Origin: Defluviicoccus sp.
GTDB taxonomy: Bacteria > Pseudomonadota > Alphaproteobacteria > MPNO01
Reading direction: 5' to 3'
NCBI GenBank assembly: GCA_022823775.1
Contig: JAJEHI010000140.1
Location: 1 to 64,000, forward strand
DNA: 64,000 bases
This document shows positions 1 through 64,000 of this stretch, piece by piece; the first letter of the stretch is position 1; each line of letters begins with the position of its first letter. A model generated the notes under the pieces. The model saw only the letters and a list, made by a program, of their open reading frames with translations, did no database searches and was not told where the DNA came from. The translations under genes and the position numbers were made by a program.

Positions 1-162
1 GGGCGGGGGTGCCGGCGGCGGCCGCTTCGCCGGCTTCGGGGGCATGTCGGCTGCGGGCTCCGCCCCGTCCCCGGGGGCGAGCCGTTGCGCGTCCCCGACC
101 GCGGCCTCGAACAGCGCGCGGTCGGCGGCGCTCGGCTCGCGGCTACGCCGCCGGGCCGGCAT
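1..162 (-). CDS. Smr/MutS-family protein, N-terminal fragment
   Basis: This frame starts at the ATG at 162-160, 20 bp inside the end of lutC, and stays open for 54 codons to the left window edge. It reads MPARRRSREPSAADRALFEA, then a proline/alanine-rich stretch. A basic start, a short helix of the type 'S..D..LF/W' and a Pro-rich linker are typical of the N-terminus of alphaproteobacterial Smr-domain proteins (DUF1813-like). The Smr domain itself would lie outside the window. The call rests partly on context, because smr commonly follows mltA and a Tim44-like gene in this class; here lutABC sits between them. Moderate confidence, since no catalytic domain is visible. Confidence 0.55.
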   Translation of the reverse strand, partial: MPARRRSREPSAADRALFEAAVGDAQRLAPGDGAEPAADMPPKPAKRPPPAPPP

Positions 163-781
163 CGCATACCACGACGTGGAGCGTCCTCGGGCCGTGCACG
201 CCGATCTGGAGGATGCGCTCGATGTCGCTCGACCGCGACGGGCCGGTGATCAGGGTCACGTTGCGCGGCATCGGCGCGCCGCCGGCGCGGAGCAGCGCGA
301 ACGCGTCCTCGTAGGCGCCGACGATGCACCCGGCGTCGACCACCGCGACATGAGTATCGGTCAGGAAGTGGAGCGCGTTGGCGATGTCGGGGCCGGAGCG
401 GACCATCAGCGTCCCGGTCTCGGCGATGCCGGCGACGGTGCCGGTGATCGAGACCGCGTCCCCGGCGTCGGGCACGCCCCGACGCAGCCCGGCCACGCGG
501 TCGAGGCCGCAGCCGTCGAGCATGGGGTCCTCGGAGGCGACGACGGGTCCGGCCGCGCCGAGCTCGCGGAGAAAGCGCTCGATCTCGCCGCCGACCTCGG
601 ACCGGGCCTTCACGGTGGCATGGCTGACCCCGGCCGCGTCGAGCCCGCCGTAGAAGCGCTGGCGCAGCTCCGCCGGGCCGCCCCGCCCCCTCGCGGGGAT
701 CGGTCCGGGCGCCACCTCGGCCGCCGGGCCGGGGTTGGCGGCGCGGATTTTCGCCAGGATGTCGTCGCGCGCCGCGCTCAT
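143..781 (-). CDS. lutC: LutC, lactate utilization LUD-domain protein
   Basis: This 212-residue protein is the last gene of a lutABC set, which in Bacillus and other bacteria oxidises L-lactate to pyruvate in the cytoplasm. It is one LUD domain: an N-terminal helix (MSAARDDILAKIRAANPG), the conserved GTVAGIAETGTLMVRSGPD segment near residue 110 and the VVDAGCIVG strand after it. Length fits the family (about 210-240). Its ATG (781-779) overlaps the lutB TGA in an ATGA, which implies translational coupling. The exact role of LutC in the complex is not settled; that it acts with LutA and LutB is known from the family. Confidence 0.9.
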   Translation of the reverse strand: MSAARDDILAKIRAANPGPAAEVAPGPIPARGRGGPAELRQRFYGGLDAAGVSHATVKARSEVGGEIERFLRELGAAGPVVASEDPMLDGCGLDRVAGLRRGVPDAGDAVSITGTVAGIAETGTLMVRSGPDIANALHFLTDTHVAVVDAGCIVGAYEDAFALLRAGGAPMPRNVTLITGPSRSSDIERILQIGVHGPRTLHVVVCDAGPAA

Positions 782-2196
782 TTGCCGCGCCGCCGGTGCC
801 ACTTGCCGACGAAGGTCCCGCCCTCGGGAACCGGGAGGTCGCGCCCGCCCGTCCACTTCCCGGCGAAGGGCAGGCGGGTGAGGCGGCCGCGCCCCATCGC
901 CATCAGGCGGAGCATCCGGCCTCCGATCGCGCCCGCCGTCCGGTAGGCCCACGGCCAGGCGGTGAGCGTCGACCAGGCGAACAGGCCCCAGCGCAGGACC
1001 TTCGGTCCGAGATGGGCCTGGAAGGCGTCCTCCCGCCACATGCGCAGCAGCCGCGGCAGCGGGATGCGGACCGGGCAGACCCCCTCGCAGGCGCCGCAGA
1101 AGGACGACGCCTCGGGCAGGTGCTTCGATTTCTCCAGCCCGGAGAGCGCGGGCGTCAGCACCGAACCCACCGGGCCGGCATAGACCGCGCCGTAGGCATG
1201 CCCGCCGACCGCGCCGTAGACCGGGCAGACCGTCTGGCAGGCGCCGCAGCGGATGCAGCGCAGGATCTCCCGCTTGGGGCCGGCGAGGAGGTCGCCGCGG
1301 CCGTTGTCCACCAGCACGACGTGGAAGTTCTCCGGCCCCGCCGCGTCGTCCGCGCGCTTCGCGCCGGTGGCGAAGGTGGTGTAGGCGGAAATCTCCTGGC
1401 CCGTCGCCGAGCGCGCGAGCACACGGATCAGGGTGAGCGCCTCCTCGACCGTGCCGAGCGCCTTCTCGATCCCGGTGACCACGACATGGGTGCGCGGCAG
1501 GGACTGGGCGAGGTCGCCGTTCCCCTCGTTGGTGACGATCGCGACGGAGCCGGTCTCGGCGATCAGGAAGTTGGCGCCGGTAATCCCGACATCGGCGCGG
1601 AGGAATACGTCGCGCAGCGCGCCCCGCGCCTCGTCGGTGATCGCGCGGGCCTCCTCGAGCGGGCGGTCTTCCGGCAGGGTGTCGTGCGCGCCGCGGAAGG
1701 TCTCGGCGAACTGGTCCTTGGTCAGGTGGATCGCCGGAATGACGATATGGCTCGGTGTCTCGTCGCGGAGTTGCAGCACGTATTCGCCGAGATCGGTCTC
1801 GACCGTATCGAACCCGGCGTCGATCAGCGCCGCGTTCAGGCGGATCTCCTCCGAGACCATGGACTTGCCCTTGGCGACGGTCTTCGCCCCCGCCTCGCGG
1901 CAGATCCGGGCGACCGCCGCGCAGGCCTCGGCGGCGTCGCGGCACCAGTGGACCTCGCCGCCGTTGGCGACGACGTTCTCCTCGAACCGCTCGAGATTGC
2001 CGGCCAGGTTGGCGAGCGCGCCGTTGCGGATGTCCCGCGCGGCATCGCGCAGCGCCTCGAACTCGGGAAGCTTCGAGACCGTTTCGGCGCGGCCCGCGCG
2101 GGCATCGCGCTGCAGCCGGTGGAGCGCGCCGAGAAGGGTCTCGTCGCGCCGCGCGGCGGCGACGTTCTCGGGGAAGCGCGCGCTGTCGGCCTGCAT
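778..2196 (-). CDS. lutB: LutB, iron-sulfur lactate utilization protein
   Basis: This 472-residue protein has an N-terminal LUD domain (about 60-300, with NFLIAETGSVAIVTNEGN) and a C-terminal ferredoxin-like module carrying two cysteine clusters, CIRCGACQTVCP and CGACEGVCP, which should hold two [4Fe-4S] clusters. It is the electron-transferring subunit of the LutABC L-lactate oxidation system. The ATG at 2196 was chosen because it lies 2 bp after the lutA stop, and because upstream codons in this frame only mirror lutA. A basic tail after residue 400 has no recognisable domain but is usual for the family. Confidence 0.92.
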   Translation of the reverse strand: MQADSARFPENVAAARRDETLLGALHRLQRDARAGRAETVSKLPEFEALRDAARDIRNGALANLAGNLERFEENVVANGGEVHWCRDAAEACAAVARICREAGAKTVAKGKSMVSEEIRLNAALIDAGFDTVETDLGEYVLQLRDETPSHIVIPAIHLTKDQFAETFRGAHDTLPEDRPLEEARAITDEARGALRDVFLRADVGITGANFLIAETGSVAIVTNEGNGDLAQSLPRTHVVVTGIEKALGTVEEALTLIRVLARSATGQEISAYTTFATGAKRADDAAGPENFHVVLVDNGRGDLLAGPKREILRCIRCGACQTVCPVYGAVGGHAYGAVYAGPVGSVLTPALSGLEKSKHLPEASSFCGACEGVCPVRIPLPRLLRMWREDAFQAHLGPKVLRWGLFAWSTLTAWPWAYRTAGAIGGRMLRLMAMGRGRLTRLPFAGKWTGGRDLPVPEGGTFVGKWHRRRGK

Positions 2197-2198
2197 CG

Positions 2199-2951
2199 TC
2201 AGCCTTCCCCGCCGTCGAGAATCTCCGCCACGTGGCGCGCGCCCACCGCCGAGCCCCGGCGCGACAGCCTCCCCTCGATATGGAGCAGGCAGCCGAGGTC
2301 GCCGCCGACCACCGCGTCCGCGCCGGTGGCCTCGATGGAGTCGATCTTCTTGTCGGCCATGGCTTCCGAGATCGCCGGGTACTTGACGCAGAACGTGCCG
2401 CCGAAGCCGCAGCAGATGTCGGACCCCTCCATCTCGCGCAGCTCCGGTCCGCCAGCCGCGGCGAGGAGCGCGCGGGGCTGTTCGCGGATGCCGAGCTCGC
2501 GCAGCCCGGAACAGGAATCGTGATAGGTGACGCTGCCCGACGGCGGGCGGGCGGCTTCCGGGCGCCAGCCCGCCACCCGGGCGAGGAAGTCGACCAGCTC
2601 GTACGTCCTGCCGGCGAGCGCGGCGGCCTTGCCGGCCCATTCCGGATCGTCGGCGAGGAGGTCGGGGAAATGCCGGACGAACATCGCGCCGCACGACCCC
2701 GACGGGACGACGACATGCTCGAACCCGTGGAACGCGGCCACCGCGCGGCGCGCGCCGCGCCGGGCGGCCTTGCGGTCGCCGCTGTTGTAGGAGGGCTGGC
2801 CGCAGCAACTCTGCGCGCGCGGCACCTCGACCCGGTAGCCGGCGCGCTCGATCAGCCGCGCCGCGGCGAAGCCCACCGAGGGCCTGAACAGGTCCACCAG
2901 GCAGGTCGCGAAGAACCCGACCGTCGGACGTTCCCGCGCCGTTTCCGTCAT
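2199..2951 (-). CDS. lutA: LutA, CCG-domain Fe-S oxidoreductase
   Basis: This 250-residue cytoplasmic protein has two CCG repeats: one around the CCGQPSYNSGD segment near residue 50 and a second near 180-190 (GSDICCGFGGTFCVKYP). This is the LutA/GlpC-C-terminal family, which binds an Fe-S cluster and passes electrons during L-lactate oxidation with LutB and LutC. It is the first gene of the lut set. Its ATG overlaps the mltA stop by 4 bp (ATGA), so the operon is read directly out of mltA. No lldR-type regulator or lactate permease is seen nearby. Confidence 0.9.
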   Translation of the reverse strand: MTETARERPTVGFFATCLVDLFRPSVGFAAARLIERAGYRVEVPRAQSCCGQPSYNSGDRKAARRGARRAVAAFHGFEHVVVPSGSCGAMFVRHFPDLLADDPEWAGKAAALAGRTYELVDFLARVAGWRPEAARPPSGSVTYHDSCSGLRELGIREQPRALLAAAGGPELREMEGSDICCGFGGTFCVKYPAISEAMADKKIDSIEATGADAVVGGDLGCLLHIEGRLSRRGSAVGARHVAEILDGGEG

Positions 2952-4180
2952 ACCCCGGCCGCCTTCTCCCCTGGCACGGGCAGGAGCACATAGTAGCGCC
3001 CCGGCGATTTCATGCGACCGGCGCGTTCCTCGGCGTCGAGCCCCGCGCCCCAGAACAAATCTCCCCGCACCGCGCCCCGGATGGCGCCGCCGGTGTCCTG
3101 CGCGACGGCGAGCCGGCGCAGCGGGCGCGCGGTATCCAGCGGATCGACGGTATCGATCCAGAGCGGCGCGCCGAGCGGCAGGAAGCGGCGGTCGACGGCG
3201 AGGCTCCGGCCCGGCGTCAGCGGCACGCCCTGGGTGCCTATGGGCCCTTCGCCCGGGACCTCGCGGAAGAACACGTAGGACCGGTTCCGGTCCATGATCC
3301 GGCGCTGCTCCCCGGGGTTCGCGTGCAGCCAGTCGCGGATCGACTGGAGCGTGACTTCCTCGCGGTCGAGCGCGCCTTCGGCCGCCAGCACGCGTCCGAT
3401 CGCGGTGTAGGGACGGCCGTTGGCGGCGGCGTAGCCGAGGCGCAGGATCTCGCCGTCCGGCAGCCGCACCCGCCCCGATCCCTGGATCTGCAGGAAGAAC
3501 GCCGCGATCGGATCGGCGACCCAGACGATCTCGATTCCCTCGCCGTCGAGCGCGCCGTCGACGATCTGGGCGCGGTCGTAATAGGGCTGGAGCCGTCCTC
3601 CCTCGACCCGCCCGGCGAGGCGTTCGTCGCCGAACTGCTTGCCGAAGTCCGACAGGCGGACGGTCACCAAATCCTTCGGCCTCGTATAGAGCGGCACGGG
3701 AAAGGCGTCGCTCCGATGGAGCGCGCCGGCTAGCTCGGGCTCGTAGTAGCCGGTGATCAGGCCGGAATCGCCGTCGGCGCCGACCACCTGGAACGGTCTG
3801 AACCGGCGCTCGAAGAATTCCCGCGCGGCGCCGTCCTCGATTTGCCCGGCTTCCTCGCAGACCGACCGCCAGTCCTCCGGACGGCCGAACCGTTCTTTCC
3901 CGTCCTCGACCTCCGTGGGATAGCCGAGCGGTTTGGCGCAGCTCCGTCTGAGCGCGGGCAGCACGTCAGCGTGCCGGTCTTGGGTCCAGCCGGGTAGCTC
4001 CGCGAAGGAGACCGGCTTGAGGACGGGGAGATCGGCGGGCTCCTCGTCGGGAGCGCAGCCGGGCGCGCCGGCGACCATCAGGGCCGTCAGCGCCGCCGAA
4101 ACGCCAAGCCGGGCCGCGCGGACGCGCCGGCCGCGGGCGCGCGGAAGGGGACGCGTCTCAGTTGGAGCTCCGCGTCTCAA
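2948..4180 (-). CDS. mltA: MltA, membrane-bound lytic murein transglycosylase A
   Basis: The product of 410 residues is a murein lytic transglycosylase that cleaves the MurNAc-GlcNAc bond of peptidoglycan. The MltA barrel core (VITGYYEPELAG-like region near 150, then ILRLGYAAANGRPYTAIG) is followed by the 3D domain carrying the catalytic Asp in VAQDTGGAIRGAVRGDLFWG near residue 375. The N-terminus is Arg-rich, then hydrophobic (VSAALTALMVAG), ending in APGC at Cys42, an imperfect lipobox; an outer-membrane lipoprotein is inferred. Only a TTG (4180) is available before the signal sequence, and it overlaps the end of the Tim44-like gene by 23 bp. Confidence 0.9.
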   Translation of the reverse strand: MRRGAPTETRPLPRARGRRVRAARLGVSAALTALMVAGAPGCAPDEEPADLPVLKPVSFAELPGWTQDRHADVLPALRRSCAKPLGYPTEVEDGKERFGRPEDWRSVCEEAGQIEDGAAREFFERRFRPFQVVGADGDSGLITGYYEPELAGALHRSDAFPVPLYTRPKDLVTVRLSDFGKQFGDERLAGRVEGGRLQPYYDRAQIVDGALDGEGIEIVWVADPIAAFFLQIQGSGRVRLPDGEILRLGYAAANGRPYTAIGRVLAAEGALDREEVTLQSIRDWLHANPGEQRRIMDRNRSYVFFREVPGEGPIGTQGVPLTPGRSLAVDRRFLPLGAPLWIDTVDPLDTARPLRRLAVAQDTGGAIRGAVRGDLFWGAGLDAEERAGRMKSPGRYYVLLPVPGEKAAGV

Positions 4181-4856
4181 CCAGCTTCCAGTTGGGATCG
4201 CGGGAACGGGTGTTGCGGGCGAACGTCCAGATATCCGTCACGTCGGTGACCTGGGTGGGATCCCCCTCGATCGCCTCGCCGTCGGCATCGCGGGTCACGT
4301 TGACCTGCTCGGAGACGAAGGTGACGGTGACGAATGCGTTGCGGCCGCTCATCTCGGCCTCGACGATGTCGGCCGACTTGATGCCGACGACCGTGGTCTC
4401 CAGCGTCTCGGCGGCATCGAGGCGCTGGCGGATGGCGTGTTCGAAGTTCTCGAACACCTCGTCGTTGAGCAGCGCGCGGAGCGTGCCCGTGTCGGCGGTC
4501 GCGAACGCGTGGACGATCGCCTCGAACGCGGCCCGGGCGCCTTCCTCGAACGCAGGCGGATCGAAATCGGGGTCGGCTGCCCGAATCCGGGCGACGCCGC
4601 GCGCCACCGGATCGTCGGGCTCCGCCGGTTCGAAATCCGCGTCGTCGTCGAAGTCCGGCTCGTCGTTCGCCGCGCTGCGGTCGGGCAGCTCGATGACGTT
4701 GGCCTCGGGCTCGGCTTCGCGGCTCCGCTGTGACATGTTGTCGGGCGGGCGGGACTGGTGCCCCGTCCGGCGGCCCAGAACGCCGCGCAGCCTGAATACC
4801 AGGAACGCCGCGATCATCGCGAAGAAGATTATGTCGAGGAACTGGAAGCCTTCCAT
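4158..4856 (-). CDS. Tim44/TimA family membrane-anchored protein
   Basis: This 232-residue protein has one N-terminal membrane segment (FLDIIFFAMIAAFLVFRLRGVLGRR), an acidic linker of about 60 residues, and a C-terminal Tim44-like domain (about 95-232) with the family pattern of an F..A...I..AF start and a DVTDIWTFARN...DPNWKLVET finish. Bacterial Tim44-like proteins (TimA) are related to the mitochondrial import-motor subunit; their bacterial function is poorly defined. The ATG at 4856 places the membrane helix at the N-terminus. The gene leads the mltA-lutABC-smr group and is divergent from the histidine phosphatase, with about 190 bp between them. Confidence 0.88.
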   Translation of the reverse strand: MEGFQFLDIIFFAMIAAFLVFRLRGVLGRRTGHQSRPPDNMSQRSREAEPEANVIELPDRSAANDEPDFDDDADFEPAEPDDPVARGVARIRAADPDFDPPAFEEGARAAFEAIVHAFATADTGTLRALLNDEVFENFEHAIRQRLDAAETLETTVVGIKSADIVEAEMSGRNAFVTVTFVSEQVNVTRDADGEAIEGDPTQVTDVTDIWTFARNTRSRDPNWKLVETRSSN

Positions 4857-5042
4857 GGACGCGTCCTTTGACGCCTCGCCCCCGCGGCTCTCCGTGAGAC
4901 CGGACCGTCCCGATCGCGGATACGCGGCGCATGCGTCGGGCCAAGCCTTGCAGCGGGACTCCGTAAATAGGCCCAACACGGCCAAAGCGCAAGCGGGACG
5001 GTTCCGGAACGACGGGCCGAGCGACATACGGACCCGCCCGCC

Positions 5043-5570
5043 ATGATCCTGATCCGCCACGGCCAGACGATCTTCAACGTGGTCTTCAGCGTGACCCGGA
5101 TCGATCCCGGCGTGCCGGATCCTCTGCTCACCTCGCGCGGCCGGGGCCAGGCGCGCGATATCGCAACGGCCCTCGCGGGGGAGGGCGTGGAGCGAATCCT
5201 CGCGAGCCCCTACCGGCGGGCGATCCAGACCGCCGACACGGTGGCGCGCGCGCTCGGCGTTCCGCTGGCCGTCGTCCCGGAGATCCGCGAGCGCTTCAGC
5301 TTTTCCTGCGACGTCGGGACCCGGCGCTCCGAGCTCGCCCGCGCCTGGCCGGAGTACGAGTTCGGCCATCTGGAGGAGCGCTGGTGGCCGGCATCGGAGG
5401 AGAGCGAGGCGTCATTCGAGCGGCGCTGCGCCCGCTTCGCCGAGCGCATGGCCGACGACCCGGCCGGGCCGCGGACGGCCGCGATAACGCATTGGGGCGT
5501 CATACGCGCATTGACCGGCGAGCGCGTGACCAACGGCACCCTGGTCCGGCTCGACCCGCCGCCGCGCTGA
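5043..5570 (+). CDS. Histidine phosphatase (phosphoglycerate mutase-like) family protein
   Basis: This 175-residue cytoplasmic protein of the histidine phosphatase superfamily opens with LIRHGQT, carrying the phospho-accepting His at residue 5. A conserved Arg follows in SPYRRAIQTA, and the second catalytic His lies in ITHWGVIRAL near residue 150. These residues support phosphatase activity; the substrate cannot be read from the sequence. It sits alone between the Tim44-like gene (divergent) and secB, a place where many relatives have fxsA or nothing. No clear ribosome binding site precedes the ATG. Confidence 0.85.
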   Translation: MILIRHGQTIFNVVFSVTRIDPGVPDPLLTSRGRGQARDIATALAGEGVERILASPYRRAIQTADTVARALGVPLAVVPEIRERFSFSCDVGTRRSELARAWPEYEFGHLEERWWPASEESEASFERRCARFAERMADDPAGPRTAAITHWGVIRALTGERVTNGTLVRLDPPPR

Positions 5571-5655
5571 ACTTGTACCCCCGGACCTCCCGTGCTAGAC
5601 GCCGCGCGGGCCGGTCGCGGGCGGCGCTGGGCCATCGCGGAACGAGGAGAGGCAG

Positions 5656-6147
5656 ATGGCTGACGAATCCGTGGAACCCCGGCAGCAGGAGAACGGCGCC
5701 GCGGCCGCCGACCGGCCGATGCTCGCCATCGGCGCGCAGTACATCAAGGATCTCTCCTTCGAGAACCCGCTCGGACCCGAAGGCCTCGCGAAGCTGACCG
5801 AGAACCCCAAGGTCGAGGTCGAGGTCAACACCAGCGCCCGGCTGCTCGCCGAGAGCGCCTACGAAGTCTCGCTGTTCATCCGCGCCGAGGCGCAGAGCGG
5901 GGACGCGACGGCGTTCATCGTCGAGCTCACCTATGGCGGGATCGTGATCGTCGGCGAGGTGGCGGAGGAGGACATCCAGCCCCTGGTCCTGATCGAGGGG
6001 CCGCGCCATTTGTTCCCGTTCGCCCGCTCGGTCGTCGCCAACGTCACCCGCGACGGCGGCTTCCCGCCGATGATGATCGACCCGATCGACTTCGCCGCGC
6101 TCTACATGGAGAACGACGCCGCGCGCGCGGGCTTCGATATCTCCTGA
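5656..6147 (+). CDS. secB: SecB, protein-export chaperone
   Basis: SecB (163 residues) is the homotetrameric chaperone that keeps preproteins unfolded and passes them to SecA. The conserved QYIKDLSFENP segment (about 31-41), the ELTYGGIVIVGE region and the PPMMIDPIDFAALY motif near the C-terminus are all present. Length is normal. A strong ribosome binding site (GAGGAGAGGC) lies 6-10 bases before the ATG. The gene converges on dnaQ across a palindromic repeat, as secB-dnaQ neighbours do in many alphaproteobacteria. Confidence 0.96.
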   Translation: MADESVEPRQQENGAAAADRPMLAIGAQYIKDLSFENPLGPEGLAKLTENPKVEVEVNTSARLLAESAYEVSLFIRAEAQSGDATAFIVELTYGGIVIVGEVAEEDIQPLVLIEGPRHLFPFARSVVANVTRDGGFPPMMIDPIDFAALYMENDAARAGFDIS

Positions 6148-6153
6148 CCGCTC

Positions 6154-6254
6154 GCCCTCCCCCGGCCCCTCCCGCAAGCGGGAGGGGAGAAGGTAAGGAA
6201 GAGTCGACAGACGAGCCCCCTCTCCCCCACGGGGAGAGGGTCGGGGAGAGGGGG
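6154..6254. repeat. Bipartite palindromic intergenic repeat, copy 1
   Basis: Two perfect hairpins lie between the convergent ends of secB and dnaQ: 6166-6187 (arms CCCCTCCCGC / GCGGGAGGGG, loop AA) and 6218-6240 (arms CCCTCTCCCC / GGGGAGAGGG, loop CAC), joined by an AAGGTAAGGA-containing spacer. The reverse complement of 19701-19807 has the same two hairpins in the same order and the same spacer word. This is a dispersed REP/BIME-like element; it may also act as a bidirectional terminator. Confidence 0.85.
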
Positions 6255-6267
6255 ATACAGATATGCT

Positions 6268-6936
6268 TCAGTCGAGCCAGATCGGGGTCTTGATCTTCTT
6301 CAGGAACTCCGCGTGGGCGGCGGCTTCCTCTTCGCTGGGAGCGTGGCTGCGCGGCGGGCGGGGGGCGCGTTCTTCCCTTGTCGAGGTTTCGATCGCCGTG
6401 GCGGCGCCGAGGCCGAGCGAGGGCTGCCGGCCGCCGACCAGCTCGAGATAGACCTCGGCCAGCAGCTCGGCGTCGAGCAGCGCGCCGTGCTTGGTCCGCG
6501 CGGCGTTGTCGATGCCGAAGCGGCGGCACAGCGCGTCCAGGTTCGCCGGCGCGCCGGGGAACTTCCTGCGCGCGAGCCCGACGGTATCGATGGCGCGCGA
6601 ATCCGGCAGCGGCTCCCGGTCGAGCCGGCCGAGCTCGGCGTTGAGGAACCCGAGGTCGAACTGCGCGTTGTGGATGACCAGCATGGACTCGCCGAGGAAG
6701 GAGAGCAGGCCGTCCGCCACGGCGGCGAACAGCGGCTTGTCCGCGAGGAATTCGTCGGACAGGCCGTGAATCTCGAACGCGCCCGGGGGCATCTCCCGCT
6801 CGGGATTGACGTAGGCGTGGAACGTCTCGCCCGACGGGATGTGGTTGACCAGCTCGAGGCAGCCGATCTCGACGATCCGGTCGCCGCCGTCAGGATCGAG
6901 ACCGGTGGTTTCGGTATCGAGGACGATTTCGCGCAT
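6268..6936 (-). CDS. dnaQ: DnaQ, DNA polymerase III epsilon subunit
   Basis: The 222-residue proofreading 3'-5' exonuclease subunit of DNA polymerase III. Exo I (VLDTETTGLDP, residues 5-15), Exo II (HNAQFDLGFLN, near 90) and Exo III-epsilon (HGALLDAELLAEVY, near 150) contain the four metal-binding acidic residues and the catalytic His. The C-terminal region is Ala/Glu-rich and ends in FLKKIKTPIWLD, likely the polymerase-binding tail. Its start lies inside coaE by 47 bp, an unusually long overlap that probably reflects a C-terminal extension of CoaE. Confidence 0.95.
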   Translation of the reverse strand: MREIVLDTETTGLDPDGGDRIVEIGCLELVNHIPSGETFHAYVNPEREMPPGAFEIHGLSDEFLADKPLFAAVADGLLSFLGESMLVIHNAQFDLGFLNAELGRLDREPLPDSRAIDTVGLARRKFPGAPANLDALCRRFGIDNAARTKHGALLDAELLAEVYLELVGGRQPSLGLGAATAIETSTREERAPRPPRSHAPSEEEAAAHAEFLKKIKTPIWLD

Positions 6937-7573
6937 AACGGCCCGGCTGCGGCAGATGGGCGCGCGGCGGCCAGAACCTGCCGCGTCGCCGTGACAGCAC
7001 TCTGACGATCCGTTCGAGTCGGCGCAAGGTAAAGCCGCGCCCGAGCCCGGTCTGGACCACGAATTCCGCCCGCCGGCGCTTCTCGCCGTCGGGCAGCTGG
7101 TTGGCGAGGATGCCGGCGAGGGTCTCTTCCGTCATGCCGGGCCGCGCGAGGACCCGCGCCCGCTGCAGGAAGGCGGGCGCGGTCGCCACGACCACCGCGT
7201 CGCATTGCCAGGCCATTCCGACCTCGAACAGCAGCGGTATGTCGAGCACGACGAGCCTCTCGCCCCGCGCGGCGGCGCGCCGCAGAAAGGCGCGCTGGAC
7301 CCGGCGCACGCGCGGGTGGACGATGGCTTCCAGCCTGCGCAGAGCGTCGCCGTCCGCGAAGACACGCTCGCGCAGGACGGCGCAGTCGACCGCGCCGTCC
7401 TTCACCGCGCCCGGGAACGCCGCTTCCACCGCCGCAACCGCGCCGCCGCCCCTGGCCAGCAGCCCGTGCACCGCCGCGTCGGAATCGTAGACCGTCACGC
7501 CGAGGTCGCGGAACATGGCGGCCGTCGTCGTCTTGCCCATGCCGATCGAGCCGGTAAGCCCCACGATCATCAT
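6890..7573 (-). CDS. coaE: CoaE, dephospho-CoA kinase
   Basis: Dephospho-CoA kinase performs the last step of coenzyme A synthesis, phosphorylating the 3'-hydroxyl of dephospho-CoA. The P-loop GLTGSIGMGKTT is at residues 5-16, followed by the DSDAAVHGLL substrate motif and the VVLDIPLLFE segment near 110. At 227 residues it is longer than usual (about 200). The last 30 or so residues are basic (RRRGRFWPPRAHLPQPGR) and exist only because the frame runs 47 bp into dnaQ. Two tandem ATG codons (7573 and 7570) could serve as start. Confidence 0.94.
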   Translation of the reverse strand: MMIVGLTGSIGMGKTTTAAMFRDLGVTVYDSDAAVHGLLARGGGAVAAVEAAFPGAVKDGAVDCAVLRERVFADGDALRRLEAIVHPRVRRVQRAFLRRAAARGERLVVLDIPLLFEVGMAWQCDAVVVATAPAFLQRARVLARPGMTEETLAGILANQLPDGEKRRRAEFVVQTGLGRGFTLRRLERIVRVLSRRRGRFWPPRAHLPQPGRYARNRPRYRNHRSRS

Positions 7574-7578
7574 GCCCG

Positions 7579-8427
7579 TCAGCCCCGGAGGTCGGCGGCG
7601 ACATGCGCTCTGAGCGCGTCGTCGACGGTGGGCTCCGCGCCGTACCAGCGGGCGAAGCCCGGCCGCGCCTGGTGGAGCAGCATTTCCAGCCCGTCCACCG
7701 CCCTCAGGCCCCGGGCGCGGGCGGCCGCGAGCAACCCGGTCTCGAGCGGCGTATAGACGATGTCGTTGACCACCGCGTCGTCCGGCAGCGCATCGAGCCG
7801 GATGTCGAGCGGTTCCCCGCCGGACATGCCGAGCGCCGTCGTGTTGACGAGGAAGCGCGCCCCGTCGAGCGCCTCTTCCCGCTCCTCCCAGCCGACCGCG
7901 ACGACGGAAGGCCCGAACCGTTCGCCGAGGGCCTCGGCCCGCGCGACGGTGCGGTTGACCAGCCGGATCTCGCGCGCCCCCTCGTCCCGGAGCGCGGCGA
8001 CGATCGCGCGCGCCGCCCCGCCGGCGCCCAGCACGACCGCCGTGATCCCGGCGCCCGACCAGACGCCGAGGCGGCCGCGCAGCGCCTCCACGAACCCGAA
8101 CGCGTCGGTGTTGGTCCCCTCCAGCCTGCGGTCCTCGCGAACGAAGACCGTATTGACCGCGCCGATCCGCCGCGCGATCGCGTCGGTTTCGTCGACCGCG
8201 GCGAACGCCGCCTCCTTGTGCGGGATGGTCACGTTGGTCCCGGCGAAGCCTAGCGCCGACAGCGCGCGCAAAGCCTGTTCCACCCGGTCGGGCGGCACCG
8301 CGAACGGGATGTAGGCGCCGTCGATCCCGGCGCGCGCCAGCCAGAAATTGTGCAGGCGGGGCGAGCGCGAATGCCCGACCGGCCAGCCCATGACGCCAGC
8401 GATGACGGCCTTGCCGCTTATCGTCAT
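7579..8427 (-). CDS. aroE: AroE, shikimate dehydrogenase
   Basis: NADP-dependent shikimate dehydrogenase of the aromatic amino acid pathway, 282 residues. Substrate-binding PVGHSRSP lies near the N-terminus, the catalytic Lys is in NVTIPHKEAAF, and the NADP loop is GAGGAARA near residue 130. The ATG at 8427 was preferred: it is 4 bp after the maf stop and gives the family's length, while an upstream start (8451) would overlap maf and add eight non-conserved residues. It belongs to the maf-aroE-coaE-dnaQ run transcribed away from the candidate origin. Confidence 0.93.
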   Translation of the reverse strand: MTISGKAVIAGVMGWPVGHSRSPRLHNFWLARAGIDGAYIPFAVPPDRVEQALRALSALGFAGTNVTIPHKEAAFAAVDETDAIARRIGAVNTVFVREDRRLEGTNTDAFGFVEALRGRLGVWSGAGITAVVLGAGGAARAIVAALRDEGAREIRLVNRTVARAEALGERFGPSVVAVGWEEREEALDGARFLVNTTALGMSGGEPLDIRLDALPDDAVVNDIVYTPLETGLLAAARARGLRAVDGLEMLLHQARPGFARWYGAEPTVDDALRAHVAADLRG

Positions 8428-8431
8428 CCGT

Positions 8432-9031
8432 TCATTCCGCGATCGTGCCACGGCGGCGGAGATACGCCAGGAGCGGGAGCAACGGCAAGCCGAGAATGGC
8501 GGCGTGGGAACCTTCGATGCGCTCGAAGAGCTGGATGCCGAGGCCTTCGACGCGGTAGGCGCCGGGACCGCCGAACGCGTCCCCGCCGACGCGGTCGAGA
8601 TAATGCTCGATGAATCCGACGCCGAGATTCCTCACGGTGAGCCGCGCTTCTTCGGTTCCGCTCCAGACCTCGGCGCCGTCCTCCACGATGCTGGCCGCGC
8701 TCACCAGCCGGTGCGTCCGGGCGGCGAGGGCGGCGAGCTGCGCCGCCGCCTCGCCGCGGTCGGCCGGCTTGTCGAAGACGCGCGAGCCCTGCAGCAACAC
8801 CTGATCGGCACCCAGCACGAGCCGTCCCGGTCGTCGGACGCTCCGCGCCTTCGCCTCGGCCAGACGCCCGGCGAGCGCGGCGCCGTCGATCCCGTCCGCG
8901 CGAAGAGCGCGTTTGGCGGCCTCCTCGTCCATGCCCGGATGCACCGCCTCGACCGGCACCCCGGCGTCCCGGAGCAGACGGGCACGCGTCGGGCTGGACG
9001 ACGCCAGGACGAGCTTCTTTCCGCCGGTCAT
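8432..9031 (-). CDS. maf: Maf-like nucleoside triphosphate pyrophosphatase
   Basis: A Maf/Ham1-superfamily nucleotide pyrophosphatase of 199 residues. Known members hydrolyse non-canonical or pyrimidine NTPs (dTTP/UTP, or m7GTP) to the monophosphates. LASSSPTRARLL at residues 9-20 is the conserved N-terminal motif, LGADQVL (near 72) carries the active-site Asp, and GPGAYRVEGLG with IEGSHAAILGLPL completes the fold. The substrate subtype was not resolved. It lies 17 bp after ppsR, in the order seen near alphaproteobacterial origins. Confidence 0.93.
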   Translation of the reverse strand: MTGGKKLVLASSSPTRARLLRDAGVPVEAVHPGMDEEAAKRALRADGIDGAALAGRLAEAKARSVRRPGRLVLGADQVLLQGSRVFDKPADRGEAAAQLAALAARTHRLVSAASIVEDGAEVWSGTEEARLTVRNLGVGFIEHYLDRVGGDAFGGPGAYRVEGLGIQLFERIEGSHAAILGLPLLPLLAYLRRRGTIAE

Positions 9032-9048
9032 TCGCGGATCCGGTCCGT

Positions 9049-9897
9049 TCAGCAGCCGAACGCCGCGCCGCCGCTGGGCACCCGTTCCTCCATCCGGTTG
9101 CGGTAGAGCTGGTAGATCGCGGTCGCGGTTTCCTCGATCGACCGCCGCGTTACGTCGATGGCGGGCCAGCCTTGCTCGGCGAACAGGCGCCGCGCGGCGG
9201 TAATCTCGTCCTTCACCGCTTCGATATCGGCGTAGTCGCCGAGCGAATCCTGACGCAACATCAGCAGCCGGTTGCGGCGCACCTGAACGAGCCGCTCCGA
9301 AGCGGCCGTCAGGCCGACGCAGAACGGGCGTTTGAGACGGAACAGCTCGTCCGGCAGGTCGATCCCGGGCACAACCGGCACGTTCGCGGCCTTTATGCCC
9401 CAGTGGTTGGCGAGATAGATCGATGTCGGCGTCTTCGAGGTCCGCGATACGCCGATCAGCACGATATCGGCTTCCTCAAGGCTCCAGGCGTTCTGGCCGT
9501 CGTCGTGGGAGAGCACGAAATTCATCGCCTCGATCCGATCGAAATACTCCGCGTTGAGGAGATGCTGACCCCCCGGGCGGCCGCTCTGCTTGCGGTGGAA
9601 GAAGCGCGCCATCGCCTCGATCACCGGATCGATCACCGAGACGCAGGGCAGGTTGAGATTGCGGCATTCCTCCTGAAGGGCGGACCGGGTGACGTCGTTG
9701 ACCAGGGTGAAGATCACCACGCCCGGCTGCTCGCGAATGCCGGCGAGCACGCTTTCGAGCGCCTCGCCGGTCCGCACCATCGGCCAGAGATGCTGCTCGA
9801 CATCGACGCCCTCGAACTGTGCCATGCAGGCCCGGACCACGCCTTGCGTCGTCTCCCCCGTCGAGTCGGAGACCAGATGCAGATTGTACTCCGCCAT
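9049..9897 (-). CDS. ppsR: PpsR-type pyruvate, water dikinase regulatory protein (DUF299)
   Basis: A bifunctional kinase/pyrophosphorylase of the DUF299 family (282 residues) that regulates PEP synthetase or pyruvate phosphate dikinase by ADP-dependent phosphorylation. The N-terminus is LHLVSDSTGETTQ; the phosphate-binding loop GVSRTSKTPTSIYLAN is near residue 150. Family knowledge gives the role; the target enzyme is not in this window. The ATG at 9897 has a good ribosome binding site (AAAGGAAA), and the open frame upstream of it lies in the AT-rich gap and is not conserved. This gene corresponds to RP001 of the Rickettsia/Caulobacter origin cluster. Confidence 0.93.
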   Translation of the reverse strand: MAEYNLHLVSDSTGETTQGVVRACMAQFEGVDVEQHLWPMVRTGEALESVLAGIREQPGVVIFTLVNDVTRSALQEECRNLNLPCVSVIDPVIEAMARFFHRKQSGRPGGQHLLNAEYFDRIEAMNFVLSHDDGQNAWSLEEADIVLIGVSRTSKTPTSIYLANHWGIKAANVPVVPGIDLPDELFRLKRPFCVGLTAASERLVQVRRNRLLMLRQDSLGDYADIEAVKDEITAARRLFAEQGWPAIDVTRRSIEETATAIYQLYRNRMEERVPSGGAAFGC

Positions 9898-10297
9898 GAT
9901 TTCCTTTCGCTTCCGGTTCGCTGTGGTGTTTGCGCGAATTGCCGGGATAAATCCAGCGAATGCGGCAACCGCCGGGATTCCTTCCCCGGCTTCTTCCTTC
10001 CATCCGGCCTCTTGCGAACCGGTCAGGAAAATATCCCGGGGTGCCCGGCTCTTGGCGACAATCCCATGGCATCCACAAGCTTTCGGCAATTTAATCCAAA
10101 GCTCGAATAATCTCAATAGGTTGATATTAAACGATAAAATCCGATCATTCTTGTTTTCAGGATCCGACTGGACAACCCATCCGCCGTGGACGCTTCCCTG
10201 TGGACAACGGGCATTGAAACGGATAATCCCCGCGATTGAGGCGTCTAACAAACGCTACAACCGAATTTCTTTTCTTTTAGAGGTAGAGTAAGCGCAA
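9898..10297. other. oriC: Candidate chromosomal replication origin (oriC)
   Basis: This 400-bp gap has no convincing gene and separates minus-strand ppsR from plus-strand hemE. Positions 10081-10140 are only 28% GC (17 of 60) in a chromosome near 70%, which suits a DNA-unwinding element. DnaA-box-like sites include 10199-10207 (TTGTCCACA on the minus strand, 8/9 to TTATCCACA) and 10069-10077 (GCATCCACA, 7/9), with weaker ones at 10167-10175 and 10219-10225. The origin of Caulobacter lies in this same place, within the RP001-hemE-hemH cluster. Promoters for both flanking genes must also lie here. Confidence 0.7.
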
Positions 10298-11362
10298 ATG
10301 CGTTCCAGCCAGTCCCAACCGTCGTCGATGCCATCCGTCAAAACCCTGCTCGCCGTTCTCTCCGGTATCCCGGCGACCGTGCCGCCGGTCTGGCTGATGC
10401 GCCAGGCCGGCCGCTATCTGCCGGAATATCGGGCGCTCCGGAAGCGGGCGGACTCGTTCCTCGATTTCTGCTACACGCCCGAGCTCGCCGTCGAGGCCAC
10501 CCTGCAGCCGATACGCCGCTTCCACCTCGACGCGGCGATCGTCTTTTCCGACATCCTCGTGATACCGGACGCTCTGGGCCAGCGGGTCCGGTTCGAGGAC
10601 GGGGTGGGGCCCAGGCTCGATCCGATATCCACGATGGAAGAGGTCGCGCGGCTCCGGGAGACCGGCGTCGCCGAGCGCCTGGAGCCGGTCTACGACACCG
10701 TGTCCGGGGCGCGCGAAGGCCTTCCGGACGGGGTCGCCCTGATCGGTTTCGCCGGAGCGCCGTGGACGATCGCCACCTACATGGTCGAGGGCGGAACCAG
10801 CCGCGGCCACGAACGGATCCGCAAGCTCGCCTACGACGCGCCCGATATGATGGAGAAGCTGATCGGCATTCTGACGAGGGCGGTCGCCGATCACCTGATC
10901 GCCCAGGTTCGGGCCGGCGCGGAGGCGGTGCAGATTTTCGACAGCTGGGCGGGGGCGTTGCCCGCGACGCTGCGCGGGCACTACTCGCTGCGGCCGATTA
11001 CGGAGATCGCGTCGCGCGTCCGCGCCGCCTGCCCGGACGTACCGACGATCGCCTTTCCCCGCGGGGTCGGGACCGGCTATGCCGACTATGCCGCGGTGCC
11101 GACGATAAGCGGGGTTTCCATCGACCAGGGTGTGGATGCGAGCTGGGCCGCTACGGCGCTGCAGGGGTCGGCCGCGGTCCAGGGCAATCTCGATCCTCTG
11201 GTTCTCGCCGCGGGGGGCCGGGCGATGGAGGACAGCATCGACGGCATCCTGTCGGCGCTCGGGGGCGGGCCGTTCGTCTTCAACCTCGGGCACGGAATCG
11301 TGCCGGAGACCCCACCGGAGCACGTCGCCGCCTTGATCGCCCGCGTCAAGGGGACGGGGTAG
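10298..11362 (+). CDS. hemE: HemE, uroporphyrinogen decarboxylase
   Basis: Uroporphyrinogen III decarboxylase (354 residues) turns uroporphyrinogen III into coproporphyrinogen III in heme synthesis. The N-terminal signature PVWLMRQAGRYLPEYR (near 30-45) holds the substrate-binding Arg residues, AAIVFSDILVIPDALG follows, and the second signature is GFAGAPWTIATYMVEGG (near 150). It is the first gene right of the candidate origin, and its last base is shared with the hemH start (TAGTG). The ATG at 10298 follows GAGGTAGAG by about 11 bases; a start at codon 11 is also possible. Confidence 0.96.
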   Translation: MRSSQSQPSSMPSVKTLLAVLSGIPATVPPVWLMRQAGRYLPEYRALRKRADSFLDFCYTPELAVEATLQPIRRFHLDAAIVFSDILVIPDALGQRVRFEDGVGPRLDPISTMEEVARLRETGVAERLEPVYDTVSGAREGLPDGVALIGFAGAPWTIATYMVEGGTSRGHERIRKLAYDAPDMMEKLIGILTRAVADHLIAQVRAGAEAVQIFDSWAGALPATLRGHYSLRPITEIASRVRAACPDVPTIAFPRGVGTGYADYAAVPTISGVSIDQGVDASWAATALQGSAAVQGNLDPLVLAAGGRAMEDSIDGILSALGGGPFVFNLGHGIVPETPPEHVAALIARVKGTG

Positions 11363-12399
11363 TGACGGACCGGACGGCGGTCGTCCTGTTCAATCTCGGA
11401 GGCCCGGACCGTCCGGAATCGATAAGGCCGTTCCTGTTCAATCTCTTCAACGACCCGGCGATTATCCGTCGGCCCTGGCCGGCGCGGTGGGCGCTCGCCC
11501 GCTTGATCTCGTGGCGGCGCGCAGCGGAAGCGGGTCGCATCTACGAGCGCCTCGGCGGCCGTTCGCCCCTGCTCGAGCAGACCGAGGCGCAGGCCCGGGC
11601 GCTAGAGCGCGAGCTCGCGGATCCCGGGACGAGGGTGTTCGTCAGCATGCGGTACTGGCACCCGATGGCGGACGAGGTCGTATCGGAGGTCGCGCGGTTC
11701 GACCCCGCCAGGGTCGTGCTGCTGCCCCTTTACCCGCAGTTTTCGTCGTCCACCACCGCTTCGTCGTTCCGCGACTGGGATCGCGCGGCACGGGGGGCTA
11801 TCGAGGCGTCTACCGCGCGGGTCTGCTGTTATCCGGAGGCGCCCGGCTTCGTCGAGGCGGCGGCCCGGCGGATTTCGGACATTCTCCGGGACTGGGAAGG
11901 GCCCGGACCGCGAATCCTCTATTCGGCGCACGGCGTGCCCAAGGCCTTCGTCGAAGCGGGGGATCCGTACGAGGAACAGGTCGAGCGCAGCGCCGCCGCC
12001 ATTCGCCGGGCGCTTCGCCGGGACGATCTCGAACATGTCGTCTGCTATCAGAGCCGGGTTGGGCCGCTCGAATGGATCGGGCCCTATACCGACCGGGAGA
12101 TCGAGCGGGCCGGCTCCGAGGGGAAGCCGCTGATCGTGGCGCCGATCGCTTTCGTCTCCGAGCATTCCGAGACGCTGGTGGAGCTCGACGAGGACTATCG
12201 GGAACTCGCGCGGGAGAGCGGCGTTCCGGTCTACAAGCGCGCGGCGACCGTCGGCACAGACGCCGCTTTTATCGGCGCGCTCGCCGGCCTCGTCGGGCGG
12301 GCGCTCGGGTCTTCCGAAGCCGTCCTCGGCGGATCGGACGGCCGGATATGCGGAACGGGCGCCGGCGATTGCCCGCTCGCCGCGGGATACGCTGCGTGA
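11362..12399 (+). CDS. hemH: HemH, ferrochelatase
   Basis: Ferrochelatase (345 residues) inserts Fe2+ into protoporphyrin IX. It opens with AVVLFNLGGPDRPESIRPFL; the catalytic His is in LYSAHGVPKAFVE (near 195), and the YQSRVGPLEWIGPYT and FVSEHSETLVELD segments are family hallmarks. The start is GTG at 11362, overlapping the hemE stop by one base. Its own TGA overlaps the hemJ GTG by four bases, so hemE-hemH-hemJ is a coupled heme operon. Confidence 0.95.
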   Translation: MTDRTAVVLFNLGGPDRPESIRPFLFNLFNDPAIIRRPWPARWALARLISWRRAAEAGRIYERLGGRSPLLEQTEAQARALERELADPGTRVFVSMRYWHPMADEVVSEVARFDPARVVLLPLYPQFSSSTTASSFRDWDRAARGAIEASTARVCCYPEAPGFVEAAARRISDILRDWEGPGPRILYSAHGVPKAFVEAGDPYEEQVERSAAAIRRALRRDDLEHVVCYQSRVGPLEWIGPYTDREIERAGSEGKPLIVAPIAFVSEHSETLVELDEDYRELARESGVPVYKRAATVGTDAAFIGALAGLVGRALGSSEAVLGGSDGRICGTGAGDCPLAAGYAA

Positions 12400-12842
12400 T
12401 CTGGCTGGCCGATGTCTATCCGTGGGTTCGCGCGCTTCACATCGTGAGCGTGATCGCATGGATGGCCGGGATGCTCTATCTGCCGAGGCTCTACGTCTAT
12501 CACTGCGACCGGGAGCCGGGCTCGGAAGCCGACGAGATGCTCAAGACCATGGAGCGCCGGCTGCTGCGGGCGATCGTCAACCCGGCGATGATCGCCGTGT
12601 TCCTCACCGGCGGCCTGCTCCTGCTCACCCCCGGGGCCGTCGATTGGGCGTCGGGCTGGATTTACGCCAAGCTCGTGCTCGTGTTGGCGTTAAGCGCCGT
12701 CCACGGAGCGTTCGCGGCATGGCGGCGCGCCTTCGAGGAAGGCCGCAACCGGCGTTCGCCGCGGTTTTACCGCTTCGCCAACGAAGTTCCGACCGTGCTG
12801 ATGGTCGGGATCGTCGTATTCGTCGTCGTGAGACCTTTCTGA
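12396..12842 (+). CDS. hemJ: HemJ, protoporphyrinogen IX oxidase
   Basis: This 148-residue membrane protein is the HemJ (formerly UPF0093) type protoporphyrinogen oxidase. It has four hydrophobic segments, at about 10-28, 60-78, 85-105 and 130-148. The conserved His lies in [20 protein letters not shown], with LPRLYVYH following, and the Lys sits in [10 protein letters not shown]; these residues bind heme in characterised HemJ. Start is GTG at 12396 in a GTGA overlap with hemH. HemJ fits an aerobic alphaproteobacterium without hemG or hemY and corresponds to RP883 in the conserved origin cluster. Confidence 0.93.
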
Positions 12843-13050
12843 TCCGGCCGGGCGGTCTTGCAATCGGCGTTTGACTCCGCGCCCGCCATTCGTTAAGTGG
12901 TTGCGACACGGTTCGTTCCGAAGCGCACGCCGCCCCAAGACAAATCGACAAAAAACGGCTCCCGAGGGCGGTGGGGCTTCCCCGTTATGCGTCCTTTCCA
13001 GAAACATTTGCGGGCGCTTACCGCAGAGCAAACAAACACCCGGTACTCGA
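12843..13050 (+). other. Leader region of rho
   Basis: This 208-bp stretch between hemJ and rho has no gene that looks real; a frame open in phase with rho from 12871 encodes low-complexity, non-conserved sequence before the true rho start. It contains an A-rich segment (12940-12960) and would form the untranslated leader of rho. Rho is autoregulated in several bacteria, but no specific site was resolved here. Confidence 0.5.
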
Positions 13051-14307
13051 ATGAATCTGCAAGAACTCAAGCAGAAATCGCCCGCCGATCTTCTGACCTA
13101 CGCGGAAGAGCTGCAAATCGAGAACGCATCGACCCTGCGCAAGCAGGACATGATGTTCGCGATCCTGAAGCAGCTCGCGGAAAACGATGTCGTCATTTCC
13201 GGCAACGGCGTGCTGGAAGTCCTCCAGGACGGTTTCGGCTTCCTGCGGTCGCCCGAGGCGAACTATCTGCCGGGTCCCGACGACATCTATGTCTCGCCGA
13301 GCCAGATCCGCCGTTTCGGTCTCAGGACCGGCGATACCGTCGAGGGTCAGATCCGCTCGCCCAAGGACGGGGAGCGCTATTTCGCCCTGCTCAAGGTCAA
13401 CCTGATCAATTTCGAGGACCCGGAGCGCATCCGCCACCGGATCAATTTCGACAATCTCACCCCGCTCTACCCGGAAGAGAAGATCGCGCTCGAGGTCGAC
13501 GATCCCACCCGGAAGGATTTGACCACCCGTATCATCGATTTGATCACCCCGCTCGGCAAGGGCCAGCGCGCGCTGATCGTCGCGCCACCCAGGACCGGCA
13601 AGACGATGATGCTCCAGGGGATCGCGCATTCGATCAGCGCGAACCATCCGGATGCCTACCTGATCGTGCTCCTGATCGACGAGCGGCCCGAGGAAGTGAC
13701 CGACATGCAGCGCTCGGTGAAGGGCGAGGTCATCAGCTCGACCTTCGACGAGCCGGCGTCGCGCCACGTCCAGGTCGCCGAGATGGTGATCGAAAAGGCG
13801 AAGCGCCTGGTGGAGCACAAGCGCGACGTGGTGATCCTGCTGGATTCGATCACGCGCCTCGCGCGCGCCTACAACACCGTCGTGCCGAGCTCGGGCAAGG
13901 TGCTGACCGGCGGCGTGGACGCCAACGCGCTGCAGCGGCCGAAACGGTTCTTCGGCGCCGCGCGCAATATCGAGGAGGGCGGATCGCTCACCATCATCTC
14001 GTCCGCGCTGATCGATACCGGCTCGCGCATGGACGAGGTGATTTTCGAGGAGTTCAAGGGCACCGGCAATTCCGAGATCATCCTCGACCGCAAGCTCGCC
14101 GACAAGCGCACCTTCCCGGCGATGGACATCACCAAGTCGGGCACCCGCAAGGAAGAGCTGCTGGTCGACCGCGGCACGCTCTCGAAGATGTGGGTGCTCA
14201 GGCGCATCCTCACGCCGATGGGCGTCACGGATTCGATGGAGTTCCTGATCGACAAGATCAAGGACACCAAGAACAACCCCGACTTCTTCGAGTCGATGAA
14301 CCAGTAG
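13051..14307 (+). CDS. rho: Rho, transcription termination factor
   Basis: The 418-residue hexameric RNA helicase that terminates transcription. It has the N-terminal Rho domain ([20 protein letters not shown]), the RNA-binding cold-shock fold ([20 protein letters not shown], about 65-85), Walker [10 protein letters not shown] near 180, Walker [17 protein letters not shown], and the Q/R-loop region with [20 protein letters not shown]. The start is set by homology; 180 bp of open frame upstream is not conserved. Rho follows the hem genes near the origin in many alphaproteobacteria, but mnmE-mnmG-rsmG-parAB, which often come next, are absent here. Confidence 0.97.
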
Positions 14308-14313
14308 GCGTCC

Positions 14314-14420
14314 CTCGATACGGCGCTGGCGCGCCTACTCGGGATGAGGAAGTTTTCCTGGTCTTCCCACAGCACCCTCACCCTGAGTAGCGGCGAAGCC
14401 GCGTATCGAAGGGGGCGGTA
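14314..14420. repeat. Long intergenic inverted repeat behind rho
   Basis: An imperfect inverted repeat with arms of about 38 bp (14314-14350 and 14381-14419) surrounds a 25-30 bp T/C-rich loop. The left arm has CCTCGATACGGCG and CTACTCGGGATGAGG; the right arm, read on the minus strand, has CCCTTCGATACGCGGC and CTACTCAGGGTGAGGG. It lies between the convergent ends of rho and the quinone oxidoreductase. Similar palindromes are a known class of dispersed intergenic repeats in alphaproteobacteria. It could terminate transcription from both sides. Confidence 0.75.
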
Positions 14421-14428
14421 GTCTCGCC

Positions 14429-15403
14429 CTACGGGATCAGGACCGTCGACCCCGTCGTCTTGCGTCCCTCCAGATCGCGGTGCGCCTTGGCGGCGTCCTT
14501 GAGCGCGTAGGTCTGGTTGCCCTCGATCTTGACCGCCCCGTTCCTGACCGCGCGGAACAGGTCGTTCGCCGTCGCCACAAGGTCCTTGCGCGAGGCCGTG
14601 TAATGCGGCAGCGAGGGCCGGGTGAGGAAGAGCGAGCCCTTGGCGCCGAGCAGCCCGGTCTCGAACGGCGGCACCGGCCCCGAGGCGTTGCCGAAGCTCA
14701 CCATAACGCCGCGCGGGCGGAGGCAGTCCAGCGAGCCCTCGAACGTGTCCTTGCCGATCGAATCGTAGACCACCGGCAGGCCTTCGCCCTTGGTGATCCT
14801 GCGCACCCGGTCGGTGAAGTTCTGCTCGGTATAGACGATCGCGTGATCGCAGCCGTGGGCGCGGGCGAGCCGCGCCTTGGCGCGGCTGCCGACGGTCCCG
14901 ATCACCGTCGCGCCTAGATGCTTGGCCCACTGGCAGAGGATCAGTCCGACCCCGCCGGCCGCGGCGTGGACCAAAACGGTGTCTCCCTTCCTGACCCGGT
15001 AGGTCTCGCGGATCAGATAGCGCACGGTCATGCCCTGGAGCATCATCGCGGCCGCGGTCTCGTCCGAAATGTCGCGCGGGATCTTGACCACCCGCTCGGC
15101 CGGGATCAGCCGTTCCTCGGAATAGGCACCGAGCGGCGCGGTCGCGTAGGCCACCCGGTCGCCCGTCTTGAGACCGGTCACGCCGCGGCCGAGCGCCTCG
15201 ACCACGCCCGCCCCCTCCATGCCGAGCGTCAGCGGAAGGGGCAGCGGGTAGAGCCCGCTCCGGTGGTAGACGTCGATATAGTTGAGGCCGACGGCGGTAT
15301 GGCGGACGCGGATCTCGCCCTTGCCGGGGTCGCCGACCTCGACCTCCCGCCACTTCATGGCGGATGCGGGGCCCGGCTTGTCGATCTGGATTGCGCGCGG
15401 CAT
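14429..15403 (-). CDS. Quinone oxidoreductase (zeta-crystallin-type MDR)
   Basis: This 324-residue cytoplasmic enzyme of the medium-chain dehydrogenase/reductase superfamily is the NADPH:quinone reductase (QOR) type. It has the GroES-like N-terminal domain (HTAVGLNYIDVYHRSGLYPLPLPL, split around residue 40-60), the AAMMLQGMTVRYL helix, and the NADPH loop VHAAAGGVGLILCQWAKHLGA near 145. Zinc ligands are absent, as expected. An AAGGGAGA ribosome binding site precedes the ATG. It lies 13 bp after the dienelactone hydrolase; the two may be co-transcribed. The physiological substrate is unknown. Confidence 0.9.
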   Translation of the reverse strand: MPRAIQIDKPGPASAMKWREVEVGDPGKGEIRVRHTAVGLNYIDVYHRSGLYPLPLPLTLGMEGAGVVEALGRGVTGLKTGDRVAYATAPLGAYSEERLIPAERVVKIPRDISDETAAAMMLQGMTVRYLIRETYRVRKGDTVLVHAAAGGVGLILCQWAKHLGATVIGTVGSRAKARLARAHGCDHAIVYTEQNFTDRVRRITKGEGLPVVYDSIGKDTFEGSLDCLRPRGVMVSFGNASGPVPPFETGLLGAKGSLFLTRPSLPHYTASRKDLVATANDLFRAVRNGAVKIEGNQTYALKDAAKAHRDLEGRKTTGSTVLIP

Positions 15404-15416
15404 CTGACGGTCTCCC

Positions 15417-16112
15417 TTATCCGAGATTGGCCTTGAAGAACTCGGCCGTGCGTCCGTTCGCGAGGTCGGCCGCTTCCCTGTCGTAATGCGCGCCGCCGAT
15501 CCGCGCGAACGCGTGGTCCACGCCGGGATAGATGTGGACCGTGAAGAGCGGATTGTCGGCGAGCGCGGTTCGGATCGTCTCCTGCGCCTCCGGCGGGCAG
15601 TACTCGTCCTCGGCGGCGATGTGGAGCATGGCGGGCTTCGAGGCGCCGGCCGCCTTGTCCATGTTGCCCTCGATCTGCACCGGGTAGTAGCCGACCGATG
15701 CGTCCGCGTCGGTGAAGCAGGCCGACATGTAGGCCAGGCTCCCGCCCATGCAGTAGCCGACCGTTCCCACCTTGCCCGAACAGCCGTCGAGCCCCCGCAC
15801 GTGGCCGATGGTGGCGGCGATGTCGCCGACCCCCTTCTCGAAGTCGAAACCCTGGAGGTAACCGAAAGCCTTGGCCCATTCCTCCTCGGTCTTGTCGGTG
15901 AGCTGCACGCCCGGCTCCTGCCGCCAGAACAGATCGGGCGAGCAGGCGATATAGCCGTCGGCGGCGAGGCCGTCGCAGATGTCGCGCATGACCCGGTTGA
16001 CGCCGAAGATCTCCTGGATGACCACAACGCCCGGGCCGGAGCCGGACGGGGGCGTTGCAAGATAGGCGCCGAAGCTGCCGCCGTCCGATGCGGCGATTTC
16101 GATGTCAGGCAT
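15417..16112 (-). CDS. Dienelactone hydrolase family protein
   Basis: An alpha/beta hydrolase of 231 residues in the dienelactone hydrolase family. The nucleophilic Cys is in VGYCMGGSLAYM near residue 120, the Asp lies near AAEDEYCPP and the His in YPGVDHAFAR. VVVIQEIFGVNRVMRD at 30-45 carries the Glu that activates the Cys. Classical members open dienelactone in chloroaromatic degradation, but most homologues are of unknown substrate. It lies between the CoxL-like gene and the quinone oxidoreductase on the same strand. Confidence 0.9.
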   Translation of the reverse strand: MPDIEIAASDGGSFGAYLATPPSGSGPGVVVIQEIFGVNRVMRDICDGLAADGYIACSPDLFWRQEPGVQLTDKTEEEWAKAFGYLQGFDFEKGVGDIAATIGHVRGLDGCSGKVGTVGYCMGGSLAYMSACFTDADASVGYYPVQIEGNMDKAAGASKPAMLHIAAEDEYCPPEAQETIRTALADNPLFTVHIYPGVDHAFARIGGAHYDREAADLANGRTAEFFKANLG

Positions 16113-16179
16113 GTCGCGGTCTCCCCGTTAGCGATATTTCAACGATTGGCCGGCAAAATAGCGGCGTCGCCGCGGCGAG

Positions 16180-18501
16180 TCATGAGGCGGCGTCCCGTAT
16201 GGCGCGCCAGACCGTCTCGGGCGAGGCCGGCATGTCGATCCGGTCGATGCCGAGCGGCGCGAGCGCGTCGATGATCGCGCTGGTGACCGCCGGGAGCGCG
16301 CCGACCGTGCCCGCCTCCCCGGCGCCCTTGACGCCGAGCGGGTTGGTCTCCGTCGGCACCGGGTTGGCCTCGACCCTGAACCCGCACATGTCGTCCGCCC
16401 GCGGCATGGCGTAGTCCATGAAGGAGCCCGAGAGGTTCTGGCCCGAGTCCCGGTCGAAGACGATCCGCTCCATCACCGCCTGGCCGAGCCCCTGGGCGAC
16501 GCCGCCGTGGATCTGCCCCTTCAGCAGGAGCGGGTTGAGCACCGTGCCGACATCGTCGACGACGCTGTAATCGACGACCTCCACCGCGCCGGTATCGCGG
16601 TCGATTTCCACCTCGCAGACATGGCAGCCGTTGGGGAAGTTCTCGACCCTGGAAACATAACCCGCACCGGCTTCTAGTCCGGGCTCGATATCCGCCGGCA
16701 GCCGCGCCGGCAGATAGGCCGCCCGCGCGACCTCGACGAGCGTCACCGACCGGTCGGTGCCGGCGACGCGGAAGGCGCCGTCCGCGAACTCGATATCGGT
16801 CTCGGCGGCCTCCAGCATATGGCCCGCGATCGGCCTGGCCTGCTCGACGATTTTCTGCGAAGCGCGCAGCACCGCCGAGCCGCCGAGCGTCGCCGAGCGC
16901 GAGCCCCCGGTGCCGCCGCCGATCGAAAGCGCGTCCGAATCCCCTTCCTCGACGCGCAACGTCGCGGGGTCGAGGCCGAGCGACTGGGCGACGATCTGCT
17001 TGTAGATCGTCTCGTGCCCCTGGCCGTGGCTGATGGTGCCGACGAACAGGGTCGCGGTGCCGCTCGGATCGAAGCGCAGGAGCGCGCGTTCCTGGCCCGG
17101 CGCCGCCGCGCGCTCGATGGTGTTGGAAATCCCGATCCCGCGCAGCTTCCCGTTCGCCTTCGACCCCGCCCGCCGGTCCTCGAATGCCGCGTGGCCGGCG
17201 ATCTCGAGCGCGCGGTCGAGGTTCTTCTCGAACGCGCCGCAGTCGTAGTTGAACACCAGCCCGGTCCGGAACGGCATGGCGTCTTCCGGGATGGTGTTCT
17301 GGCGGCGGAGACCGACCGGGTCGCGGCCGAGCTGGCGGGCGGCCGCGTCGATCAGCTGCTCGATCGCATAGGCGGCTTCCGGCCGGCCGGCGCCGCGATA
17401 GGGGCAGGTCGAATTGGTGTTGGTGAAGACGCCGGCGGTCTCGACATGGATCGCGGGCGTGACATAGGTGCCCGCGAGGGTGCCGAGATTGGCCGTCGCC
17501 GGTCCGCCCGCCATGCTCGCCACATAGGCGCCGATATTGACCCGGGTCCGCACCCGCATCGCGAGGAAATTACCCTCGTCGTCGAGCGCGAGCGCCGCGT
17601 CGGTCACGTTGTCCCGGCCCTGGTGGTCGCTGATCAGCCCTTCAGAGCGCTCGCAGGTCCATTTCACCGGTCGTCCGACCTCGCGCGAGGCCCAGAGGAC
17701 GAGGATCTGCTCCGGATACATGCCGCCGCGCAGCCCGAAGCTGCCGCCGACATCGTTCGCGATCACCCGCACCCGGTTCTCCGGCAGCCGGAAGATGTCC
17801 TTCGCGAGCGCGCTCCTGATCCTGTGGGGGTAGTGGACCGCGGCGTAGAGCGTATGCCGTCCCGAACGGTCGACGTCGCCCACGAAGGCGCGCGGCTCCA
17901 TCGTGTTGGACGTCACCCGCGAGATGACGAAGCGACGCTCGACGATATGGGCGGCCTTCGCGAACCCGGCGTCCACGGCGTCGCGGTCGCCGAGCAGGTG
18001 GACGAAGCTCTCGTTGTCCGGCGCCTCGTCCCAGAGCGCCGGCACCGTCCCGGTATCGGCAAGCGCGGTATCGACGTTCGCGTCCAGCGGCTCGAAGTCG
18101 ACGAGGATCGTCTCGGCGGCATCCCTGGCCTGCGCCAGGGTGTCGGCGATCACGACGGCGACCGCCTCGCCGACGTGCACCGCCCGGTCGATCGCGAGCG
18201 GGGCGAAGGGCGGGCGGATCATCGGCGTCCCGTCGCGGGCCTTGAGGACGAGCTGGGCCTGGATCGTGCCGAGCCCCGACGCCGCGTAGTCGGCGCCGGT
18301 GAGCACGGCATGAACGCCCGGCATGGCGCGCGCGTCTTCGGCATCAATGCCGCGGATCGCCGCGTGGGCGTGGGGAGACCGGAGGATGTGGGCGCGGCAG
18401 AGCCCCGGCAGGTCGATGTCGTCGACATACCGCCCGCCGCCCGAAAGAAGCCGCGGATCCTCCGTCCGCGGCACCGAATTGCCGATGTCGAACTCGCCCA
18501 T
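16180..18501 (-). CDS. Molybdopterin-binding large subunit, xanthine dehydrogenase/CoxL family
   Basis: This 773-residue protein is the molybdenum-cofactor subunit of a xanthine dehydrogenase/aldehyde oxidase-type hydroxylase. Domain 1 starts with RTEDPRLLSGGGRYVDDI; the Moco domain has GGSFGLRGGMYPEQ near 250, CPYRGAGRPEAAYAIEQ near 370 and the catalytic Glu in GVKGAGEAGTVGA close to the C-terminus. The CoxL-specific AYXCSFR loop was not seen, so this is not a form I CO dehydrogenase. The usual FAD (CoxM) and 2Fe-2S (CoxS) partners are not adjacent. Substrate unknown. Confidence 0.88.
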   Translation of the reverse strand: MGEFDIGNSVPRTEDPRLLSGGGRYVDDIDLPGLCRAHILRSPHAHAAIRGIDAEDARAMPGVHAVLTGADYAASGLGTIQAQLVLKARDGTPMIRPPFAPLAIDRAVHVGEAVAVVIADTLAQARDAAETILVDFEPLDANVDTALADTGTVPALWDEAPDNESFVHLLGDRDAVDAGFAKAAHIVERRFVISRVTSNTMEPRAFVGDVDRSGRHTLYAAVHYPHRIRSALAKDIFRLPENRVRVIANDVGGSFGLRGGMYPEQILVLWASREVGRPVKWTCERSEGLISDHQGRDNVTDAALALDDEGNFLAMRVRTRVNIGAYVASMAGGPATANLGTLAGTYVTPAIHVETAGVFTNTNSTCPYRGAGRPEAAYAIEQLIDAAARQLGRDPVGLRRQNTIPEDAMPFRTGLVFNYDCGAFEKNLDRALEIAGHAAFEDRRAGSKANGKLRGIGISNTIERAAAPGQERALLRFDPSGTATLFVGTISHGQGHETIYKQIVAQSLGLDPATLRVEEGDSDALSIGGGTGGSRSATLGGSAVLRASQKIVEQARPIAGHMLEAAETDIEFADGAFRVAGTDRSVTLVEVARAAYLPARLPADIEPGLEAGAGYVSRVENFPNGCHVCEVEIDRDTGAVEVVDYSVVDDVGTVLNPLLLKGQIHGGVAQGLGQAVMERIVFDRDSGQNLSGSFMDYAMPRADDMCGFRVEANPVPTETNPLGVKGAGEAGTVGALPAVTSAIIDALAPLGIDRIDMPASPETVWRAIRDAAS

Positions 18502-18573
18502 GCCCGTCCTTCTCCTGCTTGCCGGGAAACCGCGCTACTATGCGGCGTCAAACTAGCAGCGGGGAGAGCGCGG

Positions 18574-19320
18574 GTGAAACTTGAGGGGCAGGTCGCGATC
18601 GTCACGGGCGCGGGACGCAATATCGGCGAGCGGATCGCCGAGGTCCTGGCCGAGGACGGGGCGAAAATCGCGGTGGTCGATCTCGACCGGGGGCGCGCCG
18701 AGCAGGCAGCGCGGAGTCTCGCCGATGCCGGCCGCGAAGCCGAGGCCTTCGTCGCCGACGTGTCCGACAACGAGGCGGTCCGGTCGCTGGTCGCGGCGGT
18801 AGTCGAGCGGTTCGGGCGCATCGACATCCTGGTCAACAACGTCGCGATCTCGGACAACCGCCACGTGCTCGAAATCACCGAGCGGGAATGGGACGACACC
18901 ATCCGGATCACCCTCAAGGCGCCCTTCCTGATGGCGAAGCACGTCGCGCACCACATGGTCGACAACGGGATCGCCGGCAAGATCGTCAATATCGGCTCGA
19001 CGTCCGGCTATCGCGGGCGCGGCAGCGCCTGCGCCTACTCCGCAGCCAAGGGCGGGGTCGCGAATCTCACCCGGTCGCTCGCCTTCCAGCTCGCGCCGCA
19101 CGGAATCCGGGTCAACTCGGTCTCGCCCAACCGCACCGGCTCCCCGGTCGGCATTCAGGAAGTCGACCCCGACCGCTACTTCAAGAACCTGGTCAACCGG
19201 CCCGGCGTTCCCGACGACACCGCGCAGGTGGTGGCGTTCCTCTGCACCGAAGGCGCGAGCTTCATCTGCGGCGAGAACATCTTCGCCGACGGCGGCGTGA
19301 TGGCGATGGAGGCGAGCTGA
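18574..19320 (+). CDS. SDR family oxidoreductase
   Basis: A classical short-chain dehydrogenase of 248 residues. The coenzyme loop is TGAGRNIGERIAE (9-21), NNVAIS replaces the usual NNAG, the catalytic Ser is in NIGSTSGY and the catalytic Tyr/Lys in YSAAKGG near 155. The C-terminus FICGENIFADGGVMA is the SDR FabG-like dimer strand. Start is GTG at 18574 after a GGGGAG ribosome binding site. It is divergent from the CoxL-like gene across about 70 bp, so they may share a control region. Substrate unknown. Confidence 0.9.
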   Translation: MKLEGQVAIVTGAGRNIGERIAEVLAEDGAKIAVVDLDRGRAEQAARSLADAGREAEAFVADVSDNEAVRSLVAAVVERFGRIDILVNNVAISDNRHVLEITEREWDDTIRITLKAPFLMAKHVAHHMVDNGIAGKIVNIGSTSGYRGRGSACAYSAAKGGVANLTRSLAFQLAPHGIRVNSVSPNRTGSPVGIQEVDPDRYFKNLVNRPGVPDDTAQVVAFLCTEGASFICGENIFADGGVMAMEAS

Positions 19321-19347
19321 CCGGGGATTCCGCGCAAGCGGCAGGTC

Positions 19348-19416
19348 CTACGCCGCCCAAGGGTCGACGGTCTTCAATCCGGCCCCGGAATCCCCATTCG
19401 TCTCCACCGGAATCAT
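19348..19416 (-). pseudogene. Remnant of a PIN-domain (VapC/FitB) toxin start
   Basis: An ATG at 19416 overlaps the antitoxin stop as ATGA, exactly where a FitB/VapC toxin should start. It reads MIPVETNGDS and ends at a TAG after 22 codons. PIN toxins of this group start MILLDTNVIS, so five of ten residues match and two are similar (including the metal-binding Asp changed to Glu). The rest of the toxin is gone, and the SDR gene ends 28 bp further on. This is an inference from a short match. Confidence 0.4.
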
Positions 19417-19673
19417 TCAAGATCGACCGGGTGCCCCCGGCCGGGGGCGCGTTGCGCAAAGCCCGCAGATTGCTTTTCCGTCAACCCCGCGCGGCGACCG
19501 ATGGCGGTCAGCAGAGACCCCAACCCGACCCGCCCTTCCGGCAGGACCGCTTCCTCCAGGATGGCGCGCGCCTCCGCCTCGATGCTGCGGCCGCGAAGGG
19601 CTGCCCGGACGCGCAAGGCGCGATGCACCTCGCCGGGCACGTTGCGGACGGTCAGTGTGGCCATAGTCGTCAA
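19413..19673 (-). CDS. FitA/VapB-type ribbon-helix-helix antitoxin, orphan
   Basis: An 86-residue Arc/MetJ-type protein of the FitA antitoxin family: MATLTVRNVPGEVHRALRVR forms the DNA-binding ribbon and first helix, followed by GRSIEAEARAILEEAV, the second half of the ribbon-helix-helix fold. The C-terminal tail would normally neutralise a PIN-domain RNase toxin. Start could be codon 1 or the second ATG (MATL). No intact toxin follows; see the remnant at 19348-19416. It may survive as a solitary repressor or as an antitoxin against another module. Confidence 0.8.
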   Translation of the reverse strand: MTTMATLTVRNVPGEVHRALRVRAALRGRSIEAEARAILEEAVLPEGRVGLGSLLTAIGRRAGLTEKQSAGFAQRAPGRGHPVDLE

Positions 19674-19700
19674 CCCGCAGTGCTTTCGTTGCTCGAGAGG

Positions 19701-19807
19701 CCCCTCACCCCGGCCCTCTCCCCGCGGGGAGAGGGGGAATCTGCTCGCCGGCGCCTCCTCCTTACCTTACCTTATCCCCTCCCGCTGGCGGGAGGGGCGG
19801 GGGAGGG
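19701..19807. repeat. Bipartite palindromic intergenic repeat, copy 2 (inverted)
   Basis: This element carries hairpins at about 19714-19735 (CCCTCTCCCC / GGGGAGAGGG, loop GC) and 19777-19798 (CCCCTCCCGC / GCGGGAGGGG, loop TG), with CCTTACCTTACCTTA between them. Its reverse complement matches the copy at 6154-6254 in hairpins, order and spacer word. It lies between the antitoxin gene and the dehydrogenase that ends at 19812, both on the minus strand. Confidence 0.85.
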
Positions 19808-19811
19808 CCGC

Positions 19812-20660
19812 TCACCCCGGCTGCCGGTCCTTCGGCACCGCGCCCTCGCCGGACCAGTCGGGCGGGTCGCTCGCCTTTATCCGCCGGGCCTCCTTGACCA
19901 TCTCGCGGATCTGGCCCGCGAGCGGCATCGACTCGCCGAGCCCGTCGGCCATCTGCGAGACGATCTGCATGTCCTTGAGCGCCCAGGTGAAGGTCATGCG
20001 GTCCCAGTCCTCCAGCGTGGCCGACTTCGCGGAGCTGATCAGCAGCGCGTCGCGCAACTTCACGAGGTCCGCGCCGAAGGATTCGGCGAGCCGCCCTGCC
20101 TCGATCAGCCCGACGCCGGTAATCCACATCAGGAAATTGTTCATCGCCTTGCCGAACTGGCCGTGCCCCACCGGGCCGAGATGGGCGATATCCGAGCAGA
20201 AAGTTTCGAACACCGGCCGCGAGCGCTCCACGACCGCATCCGTGCCGCCCACCAACGCCAGCAGCGTCCCCTCGTCCGCCGCCCACCGGCCGCGGCAGAT
20301 CGGGGCGTCGAGCACGTCGATCCCCCTCTCGGCGGCGCTCTCGGCGACCGTCCGCACCGTCTCCGGCGAGGAGGTCGAGCAGACCGCGATGCAGGACCCG
20401 GGAGCCATCGCACCGATCAGCCCGTCCGCGCCCATGGCGACCTCGACGGTTTCCGCATCGAAGCCGACCGCGACGATCGCGTAATCGACGTTCCGGCCGA
20501 GCTCGGCTGAGGAAGCGAACGGAGTCGCTCCCGCCTCTTCCGCCTTCGCAAGCTGGGCCGGGTCGATGTCCGTCGCCGAAACGGGAAACCCGGCCTTGAC
20601 GAGATGCCCGATCATGGCGAGCCCCATCCGGCCCGGCCCGACGATGCCGACGCGATCCAT
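19812..20660 (-). CDS. NAD(P)-dependent beta-hydroxyacid dehydrogenase family protein
   Basis: This 282-residue enzyme belongs to the 3-hydroxyisobutyrate/tartronate-semialdehyde dehydrogenase family. The Rossmann loop is GIVGPGRMGLAMIGHL (5-20), the substrate-binding region is CSTSSPETVR..DAPICRGRWAADEGTL near 95-130, and the catalytic Lys is in GHGQFGKAMNNFLMW near 168. It starts 23 bp after the hydantoinase B gene and looks like the last gene of that operon, which suggests that it oxidises or reduces a product of that pathway; this is inference. Confidence 0.88.
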   Translation of the reverse strand: MDRVGIVGPGRMGLAMIGHLVKAGFPVSATDIDPAQLAKAEEAGATPFASSAELGRNVDYAIVAVGFDAETVEVAMGADGLIGAMAPGSCIAVCSTSSPETVRTVAESAAERGIDVLDAPICRGRWAADEGTLLALVGGTDAVVERSRPVFETFCSDIAHLGPVGHGQFGKAMNNFLMWITGVGLIEAGRLAESFGADLVKLRDALLISSAKSATLEDWDRMTFTWALKDMQIVSQMADGLGESMPLAGQIREMVKEARRIKASDPPDWSGEGAVPKDRQPG

Positions 20661-20683
20661 GCTGCTTGCTCCCTCGGTTGCGG

Positions 20684-22339
20684 TTAGCGTCCGTATTCGC
20701 GTTTCGCCGCCGATCCCGTGACGTAGCCCTCGGCGATGTCGCGGGCGACGGCCGCCGGGTCGCGCGCGGCCGGCTCGCCGTAACCGCCCCCCGCCGCGGT
20801 TTCCAGCAGGAAGCGTTCCCCGGCGGCGAGCTCGAACCGGCCGGCGGGGGGTGTTTCTTCCTCCATCGCGCTGCCGTAGCGGATGACGAACCGGCTGCCC
20901 CGGCCGTCCCTGCCCCCGCCCAGCCCCACCGGCGGAAACCGTGCCCGGTCGTAGCGCCGGATCACCACGGCGTCCTGCAGGAGCTCGTATTCGCGCCTGA
21001 GCCCGAGCCCGCCGCGCCAGGTCCCGGCGCCGCCAGAGTCGACCATCAGCTCGAAGCGCGGGATGCGGCAGGGAAACTCGGATTCGATGATCTCGATGGG
21101 CGTGATGTGGAGGTTCGAGAGATGGGTCGCGCAGGCCGAGGCCCCGTCATGTCCCGCCCCGCCGCCATAGGCCGAGCCGATGATCTCGTATTGCAGGTTG
21201 GCCTGGCCCTCGCGCCCGCCCTGGAGCCACTGGATCATCACCGCCCCGCTCGATGCCGCGTTGGCGACCGCGCGGTCGGGCTTGAAGGCGGAGAGGGCTT
21301 CGAGAATCACGTCGACCAGCTTGAGGTTGGCCATCTGGTAGCTGGAGACCGGCGCCGGCGCGGTCGCGTTGGTGATCGTGTCGGGAGCGTAGACGAAACG
21401 CACCGCCTCGCGCATGCCGTCGTTGAACTGGAGGTCCGGGCCGAGGCAGCCGATCAGGGCGTAGAAGCAGCACGCTTCGACCATCGAGGGGCGGAGGTTG
21501 ATCGGGCCTTTCGCCTGGCGATCGGCGGCGCCGAAGTCGAAGGTCGCCGTGTCCCCTGCCACCGTTACCGTGCAGGCGAAGCGTACCGGCCGGTCGCGCT
21601 CTACCCCGTCCGAATCCATGTAGCCCTCGGCGGACGCCGTCCCGTCGGGCAGCGCGGCGATCGCCTCCCTGAGCGCCGATGCCGCGCCCGCGAGGATGGC
21701 GGCGAAGGCTTCCCTGACGGTCTCGCCGCCGAAACGCCCGCAGATTTCCCGGATTCGCTCGACGCCGAGCCGGGTCGCGGCGATCTGGGCGCGCATGTCG
21801 CCCCGCACCAGCTCCGGCTGGCGGCTGTTGGTCAGGATCAGCCGTTCGAGATCGTCCTTGTACCGCCCGGCCTCGGCGATGCGGATCGGCGGCAGCAGGA
21901 GCCCTTCGTGGTAGATCTCGGTCGCGTTGGCCGAGGTGCTGCCCGGGTTGGTGCCGCCGATATCGGCCTTGTGCGCGATCGAGCCCGCGAAGCCGACCAG
22001 CCCGCCGTCCGCGAAGATCGGGGCGACGAATGCCATGTCCGAAACATGCGGCAGGCCACCCTCGTAGGGATGGTTGCAGACGAACATGTCGCCGTCGGCG
22101 AGCCCGTCCGCGCCGTATATCTCGACGATCCGCCCGACGAGGTGCTTGTAGACCGGGGCATGGAAGAACATCGGCGGCGCGACGATCAGCCCGCCCGCGG
22201 CGTCGACGATGACGCAGCTGAAGTCCCGGGATTCCCGGATGATCGTCGAATAGCCCGACCGGTAGAAATGGTAGTGCATCTCCTCGACGAGGCCGGCCAC
22301 CTTGTTGCGCAGGATCTGGACGGTCACCGGATCAACCAT
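20684..22339 (-). CDS. Hydantoinase B/oxoprolinase family protein
   Basis: The 551-residue HyuB-type subunit of an ATP-dependent hydantoinase, oxoprolinase or acetone-carboxylase-like enzyme. Family features include SVDFSCVIVD-like text at ESRDFSCVIVDAAGGL, FVCNHPYEGGLPHVSDM near 110, HKADIGGTNPGS near 150 and a Gly-rich end (GGGYGEPAARDP). The ATG at 22339 overlaps the hyuA stop by 8 bp, indicating coupling and a stoichiometric A/B complex. The substrate (hydantoin, 5-oxoproline or other) cannot be set from the sequence. Confidence 0.92.
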   Translation of the reverse strand: MVDPVTVQILRNKVAGLVEEMHYHFYRSGYSTIIRESRDFSCVIVDAAGGLIVAPPMFFHAPVYKHLVGRIVEIYGADGLADGDMFVCNHPYEGGLPHVSDMAFVAPIFADGGLVGFAGSIAHKADIGGTNPGSTSANATEIYHEGLLLPPIRIAEAGRYKDDLERLILTNSRQPELVRGDMRAQIAATRLGVERIREICGRFGGETVREAFAAILAGAASALREAIAALPDGTASAEGYMDSDGVERDRPVRFACTVTVAGDTATFDFGAADRQAKGPINLRPSMVEACCFYALIGCLGPDLQFNDGMREAVRFVYAPDTITNATAPAPVSSYQMANLKLVDVILEALSAFKPDRAVANAASSGAVMIQWLQGGREGQANLQYEIIGSAYGGGAGHDGASACATHLSNLHITPIEIIESEFPCRIPRFELMVDSGGAGTWRGGLGLRREYELLQDAVVIRRYDRARFPPVGLGGGRDGRGSRFVIRYGSAMEEETPPAGRFELAAGERFLLETAAGGGYGEPAARDPAAVARDIAEGYVTGSAAKREYGR

Positions 22340-24422
22340 GGCCGCGCTCCAGCACGAGGTTGCGGTGCCCGTCCACCGAAGCCGTCCAGCCCGGGGGCAC
22401 GGTCGTCGTTGCGTCGAACTGCTCGACGATGGCGGGGCCGGCGAAGCGAACCCCCGGGGCGAGCGCGGCGCGGTCGACGAGAACCGTCGCCGTGGGGCGT
22501 CCGCCGTCGAAATGGACCGCCCGTTCGCCCAGGACCGCCGCTTCCGGCAGGGTGGCTCCCGGCGCGGTCTCCGCGGCCGGCCGGTACTTCGGGACATCCA
22601 CCGTGACGCGGAGCCGGTAGCTCACGATTTCCACGTCCTTTTCCCGTGCCGCGTGGCCGTGGATACGGGCGTGGGCGGCATCGAACCGGGTTCGCGCCTC
22701 CGCCATGCCGGCATCGTCGAGTCCCCCCTCGCCGAGCCCGTCGAGCGGCACGCGCAACTCATAGCCCTGGCCGACATAGCGGAGGTCGAGCTCGCGGAGA
22801 TGGCGCGCGGCGGCGGGGTCGAGTCCCTCGGCGACCAGCTCCTCGGCCGCGCGGGTTTCCAACTCGGCGAACGCCGCTTCCGCATGCGCCGGCGTCACCT
22901 GCCCGAGCGGGCGTAGTTCCGAGCGGACATAGTCGTGAACCACGTCGGAGCACAGCAACCCGAGCGCCGAGAACGCGCCCGGCCTCTCCGGCACCAGGAT
23001 GCGCCGCATGCCGAGCTCCTCCGCGACGGAGGCCGCATGGACCGCCCCCGCCCCGCCGAACGGCAACAGCGTGAAGTCGTGCGGGTCGACGCCGCGCTTT
23101 GCCGCGACCACGCGGACCTCGTCGGCCATGCGCATGTCGACGATGCGCCGGATGCCGAGGGCCGCTTCGTGGATGTCCATGCCGAGCGGCTGGGCGATCC
23201 GGCTCTCCAGCGCGGCGCGCGCCGCGTCGAGGTCGAGGGTCTGCGCGCCGCCGAGCAGATGGGCGGGGTTGAGGTAGCCGCAGAGAATGTCCGCGTCGGT
23301 CACCGTCGGCTCGCTTCCGCCCTTGCCGTAGCACGCCGGGCCGGGATCGGCGCCCGCGCTGCGCGGCCCGACGGAAAGGAGCCCCGCCCCGTCGATCCAC
23401 GCGACCGACCCGCCGCCGGCCGAGATCGTGGTGAGGTCGAGCGTCGGAACCGCGATGGGCCGCCGTCCGATCTCGCTTTCGGTGACTTCCAGCGGCGCGC
23501 CGCCCTCGATGAAGGCGATGTCGCAGCTGGTCCCGCCCATGTCGAGCGTGACCAGCCCGGCGTCGGCCTCGTCCGGGGCGAGCCAGGCGCTTGCCCGGGC
23601 GCCGGCCGCGGGGCCGGACAGCATCGTGTGGACGGTCTTGCCGCCCGCGATCGCCGCGGAGAACGGCATCACCCCGCCGTTCGATTGCATGAGGAAGCGC
23701 TGCGGCGTCTCGACCCCCGCCGCGTCGAGCCCGTCGGCGAGATCGCCGATATAACGCACCAGGACCGGTTCGAGATAGGCGTTGAGGAGCGTGGTCGACA
23801 TGCGGGGCCATTCGCGCAACCGCGGCAGCACGGCGCTGGACAGCGAGATCGTCGCCTCCGGGAATTCCTCGCGCAGGATCCGCCCCGTGGCTCTCTCGTG
23901 CGCTGGATTCATGAACGAGAACAGGTAACACACGGCGACGGCCTCGACGCCCGCCTGCCGCAGCGACCGCGCCGCCCGCCGGACCGCCTCCTCATCCAGC
24001 GGCGCGAGCTCGTTGCCTCGGTAGTCGATGCGTCCCGGGATCTCGCGGGTGAGGCTTTGCGGCGCGATGGGATCGGGACGCTTGAAGAAGTAATCGAACG
24101 GGTTGCCGTCGCGCGCCTGCGACTGGACCTCCTGGATGGCGCGGTAGCCTTGGGCGATCAGCATCCCCACCCGGGCGCCCCGCATCTCGAGGAGCGCGTT
24201 GGTGGTGATCGTGGTGCCGTGCGCGAAGAAGCCGATATCTTCCGGCGCCGCTCCTCGCCCCACCAGGCGAGCGAGGCCGTCGAGCACTGCCGCCGCCGGG
24301 TTGGCCGGGGTGCTCGGGACCTTCTCGATCAGGATGCGGCCGCTGTCGGCGTCGAGCAGGACGAGGTCCGTGTGGGTTCCGCCGACATCGACGCCGAGAC
24401 GCCAGGGCGCGCCGCCGCTCAC
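22332..24422 (-). CDS. Hydantoinase A/oxoprolinase family protein
   Basis: The 696-residue HyuA-type ATP-binding subunit with an actin-like fold. The phosphate-1 loop is LGVDVGGTHTDLVLLD (9-24), followed by FFAHGTTITTNALLEMRGARVG (split near 65-85) and VTLDMGGTSCDIAFIEGG near 290, the second phosphate loop. It should use ATP to activate the carbonyl of a cyclic amide or related substrate for HyuB. Length suits the family (about 690). It starts 15 bp after the stop of the His-tailed protein gene, so four genes from 24878 to 19812 look like one operon. Confidence 0.92.
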   Translation of the reverse strand: MSGGAPWRLGVDVGGTHTDLVLLDADSGRILIEKVPSTPANPAAAVLDGLARLVGRGAAPEDIGFFAHGTTITTNALLEMRGARVGMLIAQGYRAIQEVQSQARDGNPFDYFFKRPDPIAPQSLTREIPGRIDYRGNELAPLDEEAVRRAARSLRQAGVEAVAVCYLFSFMNPAHERATGRILREEFPEATISLSSAVLPRLREWPRMSTTLLNAYLEPVLVRYIGDLADGLDAAGVETPQRFLMQSNGGVMPFSAAIAGGKTVHTMLSGPAAGARASAWLAPDEADAGLVTLDMGGTSCDIAFIEGGAPLEVTESEIGRRPIAVPTLDLTTISAGGGSVAWIDGAGLLSVGPRSAGADPGPACYGKGGSEPTVTDADILCGYLNPAHLLGGAQTLDLDAARAALESRIAQPLGMDIHEAALGIRRIVDMRMADEVRVVAAKRGVDPHDFTLLPFGGAGAVHAASVAEELGMRRILVPERPGAFSALGLLCSDVVHDYVRSELRPLGQVTPAHAEAAFAELETRAAEELVAEGLDPAAARHLRELDLRYVGQGYELRVPLDGLGEGGLDDAGMAEARTRFDAAHARIHGHAAREKDVEIVSYRLRVTVDVPKYRPAAETAPGATLPEAAVLGERAVHFDGGRPTATVLVDRAALAPGVRFAGPAIVEQFDATTTVPPGWTASVDGHRNLVLERGHG

Positions 24423-24437
24423 CCCCGGGCCCCGCGC

Positions 24438-24878
24438 CTAGTGGTCATGGTGGTGGTGATGATGGTCGGTCTTGACCAGGGCCGAGCGCGGCAAGGCGCG
24501 CTCGATTTCGCGGTGGAGCGCCGCCAGTTGCGGCCCGGTGACGGTGAAGCCGAGATCGAACCCGAACATTCGCGCGACCAGGATCACCTCGCCGTCCTCC
24601 AGCCCGCGCACCAGGCCGACGTCGGATGTCTCGATGGGCTCGGCGAGGACCCGGTCGGTGTTGCCGAAGAAACGGGGCGTGACGTCCGGGCGCCGCGCCG
24701 CGGCCTGGCCGCCCAGCCCGGCGAGATAGGCGATCGTCCGTTCCAGATCGTCCGCGCGGCAAACGATCCTGGCGCCGTCCCCCGCGGCATCGCGAACGTC
24801 GAAGGAAACGCTCGCGCCGTCCGGCGACACCGACGGATTCTCCAGCCGGTCGAGTTCGATTTCGGTCGGTTCGGACAT
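24438..24878 (-). CDS. Uncharacterised protein with a natural histidine tail
   Basis: I do not recognise this 146-residue protein. It is acidic in the first half, has no signal peptide or membrane segment, and ends DHHHHHHDH, with seven His in the last nine residues. Such a tail could bind Ni, Zn or Co. The central part (RPDVTPRFFGNTDRVLAEPI, then GEVILVARMFGFDLGFTVTG) looks like a small alpha+beta domain. It is the first gene of the hydantoinase operon, so a role in metal supply to HyuA/HyuB is conceivable but unproven. Codon use matches its neighbours. Confidence 0.7.
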   Translation of the reverse strand: MSEPTEIELDRLENPSVSPDGASVSFDVRDAAGDGARIVCRADDLERTIAYLAGLGGQAAARRPDVTPRFFGNTDRVLAEPIETSDVGLVRGLEDGEVILVARMFGFDLGFTVTGPQLAALHREIERALPRSALVKTDHHHHHHDH

Positions 24879-24954
24879 TCTTCCATCGCCCCCCGGCTTG
24901 TGCGGGCGGGAGTGTGCCGGCCCGGAACCGGCGGTTCAACGCCCGCCCGCCGCT

Positions 24955-25917
24955 TCACGGCGCGCCGCTCAGTGTCGTCTTGAATCGCTCGGTCGCGCGG
25001 ACCAGCGCGGCGCGGATGCCGGGGTCCATCGCCGAATGGCCGGAATCCGGCACCACGACATACTCCGCCTCCGGCCAGGCGCGGCGGAGCGCGTCCGCCG
25101 TGACGATCGGACAGACCATGTCGTAGCGCCCCTGGACGACGATCCCGGGGAGATGGCGGATGCGGTCGATGCCGGCGAGCAGCGCGCCGGGCTCCAGAAA
25201 AACGCGGTTGTGGAAATAGTGAGCCTCGATGCGGGCGAGCCCCACCGCCATCGAGTCCTCGCCGAAGGCGGCGACGGTCTCGGGGCTCGGAAGCAGGGTG
25301 GAGCACGCGCCTTCGTAGCGGCTCCACGCGCGCGCCGCCGGCAGCAGCACCGCCGGGTCCCGGCTCGACAGGCGGCGGCGATAGGCGGTGAGAATGTCCG
25401 CCTTCTCGTCTTCGTCGAGAATCTCCGTCAGCCCGTCCCAGGCTTCCGGAAAGACGTTGCGGATTCCGTACAGGAACCAGCGGATCTCCGCCTCGCTCCC
25501 CAGGAAAATCCCGCGCAGGACGAGGCCGAGCGCGCGCTCCGGATAGGCTTCCGCATAGGCAAGGGCGAGCGTGCTGCCCCACGAGCCGCCGAAGAGCAGC
25601 CATGCGTCGATTTCGAGCATGGCGCGGAGGCGCTCCATGTCCGCGATCAGGTGCTGCGTCGTGTTGTCCCGGATCTCTCCGGCCGGCGTGGACCGGCCCG
25701 CGCCGCGCTGGTCGAAAATCACGATCCGGTAACGGGCCGGGTCGAAAAACCGCCGGTGCGCGGGGATCGCGCCCGCGCCGGGTCCGCCGTGCAGGAAGAC
25801 CACGGGCGTTCCCTCGGGGTTGCCCGAGACCTCCCAATAGAGGCTGTGCAGCGCATCGACGGCGAGCCGTCCGCTGTCGTACGGTTCGATGGGAGGGAAG
25901 AGCTGCTCACGCGCCAT
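24955..25917 (-). CDS. pip: Proline iminopeptidase
   Basis: An alpha/beta hydrolase of 320 residues in the prolyl aminopeptidase family, which removes N-terminal proline from peptides in the cytoplasm. The oxyanion segment is FLHGGPGAG near residue 42, DQRGAGRS near 75, the nucleophile Ser in FGGSWGSTLALAYAE near 110, the Asp in QGRYDMVCP and the His in DSGHSAMD. These make a complete catalytic triad. It diverges from the nuclease-fold gene, with only about 25 bp between the two starts. Confidence 0.93.
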   Translation of the reverse strand: MAREQLFPPIEPYDSGRLAVDALHSLYWEVSGNPEGTPVVFLHGGPGAGAIPAHRRFFDPARYRIVIFDQRGAGRSTPAGEIRDNTTQHLIADMERLRAMLEIDAWLLFGGSWGSTLALAYAEAYPERALGLVLRGIFLGSEAEIRWFLYGIRNVFPEAWDGLTEILDEDEKADILTAYRRRLSSRDPAVLLPAARAWSRYEGACSTLLPSPETVAAFGEDSMAVGLARIEAHYFHNRVFLEPGALLAGIDRIRHLPGIVVQGRYDMVCPIVTADALRRAWPEAEYVVVPDSGHSAMDPGIRAALVRATERFKTTLSGAP

Positions 25918-25941
25918 CTGAAATTTCCGCGCCCCGACCGG

Positions 25942-26754
25942 TTGCTCGGCCCCGCGGCGGGCGCGGCATTCTACCGACCCCCCGCCGCATGGCAAATCGC
26001 GGCGCTCCTCCTGTGCTGGCACGAACCGGCCGGCGCCGAGACCGTGCGGCGGGGGGTGGTGGACTCCGTCATCGACGGCGACACGCTGATGCTGCAGGGC
26101 GGCGCGCAGGTCCGGCTGGTCGGCATCCAGGCGCCCAAACTGGCGCTCGGTCGCCCGGGATTGCGGGACTGGCCTCTCGCAACCGAAGCGAAGGAATTGC
26201 TCGAAGCGCTGGTCCTCGGTGCCCCGGTCAAGCTGGTCTATGGCGGGCGCAGGGTCGACCGCCACCGCCGGATCCTCGCCCATCTGGAGCGCAAGGCCGC
26301 ACCCGGCGCCGCTCTCTGGGTGCAGGGCGAGATGCTGAGAACCGGCCTCGCGCGCGTCTACACCTTCCCCGACAACCGGGCGCGGGCGGAACGGATGCTG
26401 GCGCTCGAACGGGAGGCGCGGGCCGCCAGACGGGGTATCTGGAGGCTGCGCTATTACCGGATCCTCGGTCCGGAAGAGACACGGCGCCATATCGGCAGCT
26501 TCCGGCTGGTGGAAGGGAAGGTGCTCGATGCGGCCGTCGTGCGCGGGCGGGGATACCTCAATTTCGGTCCCGACTGGCGCACCGACTTCACGATTTCCGT
26601 CGCGCGGAAACATCGCCGGCGGTTCCGCCGCGCCGGGATCGACATCGCCGCTCTCTCCGGACGCCCCGTGCGTGTGCGGGGCTGGCTCGCGTGGCAGAAT
26701 GGGCCGATGATCGAAGCGACCCACCCGGAACAGCTGGAGGTGATCGGGCCGTGA
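25942..26754 (+). CDS. Exported SNase-fold (thermonuclease-like) protein lacking key active-site residues
   Basis: This 270-residue protein has a hydrophobic N-terminus (AAWQIAALLLCWHEPAGA, probable cleavage after AGA) and a TNase-like domain from VVDSVIDGDTLML to VDRHRRILAHL. The two early Asp residues (DGD) and Arg residues corresponding to Arg35 and Arg87 of staphylococcal nuclease are present. The motif equivalent to VDTPE reads IQAPK, so the Ca-binding Asp40 is Gln and the catalytic Glu43 is Lys; nuclease activity is doubtful. The only fitting start is TTG at 25942. Its stop overlaps the next gene's GTG. Confidence 0.75.
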   Translation: MLGPAAGAAFYRPPAAWQIAALLLCWHEPAGAETVRRGVVDSVIDGDTLMLQGGAQVRLVGIQAPKLALGRPGLRDWPLATEAKELLEALVLGAPVKLVYGGRRVDRHRRILAHLERKAAPGAALWVQGEMLRTGLARVYTFPDNRARAERMLALEREARAARRGIWRLRYYRILGPEETRRHIGSFRLVEGKVLDAAVVRGRGYLNFGPDWRTDFTISVARKHRRRFRRAGIDIAALSGRPVRVRGWLAWQNGPMIEATHPEQLEVIGP

Positions 26755-28247
26755 AGCCCCGGCGGCCGGCGATCTTCGCCATCCTGGCCGCGGCCGTTCT
26801 CGCGGGCGGTCTCGGCGGTTGCTCCGTCAATCCCGCCACCGGCGAGAGGGTCTTCACCGGCGGCGTCTCGGGTGTCCAGGAGAAGGCGGTCGGCCGCAAG
26901 GCGCACCCGCAAATTCTCGGCGAGCTCGGTCCCAGGTATGAGGACGAAGAGCTCCAGAACTACGTCAATTCGGTCGGACAGTTGCTGGCCCGCACCGTTG
27001 AACGCCGGGATCTGAAATACACCTTCACGATCGTCGATTCCGATACCGTCAACGCGTTCGCGGTCCCCGGCGGCTACATCTACATCACGCGGGGGCTCCT
27101 CGCGCTGTTCGGCGACGAGGCGGAGCTTGCCGGCGTGCTCGGCCACGAGCTCGGGCACATTACCGCCCTGCACTACGCGCGCGGCCAGGGCCAGGCCATT
27201 CTGGCGCAGATCGGCGTGCTGGCCGCGGATGTGCTCACGAGACAGGCGGGCGCCGGGGCCGCGGTCAGAAACGTGTTGAGCGAGCTGAGCGGCAAAGCCG
27301 CCTTCGCCTATCTGCGGAGCCATTCGCGGGAGAACGAGTACGAATCTGACGACCTCGGCATTCGCTACATCGCGCGGGCGGGCTACGACACAAGGGGCGT
27401 CGCCCGCATGCTTGCCAAGATACGCGCGCATGCCCGCCTGCGGGCACGGCTCGCCGGCCGGTCGCCCGAGGAGATCGATCGCTTCGACTACACCGCGACC
27501 CATCCCGCCCCCGCGACGCGGGTTCGCCGCGCCCTGGAGAACGCCGCCCGGACCCCGGTGCGCGATCCGATGGTCGCGCGGGAAATTTACCTGCGGAAGA
27601 TCGACGGGCTGTTCTACGGCGGCAGCCCGGAGCAGGGATTCGTGCGCGGCCGGGCATTCATCCACCCGAAGCTGCGCTTCCGGTTCTCGGTGCCGGATAC
27701 GTTCACCCTCCACAATACCCCGAAGGCGGTGATCGCTTCCGGCGGCGGCGGGGCCCAGATAACCCTGCGGCTGCACGGCCGCGGCCGGACCCTTTCGGCG
27801 GCGGGGTTCCTGCGCGGTAGATGGACGCGGAAGCTTCCGCTCGGACGGATCGAGGAATTCACCGTCAACGGTCAACCGGCCGCGTCGGCACGCGCGGTCG
27901 CGCGGAGCGCGCGCGGCGCGGTGGATGTCCGGATCCTCGTCGTGGGCTCGCGCGAGAACAGGGTCTATGAAACGGTCTTCGTGTTTCCCAGGGGAACGGG
28001 GACCCGGCTCGATGCCGCGTACCGCGAGGTCAGGACGAGCCTGCGCGAGTTGACCGCGAGCGAGGCGGCGTCCTATCGACCGCGCCGGATCGCGGTGGTC
28101 GAGGCGCGCCCCGGCGATACGCAGGAGAGCCTCGCAAGGCGGATGGCGGTCGCGAAGCGCCCTCTGGAACATTTCCGCATGTTGAACGGGTTGAAGCCCA
28201 AGGACCGTATCGCGGCCGGGCGTCTGCTCAAGCTCATCGTCGAGTAG
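26751..28247 (+). CDS. M48-family metalloprotease lipoprotein (BepA/YfgC-like)
   Basis: A 498-residue periplasmic zinc protease. The signal peptide ends in a lipobox, LGGC, at Cys24; VPGGYIYITRGLLAL precedes the zinc motif HELGH (132-136), and the third ligand is likely the Glu in SRENEYESDDLGIRYI near 200. After about 290 a second domain follows, and the C-terminus (ARPGDTQESLARRM..LNGLKPKDRIAAGRLLKLI) is LysM-like. Homologues degrade misassembled outer-membrane proteins. The GTG start overlaps the SNase-fold stop (GTGA), so the two are coupled. Its 3' end overlaps the next, convergent gene by 14 bp. Confidence 0.9.
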   Translation: MKPRRPAIFAILAAAVLAGGLGGCSVNPATGERVFTGGVSGVQEKAVGRKAHPQILGELGPRYEDEELQNYVNSVGQLLARTVERRDLKYTFTIVDSDTVNAFAVPGGYIYITRGLLALFGDEAELAGVLGHELGHITALHYARGQGQAILAQIGVLAADVLTRQAGAGAAVRNVLSELSGKAAFAYLRSHSRENEYESDDLGIRYIARAGYDTRGVARMLAKIRAHARLRARLAGRSPEEIDRFDYTATHPAPATRVRRALENAARTPVRDPMVAREIYLRKIDGLFYGGSPEQGFVRGRAFIHPKLRFRFSVPDTFTLHNTPKAVIASGGGGAQITLRLHGRGRTLSAAGFLRGRWTRKLPLGRIEEFTVNGQPAASARAVARSARGAVDVRILVVGSRENRVYETVFVFPRGTGTRLDAAYREVRTSLRELTASEAASYRPRRIAVVEARPGDTQESLARRMAVAKRPLEHFRMLNGLKPKDRIAAGRLLKLIVE

Positions 28248-28710
28248 GCCCGGTCTCCAGAACGAGGCCGACCACCCGGCGCGCCCGGTCGTAAGCGTCG
28301 GCCTGTCCGCTCGCCCGGGGCCCGGCCACGTTGAGCGCCGCCACGCCTTCCGCCTCGATCCAGGCACGGGCGCGGGATGCGGCGGAATCGTCGTCGAGCC
28401 CGCTCATGTCGAGCACCAGGCACGGCTTTCCCAGCCGGCCCGCGGTGTCGATGGCGGCAAGGGTTCCGCCCGACGGCGCGCCCCAGGCAAGAACCAGCGT
28501 GCCGTCCGATCTTTCCACATTCCGCCCGGTCCGAACGATGTAGCGCGGGGAAGAGGTTTCGCGAAGCGGGTACCGGTCGGGGATTCGCCCGTCCTCGGCG
28601 CGGCGCCCGCGCGGGCACCATCCACCGCAGGGAAATCGCGCATCGAGAGCGGCATCGAGCGCGCCGCGGTCGACGCCGGTCTGGCCGCCGGAAAGAATTC
28701 GTTCGAGCAC
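28234..28710 (-). CDS. Putative molybdenum carrier / YpsA-like Rossmann protein
   Basis: This 158-residue protein matches the 'putative molybdenum carrier' family (Pfam PF12694, of the YpsA/SLOG Rossmann superfamily). Family features are ILSGGQTGVDRGALDAAL at 5-22, the GGWCPRGRRAEDGRIPDRYPL segment (split near 29-49), and LVLAWGAPSGGTLAA for nucleotide or ligand binding. The molybdenum role comes from structural annotation of relatives and is not shown. A molybdenum hydroxylase subunit lies 10 kb away, but no direct link is visible. Confidence 0.8.
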   Translation of the reverse strand: MLERILSGGQTGVDRGALDAALDARFPCGGWCPRGRRAEDGRIPDRYPLRETSSPRYIVRTGRNVERSDGTLVLAWGAPSGGTLAAIDTAGRLGKPCLVLDMSGLDDDSAASRARAWIEAEGVAALNVAGPRASGQADAYDRARRVVGLVLETGPTRR

Positions 28711-28737
28711 CGCGTCCGGAACGCCGCGGTCCGGGCG

Positions 28738-29238
28738 CTAGGCGGGTTTGGCGAGCACCGCCTCGAGTTTCTCCATCGCGGCGGCGTGGTCGATCTTGTC
28801 CACCAGCGCCAGCTCCTGCGCCAGCCGTTCGAGCGCGGCCTCGTACATCTGCCGCTCGGAATAAGACTGGTCCGGCTGTCCCGCGGCACGGTGCAGATCG
28901 CGGACCACCTCGGCGATCGAAACCGGATCGCCGCTGTTGATCTTGGCGTCGTATTCCTGCGCGCGTCTTGACCACATGGTCCGCTTGCCGCGGGCGCGGC
29001 CCTTGAGAGTCGTCATCGCGGTCTTCATCTTGGCCCGCGAACTGATCTTGCGGAGCCCCGAGTCCTTGACCTTGTCCACCGGCACGCGGAGCGTCATCTT
29101 TTCGGACTCGAAGGAGATCACGAACAGCTTGAGATCGAACCCGGCGACCTCGCGGTCCTCGATCCCGAGCACCTTGCCGACGCCATGCGTCGGGTAGACG
29201 ACATAGTCGCCCTTGGAAAAGGCCAATTTGGTTGCCAT
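28738..29238 (-). CDS. carD: CarD family transcriptional regulator
   Basis: A 166-residue CarD/CdnL-type protein that binds the RNA polymerase beta subunit and stabilises open promoter complexes. The N-terminal Tudor-like RNAP-interaction domain (FSKGDYVVYPTHGVGKVLGI, residues 7-26) is followed by a helical DNA-binding domain with WSRRAQEYDAKINSGD near 90 and LAQELALVDKID. Length is typical. Family knowledge suggests growth-rate and stress-linked control of rRNA and housekeeping promoters in alphaproteobacteria. It is downstream of fdxA, a common alphaproteobacterial neighbour pair. Confidence 0.94.
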   Translation of the reverse strand: MATKLAFSKGDYVVYPTHGVGKVLGIEDREVAGFDLKLFVISFESEKMTLRVPVDKVKDSGLRKISSRAKMKTAMTTLKGRARGKRTMWSRRAQEYDAKINSGDPVSIAEVVRDLHRAAGQPDQSYSERQMYEAALERLAQELALVDKIDHAAAMEKLEAVLAKPA

Positions 29239-29429
29239 CGGCCGGTCTCTACCTCATCGAAGCGGGGTATCGCCGACCGCGCCATGCGCCGACGATCCGG
29301 TTGCGCGGGGTCCTAGTCGAACCGGCCGGGCGGCGCAAGGGCAATCGGCGCAAGGGTTCGGGGCGACCGCGGACCCGCTCGAGGCGAACGGTCTCCCCGG
29401 CCGGCGCGGGCGGGCCTCCCGGCTTGCGG

Positions 29430-29768
29430 TCAGGTGCCCTCCCCCGGGTTCTCGGAAAAGTGCTCGGCGAACTTGTTCTGCACCTCGCGCCAGTCGTCGG
29501 CGTCGGCGGGAGATTCGCCCTTGCGGGTGATGTTGGGCCAGGAATCGGCATATTTTCGATTCATCTCGACCCATTCCTCCGCACCGTCGTCGGTGTCGGG
29601 GCGGATCGCCTCAACCGGGCATTCGGGCTCGCAGACACCGCAATCGATGCATTCGTCGGGGTGAATGACCAGCATGTTCTCGCCCTCGTAGAAACAATCC
29701 ACGGGGCAGACTTCCACACAGTCCATGAATTTGCACTTGATGCACATTTCATTGACGATATAGGTCAT
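29430..29768 (-). CDS. fdxA: FdxA, 7Fe ferredoxin
   Basis: A 112-residue ferredoxin of the Azotobacter FdI type. The N-terminal cysteine set [17 protein letters not shown] and second set [12 protein letters not shown] bind one [3Fe-4S] and one [4Fe-4S] cluster. The C-terminal extension ([16 protein letters not shown]) is characteristic of the group. It carries low-potential electrons in the cytoplasm; partners are not evident. It sits between the TerB-like gene and carD, all on the minus strand. Confidence 0.95.
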
Positions 29769-29843
29769 GTTCTCGTCACTCCCGAAGCCGTTCTCCGGCC
29801 CACCGATTTCGAAACGACAGGGAACTTAGTACCGCAGCCCCCG

Positions 29844-30350
29844 TCAGCCAACCTCTTTTCGCCCCGACGGCGGCGAGCCGGGCTCTCCGCCGGCCTCGAG
29901 CCGCGCGGCGGCACGGCGCCTAGCCATCGCGCCGTCGCGGTCCGACACGTAGATGAGCCCGCCGATGCGGCGCATGAGCTGGGCCTCGTGCGCATCGACC
30001 CGCCCGTCGGCGAGAACGACCTCCCACAGCATCTCGACCAGCGCGATACGCTCGTTGTAGCTGTAGTTGTCCTTCACCGCCCGGGTGAAGCTGAGGATTT
30101 GAACCGCCCCGTCCGCCCGGTCCTCGGCGGCCGCGAGCAGCGTTTCCGCCTCCTCCGGCCCGAGCGAAAAGCGGCGAAGCAGGATGTCGAGGATTCGACG
30201 CCGTTCCACATCGTCGAAGCTGTCGTCCACGCAGGCGGCACGGACCAGCAGCGCGGCGGCCGCGATCTGGAGCGCATCGGGGCCGCGCGACCCATCGGCC
30301 GGTCGCGCGCGGCCGCCACCGCCGAAGAGTTCCCTGATCCGGTCGATCAC
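29844..30350 (-). CDS. TerB-like (DUF533-type) tellurite resistance domain protein
   Basis: A 168-residue protein with the helical TerB-like fold: AAAALLVRAACVDDSFDDVERRRI holds the acidic DD..D..E pattern, and LVEMLWEVVLADGRVDAHE carries the second acidic site. TerB-like proteins bind divalent metal; many act outside tellurite resistance and this one's role is unknown. Start is GTG at 30350, overlapping the S4-gene stop (GTGA), so helicase, S4 protein and this gene are translationally coupled. Confidence 0.82.
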   Translation of the reverse strand: MIDRIRELFGGGGRARPADGSRGPDALQIAAAALLVRAACVDDSFDDVERRRILDILLRRFSLGPEEAETLLAAAEDRADGAVQILSFTRAVKDNYSYNERIALVEMLWEVVLADGRVDAHEAQLMRRIGGLIYVSDRDGAMARRRAAARLEAGGEPGSPPSGRKEVG

Positions 30351-30625
30351 GGCCCGCCCGCCTCCGGGATGGTCTCGTAGAGCGACCGGGCCTCCGCCGG
30401 CGGTCCGCGCCGGGTGCCGACGGCGAGCACCCGCACCACCCTTATGTCGCGAGCCGTCGGAACGGTGAGGACGCTGCCCCGCGTCACCCGGTGATCGGCC
30501 TTTCTGATGACCCTTCCATCGACCCGGATCCGACCCTCGCGGCAGAGTCGGCTCGCCCTTGTGCGGCTCTTGAACATTCGGGCGTACCAGAGCCACTTGT
30601 CGATCCGGATGGCGTCTTCGGTCAT
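30347..30625 (-). CDS. S4-domain RNA-binding protein (Hsp15/HslR-like)
   Basis: A 92-residue protein that is almost wholly an S4 RNA-binding domain: IRIDKWLWYARMFKSRTRAS at 6-25, then CREGRIRVDGRVIRK and VTRGSVLTVP. Escherichia coli Hsp15 of this family binds free 50S subunits with stalled nascent chains. The ATG (30625) overlaps the helicase stop as ATGA. Coupling to a Suv3-like helicase suggests RNA metabolism; this is inference. Confidence 0.9.
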   Translation of the reverse strand: MTEDAIRIDKWLWYARMFKSRTRASRLCREGRIRVDGRVIRKADHRVTRGSVLTVPTARDIRVVRVLAVGTRRGPPAEARSLYETIPEAGGP

Positions 30626-33105
30626 GCCGGCCTGCCGATTTCCTGGAGCTTGGCGAACGGCGAGCTCGGATCGCGCATCCGCCGCGTCCGCTTCGCGCCG
30701 GATCGCTTGCGCCCGGATCGCACGAAGCGGGCGCCGTCGGTGCCGTTTCGCGCGCTGTAGCCGAGATCGGCCAGAACCGGCCGCGCCTGCTCTTCCGTAA
30801 TCCCGACAAGCGACAGCATGTCCGGCGTGAGCTCGAAAGGCGCGCGGCGCGCGGCGCGGGCGAGCGCGATCGCGAGACGGTCGAGCATGTCGATACGGAT
30901 CGCCCGCCCGCCGACGATGCGATAGCCGCAGGCCGCGTAGAATGCGGGGTCGACGCCGGCTTCCGGCGCCACCGAACAGAGGCCCGGCGGCGGGGCGGGG
31001 CGCGCCGGACATCCTGCGTGGACCGACCAGAGGAGCGCGCGGAGGCTCGCCGATTTCGGCTTGACGAGCGCCGGCAGGTAGACCGCCTCGATACCGAACC
31101 GGACGCCCAGCGCGCGCATGCGCCGCCTGTCCCTCTGCCCGAGATCGGCGATCAGCGAGCGGACCGAACGCCGCGGCAGCGAACCCAGCGCCTCGGCCAG
31201 CTGATAGATGAGCCCCCGTGCCGCGCCGGAAAAACCGGCGTCGCGGAGCGCGAACAGCGGCGCGAATCGCGCCTCGAGACAGGCGGCGAGCCAGCGCTCG
31301 AGCCGACGCCGCGCGCGCACCGCCGCGTCCTTGCCGAGGCTTTCGTCGGCGTGCAGCGCGATCCGCGGTTCGAGAATGCCCGCGCCCGCCGAGAGCCGCG
31401 CGACCGGCCGCTCGCGCCAGACGATCGAGCCGTCGTCGCGCAGCGCGAACCCGTCATCCGGTTCCGCGGCGAGGTCGGCCGCGGCATCGCCCAGCCGGCG
31501 GCGCAGCAGGCTGCCGGCCACCGCCATCGCTTCCCGTTCGGTGAAGGCGCTCTCCGGGCCGGCGGGGACGAAGCGCAACCCTTCCACCCGCCCGACGGGC
31601 TCGCCCGCGACCCGCACCGTGCCGTCCGGATCGATCGTTGCGCCGCGCGACGGCTTGTCCCGCGCCCGGTTGAGGAGCGCCGCCCGGCGGTCCACGAAGC
31701 GCTGGGTGAGGCGTTCGTGGAGCGCGTCCGACAAGCGATCCTCGATCGCCCGCGCCCGCCTTTGCCAGGCCTTGCTGTCGTCCACCCAGTCGCCGCGATG
31801 GGCGATATAGGTCCAGGTGCGCACATGGGCGATGCGCGCCATCAGCGTGTCGATCTCCCCCTCCGTCCGGTCGAGGCTGGCGATCTGGCCGGCGATCCAG
31901 TCGGTCGGCAGTCGCTCGGCGGGACCCGAGAGGTGGCCGAACACGGTGGCGAGAAGCCTTGTGTGCTCTTCGGCCATGGTCTTCCGGTAATCGGGTATCT
32001 GGCAGACGTCCCATAACAGGTGGAGCGCGGCCCCGCCCGCGGCGCGGCCCCGGATCGCCTCGTCCCCGAGAAGGGACGCCAGCGCCCGCCTGTCGTCTCC
32101 CTCCCGCGCGCGTACCAGCTCCGGGCGCGGAGGCGGGGCATCGAGGCTTTCCAGCAGCGCCTCGGGCGAGCGGAAGTCGAGCGCCGCGCTGCGCCACTGG
32201 AGCGCGGTCAGCGGCTTGAAGCTGTGGCTCTCGATGGCCTCCACCGTCTCGGGCTCGAATGCGTCGAGACCCACCGTCGTCCCGAACGTGCCGTCGTTCA
32301 TGTAGCGACCGGCGCGGCCCGCGATCTGGGCCAGTTCCGAGACCCCGAGCTCCCGGCGGAGCCTGCCGTCGAACTTCTTGCGCTCGAAGAAGGCCACATG
32401 GTCGACCCGCATGTTGAGCCCCATGCCGATCGCGTCGGTGGCGACGAGGAAATCGACCTCGCCCGCCTGATACATGCCGACCTGGGCGTTGCGGGTGCGA
32501 GGGCTGAGCGCGCCCAGCACGATGGCGGCGCCGCCGCGCTGGCGCCGAAGCAGCTCGGCGATCTCGTAGACCCGGCCGGCGGAAAACGCGATCACCGCGC
32601 TGCGGGGCGGCAGGCGGGTGAGCTTCCTGGTTCCGGAATAGGCGAGGCGGGACAGTCGCGGGCGGCTCATGAACTCGGCCTCGGGCACCAGCCTGCGGAT
32701 CAGGGGGCGCATGGTGTCGGCGCCGAGGAACATGGTCTCCGCCTCTCCCCGCGCGCGGAGCAGCCGGTCGGTGAAGACATGGCCGCGCTCGGGATCGGCG
32801 CACATCTGGATCTCGTCGACGGCGAGGAAGTCGAAGCGGCGTTCGAGCGGCATCGATTCGGCCGTGCACAGGAAATAGCGCGCCCTGGCGGGCACGATCT
32901 TCTCCTCGCCGGTTACCAGCGCGACATTGCGCGCGCCCTTCAGGCGAACCACGCGGTCATAGTTTTCGCGCGCGAGAAGCCTGAGCGGAAAGCCGATGAC
33001 GCCGCTCGGATGGCCGAGCAGCCGCTCGATCGCGAAATGCGTTTTTCCGGTGTTGGTCGGACCGAGAACGGCGGTGACGGAGGCGCGCGGCCCGGTAGCG
33101 GACAT
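30622..33105 (-). CDS. Suv3-like DEAD/H-box RNA helicase
   Basis: An 827-residue superfamily 2 helicase of the Suv3 type found in alphaproteobacteria and mitochondria. Walker A is GPTNTGKTHFAIERLLGHP (14-32); Walker B is FLAVDEIQM with the DEIQ box; the C-terminal helicase motif is QIAGRAGRY near 285. The N-terminal part is typical, and residues after about 500 form the long bacterial extension with basic segments. Mitochondrial SUV3 acts with RNA degradation; the bacterial role is unproven. It is divergent from htpG. Confidence 0.92.
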   Translation of the reverse strand: MSATGPRASVTAVLGPTNTGKTHFAIERLLGHPSGVIGFPLRLLARENYDRVVRLKGARNVALVTGEEKIVPARARYFLCTAESMPLERRFDFLAVDEIQMCADPERGHVFTDRLLRARGEAETMFLGADTMRPLIRRLVPEAEFMSRPRLSRLAYSGTRKLTRLPPRSAVIAFSAGRVYEIAELLRRQRGGAAIVLGALSPRTRNAQVGMYQAGEVDFLVATDAIGMGLNMRVDHVAFFERKKFDGRLRRELGVSELAQIAGRAGRYMNDGTFGTTVGLDAFEPETVEAIESHSFKPLTALQWRSAALDFRSPEALLESLDAPPPRPELVRAREGDDRRALASLLGDEAIRGRAAGGAALHLLWDVCQIPDYRKTMAEEHTRLLATVFGHLSGPAERLPTDWIAGQIASLDRTEGEIDTLMARIAHVRTWTYIAHRGDWVDDSKAWQRRARAIEDRLSDALHERLTQRFVDRRAALLNRARDKPSRGATIDPDGTVRVAGEPVGRVEGLRFVPAGPESAFTEREAMAVAGSLLRRRLGDAAADLAAEPDDGFALRDDGSIVWRERPVARLSAGAGILEPRIALHADESLGKDAAVRARRRLERWLAACLEARFAPLFALRDAGFSGAARGLIYQLAEALGSLPRRSVRSLIADLGQRDRRRMRALGVRFGIEAVYLPALVKPKSASLRALLWSVHAGCPARPAPPPGLCSVAPEAGVDPAFYAACGYRIVGGRAIRIDMLDRLAIALARAARRAPFELTPDMLSLVGITEEQARPVLADLGYSARNGTDGARFVRSGRKRSGAKRTRRMRDPSSPFAKLQEIGRPA

Positions 33106-33152
33106 GCCTCTAGAATCGGCAATTGCGGTCCGAAAAGCAAGGCCGCGCGGGT

Positions 33153-33183
33153 CTTGCAAGCAGCCGGACGCTTGCGCATATGT
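33153..33183 (+). promoter_or_regulatory. Candidate heat-shock (RpoH) promoter of htpG
   Basis: CTTG at 33153-33156 is followed by 18 bases and then CGCATATGT at 33175-33183. This resembles alphaproteobacterial sigma-32 promoters, which have a CTTG -35 core and a C-C/T-TATNT-like -10. It lies 58-88 bp before the htpG ATG, a plausible place. HtpG is normally heat inducible. The match is by eye only. Confidence 0.4.
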
Positions 33184-33240
33184 TCGCCTGAAGCGGCCGG
33201 CGGGAACCGGCGCTCAAGTCGAAGGGGTGGGGAGAAACCG

Positions 33241-35115
33241 ATGGGCGAGGAGAAGCTGAGCTTCCAGACGGAAGTTTCCCGACTGCTCCGAATCGTCGCC
33301 AACTCGCTGTACAGCGAGAAGCGGATATTTCTGCGCGAGCTGATCTCGAACGCATCCGATGCGTGCGACCGCCTGCGCTACGAAGCGATCACCGAGCCGG
33401 CGCTGATCGAGGACGATCCCGAGTTCCGGGTATGGATCGAGCTCGACGCCGCCGCGCGCACCGTGTCGGTCGCCGACAACGGGATCGGCATGAACAGGGA
33501 GGGGCTGATCGCCGATCTCGGCACGATCGCGCGTTCCGGCACCAGCGCCTATCTTGAGCAGGTGTCGGGCGACGCGGCCCAGGACATGGCCCTGATCGGC
33601 CAGTTCGGGGTCGGTTTCTATTCGGCCTTCATGGTCGCCGACCGGGTCGAGGTGGTGAGCCGCCGCGCCGGCGAGGAGCAGGCCTGGCGCTGGGCCTCCG
33701 AGGGGCTGGGCGAGTTCACCGTCGGCGAAGCGGAGCGCGAGGGGCGCGGGACCACGGTGACGCTGCACATCCGCGACGGAGAGGATTCGTTCCTGGAGCC
33801 CGGAACCGTGCGCGGTATCGTCAAGACCTATTCCGATCACATAGGCCTGCCCATCGTGCTCGTCGAGGGCGGCAACGAGGACACCGTGAACGAGGCCTCC
33901 GCGCTCTGGGCCCGGCCGAGGTCGGAGATCGCGGAAGACCAGTACAGGGAATTCTACCGCCATGTCGGCCATGCCTTCGACGAGCCGTGGTTGACGATCC
34001 ACTGGCGGGCCGAAGGGACCCACGAATACACCACGCTGGTCTTCGTCCCCTCGCAACGGCCGTTCGACCTGTTCAATCCGGAACGCAAGCATGCGGTGAA
34101 GCTCTACGTGAAGCGCGTATTCGTCACCGACGACTGCGCCGAGCTGATCCCGCAGTGGCTCCGCTTCCTGCGCGGGCTGGTCGACAGCGAGGACCTGCCG
34201 CTCAACATCAGCCGCGAGCTGCTGCAGAACAACCCGCTCCTGGCGCGCATGCGGACCGCGATCGTGAGGCGCGTACTAAGCGAGTTGTCCAGGAAGGCCG
34301 AGGACGAGCCCGAAAGCTACGCGGAATTCTGGGAGAATTTCGGCCCGGTGCTCAAGGAGGGGCTCTACGAGGATGTCGAAAACCGCGACGAAATCCTGAA
34401 GCTCGCCCGGTTCCACAGCACGGCGGGCGAGGAAACGGTCGGGCTCGACACGTATGTCGAGCGGATGAAGGAGGGCCAGGAGGCGATCTACTACATCGCC
34501 GGAGAGGACCTCGAAGCGGTTCGCCGCAGCCCGCAGCTCGAAGGGTTCCGCGCGCGCGGAATCGAGGTGTTGCTGACGACCGACCCGGTCGACGAGTTCT
34601 GGATCCCGGCCGTGGGCGCCTATGCCGAAAAGGAATTCAAGTCCGCGACCAGGGCTGGCGCGGACCTCGCCGACATCGCGGTCGACGGCGCGGACGAGGC
34701 GGACGAGGACGATGGGTCCGTCGATCCGGGCCGGGTGGACAGCGTGATCGCGATGTTCAAGCTCGCGCTCAAGGACGAGGTCAAGGACGTGCGCGCGTCG
34801 GACCGGCTGACCGACAGCGCCGCCTGCCTGGTCGCCGACGAGGGCGACCTCGACATCAACCTCGAACGGCTGCTGAAGCAGCACCGGCAGCTCGACACCG
34901 GGTTCAAGCGCATCCTGGAGATCAACCCGAGGCACGCCCTGATCCGGAGCCTCGCGGACGCGGTCGGCAAGGACGCCACCGCCCAGCGGCTTTCCGACAC
35001 CGCCTGGCTGGTGCTCGATCAGGCCCGCATCATGGAGGGCGAGAAGCTGCCCGATCCGGCGGCCTTCTCCCGGCGCATGAGCGACGCGCTGGCGCGGGCG
35101 CTCGAGTCCGGCTGA
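33241..35115 (+). CDS. htpG: HtpG, Hsp90-family chaperone
   Basis: The 624-residue bacterial Hsp90, an ATP-driven dimeric chaperone. The ATP lid domain has FLRELISNASDACDRLRY (31-48), the nucleotide pocket DNGIGM near 79 and GQFGVGFYSAFMVAD near 118; the middle domain has LNISRELLQNNPLL near 320. The C-terminal dimerisation domain is complete. A GGGGAGAAACC ribosome binding site precedes the ATG. It converges on acnA, the two stops being 13 bp apart with a shared hairpin. Confidence 0.96.
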   Translation: MGEEKLSFQTEVSRLLRIVANSLYSEKRIFLRELISNASDACDRLRYEAITEPALIEDDPEFRVWIELDAAARTVSVADNGIGMNREGLIADLGTIARSGTSAYLEQVSGDAAQDMALIGQFGVGFYSAFMVADRVEVVSRRAGEEQAWRWASEGLGEFTVGEAEREGRGTTVTLHIRDGEDSFLEPGTVRGIVKTYSDHIGLPIVLVEGGNEDTVNEASALWARPRSEIAEDQYREFYRHVGHAFDEPWLTIHWRAEGTHEYTTLVFVPSQRPFDLFNPERKHAVKLYVKRVFVTDDCAELIPQWLRFLRGLVDSEDLPLNISRELLQNNPLLARMRTAIVRRVLSELSRKAEDEPESYAEFWENFGPVLKEGLYEDVENRDEILKLARFHSTAGEETVGLDTYVERMKEGQEAIYYIAGEDLEAVRRSPQLEGFRARGIEVLLTTDPVDEFWIPAVGAYAEKEFKSATRAGADLADIAVDGADEADEDDGSVDPGRVDSVIAMFKLALKDEVKDVRASDRLTDSAACLVADEGDLDINLERLLKQHRQLDTGFKRILEINPRHALIRSLADAVGKDATAQRLSDTAWLVLDQARIMEGEKLPDPAAFSRRMSDALARALESG

Positions 35116-35127
35116 ACGGCGGCCCGC

Positions 35128-37808
<2,681 letters not shown>

Positions 37809-38179
37809 AGCCGTTTTCCTCCGCGTCGCGAGATTCCATATCGTCGCGGATGGATAGCCTGCCAGCGCCGCGATGGCTATGGGTTATTCGCCTGCGTTCC
37901 CCAGCGCGAAATCACAATATTGCCCCATTCCCGACCGGCGGCGGACACAATCGCCGTCCATGTGATAGGGCATCCCAGCCCCTCGGACGCCGACCCAGGG
38001 CGTCCACCCGGCCGACAGGCCCAACTCGCCGGGCCGCCGGAACCCATGCCGGCGGCCCGTTCTTATACGGGCGGCGCGAGGATGATATGAGTCGCCGAGC
38101 CGTGCCCCGGGGATACCGCCGTTTCGCCGTCCGTAGCGCGCTGGCCGCCGTCTGCGCGGCAAGCCCACCGCGTGTGGCA
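37809..38179. other. Intergenic region between acnA and a secreted hydrolase
   Basis: This 371-bp stretch lies between the divergent starts of acnA and the hydrolase. It should hold both promoters. A perfect 10-bp inverted repeat is at 38031-38058. A plus-strand frame is open through much of it (from 37850), but its sequence is low-complexity and leads into the hydrolase signal peptide, so I did not call it as a gene. Confidence 0.6.
38031..38058. repeat. Perfect 10-bp inverted repeat
   Basis: GGGCCGCCGG (38031-38040) and CCGGCGGCCC (38049-38058) are exact inverted copies around an 8-base loop. GTTCTT follows on the plus strand. It may be a terminator remnant or an RNA hairpin in the hydrolase leader. 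Function unknown. Confidence 0.6.
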
Positions 38180-39283
38180 ATGAAAATCCGCCTGATCGCC
38201 GCGCTCCTGCTCGTTCCCCTGCTCGCGGTTACCGCCGCGCGGGCCGAGGGCGTCGGTTTCCGCGACATCGCGCTCGACCTCGAGGGGGAGAGGCTGACCG
38301 TCGCGCTCTGGTATCCCACCCCCGGCCCCGCCGGGCGCACGATCGTCGGGCCGTTCGCGATGGCCGCGACCGCGGGAGCGCCTCTTGCCGTCGGACGTTA
38401 CGGCCTCCTGCTGATTTCGCACGGGACCGGCGGCGGCCGGCTGAACCATCGCGGCACGGCGATCCGGCTTGCCCGTGGCGGCTACGTCGTGGCGGCGCCG
38501 GAGCATGCGGGCGACAGCTGGCGCGACGACCGGTACAGCGGCACGTCGGCGAACTGGCTTCGCCGCCCGCGCCAGTTGAGCGCGACCCTGGACAGGGTGC
38601 TCGGCGATCCGGAGTTCGGGCCCCGGATCGACCCCGCCCGTATAGGGGCCGTCGGGCACTCCGCCGGCGGCTATGGCGTGCTCGCCCTGATCGGCGGCAG
38701 GGCGGATACGCGCCTTCTCGCGCGGCATTGCACGCTAAGGCGCGACGAAGACCGTGGGTTTTGCGCCTACGGGCGGCCCGGCGACGGTGTCGGCGGCCCG
38801 TTGCCCGACCTGTCGGACCGCCGGATCCGGGCGGTCGCGGCCGTCGCCCCGGTCGGGGCGCTCTTCGGAGAGGGAGCCTTTTCCGGTACGACGGCGGTCG
38901 CGCAGATCCACCGTCTCGACGCGGACCGGGTCCTGCGCAGGCCGTGGCACGCCGACAACATCGTGAAGTTGATGGGAAGCCGGGTGCACTCGGTGGTGCA
39001 TCCCGGGGCTCACCATTTCGCCTTCATAACGCCCTTTCCCGCCGCGATGGTCCGCGCAATCGGCGCGCCGGCGAAAGATCCCGCGGGATTCGACCGCCGC
39101 GCGTTCCTGTCCCGGATCGATCGCCGGATTCTGGACTTCTTCGATGCCGCCCTCCCTTCCGGCCCGATACGGGCGCCGCCCCTGAATGGGCGGTCTAACG
39201 AGTGGAAAAGGCGCCGACGACCTCCCGGAGGGCATCAAGGGAGTATTCGGCGGCTGGGCCTCAGCCGATGCCGAGATCCTTGA
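38180..39283 (+). CDS. Secreted alpha/beta hydrolase (dienelactone-hydrolase/PAF-acetylhydrolase-like)
   Basis: A 367-residue exported hydrolase. The ATG at 38180 gives a clear signal peptide ([19 protein letters not shown], cleavage after ARA near 22). [19 protein letters not shown] near 75 is the oxyanion region, the nucleophile Ser is in [15 protein letters not shown] near 155 and a His in HPGAHHFAF near 280 is the likely triad His. The pattern fits predicted dienelactone-hydrolase-like lipoprotein and serine esterase families. The last 30 residues are basic and non-conserved and overlap rpmE by 23 bp. Substrate unknown. Confidence 0.82.
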
Positions 39284-39485
39284 ACCGCTTGTTGAACTTG
39301 GCGACCTGTCCGCCGGTGTCGACCAGGCGCTGCTGTCCGCCGGTCCAGGCCGGATGCGTCTTCGGGTCGATGTCGAGCTTTACCGTGTCCCCGGCCTTGC
39401 CGTAGGTCGACCGGGTCGTGTAGGTCGTTCCGTCGGTCATCACCACGTTGATTTCGTGGTAGTCCGGGTGGATGTCCTTTTTCAT
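39261..39485 (-). CDS. rpmE: Ribosomal protein bL31
   Basis: A 74-residue 50S subunit protein. It begins [20 protein letters not shown], and [18 protein letters not shown] is the conserved C-terminal half. The zinc-binding Cys residues of C+ type L31 are missing, so this is the zinc-independent form. It converges on the hydrolase with a 23-bp overlap and diverges from the ABC exporter across 176 bp, a typical alphaproteobacterial arrangement. Confidence 0.95.
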
Positions 39486-39661
39486 CGTCGCGTCTCCGGC
39501 GGGGCCGCGGGTATATATCTGAAGGCGTTCGGGTTTTCAAGCCTCGCGAACTCCGGCGAAGGGGGCCGCGGGCGGGGCGATCGCGCCGGCGTGTCCGGCC
39601 CGGGAGACGAATTCTGACCGACCGTGCAACCGACAGCCCGGAGGAGAGCGCCCGCGGGAGC

Positions 39662-41434
39662 GTGCGCAGCCTGCGCGCGCTGATCCCCTGGCTCGCGCCG
39701 TACCGGCTGCGGATCGCCGGCGCGGGCGTGGCGCTGATCGTGGCGGCGGGCTCGGTTCTGGTTCTCGGACAGGGGTTGCGGGCGCTGATCGACGAAGGTT
39801 TCGGCGCCGGCGACGGGGCCTTGCTCGACCGGGCGCTCGCGGGGCTCTTCGTGGTCATCGCGCTTTTGGCGGCCGCGACCTTCGGGCGGTTCTACCTGGT
39901 GGCCTGGGTCGGCGAGCGGGTGGTCGCCGACATGCGCCGCGCGGTCTTCGAACGCATGCTCGGACTCAGCGCGGCCTTCTTCGAATCGGCGCGCGTCGGC
40001 GAGGTGCTTTCCCGGCTCACCACCGACACCACGCTCCTTCAGGTGGTCGTCGGTTCCTCGGTCTCGGTAGCACTGAGGAACGTGCTCCTGTTCCTCGGCG
40101 GTACGGCGCTCCTGTTCGTCACCAGCCCAAGGCTCGCCGGCCTGGTGTTCCTGATCGTGCCGGTGGTGGTGCTCCCCATCGTTTTCTTCGGCCGGCGCGT
40201 CCGCCGTCTGTCGCGCGCGAGCCAGGACCGCGTGGCCGACATCTCGGCCCATGGCGAGGAGACGCTCAACGCGATCCGCACCGTGCAGGCATTCGGCCAC
40301 GAGCCAATCGACGGCCGGCGCTTCGGCGTGCGGGTCGACGATGCGCTCGCGACGGCGCTTCGGCGCAACATGGCGCGCGGGCTCCTGACCGCGTTCGTGA
40401 TCGTCACCGTGTTCAGCGCCGTCGGCGTGATCCTCTGGATCGGCGGGCACGACGTGATGGACGGGCGGATTTCCCCGGGCGAGTTGTCGGCCTTCGTCTT
40501 CTACGCGGTCGTGGTGGCCGGTTCGGTCGGCGCGGTCAGCGAGGTGATCGGCGACCTGCAGCGCGCCGCCGGAGCGACGGAGCGCCTCCTCGAACTCATG
40601 CGCATCGATTCCGAGATAGCCGCGCCTCCCGAGCCCGTCCGTCTACCCGATCCGCCCGTCGGCACCGTCTCCTTCGAAGAGGTTCGTTTCCATTACCCGT
40701 CCCGCCCCGACAGCGCCGCGCTGGACGGGGTGAGCTTCGAAATCGCGGCGGGCGAGCGGGTTGCGCTGGTGGGGCCTTCCGGCGCGGGCAAGTCGACCGT
40801 CTTCGAGCTCCTCCTCCGGTTCTACGATCCCGCGGCGGGGCGGGTGCGGGTCGACGGCGTCGATCTCCGCCAGGCCGACCCGGCGGAGCTCCGCGCGCGG
40901 ATCGGACTCGTCGCCCAGGAGCCGTTCGTCTTTTCCGCCGATGCCTGGGAAAACATCCGCTACGGCCGTTCCGGCGCGACCGACGATGAAGTCCGGGCGG
41001 CCGCGGAAGCCGCCGCCGCCGCGGAATTCCTCGACGCGCTGCCGGACGGTTTCGATACCTTTCTCGGCGAGAAGGGGGTGCGCCTCTCGGGCGGGCAGCG
41101 GCAACGCATCGCGATTGCCCGAGCGCTGCTGCGCGACCCGGCGATCCTGCTGCTCGACGAAGCGACGAGCGCGCTCGATTCCGAGAGCGAACGGCTGGTC
41201 CAGGACGCACTCGGCCGGCTGATGGCGGGGCGGACCACGCTCGTCATCGCCCATCGCCTGGCCACCGTGCAGGCCGCCGACAGGATCGTCGTCCTCGACC
41301 GGGGGCGTGTCGACGCGATCGGCAGCCACGCGGAGCTGGTCGGGACCAGCGCCCTCTATGCCCGGCTCGCCGCGCTCCAGTTCGGCGACACCGCTCCCGC
41401 CGGCCTCTTCCCGGTCAGCGCTGGGTCAGCTTGA
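39662..41434 (+). CDS. ABC-type exporter, fused permease-ATPase (MsbA/LmrA-like)
   Basis: A 590-residue half-transporter. Six membrane segments lie in residues 15-300 (e.g. IAGAGVALIVAAGSVLVLG). The ATPase has Walker A GPSGAGKS near 383, the ABC signature LSGGQRQRIAIARALL near 485, Walker B ILLLDEATSALD and the H-loop IAHRLATV. It should work as a homodimer exporting a lipid, peptide or drug; the substrate is unknown. Start is GTG at 39662, with GGAGGAGAG 14 bases before it. The 3' end overlaps the OmpA-like gene by 20 bp. Confidence 0.92.
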   Translation: MRSLRALIPWLAPYRLRIAGAGVALIVAAGSVLVLGQGLRALIDEGFGAGDGALLDRALAGLFVVIALLAAATFGRFYLVAWVGERVVADMRRAVFERMLGLSAAFFESARVGEVLSRLTTDTTLLQVVVGSSVSVALRNVLLFLGGTALLFVTSPRLAGLVFLIVPVVVLPIVFFGRRVRRLSRASQDRVADISAHGEETLNAIRTVQAFGHEPIDGRRFGVRVDDALATALRRNMARGLLTAFVIVTVFSAVGVILWIGGHDVMDGRISPGELSAFVFYAVVVAGSVGAVSEVIGDLQRAAGATERLLELMRIDSEIAAPPEPVRLPDPPVGTVSFEEVRFHYPSRPDSAALDGVSFEIAAGERVALVGPSGAGKSTVFELLLRFYDPAAGRVRVDGVDLRQADPAELRARIGLVAQEPFVFSADAWENIRYGRSGATDDEVRAAAEAAAAAEFLDALPDGFDTFLGEKGVRLSGGQRQRIAIARALLRDPAILLLDEATSALDSESERLVQDALGRLMAGRTTLVIAHRLATVQAADRIVVLDRGRVDAIGSHAELVGTSALYARLAALQFGDTAPAGLFPVSAGSA

Positions 41435-42797
41435 ACTCGATGCGGCGGTTGCGTTTGAAGGCGGCGATCGTGCTGCCGCGATCGATCGGCTGGAACTCGC
41501 CGAACCCGGTCGCCGCCAGCCGGTCGGCTGGTACTCCCCGCTGGATCAGGTATTTGACCACCGCGATCGCGCGTCCCGTCGAGAGTTCCCAGTTCGACGG
41601 GAAAGCGGGTGTCTTGATGGGCAGCCGGTCGGTATGGCCGTCGACCCTGAGCACCCAGTCGATGTCGCCGGGTATCTCCTTCGCGATCTCCTTGATCGTC
41701 CTGGCCAGCTTGTCGATCTGCTCGCGCCCGCCGGGCTGGAGCCTGGCCTCGCCAGACGGGAACAATACCTCCGACTGGAAGACGAAGCGGTCGCCCACGA
41801 TGCGCACGTCGCTCCGGTTGCCGAGCGCCTTCCTGAGCCTGCCGAAGAACTCGGAGCGGAAAGTCGCGAGCTCCTGCACCTTGCTGGCGAGGGCCGCGTT
41901 GAGCCGCTTCGAGAGATTGACGATCTGGACGTTCTGCTCTTTCGCCTTGGCCTCCGATGTCTCGAGCGCGACTTCGATGCGCGCGAGCTGCTGGCGTAGC
42001 GCGGCGATCTGGAGATTGAGGATGCGGACCTGCTCGCGGGCTTCGGCCGATATGGCCTGTTCGGCGGTCAGCTCCTCTTCGGCGCTGGCCGCACGGACGC
42101 CGAGGTCGCGCAGCCTGACGTCCCGGTCGTCGATTTCGATCTGGGCGAGCCGGGTGCGCTCCCGGGCCGAGGCGAGCTCGGCGGCAAGCTCCTTGGACCG
42201 GTCGCGCAGCGCGCCCAAGTCGCGGTCGCGGGATTGGAGCGAGTCCTCCAGACCCGCGACTTTCTTCTCCAGCGCATCCCGGACTTCGCGCAGCGCGGCG
42301 ATGTCGCGCTCGAGGCTTGCGAGCCGGCGAAGCTGGAGCTCGATCTTCTCCTTGTCCGCGTCGATCGTCCTGTAGGCGTCTTCGAGCTCGGCGGCGGTCT
42401 TGGCGGAGACGGTCTTGAGCGCGTCGCGTTCCGCTGTGAGCGACGCGACCTCCCTGGTCAGCATGTCGCGTTCGGGCAGAAGCTCCGCCAGTTGGCCCGA
42501 AAGCCGGTCGCGCTCGGATGTCAGCTGGCCGAGTTGAAGGGTGAGCCGGGAGACCGAGGCTTCGAGCTCCGTGTTCTCGGCCTGTTCGAGGGACAGCATC
42601 TCCGTCAGTTGCGCAACCTGCCGGTTGAGCCTGTCCAGCGCCCGGTCGCGGCCGGTCAGGATATCGCTCAGGAAATACTGGGCGAGGGTAAACACCATCA
42701 GCAAAAAGATGACGATGATCAGGAGCGCCGCCAGCGCATCCACGAAACCCGGCCAGATATCGGCGCTTGAATGTTGTCTGGTTCTGCCGACGGCCAT
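41415..42797 (-). CDS. OmpA/MotB-like coiled-coil peptidoglycan-binding protein
   Basis: A 460-residue inner-membrane-anchored protein. One N-terminal helix (DIWPGFVDALAALLIIVIFL) has an Asp at residue 20, matching the proton-binding Asp of MotB/ExbD/TolR. Residues about 60-310 form long heptad-rich coiled coil (e.g. LTSERDRLSGQLAELLPERD). The C-terminus is an OmpA-like domain with FVFQSEVLFPSGEARL, VDGHTDRLPI and ELSTGRAIAVVKYL, which bind peptidoglycan. Its partner is the MotA-like protein encoded just before it, 21 bp away. Function is unknown; a proton-driven envelope motor is inferred. Confidence 0.85.
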   Translation of the reverse strand: MAVGRTRQHSSADIWPGFVDALAALLIIVIFLLMVFTLAQYFLSDILTGRDRALDRLNRQVAQLTEMLSLEQAENTELEASVSRLTLQLGQLTSERDRLSGQLAELLPERDMLTREVASLTAERDALKTVSAKTAAELEDAYRTIDADKEKIELQLRRLASLERDIAALREVRDALEKKVAGLEDSLQSRDRDLGALRDRSKELAAELASARERTRLAQIEIDDRDVRLRDLGVRAASAEEELTAEQAISAEAREQVRILNLQIAALRQQLARIEVALETSEAKAKEQNVQIVNLSKRLNAALASKVQELATFRSEFFGRLRKALGNRSDVRIVGDRFVFQSEVLFPSGEARLQPGGREQIDKLARTIKEIAKEIPGDIDWVLRVDGHTDRLPIKTPAFPSNWELSTGRAIAVVKYLIQRGVPADRLAATGFGEFQPIDRGSTIAAFKRNRRIEFKLTQR

Positions 42798-42818
42798 CTT
42801 CCGGCCCTTTCCGCGACC

Positions 42819-43961
42819 CTACTCCGGCTGGTTGCGCCCGATCGCGGCGATCGTGCGCGACAGCACGCGGATTTCGTTTCTCAGCTCCTGCACCATTTCG
42901 GAACGTCCCGACGCCAGCTGCTCCATGAGCCGCGCAAGGTGGACGTCGATGTTGCGGATATGCTGTTGCAGCGTCTCGTCGAAATTGCTGCCCGCCCGGA
43001 CGTCCGCGAGCCTGGCCAGGACCGGCCTGAGTTCCAGCTGGCCTTCCGCGAGCCGTTCCATCAGCGCCTGCTCCGCGCGCATCTGATCGGTCAACGCCGA
43101 AAGATTCTCGGCCAGCACCGCCATCGACTGGTTCGCCGAGATGCGGCTTTCCTCGCCCCGGTCGATGGTGCGTTGCAGGCTTTCCAGACTGTCGGCGGTC
43201 TGTTCGAGCAGCGCCTGCACGTAGGCCGGAACCGCCTGGTCCTGATCGATCCCCGCGCCGCCGCCGCTCGACAGGCGGGTCTGCCCGGCGAGCCAATCCT
43301 CGAGGTCGTTGAAGAAGCGGTTCTGCGCCTGGCTCGCCTGGAGCTCGAGAAATCCGAGCACGAGCGAGCCGGCAAGACCGAAGAGCGAGGACGAAAACGC
43401 GGTTCCCATGCCCGCGAGCGGCGCCTGGAGCCCGGCCTTCAGGTTCGTAAAGACCGCGTTCAAATCGCTGTCGCCGCCGACACTGAGACCCGCGATCACG
43501 CCACCGACCGAATCGATGGTCTGCAACAGGCCCCAGAACGTCCCGAGCAGGCCGAGGAAGATCAGCAGCCCGATGGTGTAGCGCGCGATATCGCGCTGTT
43601 CGTCGAGCCGGGCCGAGATCCCGTCGAGCAGGGAGCGCAGCGCGAGCGCGGACAGGCGGAACCGGCGGGTCTGCTCGCCCAGGATCGCCGCCAGCGGGGC
43701 AAGCAGCCGGGGCGCGGCCTGGACCGAAATTCCGGGCCGGCCGGTGCGGACGTTCACGATCCAGTTGACCTCGCGCCGGAGCGTCATCACCTGGCGGAAA
43801 CTGTAGGCCATGCCGAGCGCCAGCACGCCGACGATCAGCCCGTTGAGCGCCGGGTTTGCGTGGAACGCGCCCAATAGCGGTTCGTAGAGCGCGCCCGCGA
43901 CCGCCGCCACGGCGAGCACGAACACGATCATCCTGGTCAGGTAACGTCTGGGGCTCGTCAT
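42819..43961 (-). CDS. MotA/TolQ/ExbB-like proton-channel protein
   Basis: A 380-residue membrane protein with four helices: RMIVFVLAVAAVAGALY, LIVGVLALGMAYSF, IGLLIFLGLLGTFWGLLQTI near 145 and AFSSSLFGLAGSLVLGFLEL near 195. The third and fourth match the MotA/ExbB proton-channel core (LGTFWGLLQTI...GMGTAFSSSL). The cytoplasmic tail (about 230-380) is helical and coiled-coil-like. The ATG at 43961 was preferred over an upstream TTG. It pairs with the following OmpA-like protein. No flagellar genes are nearby, and it is distinct from TolQ at 56010. Confidence 0.85.
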   Translation of the reverse strand: MTSPRRYLTRMIVFVLAVAAVAGALYEPLLGAFHANPALNGLIVGVLALGMAYSFRQVMTLRREVNWIVNVRTGRPGISVQAAPRLLAPLAAILGEQTRRFRLSALALRSLLDGISARLDEQRDIARYTIGLLIFLGLLGTFWGLLQTIDSVGGVIAGLSVGGDSDLNAVFTNLKAGLQAPLAGMGTAFSSSLFGLAGSLVLGFLELQASQAQNRFFNDLEDWLAGQTRLSSGGGAGIDQDQAVPAYVQALLEQTADSLESLQRTIDRGEESRISANQSMAVLAENLSALTDQMRAEQALMERLAEGQLELRPVLARLADVRAGSNFDETLQQHIRNIDVHLARLMEQLASGRSEMVQELRNEIRVLSRTIAAIGRNQPE

Positions 43962-44290
43962 CTCACGCGGTCTTTCCGCATCGCGCGGCAACCCGCGCGC
44001 CGTGTGTACGGATCGCTCCGATCAGCGTCCGAAGCACGGGAGTCTATGCCCCTCGGCGCGCGAGGGCGAGATGGGATTAAGACTCACCCGGCAAGCCCCC
44101 ATTTCGCTTCTCCTACCCCATCGAGCATCGATATTTCCGCCTCGGAGAATTATCCGGGCATCCCGGTCGGGAATTGGCCCTCGGCAACCGAAAGAGAGAA
44201 GCCACTAACGTGACAACATTGGCAATATTGTGGCACGCGTCGGCTTCATCGATCGCGCGAAGCGCGACATCGGTCGGCCGGGACGGCTCG
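43962..44290. other. Intergenic region, 329 bp, no gene seen
   Basis: Between the MotA-like gene start and the end of the inositol-monophosphatase-family gene. Parts are AT-richer than the surroundings (for example 44205-44235). A near-palindrome, GGCAATATTGTGGC, lies at 44221-44234. It should contain the promoter of the MotA/OmpA-like pair. No tRNA or small ORF with a supported start was found. Confidence 0.5.
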
Positions 44291-45256
44291 TCATCGTCCA
44301 GACCCGGTCGGCGGCGCTGCGCTTCCGCGATCCGTTCCGGATGCGTCGTTGTCCGCGGCTCCTTCCTGTCGCCGGCAAACGTCGCCGGCAACGGGGGAGC
44401 GGACCGGGGCCCGCGACGATCCGCCGTGCGGCGGGAGAGACTTCGGCGCCAAATCCTCATCCGACGCCTTCAGGCTGTTGTCCAGCATTTGGCGGACCGC
44501 GCCGTGCAGACGGTCGTTGGCGGCCAAGATGGAGCCGCCGCCGATCGCCGCCGGGCGGCCGGCGATGTCGGTCACGAAACCGCCGGCTTCGCGCACCAGG
44601 ACGATCCCGGCCGCGACGTCCCACGGCGAGAGCCCGAACTCCCAAAATCCGTCATAGCGCCCCGCCGCGACATAGGCGAGGTCGAGAGCCGCCGAGCCGA
44701 GCCGCCTGATGCCGGCGGTATTGTCGATCGCCGACTCGACCGTTGCCAGGAAGGCGTGCTTTCCCGCCCGTCCCTTGAACGGGATGCCGGTGGCGAGCAC
44801 CGCTTCCGACAGTCTCTGGCGCGAGGATACGCGGAGGCGGCGCCGGTTGAGATAGCACCCCACCCCTTTCTCCGCCCAGAAAAGCTCGTCGCGGAGCGGC
44901 TCGTAGACCACCCCCGCGACCATCGCGCCGTCCTCCTCGAGGCCGATCGAAATCGCGAAATGGGGGATGCCGTGAAGAAAGTTCGTGGTCCCGTCGAGCG
45001 GATCGACGATCCAGCGCCGCCGCGTGTCCTCGCCCTCCGTCTCGCCCGATTCCTCCATCAACAGGCCGAACCCGGGCCGCGCCTTGGCCAGCTCCGCTCG
45101 CAGAATCCGCTCCGCCCGGCGGTCCGCCTCGGTGACGTAGTCCGCCGGCCCCTTGCGCGAGACCTGCAGGTTCTCGACTTCGCCGAAATCGCGGATCAGG
45201 CCGCGCGCCGCCTTGCGCGCGGCGGCTTCCATCACATTGATCGTCGCCGACGGCAT
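44291..45256 (-). CDS. suhB: Inositol monophosphatase family protein (SuhB-like)
   Basis: A 321-residue member of the inositol monophosphatase family. Metal-binding motifs are complete: MEESGETE (near 70), WIVDPLDGTTNFLHGIPHF near 85-102 and LSPWDVAAGIVLVREAGG near 215. Bacterial relatives dephosphorylate inositol-1-phosphate or related sugar phosphates, and SuhB of E. coli also acts in rRNA transcription. The usual fold ends near residue 262; the last 55 or so residues are Pro/Arg/Ser-rich with no known domain. It starts 24 bp after efp and is probably co-transcribed with it. Confidence 0.9.
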   Translation of the reverse strand: MPSATINVMEAAARKAARGLIRDFGEVENLQVSRKGPADYVTEADRRAERILRAELAKARPGFGLLMEESGETEGEDTRRRWIVDPLDGTTNFLHGIPHFAISIGLEEDGAMVAGVVYEPLRDELFWAEKGVGCYLNRRRLRVSSRQRLSEAVLATGIPFKGRAGKHAFLATVESAIDNTAGIRRLGSAALDLAYVAAGRYDGFWEFGLSPWDVAAGIVLVREAGGFVTDIAGRPAAIGGGSILAANDRLHGAVRQMLDNSLKASDEDLAPKSLPPHGGSSRAPVRSPVAGDVCRRQEGAADNDASGTDRGSAAPPTGSGR

Positions 45257-45280
45257 GAAACCGGTCCCGTTCCGCCGCGG

Positions 45281-45847
45281 TCAGCCCTTGGCGCGCTCGA
45301 CATAGCTGCCGTCCTCGGTGCTGACGACGATCCTCGTCCCCGCCTCGATGTGGGGCGGAACCATCACCCGCTCGCCGTTCTCCAGCATCGCCGGCTTGTA
45401 GGACGAGGACGCGGTCTGGCCTTTCACCACCGGATCCGCCTCGGTCACCGTCATCGTCACCTGTTGCGGAAGCCGGGCCGAGACCGGATTGCCCTCGATC
45501 AGGTCGAGCGTGATCGTCATGCCGTCCTGCAGGTAGGACGCCGGGCCGCCGATCATGTCCACCGGGAGCTCGAACTGCTCGTAGGTCTCCGCGTCCATGA
45601 GCGTCACCGCGTCGTCGGCGCGGTAGAGATAGGTGCAGGACTTCTCGTCCACCATCAGCTTCTCGACCGATTCCTGGGTGCGGAACCGCTCGTTGCTCTT
45701 GATGCCGGTCATCACGTCGCGCATCTCGACCTGGACGAACGCGCCGCCCTTGCCGGGCTGCAGGATCTGGATCTTGAGGACGCTCCACTGCCTGCCGTCG
45801 TGCTCGATCACATGACCGGGCCGGATCGTGTTCGCGTTGACCTTCAT
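45281..45847 (-). CDS. efp: Elongation factor P
   Basis: EF-P (188 residues) rescues ribosomes stalled at polyproline stretches. Domain I has the modification loop LQPGKGGAF with Lys33, the residue equivalent to E. coli Lys34 that receives beta-lysine. OB domains follow (FVQVEMRDV.., then PASYLQDGMTITLDL), and the C-terminus has GTRIVVSTEDGSYVERAKG. The presence of epmB (upstream) and epmA (divergent) indicates that it is beta-lysylated. TolA in this window, very rich in proline, is an obvious kind of EF-P client. Confidence 0.96.
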   Translation of the reverse strand: MKVNANTIRPGHVIEHDGRQWSVLKIQILQPGKGGAFVQVEMRDVMTGIKSNERFRTQESVEKLMVDEKSCTYLYRADDAVTLMDAETYEQFELPVDMIGGPASYLQDGMTITLDLIEGNPVSARLPQQVTMTVTEADPVVKGQTASSSYKPAMLENGERVMVPPHIEAGTRIVVSTEDGSYVERAKG

Positions 45848-45914
45848 GGGACTCGCCGCGCCGCCGGGGGAGGCCGGAACGTATCAACTCGCCGGTTCCG
45901 AGGCAATCGAAGGG

Positions 45915-46943
45915 CTAGCCGGCAGCATCCCGATGGACGGCTCCTCGCCAGTCCCGAAGCGCCCCGTCCTCGTCGCGAAAGGACGGGCCGACCGGGACCT
46001 TGCCGTACCCGCCCGGTATGTCGATCACGTAGGTCGGCTGGCACAGGCCCGATATCCGGCCGCGCAGGGCGCGCACGAGCGCCTGTCCTTCCTCGATCGA
46101 CAGCCTGAAATGCGCCGTCCCCGGCGCGGGATCCGGATGGTGCAGGTAGTAGGGCCGGACGCGGTGGCGAACCAGGGCGCGGAACAGCGCCTCCAGGGTT
46201 TCCGCGTCGTCGTTGACCCCTTTCAGCAGCACCGTCTGGCCGAGCAGCGGCACGCCCGCGTCGGCCAGCGCGGCAATGGCGCGCGCGGCCTCGCCGTCGA
46301 GCTCGCGCGGGTGGTTGCAGTGGATCGAGACGTAAACCGGAATGCGCTGACGCAGCGCCGCGACCGCCGCGTCGTCGATGCGGCCCGGATCGGCGACCGG
46401 GACGCGGCTGTGGATGCGGAGCACCTCGACGGTCTCTATCGCGGCGACGCGGCGCAGGATGTCGCCCAGGCGGCGCGGCGACAGGATCATCGGGTCGCCC
46501 CCGGTCAGGATCGCCTCCCTGATCTCCGGGCGGGCGGAGATGTATGCCAGCGCCTCGTCGATCTCCGCGGCCGACATCGTCGTCGCGCCGTGACCCACGC
46601 GCTCGCGGCGGAAGCAGAACCGGCAATAGACCGGGCATGCCGTCGTCGGCATCAGCAGCACGCGATCAGGGTAGCGATGGACGACGCCCGGCAGCGGGGA
46701 GCGCGCGTCGTCGCCGATGGGATCGTCGCGCTCTTCCGGCGTCCGCGTCAGCTCGCGCATATCGGGCAAATACTGGCGCGCGAGCGGATCGTCCGCCGCG
46801 CCCCGATCGATCAGATTCGCGATTTGGGGGGTGACCGCCACCGCATAGCGGCGCGCGACGGAATCGGCTTCGCCCACCCGGTCCGCCGGGATCAGCCCGG
46901 CCGCGTTCAGCGCGCGGCCGCTCCGCATGGTTCCGTCCGTCAC
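45915..46943 (-). CDS. epmB: EpmB, EF-P-specific lysine 2,3-aminomutase
   Basis: A 342-residue radical-SAM enzyme of the lysine-2,3-aminomutase family. The cluster motif is CPVYCRFCFRRERVG near 108, with ILTGGDPMIL near 145 and a PLP-Lys region near VPLLGQTVLLKGVND. EpmB converts (S)-alpha-lysine to (R)-beta-lysine, used by EpmA to modify EF-P. Its length and position next to efp and epmA favour EpmB over catabolic KamA. Start is GTG at 46943; ATG at 46928 is possible. It runs into efp after 67 bp. Confidence 0.92.
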   Translation of the reverse strand: MTDGTMRSGRALNAAGLIPADRVGEADSVARRYAVAVTPQIANLIDRGAADDPLARQYLPDMRELTRTPEERDDPIGDDARSPLPGVVHRYPDRVLLMPTTACPVYCRFCFRRERVGHGATTMSAAEIDEALAYISARPEIREAILTGGDPMILSPRRLGDILRRVAAIETVEVLRIHSRVPVADPGRIDDAAVAALRQRIPVYVSIHCNHPRELDGEAARAIAALADAGVPLLGQTVLLKGVNDDAETLEALFRALVRHRVRPYYLHHPDPAPGTAHFRLSIEEGQALVRALRGRISGLCQPTYVIDIPGGYGKVPVGPSFRDEDGALRDWRGAVHRDAAG

Positions 46944-47002
46944 CCTTACCCCGCTCCGCCGGACGAGGCATTATCGCGCCATGCCGGAGTTGGCGAAACG
47001 CC

Positions 47003-48049
47003 ATGGTTGAGCCCCCCTGGTGGCGTCCCGACCGCCACGCCCGGCGGCGCCCCAACCTGCTCGCGCGGGCAAGGATCCTCGCCGCGGTTAGGCGCTTCTT
47101 CGACGACCGCGGTTTCGTGGAGGTCGAGACACCGGCGCTCCAGGTCTCGCCGGGGTTGGAGCCCCATCTCAACGCCTTCGAAACCGCGCTCGCCGAGCCG
47201 TTCCGGGACGGCCCCGTGGCGCCGGTCTATCTCCATACATCGCCCGAGTTCGCGATGAAGAAGCTGCTGACGGCGGGAGAGGAGAAGATCTTCCAGATCG
47301 CCCGCTGCTATCGCAACGAGGAGCGCTCGCCCACGCACCACCCCGAGTTCACAATGCTGGAATGGTATCGGGCGGGCGCGGGCTACCGGGACCTGTGGGC
47401 GGATTGCGAAGAACTGCTCGCCGCCGCCGCCGAAGCCGCGGGAGTTGCGCGTTTCGCGAGGGCGGGGAAGACCGCCGATCCCCGCGCAGGATGGACCAGG
47501 ATCGGCGTTTGCGAGGCCTTCGAGGAACATGCCGGCATCGATCTGGCGGCGACCGTCGACGAGAGCCCGGACCCGTCGCGGCTGATCGAGGCGGCCAGGT
47601 CGATCGGGGTCCGGACCGGGCCGAAGGACCGCTGGGAAGACGTTTTCTTCCGCATCTTCCTCGCCGAAGTCGAGCCCCGTCTGGGCGTCGGCGCGCCGGC
47701 GATTCTCTACGACTACCCGGCCTCGATGGCGGCGCTCGCCCGGATCGGACCCGACCGCCGCTTCGCCGAACGCTTCGAGGTGTTCGTCTGCGGTCTGGAG
47801 CTGGCCAACGGCTACGGCGAGCTTACCGATCCGGTGGAGCAGCGGGCCCGCTTCGAGGCCGACCGGGCGCTCAGGACGGAACTCCGCGGCAGCGCCTATC
47901 CGGTCGACGAGGATTTCCTGGCGGCGCTCGAGTCGGGACTTCCCGATTGCGCCGGGATCGCGCTCGGCATCGACCGGCTGGTCATGCTCGCGACCGGCGC
48001 GGCGCGGATCGAGGACGTGCTCTGGGCGCCGGTGGCCGGCCCCCGCTAG
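47003..48049 (+). CDS. epmA: EpmA, EF-P beta-lysine ligase (LysRS paralogue)
   Basis: A 348-residue class II aminoacyl-tRNA-synthetase-like enzyme lacking the anticodon-binding domain, the GenX/PoxA/EpmA type. Motif 1 is FFDDRGFVEVETPALQ (33-48), motif 2 is IARCYRNEERSPTHHPEFTMLEW (near 97-120, split by a short loop) and motif 3 is CAGIALGIDRLVML near 320. It attaches beta-lysine to EF-P Lys33. It is divergent from epmB with 59 bp between the starts. Its stop overlaps the convergent thiE by 4 bp. Confidence 0.93.
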   Translation: MVEPPWWRPDRHARRRPNLLARARILAAVRRFFDDRGFVEVETPALQVSPGLEPHLNAFETALAEPFRDGPVAPVYLHTSPEFAMKKLLTAGEEKIFQIARCYRNEERSPTHHPEFTMLEWYRAGAGYRDLWADCEELLAAAAEAAGVARFARAGKTADPRAGWTRIGVCEAFEEHAGIDLAATVDESPDPSRLIEAARSIGVRTGPKDRWEDVFFRIFLAEVEPRLGVGAPAILYDYPASMAALARIGPDRRFAERFEVFVCGLELANGYGELTDPVEQRARFEADRALRTELRGSAYPVDEDFLAALESGLPDCAGIALGIDRLVMLATGAARIEDVLWAPVAGPR

Positions 48050-48621
48050 GCGTCCCCGAGCGCTGTCCCGATCGCCGACCGGAAGGCGCGGACCGCCGCC
48101 GCCGGCCCGTCAGGATATGCCCAGACGCCGGACGAGACGGCGAGAAAATCCGCGCCGGAGGCGACCACGGGGCCGCAATTCTCCGCCGTGATGCCGCCGA
48201 TGGCGACGCAGGGAACGGTAGCGACCGACTGCCAAGTCTCGAGGAGGTCGAGCGGCGCCCGCGTCGTCGTCTCCTTGGTCGCGGTCGGGAAGTAGGCGCC
48301 GAACGCCACGTAATCCGCGCCCGCCTCCGCCGCCTCCATGGCCAGATGGTAGGACGCCTTGCAGGTGACGCCCATGATCGCGTCGTTGCCCACGGTCCGG
48401 CGGGCGTCCGGGTAGGGGGCGTCGTCGGCGCCGACATGCACCCCGTCGCAGCCGGTCTCGACAGCGAGGTCGGGACGGTCGTTCATGACGAAGGCGACAT
48501 CGCGGGATTGCGCGACCGGGGCGAGAATTTCCGCGGCGCGCCGGATATCGTCGTCCCCGGTCTCCTTCAGCCGGAGCTGGACGCAGGCAACCTCGTCCGC
48601 GTCGAGCGCGGCGGCCAGCAT
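48046..48621 (-). CDS. thiE: ThiE, thiamine phosphate synthase
   Basis: Thiamine phosphate synthase (191 residues as called) joins HMP-PP and THZ-P to make thiamine phosphate. VQLRLKE, FVMNDRPDLA, GVHVGADDAPYPDARR, GAYFPTATKETTTRAP and VAIGGITAENC are present. The first ATG is at 48621, but homology (LYLITPPDLGP) continues upstream to about 48678 in the same open frame, inside the 3' end of the aldolase. No ATG, GTG or TTG lies there, so the true start may be the CTG at 48678 or 48672. The full protein would be about 210 residues. Confidence 0.88.
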   Translation of the reverse strand: MLAAALDADEVACVQLRLKETGDDDIRRAAEILAPVAQSRDVAFVMNDRPDLAVETGCDGVHVGADDAPYPDARRTVGNDAIMGVTCKASYHLAMEAAEAGADYVAFGAYFPTATKETTTRAPLDLLETWQSVATVPCVAIGGITAENCGPVVASGADFLAVSSGVWAYPDGPAAAVRAFRSAIGTALGDA

Positions 48622-48655
48622 GTCCGCGAAGCCCCGCGCGCCGGCGGGGCCGAGG

Positions 48656-49612
48656 TCAGGCGGCGTGATCAGATACAGCTTGCAGGTTCGGATTGGCCCG
48701 GCCCCGGTAAATCCCGACGATGCCGTCGAGCATCGCGAGCGCTTCGTCGCGCGGGCGCTGGAAGGTATTGCGGCCGATGATGGAGCCGCTGCCGCCGCCG
48801 TCGCGGATCGCCCTTACCTCGCGGTGGATGCCTTCCAGATCCTTGGCCTCTCCGCCCGAGAAGACGACCAGCCGGCGCCCGTTGAAGCAGGATTGCACCA
48901 CGTGCGCGATGCGCGCCGACAGCGTGCCCGTGTCGATATCCTGCCTCTCGTAGACCCCTTTGGCCGCGTCGAGGAACAGCGCGTCCGTCGGCGGCTTCAC
49001 CTTGACGATATGGGCGCCCATCAGGCAGGCGATGTGGGCGGCGTAGGCGCAGATGTCCATCGCCGTCTCGCCTTCCTTGGTCAGCATGCCGCCGCGCGGG
49101 TACGACCAGACGACGACGGCGAGCCCGACCGACTTGGCCTCCTCGGCGAGCTCCCGGATCTCCTCCATCATGTCGTACTGATCGTCGGAACCCGGATAGA
49201 TCGTGAAGCCGATCGCGGAGCAGCCGAGCCTGAGCGCATCGCCCACGCCTCCGTGGACCGCCTGGTCCTTGTCCGTGGCGAGGCTGTTGGCGCTGTTGAC
49301 CTTGAGGATCGTCGGGACCGCCCCGGCGAAGCTGTCGGCGCCCGCCTCGATCATGCCGAGCGGCGCCGCGTAGGCGTTCAGCCCGGCATCCACGGCGAGC
49401 TGGAAATGGTAGTGCGGGTCGTAGGCGTCGGGGTTGGGGGCGAAGCTGCGCGCCGGGCCGTGCTCGAAACCCTGGTCGACCGGCAGGATCACCATCTTGC
49501 CGGTCCCGCCGAGCTTCCCGTGCATCAGGATACGGGCGAGGTTCGCCTTGGTTCCCGGATTGTCGCTCTCGTATCCGGCAAGGATTTTCCTGACCTTTTG
49601 CGTCACCCTCAT
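48656..49612 (-). CDS. Class I fructose-bisphosphate aldolase (DhnA/FbaB type)
   Basis: A 318-residue Schiff-base aldolase of the archaeal/DhnA type, splitting fructose-1,6-bisphosphate in glycolysis. The family motifs are LPVDQGFEHGPARSF near 45, GLAVVVWSYPRGGM near 165 and AHIVKVKPP (near 200) with the Schiff-base Lys. An AAGGGG ribosome binding site precedes the ATG at 49612. Its 3' end overlaps the homologous N-terminal extension of thiE. In many alphaproteobacteria tkt, gap and pgk come before it; here only a small hypothetical gene does. Confidence 0.92.
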   Translation of the reverse strand: MRVTQKVRKILAGYESDNPGTKANLARILMHGKLGGTGKMVILPVDQGFEHGPARSFAPNPDAYDPHYHFQLAVDAGLNAYAAPLGMIEAGADSFAGAVPTILKVNSANSLATDKDQAVHGGVGDALRLGCSAIGFTIYPGSDDQYDMMEEIRELAEEAKSVGLAVVVWSYPRGGMLTKEGETAMDICAYAAHIACLMGAHIVKVKPPTDALFLDAAKGVYERQDIDTGTLSARIAHVVQSCFNGRRLVVFSGGEAKDLEGIHREVRAIRDGGGSGSIIGRNTFQRPRDEALAMLDGIVGIYRGRANPNLQAVSDHAA

Positions 49613-49703
49613 TCCGGACCCCTTTTCCGATTTCCAAGGCATCGAATGGACTTGCACAATACCTAACGCAAACCCCTCGGGCATGCCACCGCCGCCGGGC
49701 GAA

Positions 49704-50126
49704 TCATCGCGCCCGGCTGGCGCCCAGCCAGGCCCGGCAGGCGGCTTCCGGATCCTCTTCCCCGGCAAGGTCGAGGGCCGGCGCGGCGTCGCTTTCGATC
49801 CGTGCGCCGGAGGCCGCCGCGAGCGCCTCGAGCTTCCCGCGCAGCGCCGGGGACCCGCTGAAGAGGATCGTTTCCACCGACCGGCGGAACGCCGCGAGCG
49901 CCAGCCCGGGCGAATCCCCGCAGTCGAGAACCGCGTCGATGCGGACATCGGGGTGGGCACGCCGGGCGGCGCGGACGAGCTCGGCGAACCAGGCCGCGCC
50001 GGCATAGCCCGCGGCCGCCGGACCGCTCCTGAGACACACCGCGCTTCCCAGAGCCTCCGCCGCGCGGGCCGCCGCCAGCGCGTGGTCGAGGCCGTGAACG
50101 ACGATCGCGGGCGGGTCCTTCGCCAT
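49704..50126 (-). CDS. Uncharacterised protein preceding the aldolase gene
   Basis: A 140-residue protein that I cannot name. It starts MAKDPPAIVVHGLDHALAAA, looks alpha/beta with an Ala-rich composition (AAARAAEALGSAVCLRS) and has LDCGDSPGLALAAFRR near 80 and ILFSGSPALRGKLEAL. No signal peptide or membrane helix. It ends 91 bp before the aldolase. Similar small genes occur next to the aldolase in related genomes, so it may be in the glycolytic operon, but this is recollection, not a search. The ATG at 50126 was preferred. Confidence 0.65.
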   Translation of the reverse strand: MAKDPPAIVVHGLDHALAAARAAEALGSAVCLRSGPAAAGYAGAAWFAELVRAARRAHPDVRIDAVLDCGDSPGLALAAFRRSVETILFSGSPALRGKLEALAAASGARIESDAAPALDLAGEEDPEAACRAWLGASRAR

Positions 50127-50250
50127 GGCGCAACACTGGCCCCGGCGCGGCGGAGGATCAACGGCTGAAACCGCCCCATTTGACGGTCTTCCGGCCTCGG
50201 GCGTAAGCTGCGCGGCGGTCACCGGGCCGAATTCAGTCCGAGGGTTGTTC

Positions 50251-50466
50251 ATGCCACGCCTCGACGACGCACAGGACAAGCTCGAAACCGCTCTGACGAA
50301 GCTGGAAGAAGCCGTGCGCGGCCGGTCCGACCCCCGGCCCGAGCTGGAAGCCCAGCGCGACGAGGCCCGCGCCCGCTACGAACGGCTCGAAGGCGAGACG
50401 CGAGCCGTCTCCGGCCAGCTCGATGCCGCCATCGTCCGGCTGCGCGCGCTGATTCCGCCGCGGTAA
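50251..50466 (+). CDS. Small coiled-coil protein (DUF4164-like) next to zapA
   Basis: A 71-residue protein (MPRLDDAQDKLETALTKLEE) that is one long helix with heptad repeats. It resembles small DUF4164-type proteins that precede zapA in alphaproteobacteria. It ends 16 bp before zapA, so co-transcription is likely. A role in cell division is suggested only by that position. Confidence 0.72.
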   Translation: MPRLDDAQDKLETALTKLEEAVRGRSDPRPELEAQRDEARARYERLEGETRAVSGQLDAAIVRLRALIPPR

Positions 50467-50482
50467 CCGACGGCGCGCGGCG

Positions 50483-50830
50483 ATGCTCGAGGTCGACGTC
50501 ACCATCAACGGGCGCAATTACCGGGTCGCCTGCGAGGCGGGCGAGGAAGAGCGGCTGTCCGAGCTCGCCGCCTATATCGACGACCGGGTCGGAACGCTGG
50601 TATCGACCCTGGGCCAGATCGGCGACAACAGGCTGCTCGTGATGACTAGCCTCATGATCGCCGACGAGCTGGCGGAAGCCTATGCCGCGCTGTCCGAGGC
50701 GGGCCTCGCCTCGCCCGACCAGGACGAGCCGAAATCCGCGATCGAAAAGGCCCGCAAGACCGTAGCCGCCCGGATCCAGGACGCGGCGGCCCGTATCGAG
50801 GGCATTGCCGAGGAGGTCGCGCGGTCCTAG
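50483..50830 (+). CDS. zapA: ZapA, cell division protein
   Basis: A 115-residue FtsZ-associated protein that promotes Z-ring bundling. The N-terminal strand VDVTINGRNYRVACEAGEEE (4-23) is followed by LSELAAYIDDRVGTL and the conserved RLLVMTSLMIADEL helix; the C-terminus is coiled coil. In alphaproteobacteria and gammaproteobacteria zapA sits upstream of the 6S RNA gene and fau, as here. Confidence 0.92.
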   Translation: MLEVDVTINGRNYRVACEAGEEERLSELAAYIDDRVGTLVSTLGQIGDNRLLVMTSLMIADELAEAYAALSEAGLASPDQDEPKSAIEKARKTVAARIQDAAARIEGIAEEVARS

Positions 50831-50849
50831 ATTTCGCGAGGGCGGCGCT

Positions 50850-51005
50850 GCGCGGTGCGCGAAGCCATCTATCCCCGGGGCCAATACAGTCCTCTTGGGA
50901 GCTGTCCCTGCCGCGGCCGTGGCCGCGGGACACGGCGCCCACCTGCATGTTGCAGGCCGCGGAGGATACACATGGCGGGACGGCCGGCGCGGCGCCGTCC
51001 GGTAG
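50850..51005 (+). ncRNA. ssrS: 6S RNA
   Basis: Located between zapA and fau, the canonical place. The terminal stem pairs 50865-50874 (CCATCTATCC) with 50964-50975 (GGATACACATGG). A central open region follows, an apical hairpin uses CCGCGGCC/GGCCGCGG (about 50911-50930), and the 3' side of the bubble has a small hairpin CTGCATGTTGCAG (50943-50955). This is the rod with a large bubble typical of 6S RNA, which mimics an open promoter and sequesters RNA polymerase. Ends are estimates. A terminator follows. Confidence 0.72.
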
Positions 51006-51011
51006 TTTTTT
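50978..51011 (+). terminator. Rho-independent terminator after the 6S RNA
   Basis: GGACGGC (50978-50984) pairs with GCCGTCC (50994-51000) around a 9-base loop and is followed, after GGTAG, by TTTTTT at 51006-51011. This is one of the few strong intrinsic terminators in the window and fixes the end of the 6S RNA transcript. Confidence 0.72.
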
Positions 51012-51025
51012 CGACCGGCGGCGGC

Positions 51026-51607
51026 GTGACCCTTTACAGTGCCAAGAAACGGCTGCGCGCGGAGATGACGGAGGCCCGCTGCCGGATAGAGAATCCGGCC
51101 CGGGCCGCCAAGGCCGTGCGCGACCGGTTTCTTTCCCGGTTCGGCGGGCGGCTGCGGGGGACGACGGTCTCCGCCTACTGGCCGATCCGCGAAGAGCTCG
51201 ATCCGCGGCCGCTCCTGCATGCGCTCGCGGCCCGCGGCGCGGCCTGTGCGCTCCCCGCCGCGGTCGGGCGCGACCGCCCGCTGGTCTTCCGTCGCTGGCG
51301 TCCCGGCGATGCGCTCGTCGAGGCCCGGTTCGGGTTGCGCGAGCCGCCGGAAACGGCAGAGCCCCTGACCCCGGGTATCGTGGTCGCGCCGCTGCTGGCG
51401 GTCGATCCTTCCGGCCGCCGGCTCGGCTACGGAGGCGGGTATTACGACCGCACGATCGCGGCTCTCAGACAGGGGGGCGAAGTCGTGGCGGTCGGGATCG
51501 GCTACGATGTCCAGATCCGGCCCGGCGTGCCGGCCGGTCCCGGCGACGTTCGGGTCGATTGGGTGGTGAGCGACCGGCGGATCGTCGATTGCGCGGAGGC
51601 AGGGTGA
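51026..51607 (+). CDS. fau: 5-formyltetrahydrofolate cyclo-ligase
   Basis: A 193-residue enzyme converting 5-formyl-THF to 5,10-methenyl-THF with ATP. The N-terminal segment KKRLRAEMTEAR, then VSAYWPIREELDPRPLL near 48, and the ATP/substrate loop RLGYGGGYYDRTI near 135 are diagnostic. The GTG at 51026 was chosen because an upstream ATG at 50972 would put the 6S terminator inside the gene. It is the usual partner downstream of 6S RNA. Confidence 0.9.
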   Translation: MTLYSAKKRLRAEMTEARCRIENPARAAKAVRDRFLSRFGGRLRGTTVSAYWPIREELDPRPLLHALAARGAACALPAAVGRDRPLVFRRWRPGDALVEARFGLREPPETAEPLTPGIVVAPLLAVDPSGRRLGYGGGYYDRTIAALRQGGEVVAVGIGYDVQIRPGVPAGPGDVRVDWVVSDRRIVDCAEAG

Positions 51608-51617
51608 TGGACAGGCG

Positions 51618-52433
51618 ATGCGGCTGCTGATCTGCGGCGATGTCGTGGGACGGTCCGGCCGCGAGGTCGTGTGCGCGGAGCTTCCCCGGCTGCGCGAACG
51701 TCTGGATATCGACTTCGCGATCGTCAACGGCGAGAACGCCGCCGGCGGGTTCGGCATAACCCCCAAGATCTGCGACGGGTTGTTCGAGGCCGGGGCGGAT
51801 GTCATCACCACCGGCAACCACGTCTTCGACCAGCGCGAGATCGTCCCCCATTTCGACCGGGAAAAGCGGCTGCTACGCCCGGACAACTACCCGGCGGCGA
51901 CGCCCGGCCGGGGCTGGGGCGTGTTTCCCGACCGCCGGGGCCGCAAGATCCTCGTGCTGCACGCGATGGCCCGGCTGTTCATGGACCCGCTCGACGACCC
52001 GTTCGCCTTTGCCGCGCGGCGGCTCGCGGAAGACGGGCTGAAGCGCACGGTCGAGGCCATCGTCGTCGACTTCCATGGGGAAGCGACCAGCGAGAAGATG
52101 GCGTTCGGACATTTTCTCGACGGCCGGGTCTCGATCGTCGTCGGGACCCACACCCATGTGCCCACGGCCGATGCGCAGATCCTGCCCGGCGGGACGGCCT
52201 ATCAGACCGATATCGGCATGTGCGGGGATTACGACTCGGTGATCGGGATGAAAAAGGCGACCTCCGTCGAGCGCTTCGTCCGCAAGATGCCCACCGCTCG
52301 GCTGGAAGCGGCGGACGGGCCGGCGACCCTGTGCGCCACTTTCGCGGAACTCGACGATTCGACTGGATTGGCCTTGCGTGTCGAGCCGGTGCGAATCGGT
52401 GGGCGGCTCAGCGATTCGATCCCCGACCTCTGA
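51618..52433 (+). CDS. YmdB-type metallophosphoesterase (TIGR00282)
   Basis: A 271-residue phosphodiesterase of the YmdB/TIGR00282 family. The metal-binding residues are in LICGDVVGRSGR (4-15), FAIVNGENAAGG (36-47), ITTGNHVFDQRE (63-74) and VVGTHTHVPTADAQIL near 175. Bacillus YmdB hydrolyses cyclic nucleotides and affects biofilm choice; here the substrate is not known. It starts 10 bp after fau. Confidence 0.9.
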   Translation: MRLLICGDVVGRSGREVVCAELPRLRERLDIDFAIVNGENAAGGFGITPKICDGLFEAGADVITTGNHVFDQREIVPHFDREKRLLRPDNYPAATPGRGWGVFPDRRGRKILVLHAMARLFMDPLDDPFAFAARRLAEDGLKRTVEAIVVDFHGEATSEKMAFGHFLDGRVSIVVGTHTHVPTADAQILPGGTAYQTDIGMCGDYDSVIGMKKATSVERFVRKMPTARLEAADGPATLCATFAELDDSTGLALRVEPVRIGGRLSDSIPDL

Positions 52434-52614
52434 CGCCACCGCCGCGATATTGCTTTTGCCTGCAATAACTTACGGTTAGTCAAAATATCGCCACAATGAT
52501 CCGCGACAAGAAACGGTCGTTCGGGGCGCGTTCCACTCCGTCGGTGGCTGCGATAGGGTTCGCGGTATTGGATCCTGGGCACGACGCTCATCGTTTCTGG
52601 CGCACAGGGGTTGC

Positions 52615-53364
52615 ATGGCCGGCCACTCCAAATTCAAGAACATCATGCACCGCAAGAGCGCGCAGGACGCCAAGCGCTCGAAGCTGTTCACCCGCCTGAT
52701 CCGCGAGCTGACCGTGGCCGCCCGCTCCGGGCTGCCCGATCCCGACCAGAACCCCCGGCTCCGCTCCGCGGTTGCCGCCGCCAAGGCCGCCAATATGGGC
52801 GGAGAGACCATCGACCGCGCGATCCGGCGCGGCTCCGGCGCCGAGGACGGCGAGCAGTACGACGAGATACGCTACGAGGGTTACGGTCCCGGAGGCGTCG
52901 CGATCATCGCCGAGGCCCTGACCGACAACCGCAATCGGACCGCGGCCGAAATCCGCGCGGCGTTCGCCAAGCACGGCGGCAACCTGGGCGAGACCAACAG
53001 CGTTTCCTTCATGTTCGAGCGTGTCGGCGCCGTCCGCTACCCGCCGGAAACGGCCTCCGCCGACGAGGTCTTCGAAGCCGCCCTGGAGGCCGGCGCGGAC
53101 GACATAGACTCCTCCGAGGACGGCCACGAAGTGCTGTGCGCGCCCGAAAACCTCAACGATGTCCGCGAGGCGCTCGAGGCGCGGTTCGCGCCGCCCGAGG
53201 CCGCCGAGCTGACCTGGCGGCCATCGAGCACCGTCGACGTCGACGAAACCGGCGCCGAGAAGCTGTTCAGACTGCTGGAGGCGCTGGAGGAAAACGACGA
53301 CGTGCAGTCGGTGGCGGCCAATTTCACCGTCGCCGACGACGTCATGGCGAGACTAACCGGTTGA
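52615..53364 (+). CDS. yebC: YebC/PmpR family regulatory protein
   Basis: A 249-residue YebC-type protein ([20 protein letters not shown] start; [35 protein letters not shown] near 84). It is a DNA- or RNA-associated regulator; recent work ties some members to ribosome rescue at polyproline, and it often precedes ruvC. The ruvC TTG overlaps its stop. Confidence 0.95.
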
Positions 53365-53885
53365 GCGGTACCGCGATCCGGCTTCTTGGCCTCGATCCAG
53401 GGCTACGAACGACGGGCTGGGGTGTGATCGAGGCGGACGGCAACCGTCTGATGCATGTCGCCGACGGGGCGGTCCGGCCGCTGGCGGAAGGCTCTCTGGC
53501 GGCGCGCCTGGCCGCCCTTCGCGCCGCGCTCGCGCGGGTGATCGACACCTACCGGCCGGACGAGGCGGCGGTGGAGGAGACCTTCGTCAACCGCAACCCG
53601 GCATCGGCGCTCCGCCTCGGCCAGGCCCGCGGCGTGGTCCTGCTCGCCCCCGCGGAGGCGGGTCTTCCGGTCTCGGAATACCCGGCGAACCTCATCAAGA
53701 AGTCCATCGTGGGCGCCGGCCACGCCGACAAGAACCAGATCGCCGCGATGGTCCGTGCCCTGCTCTCCGTCGGCGCGGTCTCGTCCTTCGATGCGAGCGA
53801 CGCTCTGGCCGTGGCGATCTGTCATGCCCATCACCGCGCCACCCGCGCCCGGGTCGCGGCATTCGCGCGGGAGGAGGAGCGGTGA
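53361..53885 (+). CDS. ruvC: RuvC, crossover junction endonuclease
   Basis: The 174-residue dimeric Holliday-junction resolvase. The catalytic acidic residues lie in [15 protein letters not shown] (first Asp, near 10), [19 protein letters not shown] (Glu near 72), and [15 protein letters not shown] (two Asp near 145). Start is TTG at 53361, within the TTGA overlap with yebC. The stop overlaps the ruvA GTG. Confidence 0.95.
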
Positions 53886-54487
53886 TCGCCCGGCTGACCG
53901 GCCGTATCGACTCCATCGCCGAGGACTCGGCGGTGATCGACGTCGCGGGGGTCGGCTATCTGGTCTATTGCTCCGCGCGCACGCTGGGCACGTTGCCGGC
54001 CGCGGGAGAGTCGGCGAGCCTCCATGTCGAGACCCATGTGCGCGAGGATCACATCCATCTCTACGGCTTCGAGAGCCTGGCCGAGCGCGACTGGTTCCGC
54101 CTGCTGACCACCGTGCAGGGCGTGGGAACCCGGGTGGCGCTGGCGATCCTGTCGGCGCTGAGCGCGGACAGGCTGTCCGACGCGCTGATCGCGGGCGACG
54201 GAAAGATGCTGACCCAGGCCCCGGGCGTCGGGCCCAAGCTCGCCGGACGGATCGTGGCCGAGCTTAAGGACAAGGCGGTTCCCGCAACTGAGTCGTTCGC
54301 GCGAACGGGGGACGGTGGCGCCGTCGGCGATCCCGACGCGCTCGACGACGCGGTGTCGGCCCTGGTCAATCTCGGCTATCGCCGGGGCGAGGCCTTCGGC
54401 GCGGTGACCGAGGCCGCGCGGGCACTCGGGTCCGAGGCGGAGGTGGAGACCCTTATCCGGGCCGGTCTCCGGGAGCTCTCCTCATGA
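53882..54487 (+). CDS. ruvA: RuvA, Holliday junction DNA-binding subunit
   Basis: A 201-residue tetrameric branch-migration subunit. The OB domain ([20 protein letters not shown]) is followed by the helix-hairpin-helix pairs [13 protein letters not shown] (near 78) and [18 protein letters not shown] (near 113), and a C-terminal RuvB-binding domain ending near [13 protein letters not shown]. Start is GTG in a GTGA overlap with ruvC; the stop overlaps ruvB (ATGA). Confidence 0.95.
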
Positions 54488-55539
54488 CCGCGGAGCGGCA
54501 GACGGCCGCCGCCTTCGACCTGGACCGCGATGCCGGGGAGGCGGTTCTCCGTCCGCGCCGGCTGGACGAGTTCATCGGCCAGGAACGCTTGCGCCGGAAC
54601 CTTTCGGTTTTCATCGACGCGGCGCGCTCGCGCGGGGAAGCCCTCGACCATGTGCTTCTGCACGGTCCGCCCGGTCTCGGCAAGACCACGCTGGCCCAGA
54701 TCGTCGCGCGCGAGCTCGGCGTCGGGTTCCGGGCGACCTCCGGACCGGTGCTCGCCCGGGCCGGCGATCTCGCCGCCGTGCTCACCAATCTGGAGCGCCA
54801 CGACGTTCTCTTCATCGATGAGATCCACCGCCTCAACCCGGCTGTCGAGGAGGTCCTCTATCCCGCGCTGGAGGACTTCCAGCTGGACCTGATCATCGGG
54901 GCGGGGCCGGCGGCGCGGTCGGTCCGGATCGACCTGCAGCGCTTCACCCTGATCGGCGCGACCACGCGGGCCGGCCTGGTCTCGACCCCCCTCCGCGACC
55001 GTTTCGGCATCCCGCTCCGGCTCGACTTCTACACCGACGCCGAGCTCGAGGAGGTCGTCAGGCGCGGCGCCGGGGTGCTCGGCATCGCGATCACCGGAGA
55101 CGGTGCCACGGAGATCGCCCGCCGGTCGCGCGGCACGCCCCGGATCGCCGGCCGGTTGCTGCGCCGGCTGCGCGATTTCGCCGCCGTCGACGGTTCCGAC
55201 GGAATCGACGCCGGTCTCGCCGACACCGGTCTTGCCATGCTCGAAGTCGACCGTCTCGGCCTCGACATGATGGACCGCCGCTATCTCAACTGTATCGCGG
55301 CCGACTACGGCGGCGGGCCGGTCGGGGTCGAAACCCTCGCGGCTGCGCTCTCGGAGCAGCGCGACGCGATAGAAGAGGTTATCGAGCCTTTCCTGATCCA
55401 GCAGGGGCTGGTGCGGCGCACCGCGCGCGGGCGCATGCTCGCCGACCGGGCATTCCGCCATCTGGGCGTGGCGCTACCCGAGCGCGACGAGTCCCAGCTC
55501 GACCTCCTGCGCGCCGGGGAGGGGCCGGACGATGGTTGA
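54484..55539 (+). CDS. ruvB: RuvB, Holliday junction branch-migration ATPase
   Basis: A 351-residue AAA+ motor. N-terminal [19 protein letters not shown] (near 20), Walker [16 protein letters not shown] (58-72), Walker [11 protein letters not shown] (near 110), sensor 1 [10 protein letters not shown] and the C-terminal winged helix ([18 protein letters not shown]) are present. It drives branch migration with RuvA and RuvC. The stop overlaps ybgC by 8 bp. Confidence 0.97.
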
Positions 55540-56023
55540 ATCCGGCCTGGGACCGGTCGCCGGGATCCTCGACGGGGCCGAACATGTCTACCGAGTGCGC
55601 GTCTATTTCGAGGACACCGACGCGGCCGGCATCGTTTACTACGCGAGCTATCTGCGCATGGCGGAGCGCGCGCGGACCGAAATGATGCGCCTTCTCGGCG
55701 CCGATCATGCCGGCATGATGCGGAACGATAGGCTGGTCCTCACGGTGCGCGAGTGCATGATCGAATATCTCGCCCCGGCCCGGCTCGACGACGTGCTGGA
55801 GATCCGTTCGAGCCTGCTCGAAATCGGCGGGGCGAGCCTCCGGGTCCGCCAGACCGTCCGCCGCGACGGCGAAACCCTGGCGCGCATCGGCCTGCGGCTT
55901 GCCTGCGTCGGCGAAGCCGGCCGACCGGCGCGGTTTCCCGCGCGGCTCCGTTCGGCGCTCGCCGGGTTCGCCGGCGCTCCTCCCCCACAGCGATCCCGCG
56001 AGTCCGATCATGTCGTTTCTTGA
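55532..56023 (+). CDS. ybgC: YbgC, tol-pal-associated acyl-CoA thioesterase
   Basis: A 163-residue hotdog-fold 4-hydroxybenzoyl-CoA-thioesterase family protein. [20 protein letters not shown] near 28 is the catalytic signature, with the Asp of DTDAAG. YbgC is encoded at the head of tol-pal operons and interacts with phospholipid-synthesis enzymes in E. coli. It overlaps ruvB (8 bp) and tolQ (14 bp). Confidence 0.93.
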
Positions 56024-56729
56024 ATCCGCCGACCTTGCCGGTTCCATCGCCGGCGACCTTTCGATCTGGGGGCTGTTCCTCCAGGCCGATATCGTGGTCC
56101 AGCTCGTCATGGTCCTGCTGATCGCGGCCTCGTTCTGGTGTTGGGCGGTAATTTTCGAGAAGGTGTTGCGGATGCGCCGTCTCGATCGGCAGGCGGGCGA
56201 GTTCGAGGAGCGGTTCTGGTCCGGCGGATCGCTCGACGACCTGTATGAGGATATAGGCCAGCGCCCCGACGACCCGATGTCGGGCATCTTCGTCGCCGCG
56301 ATGCGCGAATGGCGACGCTCGACCGAACGCGGCGCGCTGGGAGAGGACTCCCGGCTCACGCTGACCGGGCGGATCGACCGGGTGATGGAGATCGCGCTCG
56401 CCCGGGAGCTGCACCATCTCGAACGTTACATGACGTTTCTGGCTTCCGTCGGTTCCACCGCGCCGTTCATCGGCCTGTTCGGTACCGTCTGGGGCATCAT
56501 GAACAGCTTCCAGGCGATCGCGCTGACCAAGAACACATCGCTCGCCGTGGTCGCGCCCGGCATCGCCGAGGCGCTGTTCGCCACCGCGCTCGGTCTGATC
56601 GCCGCGATTCCCGCGGTGATCGGCTACAACAAGCTCAACAACGACATCTCGCGCTACGCGGCGCGGCTAGAATCCTTCTCCGGCGAGTTTTCCGCCATCC
56701 TGTCGCGCCAGGCCGACGCGAAGGATTGA
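56010..56729 (+). CDS. tolQ: TolQ, Tol-Pal system proton channel subunit
   Basis: A 239-residue inner-membrane protein with three membrane helices: VVQLVMVLLIAASFWCWAVI (near 32), FIGLFGTVWGIMNSF (near 147) and ALFATALGLIAAIPAVIGYN (near 185). The TolQ/ExbB/MotA core GSTAPFIGLFGTVWGIM is intact. With TolR it forms the proton-driven motor energising TolA and Pal. ATG at 56010 overlaps the end of ybgC. Confidence 0.95.
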   Translation: MSFLESADLAGSIAGDLSIWGLFLQADIVVQLVMVLLIAASFWCWAVIFEKVLRMRRLDRQAGEFEERFWSGGSLDDLYEDIGQRPDDPMSGIFVAAMREWRRSTERGALGEDSRLTLTGRIDRVMEIALARELHHLERYMTFLASVGSTAPFIGLFGTVWGIMNSFQAIALTKNTSLAVVAPGIAEALFATALGLIAAIPAVIGYNKLNNDISRYAARLESFSGEFSAILSRQADAKD

Positions 56730-56732
56730 CCG

Positions 56733-57209
56733 GTGGCGATCCCCGTCGGCAACGGCTCCGCAACGCGCCAGTCGCGGCGCGCCGCCCGGTACCGCCCGAT
56801 GAGCGAGATCAACGTCACGCCCTTCGTCGACGTGATGCTGGTCCTTCTGGTCGTCTTCATGATCACCGCGCCGCTGCTCACCGTCGGCGTCCCGGTGGAT
56901 CTGCCCAAGACGGCCGCCTCCCGCATGGTCGGTCAGGACGAGCCCCTGGTGATCACGGTGCGCGCCGACGGCAAGGTCTACATCCAGGACAGCGAGATCG
57001 AACTGCCGCGGTTGATCCCGCGCCTGGAGGCGATCACCGAGAACAAGAAGGACACGCGGATCTTCGTGCGCGGCGACAAGGCTGTTGCCTACGGCGTGGT
57101 GATGCGGGTCATGGGTTCGGTCAACCTGGCGGGATTCGACCGCGTCGCCCTGATCACCCAAATGCCGCAGGGCGACGAGGCCGAATCCCCGGGCCGCGCG
57201 GAGCGTTGA
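56733..57209 (+). CDS. tolR: TolR, Tol-Pal system protein
   Basis: A 158-residue ExbD/TolR family protein. After a basic N-terminus, SEINVTPFVDVMLVLLVVFM has the proton-binding Asp33 in the single membrane helix. The periplasmic domain (VYIQDSEIELPRLIPRLEAI) follows. Start is GTG at 56733, three bases after the tolQ stop. Confidence 0.95.
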   Translation: MAIPVGNGSATRQSRRAARYRPMSEINVTPFVDVMLVLLVVFMITAPLLTVGVPVDLPKTAASRMVGQDEPLVITVRADGKVYIQDSEIELPRLIPRLEAITENKKDTRIFVRGDKAVAYGVVMRVMGSVNLAGFDRVALITQMPQGDEAESPGRAER

Positions 57210-57212
57210 CCG

Positions 57213-58148
57213 TTGCGGGCGGGAATTTCGCTCTCGACGGGACTTCACGCCGGCGTGCTGGCCTTCGCCGTGCTTGGGTTGCCTGCGCTCTTCGATCCGC
57301 CGCCGCCCGCCGAGGCGGTCATCGCCGTGACCGTCGTCGCCGAGGCGGCCGAGATCGAACCGGAGCCGAAGCCGCCCGCCGTCGAGAAGCCCGAACCCGA
57401 GCCACCCAGGCCGGCTCCCGAGAAGGCGCCCCCGCCCGCGGCTCCACCGCCTCCTCCGGAGCCGGAACCGCCGCCGAAACCCGAGCCCGTGCGCGAACCC
57501 GAGCCTCCGCCGGTCCCGAAGCCGGAACCCAAGCCCGAGCCTAAACCGGAGCCCGTACCCGAGCCCAAGCCGGAGCCCAAGCCCAAACCGAAACCCAGGA
57601 ACGTCGAAAAACCGCCGCCGCCGCAAGCGAAACCCAAACCGTCCCGGCCGCAAGCCGCCAGGGCGGCCCCGGTGCCCAAGCGCAAGCCGAAACCGCCGCC
57701 CGACGCGTTCGACACGCTCCTCCGGGACCTGGAGCGCCAGCGCAAGGCCGCGCCGCCCAAGCCGCGCCGGGAGCAGGTCCGGCCGTCGCCGCGCGTCGCG
57801 TCGCGTCAGCAGAACGACTTGCGCCAGAGACGTCTGATATCCGACCTGGTACGGCAGATTCGCGAGCAGGTCTGGAAATGCTGGAACCCGCCCATCGGTA
57901 TCAAGGATGCCCACAAGATCAAGGTCGAGATCGGGATTCGGCTGAACCCCGACGGGACGCTGATCGGGAGTCCCAGAATTGTCGACAAAGGCAGGTTATC
58001 TTCCGACCCTGTCTTTCGCGCTTACGCGGAAAGCGCCCTCCGCGCGCTGAAGAATCCGCGCTGTCAACCGCTTCGTCTGCCGCTGGCCTCTTACGAGACC
58101 TGGCGGGCGATTTCGTTCAACTTCGACACCAGGGAGTTGCTGAGATGA
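57213..58148 (+). CDS. tolA: TolA, Tol-Pal system energy transducer
   Basis: A 311-residue protein: an N-terminal membrane segment ([20 protein letters not shown]), a long Pro/Glu/Lys-rich central region (residues about 45-170, with repeats such as [12 protein letters not shown]) and a C-terminal TolA/TonB-like domain with VWKCWNPP and [13 protein letters not shown]. It spans the periplasm to Pal. The central region is proline-rich rather than the usual helical Ala/Lys type. Start is TTG; its TGA overlaps the tolB ATG. Confidence 0.9.
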
Positions 58149-59497
58149 AGAACTCTCGTTTCCGTGGACCGGCGTACGCGATCCTCCTCGCCGCATTGGC
58201 GTTTTCCTTCTCGGTCGCGGTGGGGCTACCGGCCAGCGCCCAGTTGAAGGTGGACATCACCCGCGGCCAGGTCGAGCCGCTGCCGATCGCGATCCCCGAT
58301 TTCCAGGGCTCCGATGCGAGAAGCGCCGACTACGGCAGGCGCGTCACCGAAGTCATCGCCGCCGATCTCGCGCGCTCGGGACTGTTCCGCCCCATCGACA
58401 AGCAGGCATTCATCCAGTCTCCCGCCGACATCGGGATCCAGCCGCGCTTCGGAGATTGGCGGCTGATCAACGCCCAGGCGCTGGTCAACGGCCGGGCGGC
58501 GGTCTCGCCGGACGGCCGGCTCACGGTCGAGTTCAGGCTGTGGGACGTCTTTGCCCAGCAGCAGATGATCGGCACGCGCTTCCGCACGGCGCCCGACAAC
58601 TGGCGCGTGGTCGCGCATCGCATCGCCGACAAGATCTACCAGCGCATAACCGGAGAAAGCGGCTATTTCGATACCCGTGTCGTCTACATCTCGGAGACCG
58701 GGCCGGCCGAGCGCCGGATCAAGCGGCTCGCCATCATGGACCAGGACGGCGCCAATCACCGTTACCTGACCGGCGGCGAACACCTCGTGCTGACCCCGAG
58801 GTTCTCGCCCACGGAGCAGGCGATCACCTTCCTCTCCTTCGTCAACAACCGGCCGCGAGTCTATCTCTACCATATCGACACCGGCCAGCAGGAAATCCTC
58901 GGCGACTTTCCCGGCATGACGTTCGCGCCCCGCTTCTCCCCCGACGGCGCCAAGGTGGTCATGAGCATGGCGCGCAACGGAAATTCCGAGATTTACGCGA
59001 TGGATCTCCGGACTCGGAAGGTGCGGCGGCTCACCAACCATCCCGCGATCGACACCTCGCCCTCGGTTTCGCCCGACGGCAAGCGGCTGGTGTTCAACTC
59101 CGACCGGAGCGGTCAGCAGCAGATCTACGTGCTGGACATGGACAGAGGCAACGCGCGGCGCTTGAGCTTCGGCGAGGGACGCTACGCCACTCCGGTCTGG
59201 TCGCCCCGCGGCGACCTGGTGGCTTTCACCAAGATCAATCGCGGCCAGTTCTCGATCGGCGTGATGCGCCCCGACGGCACGGGCGAGCGCATACTGGTTA
59301 CCGACTTCCTGGTCGAGGCGCCGACCTGGGCGCCGAACGGTCGGGTCCTGATGTATTTCCGCCAGCCGCGGGCGCGGCCCGGACAGAAGAAACCGGGGCC
59401 CAGGCTCTATTCGATCGACCTGACCGGGCACAACGAGCGTGAGATCGCCACGCCGCTCGACGCGTCCGACCCGGCCTGGTCGCCGCTGAAGCGCTAG
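58145..59497 (+). CDS. tolB: TolB, Tol-Pal system beta-propeller protein
   Basis: A 450-residue periplasmic protein. The signal peptide ([20 protein letters not shown]) ends near ASAQ. The N-terminal domain ([15 protein letters not shown]) is followed by a six-bladed propeller with repeated [22 protein letters not shown] and [11 protein letters not shown] motifs. It binds Pal and TolA. Upstream open frame before 58145 mirrors tolA and is not used. Confidence 0.95.
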
Positions 59498-59635
59498 GTC
59501 TCGGGATCGTTGCAGGGTGCTGCGACCGGTCCTCAGGCGTTTGTTGAATTCCACCCGGTCGGGCGTCATATTGCGCCCGTCGAACAGCGCCCCGTCGAAC
59601 GGCGGCGGGCGCCTGACTCTCGAAGGAGCATCCAT

Positions 59636-60196
59636 ATGCGGTTCAGGATTCTCGCGGTCGCCGTCGCCGCGGCCATGATGTGGGGGTGCAGTTCGACTCC
59701 GGACGAACAGTCGTCCACGTCGACGACCGGGGATTCCGGCGCGCCGACGACATCCACGGCGGCAAGCGACCAAGGGGTAACGTCGTCGGAGCTTCCGTCG
59801 GAGTCCGCCATACCGCCCGGCTCGTCGGAAGATTTCGTTGTCAATGTCGGGGACCGCGTCCATTTCGGCTTCGACCGGTTCGACCTGACCAACGAAGCGC
59901 GCGGCATCCTGGAAGCGCAGGCCAAGTGGCTCGAACGGCACGGCTCGATAGCGGTCACCGTCGCCGGCCATGCCGACGAACGGGGAACGCGGGAATACAA
60001 CCTGGCGCTCGGCGAGCGCCGTGCGATCAGCGTACGCAACTACCTGATCGCGCTCGGCATCGACCCGAGCCGGATCCGGACGGTCAGCTACGGCAAGGAA
60101 CGTCCCGTCGACCCCGGCTCCACCGAAGACGCCTGGGCCAAGAACCGGCGCGGCGTCACGCAGATCGACGAATCGACGCTGAGCCTGTCCAACTGA
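59636..60196 (+). CDS. pal: Pal, peptidoglycan-associated lipoprotein
   Basis: A 186-residue outer-membrane lipoprotein. The lipobox is MWGC (Cys18). After a Ser/Thr-rich linker, the OmpA-like domain (VHFGFDRFDLTNEAR, VAGHADERGTREYNLALGER, SYGKERPVDPG) binds meso-diaminopimelate of peptidoglycan. The ATG at 59636 is preceded by AAGGAG. It lies 138 bp after tolB. Confidence 0.95.
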   Translation: MRFRILAVAVAAAMMWGCSSTPDEQSSTSTTGDSGAPTTSTAASDQGVTSSELPSESAIPPGSSEDFVVNVGDRVHFGFDRFDLTNEARGILEAQAKWLERHGSIAVTVAGHADERGTREYNLALGERRAISVRNYLIALGIDPSRIRTVSYGKERPVDPGSTEDAWAKNRRGVTQIDESTLSLSN

Positions 60197-60297
60197 TCCG
60201 GTCGTCGGCCGGCGCCGAAAAATCGCCATAATCCGGATCCATTCTGGGACGTGGCCGACGGCCCGGGCGGTCGTCCGGACGGAGGGGTCGGGGCGCG

Positions 60298-61209
60298 ATG
60301 AAACAATTCCAGGCGAGGCTGCCGGTCGCGGCTTTCATGCTGGTTGCGCTCGGGATCGCGGCCGTTCCCATGCCCGCGGCGGGCCAGTCGGCGGAATACT
60401 ACGAGCTTACCGAGAGGCTGGAACGGCTGCAGCGCGAGGTCCAGACGCTGCAGCGATCCATCTCCCGCGGCGCGCCACCGGGACAAGCCGCCGACGCCGC
60501 GGCCAGCGCGGAAGTGCGACTGACCGAGTTCGAGGCGCTGCTGCGCGGTCTCGAACGGAGGATCGAAACCCTCGAGAACGAGAGACGCCGCGACGCGGAA
60601 CGGGTCGAGAAGCTCGCTTCCGATCTGGAACTCCGGCTGCGGGCGCTTGAGCGGGGAGCCCCGGAGTCCGCGGCTGCCGACGCGTCCGGGGAGCCCGGAA
60701 CGCAGGACGCGGCGATTATCGGCGGGACCACGGCGCCCGATGCCCCGCCCCGTCCCCTCGGGACCCTGAAGCTGGATAGTGCCGCCGCCGCGGCGCGGCC
60801 GGCACCCGTCCTTCCCGCGGGTACCGCCAAGGAACAATACGACTATGCGCTCTCCCTGACCCTCAAGGAGGCGGACTATGCCAAGGCCGGCGCCGCGTTC
60901 CGCATCTTCATCGATAGCCACCCGAAGCACGCGTTGACCGGCAACGCTTATTTCTGGCTCGGTCGGACATATCTCGTGCGCGAGGACTACCGGAACGCCT
61001 CCTTCGCGTTTGCCGACGGCTTCAGGAAGTTCCCCCGCGGGCCCAAGGCGCCGGACACCCTCTACAATCTCGGTGTCTCTCTCCGACAGCTCGGCAAGAA
61101 GCAGGAAGCCTGCACCGCTTTGGCGCGCCTGCTCGACGGGTTTCCCAAAATCAATCCGACACTGAAGAGGCGCGTTTCGAGGGAGCGGAAGCGCCTGGAA
61201 TGCGGCTAG
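60298..61209 (+). CDS. cpoB: CpoB (YbgF), Tol-Pal-associated periplasmic protein
   Basis: A 303-residue exported protein. The signal peptide ends at PAAGQ; a coiled-coil region (YYELTERLERLQREVQTLQR, then LERRIETLENERRR) drives trimerisation; a linker follows, and the C-terminal TPR domain starts at KEQYDYALSLTLKEADY near 179 with LTGNAYFWLGRTYL and PDTLYNLGVSLRQLGK. CpoB coordinates outer-membrane constriction and peptidoglycan synthesis at division. Confidence 0.93.
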   Translation: MKQFQARLPVAAFMLVALGIAAVPMPAAGQSAEYYELTERLERLQREVQTLQRSISRGAPPGQAADAAASAEVRLTEFEALLRGLERRIETLENERRRDAERVEKLASDLELRLRALERGAPESAAADASGEPGTQDAAIIGGTTAPDAPPRPLGTLKLDSAAAAARPAPVLPAGTAKEQYDYALSLTLKEADYAKAGAAFRIFIDSHPKHALTGNAYFWLGRTYLVREDYRNASFAFADGFRKFPRGPKAPDTLYNLGVSLRQLGKKQEACTALARLLDGFPKINPTLKRRVSRERKRLECG

Positions 61210-61215
61210 TCCCCG

Positions 61216-62553
61216 ATGGATACGGCCGACGATGAAGCGCTGGACGGCGCGGCGTTCGCACGCCTGATCGAGCCTCTCGGCCCGTTCGAACCCCACCCCT
61301 CCCTCGCGGTCGCCGTTTCCGGCGGACCGGACAGCCGCGCCCTCGCGCTGCTGGCCGCGCCCTGGGCGGCGGAGCGCGGCGGAACCGTCGCCGCGCTGGT
61401 CGTGGATCACGGGCTGAGCGAAGGATCGGCCGCCGCGGCGAGCCGTACCCTGGAGTGGCTTGCCGCACACGGGATCGCCGGTGTCCGGCTGTGCTGGGAG
61501 GGTCCCAAGCCGACAGCCGGGGTACAGGCGGCGGCGCGGGAGGCGCGGTACCGGCTGCTCGGCCAGTGGTGCGCGGACCGCGGCGTTCTCCATCTCATGA
61601 CGGCGCATCACCGGGACGATCAGGCCGAGACGGTACTCCTCCGTCTCGCCGCGGGGAGCGGTTTGGACGGGCTCGCCGCCATGCCGCGCATCCAGGAAAC
61701 ATCGTGGGGCCGCGTTCTCCGTCCTCTGCTCGGGGTAAGCAGGCCGCGCTTGCGGGCGACGCTCGCCTCGCTCGGGCAAGGCTGGATCGAGGATCCCGCC
61801 AATGCCGACCCGGCGTTCGCCCGCGCCCGGCTGCGGCGCTCGGCCGGCGTGCTCGCGCGCGAGGGGCTGACGCCCGCCCGTCTCGGCGCGACCGCGAGCC
61901 GGATCGGCGCCGCGCGCCAAGCCCTCGAAGGCGAAACCGCTGCCCTGCTGGCGCGCTCGGTATCGGTCCTTCCCGCTGGCTATGCCGTGGCGGACAGGAA
62001 GGCGCTCGCGGAGGCCCCGCCGGATCTTTCCCGGCGCGCGCTGGAGCGGATCCTCGGCTGTATCGGCGGCCGCCTTTACGCGCCCCGGCGCGCCAGACTC
62101 GCGCGGCTCCTCGGCGGCGTGCGCGGGAGCGGCGTCATGGAGGTTCGCACGCTCGCCGGTTGCGCCATCGGACCGTCGGACGAAGCGATCCTGTTCATCC
62201 GCGAGGCGGGGGCGATCCGGGGAACGACACCCGCGGTTCCCGGCGGCGAGACGCTGTGGGACGGCCGGTTTCGGATTTCCTTCTCGCGCACCGCGGCGGG
62301 CCCGGGCGGGTTGCATCTGCGCGCGCTGGGCGCGGCGGGCTGGCGCAGGGTGCGCGGCGATGCGGAATGCGGGTTCGCGATGCCGGACGGGGCGCGTCGC
62401 GCCCTCCCGGCGGTGTACGATGACGAGGGTTTGCGCGAAGTGCCCCATCTCTCCTGGCGCCGAAACCCGGCAGCGGAAGGGGACCCCGTCGTCGCCAGCG
62501 CGGCGTTCGCCCCCGCGAGGCCGCTTGCAGCGACCGAATTTGCGGTTGTTTAA
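61216..62553 (+). CDS. tilS: TilS, tRNA(Ile)-lysidine synthetase
   Basis: A 445-residue ATP-dependent enzyme that converts the wobble cytidine of tRNA-Ile(CAU) to lysidine. The PP-loop SGGPDSRALALL is at 35-46; VDHGLSEGS (near 64), AREARYRLL and TAHHRDDQAETVLLRL (near 132) are conserved. The C-terminal region is present but diverged. It lies between cpoB and ftsH, a frequent alphaproteobacterial arrangement. Confidence 0.93.
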   Translation: MDTADDEALDGAAFARLIEPLGPFEPHPSLAVAVSGGPDSRALALLAAPWAAERGGTVAALVVDHGLSEGSAAAASRTLEWLAAHGIAGVRLCWEGPKPTAGVQAAAREARYRLLGQWCADRGVLHLMTAHHRDDQAETVLLRLAAGSGLDGLAAMPRIQETSWGRVLRPLLGVSRPRLRATLASLGQGWIEDPANADPAFARARLRRSAGVLAREGLTPARLGATASRIGAARQALEGETAALLARSVSVLPAGYAVADRKALAEAPPDLSRRALERILGCIGGRLYAPRRARLARLLGGVRGSGVMEVRTLAGCAIGPSDEAILFIREAGAIRGTTPAVPGGETLWDGRFRISFSRTAAGPGGLHLRALGAAGWRRVRGDAECGFAMPDGARRALPAVYDDEGLREVPHLSWRRNPAAEGDPVVASAAFAPARPLAATEFAVV

Positions 62554-62655
62554 TGCGCCTGCCACATTATTTATTCACTCTGTCTGCTTGCTGGACGATC
62601 GGCGGGAGCGGATTCGGAGCATCGATCCGCGCCTGCACCATTCGGGAACCGGGGC

Positions 62656-64000
<1,345 letters not shown>

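Follow-up and report, generated by a model that had tools for sequence, protein, structure and literature searches.

Gene Order and Base Composition around the ppsR–hemE Gap

The window, by which we mean the whole 64-kb stretch of DNA that was analyzed, contains a gene-free gap of 400 bp (9898..10297) flanked by the divergent genes ppsR and hemE, as described in the first-pass annotation, which had proposed this gap as a candidate chromosomal replication origin (oriC). The left boundary is formed by ppsR, the ortholog of COG1806/RP001 (9049..9897, − strand; NF003742, E 3e-99, 331.8 bits against a cut-off of 225), and the right boundary by hemE (10298..11362, + strand; TIGR01464, E 2.5e-116, 388 bits), the true start of which may instead be 10328, given that the alignments of most homologs begin only at residue ~10–16. 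The conserved origin-side cluster continues with hemH (11359..12399, +; TIGR00109), hemJ, the RP883 ortholog (12399..12842, +; PF03653), and rho (12871..14307, +), downstream of which the genes are unrelated. The neighborhood thus reads mltA, a Tim44-domain protein, secB, dnaQ, coaE (assigned by reading), aroE, maf and ppsR on one side of the gap, and hemE, hemH, hemJ and rho on the other. The earlier statement that the flanking genes point away from the gap is accurate for a few kb, with dnaQ-coaE-aroE-maf-ppsR on the − strand and hemE-hemH-hemJ-rho on the + strand, but does not extend further out, where secB (5656-6147, +) and the gene block between 14429 and ~29.8 kb (−) run against it. An Rfam scan of the gap gave no match; elsewhere in the window, a 6S RNA is found at 50842-50999 (RF00013, 57 bits).

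The gap contains the lowest-GC 400-bp stretch of the window and, with a length of 400 bp and a GC content of 50.8% vs ~70%, is both longer than 300 bp and AT-richer than its genome, the two properties by which the gap of a hemE/ppsR locus is recognized. Its AT-rich core (10081..10140) has a GC content of 28.3%, the minimum over all 60-bp stretches in the 64 kb and the value that had been reported for it. A search for IHF sites, which had been suggested as a check, gave a perfect consensus, CAATAGGTTGATA, in the middle of the gap (10114..10126, −), and this is the only perfect one in the 64 kb. Aligned perfect sites are present in two siblings (L005 and L006), where ≤0.04 sites are expected per gap, and in two further members (L007 and L008) the site reads with one mismatch.

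DnaA Boxes and the hemE-Side Block

The best DnaA box in the gap, TTGTCCACA (10199..10207, −), has 1 mismatch and lies where the first-pass annotation had placed it, although it is not preserved at that quality in the siblings. The sequence scan gave two further, weak DnaA-box-like sites with 2 mismatches each, GCATCCACA (10069..10077, +) and TAATCCAAA (10092..10100, +). The description of the gap as holding several near-consensus boxes was therefore generous, as just one site has ≤1 mismatch (0.07 expected), and the total of three boxes with ≤2 mismatches against 0.92 expected corresponds to p ~0.05 in dinucleotide shuffles. The enrichment over chance is thus marginal in the window gap alone and becomes strong only across the gaps of its relatives, which are considered below. 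We note that the DnaA score of the gap ranks among the highest 0.5% when 441 kb sampled from its own genome are scored, and that the five genus gaps together hold only 1 box with ≤1 mismatch. On the ppsR side, the genus conserves TTATCCCGG (9942..9950, −), which is 3 mismatches away from TTATCCACA and aligns with a TTATCCCCA box near ppsR that the alignment places in many same-order gaps; the motif GGGATAA near ppsR is kept in the genus, in line with this box of the relatives. An altered DnaA specificity was considered and rejected, since DnaA shows no apparent change in its DNA-binding domain.

The hemE side of the gap carries a conserved block (10221..10290, +) composed of TAATCCCC (10224-10231), a trio-like TCTAACAAACGCTACAACC (10244-10262) and an AT tract (10264-10280), all on the + strand, which is the counterpart of a box/DnaA-trio/AT-rich module in the relatives. 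In the same-order relatives, the equivalent place reads AATCCCC, a TTCCAC-like box, CTACTACTA trios and an AT tract, and the CTA triplets correspond to DnaA-trios on the opposite strand, in runs that exceed those of shuffled sequences in many of these relatives. Most of these triplets read CAA or similar in the genus of the window, so that the central base of the trio is largely lost: the trio centers are mostly A on the + strand where the same-order relatives have T. Across five genus members, 53% of the columns of the block are invariant, vs 26% in the remaining gap, a difference that is modest by a circular-shift control, in which 9 of 399 shifts equal or exceed it. Furthermore, the block overlaps the upstream region of hemE, and a promoter role could thus explain its conservation.

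The arrangement of the block resembles that of the basal unwinding system (BUS), with which it shares the layout of a box-like sequence, a short spacer, trinucleotide repeats and an AT-rich tract (PMC8287927). The published search rule asks for a box with ≤2 mismatches, a spacer of ≤16 bp and ≥3 NAN trios with a central A (PMC8287927), and the gap departs from this rule in that its nearest ≤2-mismatch box ends at 10207 while the trio-like run starts at ~10244. DnaA-trios without the middle adenine have been suspected to exist (PMC8287927), and the trio block of this genus is a natural candidate for such deviant trios.

Outside the gap, exact DnaA boxes are genome-wide no commoner than a reversed control, and the five genus drafts contain no exact-box cluster elsewhere, except for 12-bp-spaced pairs of RepC type. 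Two other places were considered as chromosomal origins and rejected, namely the neighborhood of dnaA, where the upstream boxes are weak only, and two exact boxes 12 bp apart at C105:67978-67998, which lie inside a plasmid RepC-type gene. This gene, at the end of contig C105 of G000 (L122:9143-10170), encodes a RepC-type replication protein with an RP-C domain, and its presence suggests a repABC-like replicon or an integrated copy of one. An exact-box pair with the identical 12-bp spacing is found in G004 (contig C159), where the RepC-type assignment is made by analogy with the G000 pair.

Orthologous Gaps, GC Skew and Assignment of the Probable Origin

We compared 30 hemE loci, including that of the window, and found ppsR divergently upstream of hemE in 29 of them, with gaps that are mostly 390–450 bp in length. 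Over these 29 gaps, we counted 8 exact DnaA boxes where 0.15 are expected, 70 with ≤1 mismatch (3.6 expected) and 159 with ≤2 mismatches (41.7 expected). In the sister genus (G005), the gap is split, with hemE on one contig and ppsR on another, and the ~226 bp of it that are readable hold five 2-mismatch boxes. Among the closest counterparts of the window gap are those of the same order (for example, L022 of G011, L021 of G010 and L026 of G012), which share with it the position, hemE-side AATCCCC and ppsR-side GGGATAA, together with a similar length; these gaps have several ≤1-mismatch boxes and CTA runs, whereas the boxes in this genus are degenerate.

The Caulobacter origin has been mapped experimentally at the hemE/COG1806 (ppsR) locus, and that of Rickettsia was identified by the same flanking genes (PMC1914354). 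The first-pass annotation had drawn this parallel, and it holds, as the window locus is orthologous and has the same boundary pair. Like Cori of Caulobacter crescentus and the ori of Rickettsia prowazekii, it combines these boundary genes with a gap of ~400 bp that is AT-richer than the genome and holds an IHF site and DnaA boxes, the latter only marginally above chance in the window (PMC1914354). It differs from a Caulobacter-type Cori in the CtrA site (TTAA-N7-TTAA), which we looked for in the window gap, as had been suggested, and which is absent there even at 1 mismatch; the gaps of the relatives show no enrichment in such sites either (10 vs 9.3 expected). We therefore do not file the locus as a CtrA-regulated Cori and place it in the hemE/ppsR (COG1806)-locus type only, as it conforms neither to the CtrA-regulated type nor to the BUS rule.

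An additional line of evidence comes from G011, a complete genome of the same order on one contig of 4.15 Mb, in which hemE lies at 2.777 Mb and the GC skew changes sign at this position. Of the 20-kb samples taken from this genome, those between 0.42 and 2.77 Mb have a negative skew, apart from a single one at 2.64 Mb, and those that follow, from 2.78 Mb round to 0.23 Mb, are for the most part positive. Taken together, the orthology of the locus, the box enrichment and this skew switch allow us to conclude with good confidence that the hemE/ppsR gap is the origin locus of the order.

In the genus itself, the skew is flat wherever it was sampled. The own assembly comprises 198 contigs, and the skew, read from sampled stretches, has a mean absolute value of 0.010 over 17 of them. 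Along the three long genus contigs analyzed, neither GC skew nor codon-3 asymmetry switches at hemE, and the long hemE contigs of two siblings are likewise flat in skew. To the right of hemE, codon-3 skew is the same for + and − genes (p 0.75). GC skew and gene-strand bias are practically absent both in the window (1-64000) and in the own contigs that were sampled. As the skew is also weak (0.014) in G054, a complete genome of the same class with 70% GC, the flat skew of the genus neither supports nor refutes an origin at hemE, nor does it argue for relocation.

Taking these observations into account, we consider it highly probable that the gap is the ancestral hemE/ppsR oriC locus of the alphaproteobacteria and that it probably continues to act as the origin, although its DnaA boxes and trios have decayed. 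The proposal of an origin between ppsR and hemE is thus supported, by comparison with relatives rather than by the signals on which it had been based. The strongest signals in the gap itself, namely the IHF site with its conserved position and the conserved hemE-side block, had gone unnoticed in the first-pass annotation. In terms of mechanism, we infer DnaA and IHF binding, a melting point and origin firing in the genus as follows: DnaA would load on the weak boxes within the gap, bending by IHF at 10114-10126 would bring it to TAATCCCC and the trio-like repeats of the hemE-side block (10221-10290), and the AT-rich DNA adjoining this block would melt for helicase loading.

The decay of the DnaA boxes across the genus, the loss of the central trio base, the flat skew and absent gene-strand bias around hemE, and the location of parAB apart from the hemE-rho cluster would also be expected of a relic, that is, of an ancestral origin locus that is conserved as the divergent ppsR/hemE regulatory region while initiation has moved elsewhere in the genus. 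We nevertheless consider such a move unlikely: the five genus drafts offer no other exact-box cluster, plasmid-type RepC pairs excepted, the IHF site and the AT-rich core persist, and the skew, being flat throughout the own sampled genome and weak in G054 too, provides no argument for relocation. Even less probable, in our view, is that the AT-rich core and the conserved blocks are ordinary divergent promoters that serve ppsR and hemE and take part in replication in none of the members. The gap contains three sigma-70-like matches where 0.4 are expected, and the conserved blocks adjoin both genes, in line with promoter function, but this would leave unexplained the DnaA-box enrichment and DnaA-trio runs in the orthologous gaps, the change of skew sign that G011 shows at hemE, and the experimentally mapped origin of Caulobacter (PMC1914354).

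An origin at the ppsR–hemE gap would provide a testable origin coordinate for an uncultured genus, which would be useful for draft ordering and for read-depth estimates of growth rate. In this genus, the flanking genes, the IHF site and the putative unwinding block outlast the DnaA boxes, and we caution that box counts or GC skew alone are risky guides for locating origins in high-GC alphaproteobacteria.

Dispersed parS Sites in the Genus

The genus of the window, of which the named members are “Defluviicoccus sp.” MAGs and which we take to be sponge-associated from isolate names and general knowledge, has 22–52 exact parS sites (TGTTTCACGTGAAACA) per genome, vs 0–9, mostly 1–2, in the 92 others searched. 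Within the own genome, the majority of these sites are part of a dispersed, modular palindromic repeat that is mostly intergenic, often with two sites at a distance of 37 bp flanking AGGTCANCANTGNTGACCT; the central palindrome, used alone as query, retrieved 21 copies, all adjoining parS with ≤1 mismatch. The own-genome loci (L034-L053, L167 and L168) are spread over ~20 contigs, none of which is that of the window (C35), and the parS-bearing contigs add up to ~0.87 Mb from their listed lengths. For comparison, 20–23 parS near the origin are regarded as high counts, and extra sites are tolerated only within ~600 kb (PMC7333895). Many class members have an exact parS within ~4–27 kb of hemE, which favors an origin there; in this genus, parS is of no use as an origin marker, because the sites are dispersed.

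It is conceivable, albeit rather unlikely, that initiation and segregation have both been rewired in this genus, which would then combine a deviant-trio origin in which the central adenine is replaced, almost no consensus boxes, a genome-wide spread of parS on a palindromic repeat and, possibly, a weaker reliance on one DnaA-driven origin. On the 17.7-kb contig that carries parAB (C103), we found no parS within 3 mismatches. The parA and parB genes themselves (L121:15820-17657, on contig C103 of G000) look canonical and lie on another contig than the hemE-rho cluster.
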